DNA of 40,159 bases from Cladosporium sp. IMV 00045 (taxonomy: Eukaryota; Ascomycota; Dothideomycetes; Cladosporiales; Cladosporiaceae), in the NCBI GenBank assembly GCA_001931905.2, contig MSJI02000340.1, positions 1 to 40,159 of the forward strand, in the 5' to 3' direction. The notes below the pieces were generated by a model. The model did no database searches. It was not told where the DNA came from and worked only from the letters and a program-made list of their open reading frames with translations. This document shows, one piece after another, positions 1 through 40,159 of the stretch; position 1 is the first letter of the stretch; every line of letters begins with the position of its first letter. The translations under genes were made by a program, and so were the position numbers.

Positions 1-882
1 ATCTTCGCTATAACATATGCTAGAGTCGTGAATCATCCGCACAGGTGTGCATGGGATGTGTTTTTGGTAGAAAGTCAGGTTGCAAAGTTTACTAGTGGAA
101 TGCAGCAGATCGTTGAGAGCGTATGTGGCAGCCAAGCTTTCCGACTCCATACTTACCAATCCACCCCGAATCTGAACGGCGGAATATTGTTATTAGATTT
201 TAATCTTGGATGCCTGCATATTTCCCATAAACTTGCGAATTTCCTAATCCCTGTCAGTGGGAGCCAAGGTTACACCAGCGAAAACCCTAACCCTAAAGGC
301 TCGCTGGTGTAACCGGGTTATATAGCTGGTGTAACCAGGATATACCGGCTAAGGGACAGTTAGATGGTTGAAGCGAAGTAACAGGTCGAGACTACGACGA
401 AGATATAGATTTGAGCCCCAAGTGATAGGCGAAGCTGACTCTCAGCTGACTTACTATTTTGGAACGCTTCTCCTCTCCAGGTGCAGATACATGCACGTTT
501 CAGGCATGCAGATACGCATCACAGTGACGAGCCTTGATAACAGCCCTCACATATGTACCTAACTATGTCTTTCTATGTAGGTCGATCTGCAGAGTCAAGC
601 TTATACTTATAGCGCTGTTAGGAGAGGGCATCTTATCCAATGCTGCGTACCTACGTAAGCCAGATTGCATGTAACAAGGTGAGAGGGTGCCTAAACAAGT
701 ATTAGGATCCTCTGCAAAGACCTCGAAGTACACATCCATCGTCACACTTTTGTTGGACATGTACTGTGATAGAGAAAGCCCAGAGATCTGGGCTGTTGCT
801 CTAGGAGCTTTCTGAGAATGTGCGATACGCCCGCCTTCTCTTCATCACAAGACTGGAATATATTGTGCTGTTCTGCAAAACA
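1..882. other. No supported gene; contains the hairpin at 268-336
   Basis: Short open frames occur on both strands, but none has coding-like composition, a plausible splice structure or a recognisable motif. The last part, next to 883, is expected to hold the 3' untranslated region of the rhamnogalacturonan lyase. Confidence 0.5.
268..336. repeat. Inverted repeat around telomere-like motif, plus third copy
   Basis: GGTTACACCAGCGA at 268-281 is repeated exactly as its reverse complement at 301-314 (14 of 14 bases). The 19-base loop carries two CCCTAA units, the vertebrate/fungal-type telomere repeat. A third arm, GCTGGTGTAACC, follows at 325-336 in the second orientation. Transcribed or single-stranded, the pair would fold into a stable hairpin. 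It could be the end of a small transposon, a recombination scar or a chance interstitial telomere seed; nothing else in the window shares it. Confidence 0.7.
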
Positions 883-2962
883 CTACTCTAGTTCAAGCCT
901 CATTGCATCGTACTGGACATACACTGACCTCGGCAGCAATGCGCTCTCATAATTCGTGCCGTTGAAAGGCAAGCTCAACACGAACTCATTCTTGCCGACC
1001 TTGAGCCGTTTCACATCAAAAACGAACTTGTGCGCGAGGTTGTAGCAGCTGACCGCTGAGCGGACGGCGCAAGAACTGCTTTGGTTGTAGCTGTTGCTCT
1101 TTCAGTCAGTTGTCTTGTACTTATATCTTGATTGAAGGAGATTGGTAATATCAAACATACGGGATGATCCACGGCTCTAACGCGTGACCATTGATGGCGA
1201 CATTGTATGGCAAGTTCGAGTAAGGCTCCGAAGCGTTGAAGTTGTCTGTGTTGCCTGCGGCGGTTTTGGCACCGGCGAGCTGAACTGTGAATGTGGCTTT
1301 CTTCTTGCGCTGTATATCGCTCTTTTTCGTGTCGAAAGCTATCGTCCAGTTGTTCACGTCTCCGTTGCCATAGTACGGCTCTGTGCGTACGGAGTTGGCG
1401 TAGCCACCGAAGACGCTCCAGTGCACGTAGTTAAGATCAGTCGCGATGTCGTCTCTGCCGACCTTGAAGTTTACGCCCTCGGGGAAGTCAGTAGGGTAGT
1501 CGTACGCAGCCCAATAGATGCGGTGTTCTTCAGGACGAAGCGGCTGGTCGGGATCTCTTGCGTATCCGTGGCGGTACTCGCCGCTGCTTCTGTCCGGCGT
1601 GCCAATGCGCCAGAGCTCGGTACCGGCAGATTCGGCCTTCCATTCCGTTTTGGTTGAAGCGGTCTTGCCAGCTTTGACGACAATGTTGTCCTTTGTGTAT
1701 TGACCGAAGATACCGTTGGCAAAGAGGGTCAAGCGGTACGTACCAGCTTTGACGCGAGGTATATTGACTGAACCGGTGCTAGCATCGATGTCTGCCCAGT
1801 ATTGGTAGGCGTTTGTGTCAAAGACGTTATCTTGAAAATCCACTCTGTTCTGGGCCAAGATAGCGACAGGCCTTTCCGCGCCGCGAGGAAGCTTGATACT
1901 TCCTCTCCAGGAGCCTCTACCGGCAGTGGGCACGTAATTCGGTACATGCTCAGCGATCGAGTCGTAGAGATCCACGTTCCATTCTGGGTCAGCGTATTGG
2001 AGTGCGTCCTTGCGAGACTCCTGGAGAGTAGTTCCAGCAGGGCCTTTGTTGAAGTGATGATACTGCGGCCCAAAAGTCCTATCGAAGCCATCGGTGATGT
2101 TAGGCGTGCCATTGCCATGATGGTTGCTAATGATGTAGTTGTAGAGAATGCCGTCCACGACTATGTCGGAATTCTTTGGGCCTCCGAAGTAGGTATCAAC
2201 GGTGTTCATAACCACCCAAGCGCCGTAGGTCGATCCATCTGGACTGTTAGAGCCGTCCGCAAATAGTCCATGAACTTTGTGGTCTCTCCAAATATCGGCA
2301 AACGTGTACTTTGTGAAGTAATCAGAGTACCGGGTGACGTACGGGTCGCTGCGATTCGGCAGGTACCAAGTTGCATCTTGGACGGTCACCTCACTGCCTC
2401 TACCACCAGCGGCCGGATTAGGGCGCGGTAAAGGAGCAAAGGTATTCTCATTGCTCGAAAGATCTGTCCATAGCGGCGTGTTCGGCCTGAATAACGTCCT
2501 GAATTCTTGCAGGTTCCGCAGGAAAGGCGTAGTAGAATTGTGGTAGGCCAATCGACTGAACGTGTGCAGACCAGTCTCGCCATCGCGAAGAAACCAGTAC
2601 TGCTCCAAGGTCTGGCCGGTTGGCGGGTACGTCTCGCTCAAGACAATGCCACCCCAAGAAGTGTTACTGGCATCCGTACCCTGTAAAAGTTTATAGCTTG
2701 GAGCGATGCGCCCGGGCGTATAAGCGCCATTGCCAGTGGTTGTGCAGTAGCAATCCAGGTATGGCCCTATACCGGTGTTTCCAGATCTGGTACCTAACAA
2801 ATCCTGTCCGTCGAGTCTCAGCTGGTCGATGGCGCCCGAGGATTTCTGCACGGAAGCGAATAAGCGATCGTTGAATAATGAAAGTCTTGCTGTGTCCTCA
2901 GTGGCATTGAGTGCAGCAAAAGCCGTCGTGGCGCATAGCGTGAGGGAAAAGGCTCGCCACAT
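883..2962 (-). CDS. Secreted rhamnogalacturonan lyase (polysaccharide lyase family 4)
   Basis: Two exons (2962-1161, 1090-883) joined across a 70-bp intron (1160-1091; GTATGT donor, CTGAC branch, CAACAG acceptor) give 669 residues, the normal length for fungal PL4 enzymes. It cleaves rhamnogalacturonan I, the branched pectin backbone, by beta-elimination outside the cell. The chosen ATG at 2962 starts a clean signal peptide (MWRAFSLTLCATTAFA); an upstream in-frame ATG at 3046 would spoil it. The order is an N-terminal catalytic beta-sandwich, a fibronectin-III-like middle (GTYRLTLFANGIFGQY) and a C-terminal carbohydrate-binding-like domain. The second exon supplies the conserved tail (CAVRSAVSCYNL ... 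SVYVQYDAMRLEL); without splicing the protein would stop early at 1151. A TATA box lies 74 bases upstream. Family assignment is by recognised sequence pattern; catalytic residues were not mapped. Confidence 0.92.
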
Positions 2963-3035
2963 CTTCGTGGCAGGGCTATGGTACGTGAGGAAAGAGCGAG
3001 CCCACGAACTTGGGGGAATGCAAATAATGCTTTTG

Positions 3036-3043
3036 CTTTTATA
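3036..3043 (-). promoter_or_regulatory. TATA box of the rhamnogalacturonan lyase gene
   Basis: TATAAAAG reads on the minus strand 74-81 bases before the ATG at 2962, a normal spacing for an inducible fungal secreted-enzyme gene. It also argues against the ATG at 3046, which would lie upstream of the TATA box. Confidence 0.55.
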
Positions 3044-3345
3044 CATTTGCCATTGCGATTGACGGCATCTCTATTTCTCCGTCACGCTTGACTTTCATCA
3101 TGAAGCGGCGCCAATCCGACGAGCCGTGTTATGGTGAAGGTGACCTCGGTATCACCTTCGCCGAACCCGCGTCCCACGGACCATAAGGCTCGGCTGAGAG
3201 CTCGTACTGCGGATAATCACCTGGAGTTTTCTTTGCTTTGATCAAGCAAAGCTAGTAGAGGTGGGGTTGAGCCATCGGAAGATCAGTGTTAATCCTTTAA
3301 AGTCACTGAATTTAGGGACCATCCACAAACTATGCAGGTAGTATT

Positions 3346-3375
3346 GTGCATGAATAGGCATGCCTATTCATGCAC
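3346..3375. repeat. Perfect 30-bp palindrome
   Basis: The half-site GTGCATGAATAGGCA (3346-3360) is followed with no spacer by its exact reverse complement (3361-3375). It sits 384 bases upstream of the lyase start codon. It could be a symmetrical regulator-binding site or a remnant of a mobile element; no second copy was seen in the window. Confidence 0.85.
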
Positions 3376-4040
3376 TTCCATGAGACAGAGAACAGAAGCG
3401 CCCTCCAAGGAGCTGAGACCAACCACAGTCTCGCCAGTAATGCGATCTGGCTTTGATGATACAATGGGCGCGAAGCTTCGTCTCCAAGATCTGGTGGAAG
3501 GCATCGCTTAGGGAACGCGATATCACCACCGTCTTTGAGCTAAAGTTAACCCGTTTGGAAATGGCAACGATTAAGTTCCCTCGGCAAATCACTTGAGTGG
3601 CATACCGGACCTGTTAGTTTCGTTATTTGGACAAATGCGAGAACCCAAAAACCCTAGGCTTATTAACAAACAAGAGGACACGCTTCTTCTCCCGGTTCAT
3701 CCTCCCGCTCCAACATGGGACATACACTCGCATCGCTCTGTGGATTCTAGCGAATACTTCATCCAGTCATCGAATTGTACGTCCTAGGGGACAGCCTGCT
3801 TCCTTTGTCCGAACGTTTCTCGCTAGAGAATGCTGAAAGAACATTACAGCAGCTTCTATTGTTTGCCGACAATCACCTCCCAGCAACGAATGGTGAAGGG
3901 ACGTCAAGACAACCACACCACGTTCTGGTGCTGCAGTAAGTCCCGACTTCCATACTCGATAAAATCAAGTCATCCAATTTTTCGGCAGCATCTGGTGTCA
4001 CACCGCAGTTAACTTATGGAAATCTTCCGTCCATTCGTAG

Positions 4041-4739
4041 GTCACGACTGCACGCTTAAAAATCTTTGCCACCAGCAACAACACGCCTGAACTTGTCTTC
4101 ACGTCATCTCTTGCTCGATTAAAGACTCTGGCGCTCGAATATCGGCAGAAACATGTCTCAGCCGTCTCCTCTATCTTCTGGCACTTGTCATTGCTGTGGA
4201 TCAGCAATGCGGCGATCAGAAACCGGTCAGATCCAGCCTGGCACTTCAATATAATGCTTTGCATCTATGCATATATTGACCTAGCTCTGTCATTCCGAGT
4301 CGCGGTGGGCCTTCTCAGAGCCATCTTGTTCATGGCCGTCAGTCTTGAGGCAATTTCGCATCAAGAGGTAGAGGGCATGATACGCGCATTGCCTGGTGAT
4401 GGCCGATCGGGCAGCACAGCAGACGGGCCCATGTACAAGAAGTCGCGTTATATCGTTGACCTAGATTGTGCTGTCATCGACCAGTCTCGAGCTCAGGTAG
4501 TCGGTTTGGCTGAGAAGTTAGACGATGCTCTCTTATTTGACGCTTTCGCTGAGGAAGACTGAGATGCAAGTAGGTCTGATTATCCTTTATCTGGCCCAGC
4601 TCTTGATTTTGACCTATTTACCGGTGACCAGGGACGCAAAATGGCGATGGAAGACCTCCAGCATGCCGCATTAAACAAATGCTTTAGACCATCATCTTCA
4701 GCTGGCTCGGTTTCCATGCAAGAGCTTCCGGAAGAATAA
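4041..4739 (+). pseudogene. Relic of a fungal Zn2Cys6-type transcription factor C-terminus
   Basis: One reading frame runs for 232 codons with a single in-frame TGA (4560-4562) and ends at TAA 4737-4739. The translation reads like the C-terminal part of fungal-specific transcription factors: a hydrophobic helical stretch (IFWHLSLLWISNAAIRN, then AYIDLALSFRVAVGLLRAIL), a basic/aspartate block (YKKSRYIVDLDCAVID) and the closing acidic helix (AQVVGLAEKLDDALLFDAF). There is no zinc cluster, no start codon in context and no matching upstream exon, so only the distal third survives. The TGA could have come from CGA by a C-to-T change. The family link is by remembered pattern only; an intact short gene with an unseen intron is the alternative. 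Confidence 0.4.
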
Positions 4740-5205
4740 AACGCTAGCTCGGTGTAGCCGCATGTCGCCACTTTTACTCTTGCTTCTTTTGCCCAGACCG
4801 AGACGCCACTAATGCATCACTGCTGTACGAATATTGGGCGTTGCAGCTTGAGGCGACGTTGGCTGATTCGGTCAGCCAATAAACATCTCGCTCTACCTGA
4901 TAGCATGCCATTCGCTTGATATGCACTGCCAGCGTAAGCTGCGGGGCTCCAGATGATTTCCTAAAGAAGACGCATTTGAATTAGTTCTACCGGAATCTCA
5001 GTGCAAACGAAACCAATGTCCGGCCATTGGGCCCGCCCTCAGGCGAAGGAGGCCCGCACCGATTTGTAAAGGTACAATCCAGCGGGTCATTTCTCCTTTG
5101 TCCGGATGCTCAACGTTTGTATTGTACATCTTCTGGGGATGTGTTCAAGTTTTTATTTCTTCATCAATCTCGCTAAAGATATGTTATCTGGCTAGCTGTT
5201 AGAAG
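4740..5205. other. Intergenic, nothing recognised
   Basis: Neither strand carries a long or coding-like frame here. It separates two probable gene relics and belongs to the gene-poor interval between the lyase and the proline-rich gene. Confidence 0.45.
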
Positions 5206-5609
5206 CTAGCTTACCCAGCCACGCAAGTCTACATTTTGTCCCGCTTTGCGGAAGATCTCCCAACCACGCCTCATTTGACCTCGGATATTATCGGTGTACT
5301 CAAATACAACAGACTTCTCCAAACATGCGGCTTTAGTCGCTCTAGATGTACCAGGGATTGCTTGAAAACCGCTAACCAAAGGATTTCGTCCAAATCCAGA
5401 CTGAGGTTCACTCTCGGTTAAGGTTGCTCGCACAGTATGCAACAAGGGCACATTTCGAAACCCAGGCGAGAGACTTCAAGACTCCATGGTGCACCAAACC
5501 ATATCAGTTGCGAGTCACATGGAATCCTAAGGCCTAGCGTCAAGAGTTGGACATCGGCAGGCTCAAGTTCTGAGTTTGAGAAAGCTTCGGAAACTCTAAA
5601 GTTGCGACT
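5206..5609 (-). pseudogene. Probable decayed coding segment, unknown family
   Basis: The minus strand reads as coding in two abutting frames. From 5609 a frame with motif QLIWFGAPWSLEVSRLGF is open to about 5470; it then has to shift by one base to continue as NVPLLHTVRATLTESEPQSG and on to VFEYTDNIRGQMRRGWEIF, ending in TAG at 5206-5208. No GT..AG intron explains the shift, so a frameshift in a dying gene is the simplest reading. The family is not recognised. It overlaps the proposed first exon of the plus-strand proline-rich gene, so one of the two may be wrong. Confidence 0.3.
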
Positions 5610-7117
5610 TCACCTGCTGGTTCTTTCGCGGCGCACTCGAGTGTATCAATAAGCGAGCGTGAAGAGCGAAGTGTTGAAGATCGCCTGCGCAAGGCACGAC
5701 AGAGTAATGAGTCCGATCATCAGGTATGGGTAAGCGCCGACCAAAGACACAAACCTTCATAAGTCTGATTCCTGACGACCGTTGCTGACAGCGACCGCCA
5801 TTCAGGATCTTGCCCCGGTTCATGAGCTTGCGGCGTGGCGATACCCAGCCCGTCACGCTCTCTGATCTCTCTGAAGATGGTTCAATCACCAGTTTTGAGT
5901 TGTTCAAAACAGAACGATACGCTCGGCTTCTCGTGTCTGAGCGAGACCCTGAGAAACCTGTTGTTACTCCCTTGACTCTACCCAAACGCTTCGAAAGTCA
6001 GAAAATTGAGACACTTCCTCTTTGGGCCGGTCTGGGGCAAGAAACACGGGAAGAGGTCATGCAGTACTTGAGTCGTGAGCGCAGTCTGCCTTCGACCTTT
6101 AGATGGAATCTTTGCGCAGTGCAACATGTAGGGCAACTGTCGGTTTGGAGGAGGGTTCTTCTTTCGACCATGAGTATAGATTACTCTTCGAATCCCTCCG
6201 CAGACTACATCATCTTGTTCGCCGCTGTTTTCGAAAATCCAGCGAGCGACAACAAAGCTTACCCAGAGAAAAATGAACCCTCCCAGGATGGTGTGCCGTC
6301 AACGAAGAAAACGAAAGGTCTGCTAGCAAACACTGAACTTGATTTCCTCGCTCCGCCAGCCCCGAATGAATCAAACGAGGGTGAGAAAACAGAAAAGAAG
6401 AAGAAGAAGAAGAAGACAGAGAAAGATCCCTTTGATGTGATGCCACCCCTCCTACCGGTTCCTCAGGGGAGTCTGCCGGCAGAAACTTCGTCAAAACCGC
6501 AAGCTCCCTTTCCGCCGCAGACATCACAAACTCCTCCTGGGAAAACTGTTTCACCAGCACTTCAAATGCAAGCTCCCCCCTTTCCGCCGCAACCGTCACA
6601 ACCTCCTCCTTGGAACACTGTTTCATACACAGACCAAACGCAGGCTCCCCCCTTTCCGCCGCAGCCGCCACAACATCATCCTTGGAACAATGTTCTACCT
6701 GCAGACCGAATGCAACACCCTGGCTCTACGAACATGCCAAACTTCCAAAACCCAATATCTGGACCCTCGGACTTTCAAAATGTTTTTGGTCCGCAGATGT
6801 CTCTTCCGCCCCCCATAACCCTTCCTCAAGATTACTCGCGAAACCCTCCGAACGTCTTTCAGCCATTTCCAAATGTTTTCCCACAGCCAGATATCAACAC
6901 CACTGGTATCTACAGCGGGCGGCGCAATGGCTCGGATCTAGACCTCCGCACGACCGCTCGCCGTCGCGAAGATGGAGACCTTCGCCGCTATAACAGTCGT
7001 AGTCCCAGTCCATTCCGCGACACAAGCTTTTCTGACAAGGCCCATGTCGATTTTCCAGCCAGGCTGGGCAGGGCTAAACTCCCGAGCAACGACGGGTTGA
7101 GGCGTAGACAGCAGTAA
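5580..7117 (+). CDS. Proline-rich repeat protein of unknown function (5' end uncertain)
   Basis: The solid part is the exon 5792-7117 (442 codons with stop). The frame can be extended through a 68-bp intron (5724-5791; GTATGG donor, CCTGAC branch, CAG acceptor) into a charged upstream segment (SEREERSVEDRLRKARQSN) open from 5580, but no start codon was found there; the first ATG in the main exon is 5822. In order: a folded-looking region of about 150 residues, a lysine run encoded by AAG repeats, and three proline-rich units of 23-24 residues (QAPPFPPQPSQPPPWNTV type). The tail is Arg/Ser-rich (RRREDGDLRRYNSRSPSPF), reminiscent of RNA-associated proteins. No enzyme motif is visible. The family is not recognised. 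Confidence 0.6.
6395..6415 (+). repeat. AAG microsatellite coding a lysine run
   Basis: Seven AAG/AAA codons in a row inside the proline-rich gene encode a run of lysines that could act as a nuclear localisation signal. Such triplet tracts are prone to in-frame length change. Confidence 0.75.
6500..6712 (+). repeat. Three tandem proline-rich units of 69-72 bp
   Basis: Units begin at 6500, 6569 and 6641 with CAA/CAG GCT CCC and encode QAPFPPQTSQTPPGKTV, QAPPFPPQPSQPPPWNTV and QAPPFPPQPPQHHPWNNV. The second and third share long exact DNA stretches, so the expansion is recent compared with the first. All spacings are multiples of three. Confidence 0.8.
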
Positions 7118-7413
7118 GCTTGGAAGTGATAAGATAAAACAAACGATGTTCGCAATACGTCAATCAGAGTCTGTGGCCAGCTGGGTGGTTCGGAGGGACA
7201 CCGCCTCACCCACGTTCCCGATCTTGTTTGTCTTTACACCGTGGCCAGAAGTACATTGAACGCTGGTCCAGGATACTGTTCCCAAATCCATGGATGGTGG
7301 AGTTGCAAAGACTCACAACGTTATCTATTCGTCATTATCTATCAAACTGTAACTCAGTTACTCCGTCGAAAATCTCTTCCGCCTTTGTCCAATTTACATT
7401 TAGCGCAACCACA

Positions 7414-10141
7414 TTACCAAAGCCTTTTCACTTTCCTTCCCCCAATTCGGGGATGCCTGACTCTTTCGTCCCATTCTTGCGGTAGCTTGACTTCTACCAG
7501 GCTGAAGAAGTACTGCAGCGCGTCCGGATAGAGCATGCAAGCATTCCTCCAATCCAGATCCACCCCTGCTTTCAGGTTCCAATCTGCATGTTTGAGTTGG
7601 CTTCTGAGGAAGGCGAGCTCGCTGGCAGGAAGTGCAGGCTGACCACGATGACGATAATAAAGCTCGTAATTCGGTAAAGTCCGCAAATATTGGGCATGCG
7701 TCGCGTATCGGGCACGCTTCTTCGTCTCAAAGTACGAAAGTATTGTGTAGCGTGCATTGTCTAGAGCCCAACGGCTGAAATGAATGGAGTTAGACTTATC
7801 ATGTAAGGATGGACAGATGGGAGCCATACTCAAGTCGCTTTGCGCCAATCCATTTGTCTTGGGCTTGCTGCACCGCGAGCGCCAATCGTTCACACTCATG
7901 TGGACAGCCATCAGGTCCAGCACAAATCGCACATCGTGGGTCCAGGCCTGGAACCTGCAATTTTGTTGAAGAATCGGCGGTACCTCCCCACCTTGTTGGG
8001 TACTGATTAGCATTTGGGTATCATAAGTCGGATCTCCGAAAACTGGACATACCTTCTCCCCCGCGGTGCTGACCTGCGAGCCCCAGCTCGTTGTGACGAC
8101 GGATCTCGCCAGTCATCAAAGTCAAACCTCACATTGCCAGCAGGCTCCGATCTGTCATACGTTGCACGCGTCGAAGACGTTGGGGAGTTTCCTGATATTG
8201 CTGAATCATTGTCGTCAGGGGCCGCGGGTGGATGATTACGCTCTTTTGGCAAGTTGTACGTGTCATTTAATAGCCCACCATTCCGCAAAGACTGCGACGC
8301 TTCAAGGTTCTCGAAGTCGGTCTGCTGATCGGTTCGCCATCGTGGTACATTCCACAGTTTACTCGAGAATCCGACTGCTTGGTCTCTTGCTGCGATTGCA
8401 GAAGCACCATTGTCACCAAGTATTCCGGCAAGCCATGGTTGATGCGGTCTCGTCGCATGAGGTTCCACTGTAGCAGTAGAGACTCTCGCCGGAAGTTGTC
8501 TGTTGAACGAAGTTGTGAAGTTAGGCCTTGATAAGGGCACAGGCTTGGCATGAGAAGAAGTCGTGTCGCGTGGTCTTTCTGCATCGCTTCCCAAAGGAAA
8601 AGAAGGTATCGAAGAAGTGACGTCTTGGTTCGATGTTTGCGGAGCTGGGCCACTTGTGCTAGGAGCTGGCCCGTTGCCCGGAACACTCGAACTTGCCTCA
8701 CCTCCAGTAGCGGTATCACCATTTCCCCTTGACGACTTTGGCTCTATTGACATCAAGGCAATGTCCTCCAGATGCATTGAAATGTGGCGGTACATTGCGC
8801 GGGCCGGACGAACTTCCATCCGGCAGAGAGGACAATTGATATCCTGTTCAGGCAGTACATGCTTTTCGCACATATCAGCAAGGTCCGTGAGCTCTTTGGA
8901 TTTGCATTGAGTGCTGTGCTCCGCGCGCATATGATGTTCAAAATCAGCCTTTGACGAAAAGGTATGCGAACACTGGAAACAGCAGCGCCATGAGCGGCCG
9001 TGCGAAAACTTTACGTGTGCGCCGTAAGCACTTCTTGACATGTACCGTCGACTGGGTCGACTGCAGTCCTCAAAGAGACAGACATACGGTGCGAGGTCTT
9101 CCAGGAAATGCTTCCTTCTTCTGGTCAGATTCGTTGCTGCGGTGATGAGTTTGGGGCATCTCACCGGAGCTTGGAGTTGTTCGGACATTCGATCTCATTG
9201 CGACACAGTGAACATTGATAATCCCCGTAGATTTCGGTTTCGCCTGGTTGGCATTAGTGTGTAAACATTGTGAGATTGGTAGGTTGCAAATACCACTCGT
9301 ACTCGAAGACAACGACGTATCATCGGCGCTACATTCTGCCTCAGTTGTCGCCTTGTGAGATCGTGCGCTTAACACCGGTCTCACGTTCCTCACGATTTCA
9401 CTTAGAATGTCATCATCATTTAGCGTATCCTTCGAAGATTCGTGACGGCGGATCAGATTCAGGATCTCATCCCGACGGTCGCTAACCGATCTGGCGAGCC
9501 TGTCCACAATGCAATCTTGAGCGTCTGGGAATCTTTTCAGAACTTCAAGATGAACTGATGCATCGCTTGAGTTGGGGTGCTTAGTCACAGAATCAATGCC
9601 TGCGAGGACATCAATGAGAGCATCTGACAATTGCATCAAGCCATTAGTGGCTTCATCGAGATCCTCAATGATCAAGCCCAGTGTTTCGGATTGTGCACCT
9701 TCAGTGGACTCAGAATTTAATTTCATAGGAATGTCGGCTTGCTCAGTAAGGTTTTCAGAGTCCAGATCTTGTGTCGGAGCATTAGTTGCATTGGTGAAAA
9801 GGTGTAGAGCTAATCCGTTAGCAGCTTGGACATTAGTCTCACGTGGAGGCGATATTATACAAGCTTAACTTACTTTCACCAACATCATCCTTGAGGTTAT
9901 CAAGAATCTCTTTCAACGTATCTCGCAGATCTGGGGAAGATTGATGGAGTAAATATTCCAAATCTTTGCCCCTTTTCGTCTTGAAATGGACGTTGCTCGA
10001 CCAGATTGTAAAGCGATCAAAGATCTCTTGGAGATCTTTGAGCCTCCACGAAAAAGCGATATTTGGAGCTGAAGACGAGAGCTTCGTAATCAGATCTCGA
10101 AACGCTGAAGCAATACTCTCGATCACGCCACTCAACTCCAT
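7414..10141 (-). CDS. C2H2 zinc-finger protein with STAND-like N-terminal region
   Basis: Five exons (10141-9874, 9809-9294, 9243-9165, 9120-8053, 8002-7414) splice in phase to 839 residues through introns of 64, 50, 44 and 50 bp; intron branch points GCTAAC, CACTAATG and GCTAATC are visible. Residues 1-260 are helical and resemble the N-terminal region of fungal STAND/NLR-like and related proteins. About 270-390 holds the zinc fingers: CSLC with LRRRKHFLEDLAPYVC, a finger CFQCSHTF-HHMRAEH, and a canonical C-x2-C-x12-H-x3-H (CPLCRMEV...YRHISMH). A long Ser/Pro-rich linker follows, then a C-terminal tail of about 200 residues (RWALDNARYTILSYFETK). It is divergent from the DUF7580 gene. Likely nuclear or a signalling scaffold; target unknown. 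An intron-like 7775-7829 stretch is left unspliced in this model. Confidence 0.8.
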
Positions 10142-10439
10142 GGTCTTTCGATGTTGCGTGTGAGAATTGAGAAGTGCATGCGAAAATAACGCAAATCTGG
10201 AGACTCCGACAACTCTCTTCGCTTAATCTTCTCAGTGGGTTAGTGAGGTCATCAACCAAGCCACTGCATGCATGCTTCATGGCAGCTGACTTGCATCCTG
10301 CATCTGTTGAGCTGACTTTCATGCATATTGCATGCACCTACATGAGCTACGCGCGGAGAATCCTTAGCGCTGACGAGCTGCGAACCTCTGTCAAGTTCAC
10401 GATGGGACACTTCATCACTCGTTCTACACGGCAGCAGTC
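10142..10439. promoter_or_regulatory. Shared promoter with clustered TGCAT motifs
   Basis: This 298-bp gap separates the start codons of two divergent genes. Between 10265 and 10336 the core TGCAT occurs repeatedly: TGCATGCATGC at 10265-10275, then single sites near 10292 and 10299, ATGCAT at 10321-10326 and TGCATGCA at 10329-10336. AGCTGACTT also occurs twice. No TATA box is obvious on either side. Confidence 0.5.
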
Positions 10440-12127
10440 ATGTCCGGTGTTGAGGTTATCGGCGTGGTTCTCGGGGCGCTGCCTCTCCTTGTAGCAGCCT
10501 TCACTGTTCAGCATGAAACTCGCAATCTAATCGACAGGCTTAGACGTCCAGAGCGTGTGCTCCGAAGCTTGCACATCAGGCTAAGGGTACAGCACCACGT
10601 CTTCAAAGACACAGCTGAAACGCTTTTGCGAGAAGTGTTTGGCGAAGCAATCGCTCATGAACTGGTCCGAGACCCGAAATCAGAGCAATGGAAAGATGCC
10701 AAGCTCACGAACAAGATGAAGCAATATCTCGCTGAGAGGTATGAGGATTGGCTTGCGATCGTGGACGAGGTGAATACGTCAATCAGAGAAATCAAGACAC
10801 AATTGCAAATCGACCCCGACGACGTAAGTCTTATGCATCCGTTCCAGGTTTCACCGCCGATGCTGACTTGTCCAAGGATTCTTCAGTCCCCAGTCTTGCT
10901 GTTGATGTCGTACAAAGATTGAAAACGGGTTTTGGAAAGTCCAAAATCGACAAGACCTTAACCAGCATTGAATCAGACGTCTCCTCGTTCAAGAGGCTCA
11001 CAAGCGGAGCAAGAAGACTAGCAAGAAAGCCAACTCAGCGCAACGGTGATCCGCCAGACTTCAAACAGCTGCGAGTAGCAGCTAAGACGACCTACGAGAC
11101 CATCAGCTCTAGAATCTCTTGCCTTTGCAGATCCAGCCACGTGCTCTGTCTGGGGCTCGACCTTGCGCAGAACGATGATGTGTGGATAGGCACGAGTACA
11201 AGCAACCTTAGACGAGGCCATGGGGTTGTACTTGCAACAAGACTTAAACCCGCAGATCAACCGCAGTATGTTGGGCACATCGAAGTACCTACTGCGATCG
11301 ACGGACAAATTGAACAGCCTCGTGTCCAGACCGGTCTCCAACGTGACACCTCGGGTGGTTCAGAGGAGAAATGCCTCAAGTCCTTGATACACAGCGGAGC
11401 ATTTGCAAGCTCCACTGGGATCATTCCGTTGCTCGAGATCGCTAAACAAGAATTGCCTCATGTCGTTGCTGTGGACACTTTATTCACCACCTCGAGATAC
11501 CAGAAAGGGAAGCTCAAGATTCGTGCTTGTCAGAGAATCGCGCTATTCGTTGCTTCAAGTCTCCTGCAATTGTACGAAACTCCTTGGCTCCTACAACCAA
11601 AACTCTGTGAGCAAATAGCCCTAATTCGCAGCACAGACGGTCAGGTGATTCCTACGCTCTTCATACAGCAGACCCTCCCTGTAAGCCCAACTGGCCTTCC
11701 AGGAGCGAGCGTTGACGATGCGACGGATTTGATATTTATACGCAACGAGTGGGTCTTTGGGCTCGGTCTATTCCTGATTGAGCTGTGTCTTGGTGAAACG
11801 ATTGCAACACTCAAGAAACCAGAAGACAGCTCCATCGTTGGCATGTTGCCACAACTGGTAGAATTCCGAACAGCACAACGTTTGATGGATGACGTTTACC
11901 AAGTGGCTGGCTCACGATACGGAGATGCTGTGTATCAATGCATACACTGCGACTTCGGCCGAAGGAAGTACGATCTCAGAGATGAAGCCTTCTGTAAGGC
12001 TATCTTCAAAAATGTGGTGACACTTCTTGAAGAGGATGTTTTACATTCACCGCATGGCCAAAATGCGGGTTTTACTCACGTGTCGAGCCCTTTTCCAACT
12101 TTTGATGCGGATCCGATATTTCTGTGA
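10440..12127 (+). CDS. DUF7580-type fungal protein with HeLo-like N-terminus
   Basis: Two exons (10440-10823, 10877-12127) joined by a 53-bp phase-0 intron (GTAAGT donor, GCTGAC branch, CCAAG acceptor) give 544 residues. The N-terminus MSGVEVIGVVLGALPLLVAAF followed by an amphipathic helical region is typical of fungal proteins with a HeLo/HET-S-like or prion-inhibition-type start. The C-terminal half matches the pattern of the fungal DUF7580 family: a degenerate kinase-like fold with ...NEWVFGLGLFLIELCLGE and the closing SRYGDAVYQCIHCDFG-RRKYDLRDEAF motif. The catalytic residues of a true kinase are not seen. Family members are abundant in plant-associated ascomycetes and often sit beside immune- or incompatibility-like genes; the molecular role is unknown. 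It shares its promoter with the zinc-finger gene. Confidence 0.8.
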
Positions 12128-12612
12128 GAGAGTCCTGGCTCAGTATAATAAGTTGGAAAATTCGACGATTGCTACTTCAATAAGATTTGGTCCTATAAAG
12201 CGATCTTTGGATAAAAGATTCCTGCATTGCTCCTACTTCAAGCGAGAAATCTTGTAGAATGCGACACTGCATCTCCCCATCCCAGACGAATCTTCATATC
12301 ATTCTTCGACGTCTTGCCCAATGCTGCCTGCTGTAAACCTGCAACGTCAGAAACGTGCTAAACACCTTGCATCTGGGCTCCATGTTTGTTTTCTGTCATG
12401 CCATTTTCGCTACTGGTGCGAACGCCAGCGTTACGCTTCCACGGCTTGCTGATCCTATTTTGAATGATCAAAATGCGAACTCGAGTCTCGATGCAATACA
12501 AATTCAGACTTACGTGTGACCGTGGAATCTTCCTTGGCTTCCTTCATCACCGCGCTCATCATCAGTCGCAAGGATGATAATTGCCTAGCATTCGATCAAC
12601 GTCAGTATCACG
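12128..12612. other. Intergenic between convergent genes, nothing recognised
   Basis: This gap lies between the stop codons of the DUF7580 gene and the MARVEL gene, which face each other. It should contain both 3' untranslated regions. No coding-like frame longer than about 30 codons is convincing. Confidence 0.5.
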
Positions 12613-13148
12613 CTAGGCAGAGAGACTGGGTTGACAAACCAGCATTGTGCTCAAGAGGAACAAGATCCAACTGATGCCACTGAAGGCCAAAGCCGTCCTC
12701 CAGCTTCTGCAGGCATTAGAAGTCACCTGTCCGTCGGTTATATATAGGCGACTCCAGAAGAAGCCCCAGTAATTGAAATACCACCTTGAGCCACATGCGT
12801 TGCTGTCGGTCACATCGACAAGGACCGCGAAAGCAACCAGCCACATGATGAAGCTTTGATCCAGCATTAGTGATTGGACTTTTTTGATTTCTGGTGGACG
12901 ACTCACAGGATGAGATCGACGAACCACGCCTTGAAGACGTATCGAAGCGGCGGCATGAGTACGATGGATGCGACGATACTCAGTGCTGCCACGACTTCAG
13001 TGTAGACAAGTCGTCCGTTGGCGGAGCCGTTACCATCATGTATGCGATGCAGAGCCCAGCCGATGATGCCAACGACTATCACGGCGCTGCATAGTTCGAA
13101 GAATCGAAGGAGGACATTAACAATCCGACGGCCCGTATGTTCGCCCAT
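12613..13148 (-). CDS. MARVEL-like four-helix membrane protein
   Basis: Exons 13148-12907 and 12853-12613 joined by a 53-bp intron (GTGAGT donor, CACTAATG branch, AAAG acceptor) give 160 residues. Four membrane segments are visible: about 13-35 (FFELCSAVIVVGIIGWAL), 49-68 (TEVVAALSIVASIVLMPP), 75-95 (WFVDLILFIMWLVAFAVLV, created by the splice) and 133-153 (ALAFSGISWILFLLSTMLV). Two cysteines in the loop between helices 3 and 4 (NACGS, SNACRS) could form a disulfide. Length, helix spacing and the loop cysteines match fungal MARVEL-domain proteins of eisosome/plasma-membrane subdomains such as Nce102 relatives. The exact subfamily is not clear. Confidence 0.78.
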
Positions 13149-13811
13149 GTTGTGGGTTTTGGTGGTAAGGATTTGTTTTTGAGTACAGACTGGTGGGTGA
13201 TATCTTTTTAAAAAACTGGGTGGATCGAGGCAATACGGCTGTGGTACATTTAAAGGAACAGGCGGACCGCGCTCTGTCGGGTTTGACCCATCTTATGGGC
13301 TGCGGTCCGTACAGCGAAGCAGAACAATCCGATGCACGGCATCCCGAAACAAAACCTTAATTGCATCACAAAACTTGGAACTGCAACAGCTGTATCCTGA
13401 CAACCGCGAGCTTTGATCCGTCAGCCCAGAGCTTGAGGAACAATCCGGGTATCGGAAGTGGCCTGACACAGCGTGAGAGTCAGATCGCCAGACGGTTTCC
13501 AGATCATTGTAGCTACCCCAGATTACTCGAGCAGGCAAACTATTTGCGCCTGCTCGCTAAGCATTCGTAAACTGATCAGAAGGGAGAACAGGTGAAGTCC
13601 TCAGTGACATGTGAAGAGCATGAGAGCATCTTCAGATTGGTTGCTCGAGTTGTCATTACGAAGTGGCACGAAGCTACGTTAGCGAATGTCACTGCTCATA
13701 TGAGCATGGTACGAGACACGCTTGCACTTTCTGGAAATGGCTTTTGGTTGAACCACGTTCAGTCCCATGCTACATCGCCTAATGCAAGCCCTTCAGCGAA
13801 CGACTATATTA
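13149..13811. other. Intergenic, nothing recognised
   Basis: It includes the promoter of the MARVEL gene next to 13149. Short open frames on both strands have no recognisable motif and no consistent splice structure. Confidence 0.45.
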
Positions 13812-14537
13812 GTCCGCATGCTCGTACGAGGGTTGACCAATGTGACGACAGCCAGTGCACTTTTCGCAGGGCGCTCAGTAAGTCATGAACAGCTTGGGTG
13901 CATCAAGCATGTGGTGAAGACGGGCGTGAATAGAGGAAAGCAGTTGCTGATTTGCAGTATGCCAGCACGTGCCGACATTGTCAGATCACTTGTGCACGAT
14001 GAGTTCGTCTCTGATCGCATGACAAGGCATTGAGAAAAGCTTGTCGAGTCCTGTCTCCGCTTCCGCCTTCCAAAAGTCATGTGAGCCTGAAATGCCATGG
14101 TAGAGCTGCAGAAATGTGACCAGATGTCACTTCGCAGACGCTCCGGACCACAGATGTCGTGAAGTCGTGGGTGTTCTTTCCACGCCAAACCTGTCAAAAA
14201 CGTGGAGCGCTAGGGTCTTGATTCGGGCTAAGCAAGGGACCCGGTACAGCCTTGAGCCATTCGGATCAACCGGGATCGTAGGCGTGTACAGCTACAGCTG
14301 TCTGAGACTTTTGAAAGTCAGCCCATCCTCAGAATCCCGGAACATCCGGGCATCAATTCGATCTCGGAGAAGTGTGGTTGCACAGAAGAAGTCGTCCACC
14401 GCGCTCCTCGCAGTGCAGTGATACGAGATATTCGCTTCCGCAAAGTCAACATCGGCCCACACGAATACAATCGACTGAAACTGCTGTTTGATCGAATTGA
14501 CAATCGCGGTTGCGCTTCTGTGATATTTGTCCACTTC
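13812..14537 (-). pseudogene. Possible decayed gene of unknown family
   Basis: From 14537 the minus strand keeps one frame for 242 codons with only four internal stops (14294, 14129, 13988, 13877), far fewer than random sequence should show. The stretches between read as protein: FVWADVDFAEANISYHC, SRLYRVPCLARIKTLALHVF, FWKAEAETGLDKLFSMPCHA, and a Cys-rich end (CEKCTGCRH). CTGACC...CTTAG just upstream of 14537 looks like an intron branch point and acceptor. The family is not recognised. Either a pseudogene or a heavily misread multi-intron gene. Confidence 0.3.
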
Positions 14538-14905
14538 CTAAGCCTGAGGTCAGGCGTATGTCAACCATCGTCGAAGAATGTGAATCCTGAAAGCACTTTT
14601 GTGTTGGTTCAATCAGAACTACTTCATGATGAGACGTATATGTGAGAGAAAAATTGCGAATAGGGCAAACATTGTTAAAGATGTAGTAAGAGAGAGAAGG
14701 GAAGGCAGCGTAAGGTGGAGAGTTGGGAGAATGAATGGCGCTCGAGCCACTGAGGCATCAAGGCTCACCCCCGACGCTTCCCCGAATCTGGACGTCGCAG
14801 TCGACTGGCTCAGGCTATGCGAACAGCCAGCCAGAGAGGAAGAGGGAATTGAAGGTGTTCCGAGGACTCGATCACCACCACCACAACGACAACGCATTCC
14901 TCACA

Positions 14906-15895
14906 ATGGCTGCCTCCCGGTACTGCCCCTCATGCCTCACAAAGGCGTCGCCAACAACCCTCTTCCGCACCGCCCGCCCAGTCGCCCCGCCGCCCTCCTT
15001 CCTCCGCCCATTCCACACATCCTCTCCCCTCGCCGCCGGACAATCTCAGAACGCTGCCAAATACAAACGCAAAGACGCGCCGGCCAAGAAGAAGAAGAAG
15101 GCTTCGACATCATACTCCACGCCCGACCTTCGAGATGCGCTGCAGTTCAGCTTGGTTGATGCCATGCGGTAAGCAAACAATCGCAAGCAAAATCTCTAGG
15201 ATCCCATTTCAAAATGCTAACATTTCTTCTGCAGCTACCTTCGCGCCGCCGAAGTAGGTCGCAACCCTTCCTCCTCCAAATACGAGCTCCACGTCCGCCT
15301 CAAGACGCTCAAAAACGGCGCCGTCATCCGCAACCGCATGCGCCTCCCCCACCCCGTCAAGACCGACATGCGCATCTGCGTGATCGCCGACCCCGAAAGC
15401 AGCGCTGGGAAAGCCGCCAAAGCCGCCGGCGCCTCGCTCGTAGGTGAGGAGCACGTCTTCGACATGGTCAAGGAAGGGCGCATCGAGTTCGATCGCTGCC
15501 TGTGCCACGCCGACAGCCTACCCAAGCTGGGCAAATCGGGCATCGCGAGACTTCTGGGTCCCAGGGGGTTGATGCCGAGCGCGAAGATGAACACCGTCGT
15601 GAGAGATGTGGCTACGAGTGTGAGAGATATGGTTGGTGCGTCGGAGTACAGGGAGAGAATGGGTGTGGTGAGGATGGCCGTTGGCCAGCTGGGATTCACA
15701 CCGGAGGAGGTGCAGAGGAACATCAAGGCTTACATCGACGCGTTGAAGAAGGACATGGCTGCGCTCAGCGATCGGATATCGAAGGACATCCACGAGGTGG
15801 TCTTGAGCAGCACCAATGGTCCTGGTATGAGCTTGAACGGCGAGCTGAGGGGTCCCAACAGCCCGCCCACTAAGGACTTGAGCACTCTGGGTTAG
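14906..15895 (+). CDS. mrpl1: Mitochondrial large-subunit ribosomal protein uL1m
   Basis: Two exons (14906-15168, 15235-15895) with a 66-bp intron (GTAAGC donor, GCTAAC branch, CTGCAG acceptor) give 307 residues. The N-terminus (MAASRYCPSCLTKASPTTLF ... FHTSSPLAAG) is a mitochondrial presequence with a typical processing site; a lysine run follows. The body is ribosomal protein L1: RLPHPVKTDMRICVIAD, the DMVKEGRIEFDRCLCHADS segment, and the signature GPRGLMPSAKMNTV. It binds large-subunit rRNA at the L1 stalk of the mitoribosome. Its 3' end converges on the NADH pyrophosphatase gene, 130 bases away. Confidence 0.93.
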
Positions 15896-16025
15896 ACTCA
15901 TCGTCAGTCATCACGGGGAAGGCGTTACGCGGAAAGCGTTGTACAAAGCATCTATGTCATTTCTTTAGGCCTCTATACCAGGCCGCTCTGTATTCACATC
16001 AATTCATCAGACCCCATCTTTCCAT

Positions 16026-17354
16026 CTATATCTTCGACTCGCTCCCAGCGAATCCATTGACGACACTGGTAATGAGCTGATTCGCAATCGCAGTACTGGG
16101 AGGCAACCTCAAGCCGCCTTCCTTGTACTCTGGTCCAGCCGGGTCTCCAAGGCCGCTTGTGCCGGTTCTCAGCGCATCCTTGACCTCAGCAAAATCGAAC
16201 CATTTCGCGTCGTCCAGCTCAGGGTCATTTCCAAGATCAATCGTCTCGCCTTCAGGTACAGCCTGTCCGACCGCACCAATCATCAGATTTGCGGGATACG
16301 GCCAAGGCTGAGTGGAGTGAATGACAACCCTGCCGACGTAAATTCCAGCCTCCTCATACACCTCTCTCCTCACAGCCTCCTCGATACTCTCCGCAGGCTC
16401 TGCAAATCCAGCGAGCGTGGAGTACCAGTATGGCGGCCAACGTCTCTGACGTCCGAGGAGGATCTTGTCTCCCGCGTGGTTGACGACGGCCATGATGACG
16501 GTGGGGTCGGTTCTCGGGAAACTGATGTTTGAAACGCCAGTACGGGTGGCACAAGCAGGGCGTTCTTTGGGATCGGCAGGAGCAGCGTTGGTGGTGGAAA
16601 TCGGTGCTGCGGCTTTGCGAGCGAGGTCCGTCGATGGACAGGCGCGTTTGAATCCTCCGTTCACGGACATGGTTGGTTGACCGCACTGCGCGCAGAAGGG
16701 GTTGCGGGCGTTCCAGTCGAGTAATTGGCGGGCTTCGGCGTAGACGGCGGCTGCCAATGTGAGTCAGTATTGTCGATGTGAGCGTTGGAAGACATGGAAC
16801 ATACCATCACTGGCCTCCAGCTCCATAAGCCTTCCCTTGCCAAACTCAACACCATCCTTCTCCACCTTCGAAACCAACTCCTCACAAGCCGCCTTCACGC
16901 TCCCCCGCGGCGTGACATCAACAGCAAAATAAGGCGCGCCAATATACCTGTTCTTCCCCTGATAGTCCAAGCCGTTCTTATCCCTCTCATCAATCCCCAA
17001 GAAAATCATCTGCGGCACCGTCTCCTCAGAATTATACGCAGCCTGCATCTCCTTCTCATTCCTGGCATAGGGATCCTCGCCAACCACCGACTTCACATCC
17101 TCGAACTTGACATACTGCAACTTGTTGTTGGCGGAAGTCTGCACAAGCGGCTGCAAGTCCTTGCACAGCATGAAAGACGTGGAGGGGTGTTTGAGCGCGC
17201 GGCTGAGGAAGACGTGGTCGCCGCGAAGGAAACCGAGGCGGTTCAGCGGTGAGCCGGAGAAGTAGTTTGCGACTTCGCGGCCGAATTTTCGAGACAGCAT
17301 TGAGTCGACGTCCGGGTGGGCGGGAAGGGGGAGGTCGGGTTGTTTTTTAGACAT
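16026..17354 (-). CDS. NPY1: NADH pyrophosphatase (Nudix hydrolase) with PTS1-like tail
   Basis: Exons 17354-16805 and 16750-16026, joined by a 54-bp intron (GTATGT donor, TACTGAC branch, GGCAG acceptor), give 424 residues. It hydrolyses NAD(P)H to NMNH and AMP. Visible parts are an N-terminal domain (NYFSGSPLNRLGFLRGD), a zinc ribbon starting FCAQCGQPT with further cysteines in KRACPS and RPACATR, the FPRTDPTVIMAV lead-in, the complete Nudix box G-x5-E-x7-REVYEE-AG, and the family motif QPWPYPANLM. The C-terminus SKI resembles a peroxisomal type-1 signal (SKL-like), matching the peroxisomal location of yeast Npy1. The ATG at 17354 is the first in frame. Confidence 0.92.
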
Positions 17355-17932
17355 TGGAGGATTGCCGGTTTTGAGAGGAGTGTGAGGACGCGGGAATGTT
17401 TTTCTGGATGTTTCAGAGCGATTGTTTTTCAAGCGATGATTCGGAGCTACAGCGGCTCTCTTGCGGTGAGGACGATGTGGTAGTGTCTTAAAGAAAGCTT
17501 GGTGACGTGTTGCACGAGAAGATTATATCGAGAAACGGGCTGCTATGTAATCAATGCGGATGGAGGGGCGATTTGGTGATGCAGTGGTGTCCACTCTTCG
17601 GGTATAAGCACAGCGGGCATCATAAGCCGAGGAATTATTCACTTCCTATTGCCGAAAAGGGAAGGTGTGGCTACTGTGATTTGTAAGTCGTGCACGTTAT
17701 TAGATATCTATATCTCACTCACCTTTCCTTCGGCCAGATGGTACAAATGAGATGGGATGAAAAGCATGGATCGCCTGCAATCTTGTTCCTTCGACTCTGT
17801 AGATCTCCAGAACAGGTTGCCGAATTTGTCGCACACATATACTCTGGCTGTTATCCAGCAACGGCAAGTCATCTCGTTGCGTACTTAACAATTGTCTCTA
17901 ATACGGAGAGCGAGCAAAGTTGTTGATGCCTT
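17355..17932. other. Intergenic, nothing recognised
   Basis: This region holds the NADH pyrophosphatase promoter and the 3' region of the acetyltransferase gene. No coding-like frame or repeat was seen. Confidence 0.5.
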
Positions 17933-18427
17933 TCAGCTCGTAGAGCCGGGCCCCTTCCTATCTAGCAAGATGTTCGGCGCTTCGAGGTCTTCCATCGCAA
18001 AGTGTCGCCTGTAGAGGAGTTCGGTAGGCGTGCCCTTCTCGACGATCATGATCGTGCCACGTAGATCTGGCATCTTCTTCAAGTGCTCGTTCATACAACT
18101 CAGCATCCACTTCGCCAACCCCTTCCCTCTGTGTTCCCCCATGATGTAGATGTCGTTGACATACACCACGGTCACGTAGTCAGTGATCCATCTGCCGAAG
18201 CCGACTAGTCGAGGCGCTTCGCTCTGGGTTTCAGCGTCGGTCTGGAATAAGGCAAAGCATTCCGATGAATCGATCATGGTCTGTAGACTAGTGTCTGAGA
18301 GAGGCTTGCCCCAAGAGAAGTCGATCTGGGAGAAGATCTGATTGAGCTGCTCCAGAGAGATTGACGATGAATCTGTTGTAATGGAGTAGCCATCGCGATG
18401 CCAGGTCTGCGGGCCTATGGGAGACAT
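17933..18427 (-). CDS. GNAT-family N-acetyltransferase
   Basis: A single exon of 164 residues. The fold is marked by the central strand and loop VVYVNDIYIMGEHRGKGLAKWMLSCM, in which RGKGLA is the acetyl-CoA pyrophosphate loop (Q/R-x2-G-x-G/A), followed by a helix and the strand TIMIVEK. Preceding GFGRWITDY and LLYRRHFAMED near the end fit the usual order of GNAT motifs. The substrate is unknown. The ATG at 18427 was preferred; the same frame stays open upstream to an ATG at 18574, but that extension has no family-like sequence. Confidence 0.8.
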   Translation of the reverse strand: MSPIGPQTWHRDGYSITTDSSSISLEQLNQIFSQIDFSWGKPLSDTSLQTMIDSSECFALFQTDAETQSEAPRLVGFGRWITDYVTVVYVNDIYIMGEHRGKGLAKWMLSCMNEHLKKMPDLRGTIMIVEKGTPTELLYRRHFAMEDLEAPNILLDRKGPGSTS

Positions 18428-19271
18428 TGCGTAAAGGTTGAGGCAGATACAAACGTCTTCGCCAATTTGAATGGCATACTTAACCCGCAGCATTCCATGC
18501 TTGTGAGTCACCGAGACAGTCATGATGGCCATCATCCAGTGTACCTGTCGAAACAAGGAGAGCACACAGCTCATACGCCCTACGACGAGCCAATGACGCT
18601 AATAATGGTAACATCACCTCTATCCCTTAACGGAGGGATAACGTGATTCGGTGAACAAGCAAGTGCAATCGAGCTCGGAAGTTGCATTGCTCGTTTGGAT
18701 GGCTGTGTTGGATATTGCCAAAACAGCGAGCACGCAGAACTGGGAGCTTCCATGCACTGCCACGTCCGGGTCATTATGAGACGCGGGTCCTGCAAAGGCT
18801 CAGTGTTTGCCAACACGATGACAGTAAAGATAGGGAAGTGAACCCCTTTAAGGATTTGTTCCAGCGGCTGGGAAGCATCTCCAAAGGTAAATGATCTGCC
18901 ATGACTAACGATTCTCCTGAGAGGATATCTTGGTTGAATGAGAGGGTTCCTGGATGCGCGTAGCAAAGAGAACAGTTACATTTTGGAGAAGGAGATTCCT
19001 TGGTGTTATCGTACAAAGGTTCGTTGGACGGATTTGCAAGATCAATAAGTCTCACGCTACTTTCTTGACGAGAGTGGCATTGTTCTTGTTTTGATGTTGA
19101 CGACCTCGATGGAAGTTGAGAGACCACCAGCCTGCCAAGCTTCGAGCTCCCTCCAGCCAGCAACTTGTCAACGACAACAATCCAATCTTCAAATCCAACC
19201 CAGGAGAGAACAAGTCAGCACCGACTGCAAGGGCAGTCCAAGCGACACCCTCAGAAAATACATCGCCAACC
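18428..19271. other. Divergent intergenic region, no supported gene
   Basis: These 844 bases lie between the starts of the acetyltransferase (minus) and COG2 (plus). Open frames on the minus strand (for example 18580-18966) lack any motif. A long COG2 5' leader is possible: that frame is open upstream of 19272 but has no ATG. Confidence 0.45.
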
Positions 19272-20141
19272 ATGAGCAAATTCTTCATCGACAGCACTTC
19301 ACAGTCCGCAGACACAACTCCCGCGCACGTTGACTCCCCCTCCTTCGGCTCAGACGACGAAGACACCCTCCCATACCCCGCCGAACTCGAACGCAATGCC
19401 TTCCTCGCACCCAACTTTGACGCTCAAGCGTACCTGTCCTCCCTGAGAAACCGACATCAAACGCTCGAGGATCTGCGCAGCGATCTCCGACAGAGGAGTC
19501 AGCTGCTTGATCGTGAACTCTTGGATCTGGTCAATGGGAATTATGAAGAGTTTCTGAGTTTGGGAGGGGACTTGAAGGGCGGCGAAGAGAAAATTGAAGG
19601 AGTCAGGGTCGGCTTGCTCGGATTTCAAAGGGAGGTGGAGGGGATTCGGAAGGCTGTGCAGGAGAGAGCGAGGGAAACAGGGGAGTTGCTGCGAGAGAAG
19701 AAGGGCTTGAGGAGGGACATTGTTCTTGGGAGAGCATTGCTGGAGGTGAACGAGAGGCTCGAGGAGCTTGAAGAGAAACTCGGCATCAGAACGAAAGAAG
19801 GGGAGGACGAGGAGGATGACAGCGAGGATGACGATCTTGACGAATCATCCCACGACTCTGACAGCTCGCCAATGGCCAGTGTTGTCAGGCGCTTGAGAAA
19901 GCAGTCAGAGCAATACCTGTTGATCATCCACCAAAGCAACAACATCGGATCAAGTCATCCTTTCATTTTGTCCCTACAGCCGCGAATGGGCGAGGTACGG
20001 AAGACGATAATCCTGGATCTTTCAGCGTCATTACGACAAGCCAAATCATCTCGCGATCATACGGCCATAATGGGCTTCACCCGCACCTTCGCCGTATTGA
20101 ATGCGGAGACCGATGCTCTGAAAGTTCTCAAGGCCGGATGA
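19272..20141 (+). CDS. COG2: Conserved oligomeric Golgi complex subunit 2
   Basis: A single exon of 289 residues. COG2 is part of lobe A of the COG tethering complex, which captures retrograde vesicles at the Golgi. The diagnostic start is YPAELERNAFLAPNFDAQAY followed by coiled coil (RNRHQTLEDLRSDLRQRSQL, then EEKIEGVRVGLLGFQREVEG and RLEELEEKLG). An acidic linker (EGEDEEDDSEDDDLDE) precedes a C-terminal helical part. Filamentous fungi usually have a short COG2 of this size that holds only the N-terminal domain, so the length is not a truncation. The ATG at 19272 is the first in the frame. Confidence 0.88.
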   Translation: MSKFFIDSTSQSADTTPAHVDSPSFGSDDEDTLPYPAELERNAFLAPNFDAQAYLSSLRNRHQTLEDLRSDLRQRSQLLDRELLDLVNGNYEEFLSLGGDLKGGEEKIEGVRVGLLGFQREVEGIRKAVQERARETGELLREKKGLRRDIVLGRALLEVNERLEELEEKLGIRTKEGEDEEDDSEDDDLDESSHDSDSSPMASVVRRLRKQSEQYLLIIHQSNNIGSSHPFILSLQPRMGEVRKTIILDLSASLRQAKSSRDHTAIMGFTRTFAVLNAETDALKVLKAG

Positions 20142-21148
20142 AACTATACTCAGCGCAACGGCACGATGCAGCAATGCTTATTGGGCTAGGTTGTTTGCAG
20201 GCAGCCAATCTGCCGTGGATCTCATTCCCTAAGGTCGCGAAAAGTGTCAAGCGACAACCTCCGTGGTCTCGTGAGTCTCCTGGTGCAACCAACGCGATTC
20301 CGCCGACCTCAATTCACCCAGAATCACCGTGATTGGGTCTATAAGTCGTTTCACCTCGGTCCGTATGGACTCCCAAGCGACAAGGGGCTAAACGGGCACA
20401 ACACGCGGTCTGGGAAGTCGACAGGGTCACGAAACCTTTTGCCAGTTCGATGTCACCACTACGGGCTGGCCTCGGGCCCAGGAGCCTTGTCGTAGACCTC
20501 GCCTTGCGGAAATGGCAATGTGCCTACGATCGCTACCGCCGCGGTTCCTCACGGGATGCCTTCCACCACTGGCAGTGTGAAACGAAACCTCCACGCCGAT
20601 TCTTCCAGCTTCGGCTGGTAACTTGGGAGAGGAAGTCCTCGGCAATCGTTGAAAAAGCCGCTTCGTTGGGGTTGCAGGGCGTGGGATTGCGCCTGCGCTT
20701 GTATGGGCGTCGTGAATCTTCGAGGTGCAATGACAACGTGTGCGGATTCTATCATGCATATGTTGTATGGAATAGATGTAGAGCGACCTGACTTTCTACA
20801 CCAGAAGATCGCGGAATAATTTAGACGATATATCAAGAGACAAGAGGGATTCGCTGCCCGATCTTGCTTGCACATTGAATCTCCGGATCATGTGCCCAAA
20901 TTTTGAAATGTTTATCTTTGCTTGAGTATCTCCATTTATTCTACATGATATAAAAACACATCGAGCCGCCAGCATTGAGCGCGGCGTACAGCCTTCTCGT
21001 GGCAGCACTCGACATCAAATGTTCCGACATTCTGCCCTTCCTGGCTAAAACAAGGCCATCAGCCATGGGCCTGCATCTGTGAACTACCCGACTTGATATT
21101 CGACATCACATTCTCCATGATTTACCAATCCTTACTCTCTCCACGTAT
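20142..21148. other. Unexplained 1-kb interval, GC-rich core
   Basis: Between the COG2 stop and the stop of the uS3m N-half gene. The core 20240-20720 is GC-rich and has overlapping medium-length open frames on both strands, none of them with a motif or a consistent splice structure. Decayed gene, structured RNA or long 3' regions are all possible; no tRNA-like fold was recognised. Confidence 0.4.
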
Positions 21149-21802
21149 TCACCCTTGAGCAGGCGGCGGCGGCCGTCTTCCGGGCGCCCTCCTCCTTCCG
21201 CCGTCCCCTTCGGCAGCTTGCGCATTCCTCGCCTTGAATCTTGCCTTTAACTGCTCCTGCTTCGTTTTCGCCTCGTCGAACATGTAGGCATCGATGCGAA
21301 TCTTGTCGCCAAAGTCCTTGATGCCGGCCTGGCTGACGTACCTCTTCTCGGAGGTCTTCCTGCGCGCTGCGAGCGCGGTTCTGGAGCTGGGCCGGCCATC
21401 GGTGTTCTCCAGAACGCTGTAGTATTCGAGGAGATTATCGGCGGTCTGCGCTGCGGTGGGGAGGGTCTTGACGGTGGCCTTGTTGTAGCTGTAGGTGGAG
21501 GTTCGCCATTCCTGCGCGCCGGGCACTGGGCGGGCGAAGCGGACGCCTAGACGTTGGACGATGCTGCCGTGAGACGGCGGAGGAGGGCGGGCGTTCGGGT
21601 TCGAAGGGCCGTGACCGACTTTTGTCTTGGTGATGTGCAGTAAAGGTTGGTTTGCATTTTGCTGGGTGGATTGGGCTGGAGGAGAGGAAGCTGCCTCTTG
21701 TAGGGCGGCCGGAGTGCTGGAGAAGGCTCGTTTGGTGGGGAGTGCTGGAACTGTCGTTCTCCTCGCGAAGGTCCGCGCGAACGAGCAGCCTGGGCAAGCC
21801 AT
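21149..21802 (-). CDS. Nuclear-encoded N-terminal half of mitochondrial ribosomal protein uS3m (proposed)
   Basis: A single exon of 217 residues. It opens with a mitochondrial presequence (ARRTTVPALPTKRAFSSTPA, Arg-rich, no acids). The core STYSYNKATVKTLPTAAQTA and RRKTSEKRYVSQAGIKDFG / DKIRIDAYMFDEA follow the two conserved N-terminal blocks of fungal mtDNA-encoded Rps3: the YNKN..KxLP block and the block ending in an 'ISKAEIKHT..K..ITLYVYN'-like strand. It then ends in a Lys/Arg- and Pro-rich tail without the C-terminal S3 domain. That missing half is encoded next door in the opposite direction (22140-22745). The assignment rests on remembered family pattern plus the partner gene, so is less certain than the partner. 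The ATG at 21802 begins the presequence; the frame is open further upstream without benefit. Confidence 0.6.
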   Translation of the reverse strand: MACPGCSFARTFARRTTVPALPTKRAFSSTPAALQEAASSPPAQSTQQNANQPLLHITKTKVGHGPSNPNARPPPPSHGSIVQRLGVRFARPVPGAQEWRTSTYSYNKATVKTLPTAAQTADNLLEYYSVLENTDGRPSSRTALAARRKTSEKRYVSQAGIKDFGDKIRIDAYMFDEAKTKQEQLKARFKARNAQAAEGDGGRRRAPGRRPPPPAQG

Positions 21803-22139
21803 TGTTGGTATTGTCGTGGTGGGAGGTAGGTATGTGAAGTATGCAACCCGCAGTATCGCTGGATTCACTGCCCTCACCAAGTCTCGATGCGCTCGCTGGA
21901 GTCGCGGAGGTCGTGCTCTCGATCGGGAAAGGCGCCGCAGCCCTCCACGAATTCAGCCGAGCCCATCAATTCTTCAATCGAGTCTTCAATCAATTATTGA
22001 TGGACACTTTGATTAAGCACAGCGGCTCACTCCCGCGGCAAATTGCAGTCCTCATTGCGGTGCTATACCACTTCCACACCTACGGTTAACCCTATACCAC
22101 TCCCACTCCCACCCATCTCCCTCGACAAACACCGCAATC
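21803..22139. promoter_or_regulatory. Bidirectional promoter of the two uS3m half genes
   Basis: Only 337 bases separate the two start codons. Near the middle, CCATCAAT (21963-21970) is answered by its exact inverse ATTGATGG (21996-22003), with two more TTCAATC copies between. No TATA box is visible. This symmetrical layout suits coordinated, equal transcription of both genes. Confidence 0.5.
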
Positions 22140-22745
22140 ATGTCAGCACGTCCAATCGGTCGCGCTGCAAAGCAACTTGCCACCGACCTGTTCAGCCCCA
22201 AGATGCAAACGCCATTCGAGTCGCTCCTTTCGCGAACCTACGGCAAGCCCGTCGAACTCAACCTTACCAAGCTCAACAAGCCCGAATTGAACGCGCACAT
22301 TCTCTCGAGACTCGTCGCCCAAAAACTGAAGGATCGCCGTCTAAACGCGCGCAAGGTGGTCCGCGAGGCCGTCTGGGGCGCACAACTGCCGACTCAGCAA
22401 TCCCAGGTGCCCTCACAAACCGATCACGCCGCCGCCGCACTGAAGGCTTTGGCCAAGGACCCATCGACATCTTCCCTGGCGCGCTCCAAGGCACCCATCG
22501 GCCACATCATGCACTCTCTCAGGATGAAGCAAGTCAGTAGCATTAGCGTCCTCGCTAGCGGTCGTCTCGGCAAGCGTATGACGGCCAACATGGCAGAATA
22601 TAAGCACGCAAGGAAGGGTCTCACGAGCAAGGGCCCTGGCTACGTCCTCAGAGGCCTGAGGAAGAACCACATCGAATACGGCTGGAGCAAAGGCAAGAGA
22701 AGAGTTGGTGCGTTCGGTATCAAGGTACACATTGGTCATTCATGA
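22140..22745 (+). CDS. Nuclear-encoded C-terminal half of mitochondrial ribosomal protein uS3m
   Basis: A single exon of 201 residues. The C-terminal ribosomal protein S3 domain is clear: ISVLASGRLGKRMTANMAEY corresponds to the S3 'sGRLxGaxxARxE' block, and LRKNHIEYGWSKGKRRVGAF followed by GIKVHI to the closing 'LrADIDYG...GVIGVKVWI' strand pair. Upstream, LLSRTYGKPVELNLTKLNKP and LNAHILSRLVAQKLKDRRLN match the fungal mitochondrial Rps3 middle block (KKVEFN..L.LNSDIF...LKLRNR). The first 30 residues (MSARPIGRAAKQLATDL) look like an import presequence. The N-terminal half of uS3m is absent here and appears in the divergent neighbour. It acts in the mitochondrial small subunit, near the mRNA entry site. 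Confidence 0.82.
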   Translation: MSARPIGRAAKQLATDLFSPKMQTPFESLLSRTYGKPVELNLTKLNKPELNAHILSRLVAQKLKDRRLNARKVVREAVWGAQLPTQQSQVPSQTDHAAAALKALAKDPSTSSLARSKAPIGHIMHSLRMKQVSSISVLASGRLGKRMTANMAEYKHARKGLTSKGPGYVLRGLRKNHIEYGWSKGKRRVGAFGIKVHIGHS

Positions 22746-23248
22746 AATCTTTACAGCATTGGAGTTTGGAATTTGTTTGGGAATTTGGGAGACGAGGCGG
22801 TGGATACCACAAAATCGTGGCAGGCATAAAGGTCTCTTCGAGGAGATGTACGAATGGATGCGTTCTATTGCCCTCCCGCTGGCAGAATGCGCCAGCAAAG
22901 GGACGTGGCAAAGCTGGCGACGAGGATCGCCCTTTGGAGCGAAGCTGTATATCTAACTCCTGTACAATAGATACAAACAACTGCTTTTTACCCAACCCCT
23001 TCTTCTAACGTCGAGCAGTAGCCGATACCGCCACACGATCAAGCAACAAAATCGTCTGCCAAAATCATGCATCGGCTCGACATAAGTGACAAGATGATGT
23101 TGCATACCTGACTTTGGGCACTGCCATATCTGCTAACCCCGGAAGGACACCAGGGTGTCGTATTCGACTGTGCTCAAAGATCCAGACCGCAATCGCTATC
23201 TTCAACGCTGCAGCTGTGTCTGCAGCAAGCTGCACGTTCGCGAGATGA
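22746..23248. other. Intergenic, nothing recognised
   Basis: Downstream of the uS3m C-half gene. Short overlapping open frames on both strands but no motif. Confidence 0.45.
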
Positions 23249-23842
23249 CTATTTCTGGCACAAGATCAAACACACTACAAATCTCGTACCGGAAAGACAT
23301 GGCTGCTGAATGACCACTTCTGGCTCAAGACTTTGTCCATACCAATCTCGTCAAGCAGAGACGTGTCTACTGCATGGCTGCTCCTGGATACTCGGGACGG
23401 CGTGGACATTTTCGTCGGTCAGCAATGCCGGCAGGAAACTTCTCTCCATCTCAGAAGTACTGGGTTTCACATTATCAGACCATCCAAGGCTGCAGTCGCA
23501 GCTCGTATTGCATGAAGAGCCTACAGCCTGCGACATGGATTGCCAGACCATAAGCCACGAGGGCTAATTCGAGCTTCGAAAGGCCATCAAGATTCTGGAA
23601 TATGCGGCCGGCATGCTACATGTCTTGGTTACGAATACGTCTATCTGTTTCAACGCCGGGACGGGCAGACTGGTATAGTGCGTGTTTCTACCAAAAAGAC
23701 TCAGAGCTTCACCTCTCCTTTCCGCAAGCATTCATGTGAGCCCCTCGTTAGCTATCGTTCTAAGGTATTCTGCATGTTCGAAGCAGAAGCGGAAACGACA
23801 CCTGAGACTTCGTCGTTTGACTCCCCGGCTGCCTGCATATGA
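23249..23842 (+). pseudogene. Possible decayed gene, unknown family
   Basis: One plus-strand frame is open for 198 codons with a single TGA (23513-23515) before ending at TGA 23840-23842. Segments read as protein: TGKTWLLNDHFWLKTLSIPI, AWLLLDTRDGVDIFVGQQC, ATCLGYEYVYLFQRRDGQTG. There is no start codon in a convincing context and no recognised domain. The lone stop could be a CGA-to-TGA change. An intact gene with a short intron over the TGA, or chance, remain possible. Confidence 0.28.
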
Positions 23843-24084
23843 TATTGGGCCAGATGTGTCTAGGTGGAATTTCTTTGTTCAGACCTGAACGGAGCTAATG
23901 TGCAGCAGAAGAGTTCGAGCCACACTGCATCGGTCAATCTCATTACTTGTATAAGAGTCACTTTGATGTCTCCATTCTAGCTTGGAAGACTCTACTACAC
24001 TTTGGCTTTCCACCCCCTTCATTGCAGGCATTTACAGCAGACCAAGAGGCCAACAGAACTTGCTCCGACAACAGAAAATCAACC

Positions 24085-25206
24085 ATGTCCTCATCCACCA
24101 TGAAGAAGCCGGCATACTCACTCTTTGAGATTTCCAAAGACACATTCATGCGCAATTGCCCCTTTCGCGAGAACAACCGTCGCTGCGCCCTCAAATCATA
24201 CTGCCAGAACTTGAGGGATGGCTCCGGTCGGAAGCCGGAAGAATTGGAGAAAGCAAAAAAAATTTACGAAGATGTCATGCAACACGTCGCGCATGTCAAG
24301 CAAGACCTTGTGAAGCTCGAAGAGGAATCAGCCGAAAGCCAACTCAGAGTGCTAATGTCACTGGTTCTCTGCGTCAAACACCAAGACTGTTGTGACATGG
24401 CCGTCGAATTTGCGATGGAAATGTTGGACAATGAATGCCAACGCCCCGTGGCTGTGAAGCAGTTCACAGCCCCAAAACAGTCGACGGCAAACTTGCAACG
24501 CCAAAACAACAGCCCTTTAGACCAGGAACAATATGGAAGACCCCATGTCTTATCCACTTCATTTAACTATTCGCCTGCCTCGCCGACATCAGCACCAAGC
24601 ACCGCCTTTTTGGACAACATTTACTCACTTTCGTTTTACCAGTTGTTGAATTCCAAGCATGCTGATCTATTCTATACCGCTGGGAATTCATCCAACAAGT
24701 GCAAGGAAAAGGTCATATCAGGTCTTCCAAAGCGTGAGTCAGAAGACCCGATTGTTTCAACGCGCCCGATCATGCCAGTAGCCAACGCCCAGCCGATGCA
24801 CTGCGAAACAACACCGTCCCCAGTCGACAAGGTTAAGCACCTTTTTGCGGATTACCCACGCGAGGAGACTCGCAAAAGCGCTTTGGACCAGCTGCTGGAG
24901 AATTTCGAGACAACGAGGGTTCGCATGGACAACCTCGAAGGTGAGAACCTAGTGTTTCGAGAACGTTGCGAGCGCTCGGAGAAAGAGGACGACAAGCTTC
25001 GCGCCCGATGCGAGAGCTTGGAAGAAGAGAACGATCAGCTACGCAACCGGTGCGAGAAATTGGAGATCGAGAACGATCAGCTGCAGGATCGGTGCGAAAG
25101 CTTGACGGATGAGAACGCAAAATTGAATCGACAGTTGAAGAAGCTCCAGCGTCGTGAGAGGGGGAAACTCCAAGCAGGTGGCAAGAATCCGGATGGAAAT
25201 GAATGA
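24085..25206 (+). CDS. Coiled-coil protein of unknown function
   Basis: A single exon of 373 residues; the ATG at 24085 (aaccATG) is the first in frame, although the frame is open without ATG from 23947. The N-terminal part has a cysteine-rich patch (NCPFRENNRRCALKSYCQNL) and helical charged segments (EELEKAKKIYEDVMQHVAHV). The middle is Pro/Ser-rich and probably unstructured. The C-terminus is a strong coiled coil made of four 14-residue units whose core is RCE-x-L-x-x-ENDQL (RCERSEKEDDKL, RCESLEEENDQL, RCEKLEIENDQL, RCESLTDENAKL). No catalytic motif, signal peptide or membrane segment. Family not recognised; possibly lineage-restricted. Confidence 0.7.
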   Translation: MSSSTMKKPAYSLFEISKDTFMRNCPFRENNRRCALKSYCQNLRDGSGRKPEELEKAKKIYEDVMQHVAHVKQDLVKLEEESAESQLRVLMSLVLCVKHQDCCDMAVEFAMEMLDNECQRPVAVKQFTAPKQSTANLQRQNNSPLDQEQYGRPHVLSTSFNYSPASPTSAPSTAFLDNIYSLSFYQLLNSKHADLFYTAGNSSNKCKEKVISGLPKRESEDPIVSTRPIMPVANAQPMHCETTPSPVDKVKHLFADYPREETRKSALDQLLENFETTRVRMDNLEGENLVFRERCERSEKEDDKLRARCESLEEENDQLRNRCEKLEIENDQLQDRCESLTDENAKLNRQLKKLQRRERGKLQAGGKNPDGNE

Positions 25207-25474
25207 GGTGACTGGACAGAGTTTGCCTCGTTCACCAGTCGATGAAAGAAGATCGACACTGGACCATGAAGAAGAGCTTTCTTTTCTATCTCTTTTCATT
25301 TTCTCTCTTGTTCATTCGTATATTTTCTTCCGTTGCGCATGCTTTTCAAAGCTGACCATCTTCACTCAAAATGGGGACGATGCCACAAGTCGAAATACGA
25401 AAGGCGGTGAAACTCAATTCGGTGCTCATGGTATCGAATGTACGAATACCAGGACAGCCATCCATTGCTCATCA

Positions 25475-27332
25475 CTATGGTTCATAGATAATATCAGTGC
25501 CCACACAACGATTACACATCATCAATCCCTTCGGATCAATTCTCTTCTTGATCGCTTCCAACTTAGCATAGTTCGACCCCCAGAACACATTCTGCCAGTC
25601 CGGCTCGTAAGGGTTGGCTTCGTTGATATACGTGCCACCGTCAGAGCCTACTATCTCTCCCATTCTCAGGCTTACTTTGACAAGTTCTTGCTTGCGGCGT
25701 TTCTTCTCTGCGGCTGTGGCGTTATTTGACCAGTCGATTCCGAAGCTCATTACGGTCCGACTGGAGGCCCAAATTGGGTGGACGGAGGTCTTGGAGCGCT
25801 CGCTGGAGTTGACTTTGCCGACTGCTTTTTGTTAGCCATCTTGAACAACTTTCCAATGCAGCGATCGCCTGTGAGATCTTCATGCTCTGCAACGGAGATC
25901 AAACAACGATCCAATGGAATGTGTAGGTATCAGGGCGAGGTAACGAAAATGAAGACTTACTAAAGTTATGTCCAGGGGATACATCCGGATAGTGTTCAAT
26001 GGCTAGCTCAACAAGCTGATCCGCCTTCTCACGCAAGACTTCAGGCGTGAGCAGCCTACTGGCGTCTTGGATGTTGGTTGCAATATTCGGGTCCGTGAGG
26101 AACACCTCAATGTAGGCGTCCCAAGAAGGAAATGTGATGTTGCCCATGGCCACTGTGGTACCGTCTGTTCCGTTGAAGGCCATCACTTTTTGGAAGCTTT
26201 GCATACCCTGCTCCAAGCTCTCTGATGTGCCGCTCGGTTGCAGGAAGATGAACTGCACAACCTTGCCGACTTCAGTATTGCCGTACCCGGTGTATCCGGC
26301 GTAAGTGATTCCAGGCAGTGCGCGGAGCGATTCAGCATACACCTTTCGCCATGCATCGACAGAAGTCGTGTTGGCCTGGGCAAAGACCACACTGATGTGA
26401 GTTGGGAGCGGATGAGTCTTGTACGTGACGCTGGTCACAACGCCCCATGCGCTACCTCCTCCTCCACGCACAGCCCAGAAGTAGTCGGTATCTGAGTACT
26501 CGTTAATGGTCACATGCTCGCCAATTGGTGTTACGATTTCCATCTGCAGGAGGTTGTCGACAGCAAGGCCGTAATGGTGACTCCAGGGCGAATGGCCACC
26601 ACCGAGGATGTATCCGCCAGCAGCACCCACAGTGCGGGCAGATCCACCGACGACGATTCGGTTGTGTGCAGAAGCATCGTGGTAGACGTCGAGCCATTGC
26701 TCGCCAGCCTGAAGAGTCACAGCTGGAATACCTTGCACATGACCAGGTGCATTCGATGGAACGAAAGCTTCGTGCCATACCCTGCCTTTCATGTTGTGAG
26801 TCCAGATGGCAAAGGATCCATCGCCACTGGAACGGCCGAGGTGATCATGTCCCGTGTTCTTGACCGTGAGGTACAGATCGTGCATGTCCGCGAATAGTAT
26901 CGCAGCCTGGATGTCCTCGACTCCGCTGGCATTGACAGACATGGGTGCCACCAAGCCTTGGTCGCATGGCTGGACTCGGGGCGAATCAGGAAAACAAAGA
27001 CCATTGCCGAGCTCCCATAAGAGAGCAGAGTATGCTCCCACTTGATCGGTGCGCCAGTCAGAATCGGTCCAGTTTGATGTAGCTTCATCGCAAAGCTCCA
27101 CGTCGTAGGAAGGATCATGACAGACTGCAGCGGAAGGACGAGAGGAAATCAGACGCCCGGAGATGGAATTATTGAAGGTCGCCCATGCATTCGAGTCCGG
27201 CCAGCAAGTATCATGAGCAGTACATCTTTGCTGAGAGCCTTGTATGATCCTTTGTGGGCGCTTAGGAGCTGCCAGTGTACTGACAGGTTGGAGGGTCAAA
27301 AGCACTACTGCGAAACAGAAAGAGAAATGCAT
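25475..27332 (-). CDS. Secreted FAD-linked oxidoreductase, BBE type (AA7-like)
   Basis: Exons 27332-25961 and 25821-25475 joined by a 139-bp intron (GTAAGT donor, GGCTAAC branch, AAGCAG acceptor) give 572 residues. A signal peptide (MHFSFCFAVVLLTLQPVSTL) is followed by a PCMH-type FAD domain: LTVKNTGHDHLGRSSGDGSF contains the His that normally carries FAD covalently, and VGAAGGYILGGGHSPWSHHY the second loop. That loop has His where bicovalent BBE enzymes have Cys, so one covalent bond is expected. The C-terminal BBE domain is in exon 2: GGTYINEANPYEPDWQ, FWGSNYAKLEAIKKRIDPKG. It oxidises alcohols or sugars with O2; the substrate is unknown. Introns excluded from the model contain an in-frame-looking segment (see findings). 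Confidence 0.87.
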
Positions 27333-27375
27333 GACGGCGATGAACTGTCGAACTTACTCTGGTGGTCTTACCATG

Positions 27376-27384
27376 CTTTTTATA
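27376..27384 (-). promoter_or_regulatory. TATA box of the BBE oxidoreductase gene
   Basis: TATAAAAAG on the minus strand lies 44-52 bases before the start codon at 27332. A strong TATA fits an inducible secreted enzyme, and its closeness to the ATG implies a very short leader. Confidence 0.5.
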
Positions 27385-27626
27385 ATGTTTTAGCGCTCAT
27401 GTCGTTCCATTGAGCTCGTTGTCGTTCAATATTGCGCATCGTCGTTGCGCTCTGAAGGCAGAGGCTGAGCCTCGCGGAACGACATTGCGCGCAAACCGTC
27501 AGCGGTTGCCAAGGGTTCGGCGTTTCTCAGTACACAATACATCAGAACCTGGTATCAGGATCATGTGCGACGGAATCAGATGCAAAGTCATAAGCATTCG
27601 TAATCTATATGCAGAACCAAAAGTGA

Positions 27627-29021
27627 TCAATGTCTCTTCTTAGAATTGACATTCCTGCCAGCGCCGATCTTGATGCGGCTACCGCTTTTGTTGCGATCGC
27701 CAGTCAAAATGCCAGGCAAATAATCCTCGTCCATGAGGTTCCTCTCCTTATGTCGCTTCTCGGACGTGACAGCACGCTCGTACTCCTTCTGGTCCTCTGC
27801 CAGGATGAGACCGTTGCCCCAGCCTCCCTTTCCGCCACCCTTCACCTTGCCGTTGGCAGCACCAGCGACAGCTTTGGGAATGCTGTAGCGGTCTCCTCGT
27901 GAGTTGTACTGGAAGTTCTTCTTGAGGTGGATTTTGAACTCTCCGTTTGTTCCGGTCGAGCAGGAGACACGCGTGAGCGTTGGCTTACCGCAACGCGGGC
28001 AGAACTGCTTGTTCATCTCTTTCGTGACGAGGAAGCAGGCTTGGCAGCGCAGCACCATGGATCGGACGTGGCGAATACGCATCATGGAAGATGAGAGGAG
28101 GTTGAGGTTGATTTGAAGGATTGTGTTCTGCATCGCAAAATCGGTGGTGAGGACAGCAACCTCCATCGTCTTCTGAGGGTAGGCGTCTGCAACGTCGGAC
28201 TTGGCGTGCTCGGCCTGCTTCTTCTTGAGGTTCGAAGGCGTGATCCAACCTTCAGAGTCGGAGTCGGAGTCTTCTTGGCTCGGTGCTGAGTTTTGCGCGG
28301 AATCGATCTTTGCGGTTGAGTCTGTTTGGGGTTGATCGTGAGTCTGATCCGCAGCCTTGTCGTCCAAAGATGTCTCAGCAAGCGCATCTGTCACTTCCTT
28401 GCTCGATTCCTGGCTTTGCTTTGCTTCAGCAGTCGCAGGCTCCGTTGAGGCGGCTTCGGTGGTTTCTTTGAGCTGCTCCATGACCTGCTCGTCGCTGGGC
28501 GCCTCGGTCTTAGAATCCTGTTCGGGTGGCGAAACCTCATCTGAAGGCTTCGCGCTCGCGACAGGAGCTTCGACTGAAGTGCCCGCGGGCGCTTCCTGCG
28601 CTTGGCCCTCTGCACTCTCCTCCTTAGATTCCTCCTTAGCCGGGAAAGGCCCATTCAAACCCTTCTGACCAGGCGCCCTTCTCAGCCTCCAATCACCTCC
28701 ACTCCTCTCAAGTTCCAGTTCATAAGTGAGAGCGATAATTTGCAAATCCGGCTTACTCAAAACCGGCAAATCGCCCGTCCTCCTCGCGAAATCGGTCACA
28801 AATTTCATGCTGGCCGGAGAGGGCTGTCTGACCGTGAGGAAGGGCATGAGCAGAGTCTCGACGCGGGATCTTGTCGTTTCATCCTTGATTTCTGAAATGA
28901 TGGCCGGGACGGTGACGAGTTTCTCGGCTTTGCTGATGAGGGTCGAGACGGTAGGCTCGTTTTTGATGATGGCACCAGTGTCGAGCACGAGAGTGTGCAC
29001 TGGTTTGGGTGTTTCCTCCAT
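27627..29021 (-). CDS. NOB1: 20S pre-rRNA endonuclease Nob1
   Basis: A single exon of 464 residues. Nob1 cuts 20S pre-rRNA at site D to make the 3' end of 18S rRNA in late 40S maturation. The N-terminal PIN domain starts at HTLVLDTGAIIKNEP, whose Asp is a metal ligand, and continues with VPAIISEIKDETTRSRVETL and LSKPDLQIIALTYELE. A long acidic, low-complexity insertion (about residues 125-270) ends with GWITPSNLKKKQ. The zinc ribbon is CQAC ... FCPRCGKPTL, followed by the conserved NPYNSRGxRYSIPK-type segment (here QYNSRGDRYSIPKAVAG) and the tail KIGAGRNVNSKKR. All family landmarks are present. Confidence 0.95.
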   Translation of the reverse strand: MEETPKPVHTLVLDTGAIIKNEPTVSTLISKAEKLVTVPAIISEIKDETTRSRVETLLMPFLTVRQPSPASMKFVTDFARRTGDLPVLSKPDLQIIALTYELELERSGGDWRLRRAPGQKGLNGPFPAKEESKEESAEGQAQEAPAGTSVEAPVASAKPSDEVSPPEQDSKTEAPSDEQVMEQLKETTEAASTEPATAEAKQSQESSKEVTDALAETSLDDKAADQTHDQPQTDSTAKIDSAQNSAPSQEDSDSDSEGWITPSNLKKKQAEHAKSDVADAYPQKTMEVAVLTTDFAMQNTILQINLNLLSSSMMRIRHVRSMVLRCQACFLVTKEMNKQFCPRCGKPTLTRVSCSTGTNGEFKIHLKKNFQYNSRGDRYSIPKAVAGAANGKVKGGGKGGWGNGLILAEDQKEYERAVTSEKRHKERNLMDEDYLPGILTGDRNKSGSRIKIGAGRNVNSKKRH

Positions 29022-29377
29022 GGTTGCTGAGCTGATCCAATACCGAGACGTTTATTGAGATCTGACGTGTACGACCAAAGGAAGATTGTCGTTGCGAGTT
29101 GGTTGGTTTGCGCCACGCCACACATGAAATTTTGTGAAGTTCGAGACGCTGCGTCAAGAGTCAGTGCCTGATCGGGACAAAGTTGTGGGGTCGTCCAAAG
29201 TTTCGCAGCGCTCTGATTGGCGCGCTCTACATTCATTTGTGACGATCTAATCTATCCTTCATCAAGTTGACCATTTTGGTGTGCATTCACATAAGATGTT
29301 CCGAGGAAATTCTTGTATCGAAACCAGAAATCTTCGAGTACGTCCAAAACATGTATTGAAGAAAAAGCTACGGTCGT
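29022..29377. other. Intergenic: NOB1 promoter and SYG1 3' region
   Basis: No coding-like frame, repeat or recognisable RNA was found in these 356 bases. Confidence 0.5.
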
Positions 29378-32300
29378 TCAACGCTGCGATCCTCTCGAAA
29401 ACAGATCCTCCGCCTCTTGAATATCTTGCCTTCCGTCTTCTTCACTAGAACTTCGTCTTTCTTCTGCCGCTCCGCTGCGGTCCTTTCGTGACTTCGTCTG
29501 CTGCCTGCGCACGTTGCTATCGCTGTCACCGCTCCCTTCAACTTCATCATCATCGTCATCATCGTCGTCATCGTCATCTTCATCCTCGTCATCAGCACCA
29601 GCGTCCTGGGTTCCAAGCTCTGGTTTACGTTTGCGCTCGTAGTCTTGCGCGTGCGCTGATCGCATTGTGTTGCCGGCTTGTCGGAAAGCGCGAGCGATGG
29701 GAGAATTGGTGAGACTAGGATGCCTGCGCCTGAGTGACGACGGGCTTCGAGCGGCAAGACCTTGCTCGATGTCCGTAGCGGAAGTACGTGTACTTTCACG
29801 GGTGAGCTGTTCAGTGGGCAGATTTTGCGTAGCTTGCGTGTGTCCAGATTGAGGCAGCGTTTGCTCTGTGTCGCCAGTATTTGTCCGCTGGGTTGAATCT
29901 TCGCCGGACGTCTTGTCGAGCAAGCTCTTGGTCGACTCATGTTCAAGATCGTAAGGCAACGGAACATCTCTGGACGCCCTGAATCTGCCCACATTGTTGC
30001 AGTGCTCGTTCTCGACACGGAACAATGTCCAAATGCCACGACGAATTACTTCCGAGAAGGCAATGAAGAAAGCAACGACGGATGATTGTTGGACATTATT
30101 TCGGAAAATGATGTAGAAGATCCAGTTACAGCGGAGGATGGGGTCGATGATCATGGCGGCATAATACCACCATATTTGCTTGTAAGCCAGCTTGTGCCGC
30201 AGGAATCGATACTTGGCCGAAGGGACGCCCAAGCCTGTGGACTGTTAGCAGCTATCTTTATATCGGCCAGGGAAGCACAACTTACTCCAGTCCATGATAA
30301 CATCCCAGATGCTGCAGTAGATGCTGTTGATGGACGCGCAGAGTATAAAGAACGCCATCATCTCTGTCGTCCCACTGATGCGATATAAACTCAAACTCAT
30401 CCCCGCTAAAATCGTAAAACAGTACTTTCCGCAATTAACCAAATGCGGAAACACATTCCGGGTATCGTAAAAACGCCTAATACATTGCAATGCACGCCAA
30501 ATGCCAGGAAGTGTTGTGAAGAAACCAAGTAGTCGAGAATGTGAGCTGTTGCAGATCGCCGGCTGATTCCAGTGACGAGCATAGAGGCAGAAAAACAGCT
30601 CGATGTGGCCCATAGCGTAGGTCAGAGAGCAGAACATGTCGCCAAGGAAGAAGTCGCGAAACTCGACTGGGTAGATGCCAGCAAGTAGCAGTCGCCAATT
30701 GCTGTACAAAAGCCAGAATCTCGACTTCTGGTAAAAGTAAGGGCCTGGGAAAAACAATGCACCAACGGCGATTCCTATCAGAATGACAGGCCAGTAAAGG
30801 TACATCGCATGGCCGCCGAAGTTTTGGAAGTTGAGCCACATGATAAGGCCCAAAAAGAATAGGAAAAGGGCAGGCATCTATGTCACTGTTAGCAATGTCC
30901 TTCTAATGTGAAGGGTATGACTTACCTCGCTCAGCTGTCTCCAATCAAGCATATGCCTACTATCAAACTCAAAGACGAACTGGTAGTTGACCTTGGCTTG
31001 TGTGAAAGCTCTGGCATCGAGAACGAACAAGCCAACCAGAAGCAACATCAGGAAATAGCCACCGTAGATCTGCAACAGGTACCCCGATTCAGTTCCCACC
31101 ACCGGATCATCGTTGAAGATTTGCTGGATTCCATATACCAAGCCTTGTATACCGAACACCGCTCCGGCAGTCGCAAGTACACCTTGCCTCCAAATGCTCC
31201 CGGTGAAGTCTCCTGCCTTCGCGGTCTTCGCACGAAGTTTTCCAACGGCGACTTTGTGATTGCCACGCTCAAAGTAGCGAGCGTAAAGATCCTCAACATC
31301 GTGAATGAGACTATCCAAGAGATCGGAGTTGACGAAATACGCCTTGTTGACCTTCTCAGACATAAAGCGGCCAGGAGGGTGCGCATTCACGGTCTTGTCG
31401 TATTTCTTGTTGATTTTACGGAAAGCAGTACGGTTCAAGAGCGCATAGCTCTTGAGTAACTCGAGACCACGGTAGTACTCGGCCATGGCAACTTTGAGCT
31501 TGCGCTTGGCGACTCGGTAAGGCACATCATTCGACGCTTGCCGGCGAGTGTAGTCGCGCTGGTCCGCTGGGCCTCTGTTCGGAGGGAATTCAGGTGTCCC
31601 CAAAGAGCCCATTTTGCGACTGGTCTTTCCAACGCGGCCAGGCCGGACTTTGTCGATGGCATGATCAATGTGATCTACTGTGTGGCTGACGGGCGCCATC
31701 CAGGGCATGTGAGACAGGTAACCTTGCTTGGAGTGGCCATTGGTTTGCGTTGATTCGTGGTCCCTCTTGTTCGCCGAACGGCCTCCAGGTAGGCTGTTAT
31801 GTGAAGAAGCCTTTTGCTTGTGCTGGTCTGCACGCAAGACTTCCTCAAGTCGACGGTTGCGCATCACATGGAGTTGCTCCCGGAGCATTTTCAGACGATC
31901 GATCGCTTCATCTTCTTTGATCTTATAAAACTTCTCAATCTTCGATAGTTGTTTGTCGAGGTACTGAAAGAACTCCTCCTGTCTTAAGTCGGCCTCGCTG
32001 TATGCCTCCAATGCAACGTCCTCTGGGGTTTGTCTAGTCTGATTTGGTGATCCCGTGACGGAAAACATGCGCTTCATGAAAGGTCTTGTCCCGTAAAATG
32101 TGGTGTTCGCACGTCCAGGACCGAAAAGGCTTCGGTGTCCAGGAGACTTGGTTACTTTGGATGTGCTGTCATGCGGCTTTAGGAAGTCTTGTGAATTTCC
32201 ACCAATGGTCGGGTGTGCTGTAGAGGGTCGAGGTGTGTGACTCTCTGCAGTCGCGCTTGCGGTTGTAGGATGAGGATGGTCACTTTCGGATTCCAAGCTT

Positions 32301-32845
32301 GGTCTCCCGTTAGGTCGACTAGGATCCAAGGCCGGGTCAGGAAGTTCCAGCAAAGAGGCCTGTTTATCCAAGTGTTTCATAGGCGGCCCATCGTTTAAGT
32401 GGGGGCTTCCTATTATGCTTCCATATCTTGTCAATCCAGGTCCTTGGTCTTGCGATGCATTCCCCTTGGGTTGCAACGGGCTCCGTTCATTGATTTGTAT
32501 GGGCTCCGTGCTCGTTGGCAGTGCAAGATCGCCATTGTGAGACTTGCGAGAGCTCACAGTATCGCTCCCGGACTTAGTCGGAGCAGTCGTGCCATATGTG
32601 TTGTCTGAATAGGCCGGCGCCTCTCGTGCTGAGCCGCGGAGGTAGGACTGAACAGGACCATCTCTGTTCGACCCGCTAGAGGGCACGGGAGTCGCAGACC
32701 TTGGCCAGGCATGAGACGGCGACCTGTCCGCCCGTCTTACGGCCTCGGCGACCTTCTTCAGCTTCTTCTTGCCGCCCTTGTAGTCCAGGTATTTCTCCTT
32801 CCACTCCGCTACCAAGTTCTCCTCCAGCTCTTTTGCGAACTTCAT
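29378..32845 (-). CDS. SYG1: SPX-EXS phosphate exporter, SYG1/XPR1 family
   Basis: Three exons (32845-30926, 30877-30286, 30234-29378) with introns of 48 and 51 bp (both GTAAGT, both with TGCTAAC-type branches) give 1122 residues. The N-terminal SPX domain, which senses inositol pyrophosphates, begins MKFAKELEENLVAEWKEKYL and is split by a long disordered insert before VALEAYSEADLRQEEFFQYL and VAKRKLKVAMAEYYRGLELL. Transmembrane helices start near GVLATAGAVFGIQGLVYGIQ. The EXS domain spans the second and third exons: FFLGDMFCSLTYAMGHIELF, WRALQCIRRFYDT, and YAAMIIDPILRCNWIFYIIF ... FSEVIRRGIWTLFRVENEHC. A long acidic tail with a poly-Asp tract closes it. It exports phosphate across the plasma or endomembranes. 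Two CACGTG boxes lie upstream. Confidence 0.94.
29544..29592 (-). repeat. Poly-aspartate microsatellite in SYG1 tail
   Basis: Imperfect GAT/GAC/GAA triplets on the minus strand encode about 15 nearly uninterrupted acidic residues. Length is likely to vary between isolates without shifting the frame. Confidence 0.75.
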
Positions 32846-33466
32846 GGTCCGGGCTCTGTGCGACCTGGCGCCAACTCTGCGTTTGTTCCCCCCCTCAGGT
32901 CAAAACATGCCTTTGGCAAGACTTGCGCGTGGCAATGGCCGTTGCCGATCTGTGTCGGAAAGATAAATCGTGTCGGGGAGGACCGCGGACACTGCTGGCT
33001 TCGCCAATTGGAGTGAGCAAACCTTCAAACACGTGCGAGGTGCCTTGGACTTACGTCACACTAAGTTCGCGCCGCCCACGTGGGTCTGCCGCCAGCACCT
33101 CGGGTGGGTATCAATCGTCTTCACACTTTAAGACATACATTATTCTTCTGGAAGCTCTATGTATTTGTTCACATACATGCATACATGCAGCTATATACAT
33201 ACACTGCTATCCTTATCCGCATCAATGCTGTTAGGGAACTCCATCCAGCTGACCCTTTCAGGGCCATCAGAAACAGCATCAAAACGAAGTATGTACGTGG
33301 CAACGACTATGTCAATTTATCTCGGATAGCTGATGAGGACGTGCCGAAACACATTGCGTTGATGTTGCTCCGGCGATATCAACAGGATCTTACGGTCCAT
33401 CTTTGCTTCCGCTACATTTATGTCCTGATCTGTCTAGGTCAAAGAGAACCCATCTCATCTCATCAC
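32846..33466. other. Intergenic: SYG1 promoter and 3' region of GH28 gene
   Basis: Besides the CACGTG boxes it contains a TACATACA/TGCATACA-rich low-complexity stretch around 33170-33206. No gene was recognised. Confidence 0.5.
33030..33084. promoter_or_regulatory. Two CACGTG boxes and a CRE-like site upstream of SYG1
   Basis: CACGTG occurs at 33030-33035 and, within the palindrome CCCACGTGGG, at 33075-33084; both lie 185-240 bases before the SYG1 start codon at 32845. CACGTGGG is the classic strong site of the phosphate regulator Pho4/NUC-1 (a bHLH protein). TTACGTCA at 33051-33058 is a CRE/bZIP-type site. A link to phosphate control is an inference from the neighbouring gene. Confidence 0.5.
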
Positions 33467-34938
33467 TCAAGAGCTTCCAGCAAGTGCCTTGATCGGCGCT
33501 TGACCAGGGAAAAAGCTGGTCGGCATGGCAGGAACGGGAATGCTCACAGTGAAGCCGAAATCCTCCTCAAGATCATCCGCCATCTTCGGTGCATCGTAGC
33601 CTGTGGGCGCAGTGGTGACCGTCGTGGTGGTAGCGGCGTACTCCACTTGGTCAGACCCCTCCTTCAAGCAGTACTCGGAGTCATCGAGGCTTGTGTAAGC
33701 GCTGCGGCAGCTGTAGAACTGGGAGTCGCCTTTCTCAGTCCACATGTTGAAGTCCGTCACATCGACGCCAGTGCAAGGAGCGCCATCGGCGCATTTGATT
33801 CGGAGAGGGCCGCGCTGGTTGCCGTCCGTTGCGGTGCCGGTCCAGTTGTTGATCTTGATGTTGGAGAGTTGCACGCCGTCGCCGTCGATCGTTTTCATGC
33901 TCTCCCAGTATTGCTCGATGTTCATGCTGTATGCGTTTGAGTGGCCGATGAAGTTCTCCAGGACCACGTTGGATACAGTACCACTGCCGCCGTTGGACTT
34001 GATCATGTACTGTCAGAAACACAAAGTGTCAGTAAATGCAAGCTCTCGTAAGGACAGACTCTCGAATTTACCATTTGGTTGGACTGGACCGTGTAAATGT
34101 TCCGATAGGTGATGTTGGCGACATCGACATCCTCACCCAGCGAGCCCATCGCGCAGCCTCCGGACCAGTTGCAGTATACATTCTCAACAAGGATATTCTT
34201 CGCAGGTGACTTGACAGTAACACACTCATCCTGACTCTCGTGTTAGTCCAGTCGCTGTCAAACGTACCAGGAGAGTCCACTCACTTTGTTCGTCACCATC
34301 ACGTCGTGGATCCAAACATTCTCGGACCAAACCGAGATTCCATCAAGACCTCCGTGGGCGCCGCCACGAATGGCAATGTTGTAGATCTCGCCATCTTCGC
34401 AGCTGTCAATCGTAAGGTGGAACGCAGGCGAGTCGACCAGGGCAATGTCGTGGACAGCAAAGCTGGTCACGTCGTAGAGACGCAGGAGGCGTGGACCGCT
34501 AATGGAGTCATCTTTGTGGAACTCATACCCGTGTCCTTGTATGGCGCCCTTGGAGGTCGTCGAGAAGAGCTCGAAGTCGGAAGTGTGCTCGATGAAGATC
34601 ATGTTACCTTCTTCAGTTCCCGTGCGAGTGATGACTCCATCGAGTTGGAGCGCCCATGCTTCGCCATCCTTGAGCACAACCCAGTCTTCGAGTGTGAAGT
34701 TGCCAGAAGGGATGACGACGATGCCGCCCGTCTTGCAATCGGCAAAGGCATCGTTGATAGCCGTTGAGATATCATTGTCGGCCTCGGCACCGTAGTCCGT
34801 AATGTCGCATGTCTTCACGGCTTTCTTGTCTTCGATCGAGGTCAGGGGGCCGACCTTGCCGCTCAACTCAGCAGACTGCGCATATGACACGGCCAAGTTG
34901 GCAGCGAAAGTTGTAACGATTGCAAATTTGGATAACAT
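33467..34938 (-). CDS. Secreted rhamnogalacturonan hydrolase (GH28)
   Basis: Three exons (34938-34285, 34230-34072, 34009-33467) with introns of 54 and 62 bp, both phase 0, give 451 residues. A signal peptide ([20 protein letters not shown]) precedes the right-handed beta-helix. Rhamnogalacturonase-type GH28 signatures are seen: [66 protein letters not shown] (catalytic Asp loop), the spliced DECVTVKSP, and [12 protein letters not shown]. The C-terminal [11 protein letters not shown] is typical of fungal RhgA/RhgB enzymes. It hydrolyses the GalA-Rha backbone of rhamnogalacturonan I, the same polymer as the PL4 lyase at the left edge. Confidence 0.92.
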
Positions 34939-37019
34939 GATTGTCCCAGAACCTGTTCGATAGAAAGGAATGTGTCAAACGAGAGAATGCGGTCATTTGG
35001 TCAAGCAGGCGTTGCTGCAGCTTGCAATTGAGGTCAAAGAAAGCGTTGATACATCTGCTACGGCGAAAGGGAGGAAAAGGAGCATAGTCTCATCTGAGGA
35101 TTACGTGGAAGTCGCATCTTTGTGGGTTCCAGAATTCATCTCATCTGCTGGTATGAAGGAGGTGAGACAGCCTTATGTGGCCTCCATGGTATTTGGGATG
35201 ATAAGCTTCACAGCTGATGGGAATCGCGATTCCGCTGGAGCAAATACTACCATACGTGAGTCGTTGTGATTTGTATGATCCTACTCGAGAACCGCGCCTT
35301 TGAAAGTCAGCAAACGCTCAAATAATGCAAAGCAGTCTCCCAGAGTTTTTGATGTTGTATTGTCCATGCGAAAGCCTTCGTGCTGCTCAGGATTCAAATT
35401 CATCAATCCGAAACGCGCCGTCGTGCCGGTTTTGCCGCTGGCCAGGTGAGAACCAAAAGGCTGTTCATCAACAACATATCGACAGACTTTTCGAACTTGC
35501 TTGATAGGAAGTTAGCACATCGTTTCCATTCGTCAGCAGTGAATAAGATTTCACGAGCCGCGACCTCAGAACACTGGCTGCATCGGCTACCCACGCGCTC
35601 TTTCCACAAACAACTGCCGAGCCTCGGTACGAATGAGAACGAAGTAACATATCTCGCTAGATTGATGGCAAAAGTGCCTTCACTAGTTATTCCACTGGAA
35701 GTGTGTCAGCGACAAATTTGCACATCATCAACTTGTTACGGCATGACAAGCCTTCAAACGAGCATTGCGTGGGGAGGGCATTCAAAATGTTTTGATCCCA
35801 CGGTCTGGCCCTCGTCCTGACATGCTTCGTCGTGACCATTGACCCCTTCTGGACGAAATTGATTAATCGCAAGCCTCCGTTTCTCATACGAGCAAAGACA
35901 TTCGTCATCACAGTTATCTCGATCCGTGAAGTGGCGAAAGCGGGTGGGCTGCTACAGGGCTACTGTACAGGATGATCAGCGATGCGCGACAACGCTTCAA
36001 ACTCCGCACTTGGGACCAATGCCGAACAGCTGAATCAGTCCCAGGTGCAGGGGTGTACATTTGATTCCCCACGACATCCAGCGGCAGATGTGAAGAATAC
36101 GGGCAGTCCTTAGGCGACGGAGAAGATGCTTGAGCATGGTGATATTAATGCGTGGGCTGACATTCACTCTGAAAATGCAGGACAGCGTCAAGCGCGGTTA
36201 GCCGTCCACTGAGAGCGCAGACCGAAAGTTGTCCGTATTGCTCGGCTGCAGCAATGATTATCATCGATGATGGTGCGTTCATCAAACGGTACCACGCGCA
36301 CGGTGTCGAGCGAATCCTTCCAGGGAAAGATCACGGCAATTTCCTGATTGAAGCGAAATCAGCGCTCTGTGGCTTCGGCACCGACGCGAGGTGTAATATT
36401 GATGCGGATTTATATCACGCTCTCAGCTCGCCACACGAGTGCATGAGGACACACGGGTTGGAGTGCATCCAGGGAAGTTCGTGCCGCGACACAAGCAACA
36501 ACACGAATTCAAGCGATTTAGGTTGATCCGCCATAACGCACTGCATTCAAGCGGGGTCGAGTAGCGAGACGGGCAATTGCCGTCGACCCACGGGGAGCAT
36601 ATCGTTGGTGATAGAGGTGAACAGGGTATACTGTCGCCCTGTTCATCCCGAAGTTCCCAGCTCATCCCGTTCATCTGTAAATATAATCGCCACGGAGTTG
36701 CGTCCCGCATGAATCGCTTCGAGGAATGAATGCATGGGACGAACGGAAACTCCGCTCATCGATCTGCAAATATCCATGCCGCCTGCCTTGCAAGATTGAT
36801 CATCACATGCGCAAAGCGGTATAGTACTGTACCGTAGGATTAGCGATTAGTGGGCGTGATAACATGGCTTGTCATGCCAAACTCGCACCAGGCCAGGCCT
36901 CGTGATGCCGTCCAATCGCCTTGCTGCAGCGCAGAACCCGAAGGCGCGAGCAAGTTCAAGACGGGAGCGAATGGCGTGGCCTTGTCGCAATGTGCCCCTC
37001 ACATTCGCCTAGTTGCTGC
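34939..37019. other. 2-kb intergenic region, no supported gene
   Basis: Many short frames are present but none is coding-like for long; candidates at 35380-35820 and 36254-36526 (plus) have no motif. It includes the GH28 promoter next to 34939, in which no clear TATA box is visible. Confidence 0.45.
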
Positions 37020-37287
37020 TAGGGATGCTGAATCGACAGGCTTCCAACATAATCGACCGTCGATTGTCGATTATCCTGTCGATTTTGTCGTCGATTCGTC
37101 GATCTTGGCATGCTTTCACGTGATAATCACGGGACCAGAAAAGGCTGCCTAAGGGTCCTACCTTCCTAATTTGTCTTAGACTCTCACGTGACAGTCTTTT
37201 ATCGACTGTCGAAATAAAACAATGTCGACCATCGACAGGAAAATCGACAATCGACGGTCGATTGTCGATTATTCATCAACATCCCTA
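37020..37287. mobile_element. MITE-like inverted-repeat element (hAT-type ends?)
   Basis: The ends TAGGGATG (37020-37027) and CATCCCTA (37280-37287) are exact inverses and lead into longer imperfect arms: TAGGGATGCTGAATCGAC versus, read inward from the right, TAGGGATGTTGATGAATAAT then CGAC. The interior is packed with ATCGAC/GTCGAT hexamers in both orientations near both ends. TTGCTGC flanks it: 37013-37019 on the left and 37292-37298 on the right, four bases outside the right terminus. There is no coding capacity in 268 bp. Small size, inverted ends, subterminal repeats and a 7-8 bp flanking duplication suit a non-autonomous hAT-like element. Confidence 0.6.
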
Positions 37288-39337
37288 GAACTTGCTGCCG
37301 TGAGATCAGCACTGCCGGCCGAGATCATGCGGGCCCTAGCCCGCGCCCGCCAGAATGATTGAACGCATCTTGCATGCAGAGAGTAATTGCTCTGCTTGGC
37401 CCGCCTGCGTCGACAACTTCATCAGCCACGCATGCAATGCACTGTATCACGGGCGGTGGCCTGCCCTGGTCACAGCTTGTTCGCTTAACCGCATCATGGC
37501 GTCTCGGTATACGTACTGCACAGTCAGAACCCGTGCCATCGTCGTCGAGACCTGTAGATACTACTGTTGGATGGGAAGTGCGCATGAGGGCTATTCGCCT
37601 AGCAATGATTTCCGCTGCCACGGCCACTACTGGTAAGCGTGGAGGTATGCCGGACGACTACTGTAAGGCTCCATTCTTCGGAAGAATATAGCTCCAACGC
37701 TGATCTTTGAAGGGACTCGGGAGTCGAGACTCAGGCCATTAGCACTGTCAGTTGAGGATGGACAATATTAATCAATCGAAATCATGCCTGGGTTCCAGTC
37801 ACCCCTGCGTAGCGGCAACCATGCCGCAGAGCTGGCACAGAAACAACCACGCCAAGAGAGTAGCGCGGTACTTGGAACTTAATCACGCTCGGGGTCAAAC
37901 CAACTAAGCGCCGCCGGCATTGTCGGGTGGTAGGTGAAGGTACCGAAAGTCAGGCTAATAATGCACCTTGCCCTCGTTTGGGAGCTCGAGCCAACCCTGT
38001 CAAGTGTATTTCCGGCGTGAAGGCCGCGAGCCGATCTTCCGTCGGCTTCACACTTGCATCGTGGTCGCTGTACTGTTGACGGCAGGATTGTTTCTGTGAG
38101 GATTGGCTGAGCCAACTGTGCAGCTCAACGTTGGGCCTGACGACCGCTGGTACCGTTCACCAGATATGAATCAACAAGTGCCGTGCTACCTAAAGACTAT
38201 GAATCAGGCAGGGGGGCATCGGCTGCACAGGTGAGCATCCCGCAGGAAACGTTAGGTTCACGACGCCCGTTGACCTCACGCTGTCGAACTTTAAAGGTGT
38301 TAGCTCCGCTGCCTGCCTTGTTGACGTGTCGGCGCCTCACGGAGTCCTGCTCAATCACTTCGTGCGCGAAATGTGACCAGCAAGTCCAGACTCTCAGGAC
38401 AGCCCTGTTGGTGGCTGCAGCTTGGCTGCGGAGAATCGATCGTCGGCTCTAAAGCTCGTTTGGACTCGAGTGCATGTCTCATACGCAAGTAGACATCCTC
38501 CGCTCTGCATGTTGCCAGGCCGTGTCTCATCATATTCGTCGACTAGCAGTTCCTGGTATACCAACATCCCCACATGTTTGAACGAGAGAGCATGCGGGGC
38601 CTGTTGAGGGTATTGCCAGAGAAAGGTATGTCGACCGCAGGTGCCAACAGAGGTCAGTAAATCTGTTTGCCGTGAATTAATGCCGTCGCACTGTGAATGT
38701 CCGTGAGATGGCAGTCGAATCGCTCATGGGTCTGATGGAACTGAAGTCGTGCAAACAATGACAGCGGTGCTCTCTGTGATGGTGCCGACACCCTGATCAT
38801 GTACTCAAAAGGGCCGAATCATGCTTCAGCGGCAATTCGAATACTGTGACGAAGCACGGTATACTACGTACGGCTATCGGCGGCAAAGGATTCGAAGCTG
38901 TGTAACATTTGACTGTTTTCATAACGTACATGTATGCAGGTGAAAATGACGTCCCGTATCATCGATGAGCGATCAAAGTGCCACGGGTCATCGCTTGAGG
39001 TGTATGTACAGCGATGATTGCGGCGACTTTTAGTCGCAACGGTATGGCCGATATAAACATTGGCTCAATGAAAGCCTGAAATGATCTGGTTTGCAAACCA
39101 ATATGCAAAATTGGACGCACGACGGTGATGTTCCCCATCGGCTCGAATCAAAGCGAAATCGTCACGCTCAAAATGAATCCTGCGTCTCGAGGAGTTGCAT
39201 TTGGTTGGTCGTGCCAATGCAATCATTTCGCGTTGACAGTGTAATGCGATCGGTGTCAAGCGCGCGTGAAGTATCCCGATACTGAGAGTCAGTTTTGTTC
39301 GCTTTCCCCAGTACAGTCGCCAAAGCAGTCGTGAACT
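37288..39337. other. 2-kb intergenic region, no supported gene
   Basis: Only short frames without motif. Frequent TGTATGTACA-like and CATGTA-like words around 38920-39010 are low complexity. The end next to 39338 should contain the 3' untranslated region of the transcription-factor gene. Confidence 0.45.
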
Positions 39338-40159
39338 TCAGGCACCACGAACAGAGCTCGATGCGCCTCTGCCATTCACAGCGCCATCCTCGAGAGCATC
39401 GAAATAGACTTTGTCATCGCAGCCATAGATGCAATCGGCCTCGAGCTCGAATTCTTGCTCAAGTGGGCCCTCGATTCCCCAATTGCGGCCAAGCCAGCAG
39501 CCGCTTGAAGCTTTGTAGGGCCGGGATAGAACATTCTTCAATTGCAAAAGCCGACGCTCTCCTGAGCGGCTTTGCTCGAGAGCGCTACTCCAGTATTGTG
39601 CCAGCTCGCGAAGGCATTCCAGACCACTTGCCATACCGTCCAGAGTCGGGCCCAGCGTCGATTCTGGGCCACCAGCGCCGATGATATCCACAGCCGAAAG
39701 AGTCGCATATCCGGGAAACGGCACAGAGAACTCGAAGCGTGTTGGTCTTCCTGTGCTGGGGTGTAGAGTATCGCGCCTTGCAGTCTGTACGGCACGCATC
39801 ATCCCGAGGAGGTGGTGAGCATATTGATGCGCCGCGCGAATGTTTCGAGGTGCGAGATCAGGTGCGAGTGCGTGCCGCATACAACGGTTGAGCTTCATGA
39901 GAATGAAATGGTGTAGTACGTGGAGTGACACAAATGTCCCAGCATAGCCCTCTTGTATGCTCCGGTCAAGGTTCGCTTCACTGTATTGAAGATAGCCGGG
40001 AAGTTGAGCGCTCCAGTCCTGTAAGGCGGCATACGTGTCCCCATACATTGCTTCATATGCGCGGCGGTAGTCGTTCCTTTTGTGGTTTGTTGATCGATAG
40101 ATGAAGCTCATGACCTCTCCCCAAATGCTGGCTAGCTGTGCCAGCCAGGCCATGGGCGA
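39338..40159 (-). CDS. C-terminal part of a fungal Zn2Cys6-type transcription factor (runs off the edge)
   Basis: At least 271 residues, open to the right end of the window, so the N-terminus (expected to hold the zinc cluster) is missing. The sequence has the helical character and typical order of the fungal-specific transcription factor domain: an opening IYRSTNHKRNDYRRAYEAMY, then LQDWSAQLPGYLQYSEANLD (the 'L..W...LP..L' motif), then FVSLHVLHHFILMKLNRCMR (the 'hhLhhxYhxxxhhLhRp' motif), and later a helix LECLRELAQYWSSALEQSRS. The ATG at 40151-40153 is most likely internal. The tail beyond the domain is short. Its target is unknown; it lies downstream of the GH28 gene across 4.4 kb, so a link to pectin control is only a possibility. 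Confidence 0.75.
   Translation of the reverse strand, partial: SPMAWLAQLASIWGEVMSFIYRSTNHKRNDYRRAYEAMYGDTYAALQDWSAQLPGYLQYSEANLDRSIQEGYAGTFVSLHVLHHFILMKLNRCMRHALAPDLAPRNIRAAHQYAHHLLGMMRAVQTARRDTLHPSTGRPTRFEFSVPFPGYATLSAVDIIGAGGPESTLGPTLDGMASGLECLRELAQYWSSALEQSRSGERRLLQLKNVLSRPYKASSGCWLGRNWGIEGPLEQEFELEADCIYGCDDKVYFDALEDGAVNGRGASSSVRGA

What the first reader, a model, noticed from the sequence alone, without database searches (positions are those of the whole stretch)
21149..22745. Mitochondrial ribosomal protein uS3m (Rps3) appears nuclear-encoded and split into two head-to-head genes
The plus gene (22140-22745) carries the clear C-terminal S3 domain (SGRLGKR...; ending VGAFGIKVHI) and the fungal mitochondrial Rps3 middle block, but no N-terminal half. 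The adjacent minus gene (21149-21802) carries a mitochondrial presequence and the N-terminal blocks of fungal mitochondrial Rps3 (YNK..VKTLP; SQAGIKDFGDKIRIDAYMFD), but no C-terminal domain. In most filamentous ascomycetes rps3 is one gene on mtDNA, often inside an intron of the large rRNA. The simplest reading is transfer to the nucleus followed by fission and inversion of one half, giving a two-piece uS3m assembled after separate import. The C-half call is strong; the N-half call depends on remembered family patterns.
Basis: partly seen in the sequence, partly recalled or inferred. Interest (0 to 1): 0.88.

Follow-up and report, generated by a model that had tools for sequence, protein, structure and literature searches.

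The report
Mitochondrial ribosome protein split in two
In this black-mould-like fungus, a mitochondrial ribosome protein that many moulds encode as one gene in the mitochondrion appears to be made from two separate nuclear genes lying head to head, a kind of split described for ciliates and seen here in fungi.

Summary
A profile of 14 unsplit relatives (357 positions) matches the minus ORF over positions 47-161 (E 5e-30) and the plus ORF over 168-357 (E 1e-60): complementary, without overlap. The N-half's only PDB match is Neurospora mitochondrial S5/uS3m (profile E 5e-5). A second copy on contig C532 keeps the head-to-head pair. Of 108 relatives, 45 hold only the N part, 32 only the C part, 29 both; named unsplit ones are Mycosphaerellaceae, named split ones mostly Cladosporiaceae and Teratosphaeriaceae. 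The break lies inside the N-terminal domain. No further VAR1-family match exists in the assembly, nor rps3 in a RIP-mutated mtDNA insertion; the true mtDNA is absent. In print, two Capnodiales mtDNAs lack rps3 and no nuclear copy was found in Dothideomycetes (PMC5626475, passages). Best reading: uS3m moved to the nucleus, was split, and is rebuilt after separate import. Split uS3m is known in ciliates (PMC7326499, passages); ten library searches listed no fungal case that I recognised. Not shown: expression, import, assembly, the inversion, or whether fission happened once.

The parts
21149..21802 (-). uS3m N-half gene, 217 aa: Arg-rich, acid-free start (first 30 residues), lineage-specific stretch, then the uS3m part (residues 87-197 in the profile match), ending in an Arg/Gly/Pro-rich tail
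22140..22745 (+). uS3m C-half gene, 201 aa: short amphipathic start, last helices and strand of the N-terminal domain, then the C-terminal domain (residues 11-201 in the profile match)
   Evidence: domain layout by homology
21803..22139 (.). 337-bp spacer between the two start codons, possibly a shared two-way promoter; 290 bp in the second copy and largely conserved
   Evidence: promoter function inferred

Best explanation
The two genes are the N- and C-terminal halves of the mitoribosomal small-subunit protein uS3m (Rps3/Var1/S5 family). An ancestral mitochondrial rps3 moved to the nucleus as one gene, still so in Mycosphaerellaceae, and was split in the line leading to this Cladosporiaceae-like genome at a variable linker inside the N-terminal domain; one half now lies inverted, so both are read outwards from a shared spacer. 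Shown: two conserved, complementary genes, in duplicate. Inferred: each product is imported on its own signal, and the N-half (two helices, two strands) pairs with the C-half (helix, third strand, C-terminal domain) on the small subunit to rebuild one uS3m at the mRNA entry channel.
Confidence: 0.88

Rival explanations
1. Only the C-half is a working uS3m; the N-half gene has drifted to another role or is a dying remnant, so this lineage runs on a shortened uS3m.
For: N-half constraint is weaker (dN/dS 0.50 against 0.19); it has no Pfam family; no significant fold match for the half alone.
Against: The N part is kept in 45 N-only proteins, with E98, W99, S102, Y104, P115, L124, S157, D163 and G165 invariant over 45 aligned split and unsplit rows; it stays linked to the C-half in several other records; both copies are open here. 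The known shortening, in Holozoa, removed the C-terminal, not the N-terminal, domain (PMC7326499, passage).
Confidence: 0.07
2. An intact rps3 still sits in the mtDNA and does the job; the nuclear halves are extra copies.
For: The true mtDNA is missing from the assembly.
Against: The mutated mtDNA copy holds the core genes but gives no rps3 match; mtDNAs of two related species lack rps3 in print; the nuclear halves are conserved and duplicated.
Confidence: 0.03
3. The two halves are joined into one protein by trans-splicing of RNAs from opposite strands.
For: Head-to-head halves of one protein; this cannot be excluded without transcripts.
Against: Each half has its own start codon, stop codon and start region, kept in both copies; Cladosporium and Teratosphaeriaceae records list them as separate proteins.
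Confidence: 0.02

Closest known systems
Ciliate split uS3m (Tetrahymena: mS92, mS31 and mtDNA-encoded uS3m; PMC7326499, passages read)
   Same: uS3m made from separate chains; the C-terminal piece carries one strand of the N-terminal domain plus the C-terminal domain, as inferred for the C-half here
   Different: Three proteins from two genomes there; two proteins, both nuclear and neighbours, here; an independent origin is inferred
Mycosphaerellaceae unsplit nuclear uS3m (Dothistroma P0071, Zymoseptoria P0084, Zasmidium P0073 and others; some named uS3m in UniProt)
   Same: Homologous over the full length of both halves; nuclear, with a targeting-like start
   Different: One gene of about 360 aa; its start resembles Teratosphaeriaceae N-halves, not Cladosporiaceae ones
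Fungal mtDNA rps3/var1 (Neurospora S5, 6yw5_CC; yeast Var1)
   Same: Same family by sequence and fold
   Different: One chain, encoded in mtDNA (recalled, and in print for Neurospora); in Neurospora a long stretch lies between the parts that match the two halves
Other mitochondrial genes split into complementary genes (cox2a/cox2b and others; review PMC5664110, passages read)
   Same: Complementary genes whose products are thought to join again
   Different: Other proteins and lineages; no fungal case in the passages read

Membership tests
uS3m (Rps3/Var1/S5) | C-terminal S3/VAR1 domain | tested here: met
   Pfam VAR1 40.9 bits, cut-off 33; 6yw5_CC E 1.2e-9
uS3m (Rps3/Var1/S5) | N-terminal part homologous to fungal uS3m | tested here: met
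   Met by the minus gene: E 5.4e-5 to 6yw5_CC; unsplit profile 97 bits. No Pfam match
uS3m (Rps3/Var1/S5) | Both parts on one chain | tested here: not met
   Two ORFs on opposite strands in both copies; so called a split variant, each gene being a half of the family
uS3m (Rps3/Var1/S5) | Presence in the mitoribosome small subunit | not testable with these tools
   Needs proteomics or cryo-EM
uS3 N-terminal domain (KH type by recall) | Elements from both sides of the break lie in one domain | tested here: met
   Only on the unsplit homologue P0071; not modelled as two chains
uS3 N-terminal domain (KH type by recall) | Pfam KH profile match | tested here: inconclusive
   None listed for 14 unsplit proteins up to E 10; fungal uS3m is very diverged
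uS3 N-terminal domain (KH type by recall) | The N-half alone is recognised as part of that fold | tested here: inconclusive
   Same helix-helix-strand-strand order but no significant match
Split uS3m as in ciliates | Complementary separate genes with the break inside the N-terminal domain | tested here: met
   ciliate layout from passages
Functional nuclear transfer | Nuclear composition, targeting-like starts, loss from mtDNA | tested here: inconclusive
   Window 52% G+C; starts; loss inferred from a mutated mtDNA copy only
NUMT pseudogene | Broken frames, mtDNA composition | tested here: not met
   Open frames, dN/dS below 1, window G+C 0.52

The most novel reading that the evidence does not exclude
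Across Cladosporiales and Teratosphaeriaceae uS3m is a two-gene nuclear protein broken inside its N-terminal domain, at a place like the one ciliates use; because NCBI places unsplit Mycosphaerellaceae and split Teratosphaeriaceae in one order, the break either arose twice at the same linker or was undone by re-fusion in Mycosphaerellaceae, making uS3m a repeatedly separable module.
Probability: 0.5. Interest if true: 0.82.

Novelty: new variant of a known kind. Interest (0 to 1): 0.74.

Why it matters
It offers an answer to a stated gap: rps3 is missing from the mtDNA of two Capnodiales, and the authors found no nuclear counterpart in any Dothideomycete (PMC5626475, passages). It would be a fungal case of a mitochondrial ribosomal gene that moved to the nucleus and was then cut in two, and it comes with unsplit sister forms, so transfer, fission and possible re-fusion can be compared across living species. 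A break inside one small domain of a protein at the mRNA entry makes a natural test of two-chain folding, parallel to ciliates.

Tried and rejected
Rejected: chance ORF; NUMT pseudogene; a third rps3 elsewhere in the assembly (VAR1 matches only at the two known loci). Leftovers of a duplicated whole gene around the pair, as expected if an inverted duplication lost complementary parts: none found, which does not exclude that route. Gene trees do not settle one fission against two: the N tree groups all split rows (100/100) with Neurospora on the unsplit side; the C tree groups Teratosphaeriaceae-type rows with the unsplit rows (90/72); neither alternative is rejected (AU p 0.40 for split rows together in the C tree, 0.35 for Teratosphaeriaceae-type plus unsplit in the N tree), and Neurospora sits on very long branches. 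The trees used 34 of 76 N-part and 31 of 63 C-part sequences at hand (both window and C532 copies counted) plus Neurospora; the group labels of unnamed rows are my guess from similarity. Fold search of the N-half alone gave nothing significant. Searches for relatives' DNA in genome contigs and viral contigs confirmed nothing (0 of 80 and 0 of 43 pattern matches), so gene orientation in other species could not be read. An alignment of N-halves, C-halves and unsplit proteins together was misaligned and not used. P0030 and P0031 match neither part of the profile by my cut-offs. P0100, counted as N-only, looks like a cut-off unsplit gene, and P0026-P0029 are short and may be fragments. A Pfam scan of 3,333-residue frames missed cox1, so pieces of 900-1,100 residues were used; the minus strand of L009 and the plus strand of L011 were not Pfam-scanned, though searches covered them for rps3.

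Full report
Observation. The minus ORF 21149-21802 (217 aa) and plus ORF 22140-22745 (201 aa) are present as described. The plus protein matches Pfam VAR1 above cut-off and Neurospora mitochondrial S5/uS3m, chain 6yw5_CC, over residues 234-300 and 393-503. The minus protein has no Pfam match up to E 10; its only match among 177,635 distinct PDB sequences is the same chain, residues 51-139, E 0.033.

Proof of the N-half. A profile of 16 split N-halves, with no unsplit protein in it, again has 6yw5_CC as its only PDB match, E 5.4e-5. A profile of 14 unsplit proteins (357 positions) matches the minus protein over positions 47-161 (E 4.9e-30) and the plus protein over 168-357 (E 1.2e-60; E-values for 110 proteins). 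The two matches tile most of the profile with six positions between them; the first 46 positions, the start region, are not shared. Among 533 six-frame fragments of the two loci, only these two ORFs and their counterparts in the second copy score with this profile; the next is at E 0.64.

Second copy. The assembly (49.9 Mb, 954 contigs) carries a collinear second copy of much of this window on C532, 83-95% identical over aligned blocks longer than 200 bp (999 bases of C532 were not fetched). The pair is there too, in the same head-to-head layout, with a spacer of 290 bp against 337 bp here. dN/dS between copies is 0.50 for N and 0.19 for C.

Relatives. Three protein searches (35 of 2,884, 32 of 275 and 74 of 7,993 scored candidates reported) gave 108 distinct proteins: 45 with only the N part, 32 with only the C part, 29 with both, 2 with neither. 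Named proteins with both parts: Dothistroma, Zasmidium, Cercospora, Septoria, Zymoseptoria, Lecanosticta, Pseudocercospora, several on contigs of 2.6 to 4.2 Mb, so nuclear. Named N-only: Cladosporium, Hortaea, Meristemomyces, Teratosphaeria, Acidomyces, Teratosphaeriaceae sp. CCFEE 6253. Named C-only: Cladosporium, Cryoendolithus, Peltaster, CCFEE 6253. No C-half named Hortaea and no N-half named Cryoendolithus or Peltaster was returned, so in those the partner is presumed.

Mitochondrial side. VAR1 matches in the assembly lie only at the two copies. The only cox1 and cob matches are on C737, in a stretch of about 29 kb with 18-27% G+C per kilobase, joined to DNA of nuclear-like composition, with in-frame TAA, TAG and TGA and a RIP-like dinucleotide signature (TpA/ApT 1.46 against 0.57). 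It holds matches for nad1, nad3, nad4L, nad6, several nad2/4/5-type regions, cox1-3, cob, atp6, atp8 and atp9 but no rps3: two of three profiles gave no hit up to E 10, the third nothing better than E 0.67, and a Neurospora N segment nothing better than E 0.11 (best single domain 0.05). As a control the Neurospora segments score E 1e-8 to 1e-24 with these profiles, though they are not RIP-mutated. So rps3 had probably left the mtDNA before this copy was made. The true mtDNA is not in the assembly.

History. Chosen Teratosphaeriaceae-type N-halves and Mycosphaerellaceae unsplit proteins share a targeting-like start (52 of 70 pairs have at most 2 of 200 shuffles as high); Cladosporiaceae-type starts match neither (1 of 40 and 1 of 28). 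That favours one nuclear transfer for the first two families and a replaced start, or a separate event, in Cladosporiaceae. NCBI taxonomy puts Dothistroma (Mycosphaerellaceae) and Hortaea (Teratosphaeriaceae) in Mycosphaerellales and Cladosporium and Cryoendolithus in Cladosporiales, with Peltaster unplaced in Dothideomycetes (families of the other named genera are recalled). So the split state looks scattered: two fissions, or one fission and a re-fusion. Gene trees do not decide.

Known background. Tetrahymena builds uS3m from three proteins of two genomes, with one strand of the N-terminal domain on the C-terminal piece (PMC7326499, passages). A 2017 study reports no rps3 in Zasmidium cellare and Zymoseptoria tritici mtDNA and no nuclear counterpart in any Dothideomycete (PMC5626475, passages); the named unsplit proteins here, from the same genera, bear on that. 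A 2017 review says relatively recent functional transfers had not been described in fungi and, in the passages read, lists no fungal split (PMC5664110). UniProt already names some unsplit proteins uS3m, so nuclear uS3m is known at the level of database annotation. Nine literature searches on the fungal question and one on split uS3m listed no paper that I recognised as describing a split fungal uS3m; only listings and a few passages were seen, and subscription journals are mostly absent from that library.

Mechanism. Shown: two conserved, complementary genes, duplicated, sharing a short spacer. Inferred: two-way promoter, separate import (the C-half start is amphipathic here, 0.45% of shuffles as high, and in the second copy, 1.8%, but less so in two relatives, 7.7% and 8.6%; the N-half start is Arg-rich and acid-free but not clearly amphipathic), and joining of strands from both chains into one domain on the small subunit.

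Noticed in passing
G000:C737:1-29300 (L009-L011): Near-complete mtDNA joined to DNA of nuclear composition and with a strong RIP-like signature: cox1 and cob carry many in-frame TAA, several where Trp is expected by eye, and tRNA-like genes have odd anticodons. A misassembled join was not excluded.
   Followed up: partly
window 1-40159 and G000:C532: The two contigs are largely collinear at 83-95% identity in aligned blocks, suggesting a duplicated or hybrid genome of about 50 Mb.
   Followed up: partly
window 4590-11279: About 6.7 kb here corresponds to only about 340 bp on C532 (4594-4934) in the aligned blocks: an insertion here or a loss there. Contents not studied.
   Followed up: no
window 15338-15895: ORF that looks by eye like mitochondrial ribosomal protein uL1m, about 5 kb from the uS3m pair (name recalled, not tested).
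   Followed up: no
P0030: A protein filed under a bacterial MAG (Haliea sp.) begins with a fungal N-half stretch and continues with a bacterial-type domain (PF14339): probably a chimeric contig.
   Followed up: no
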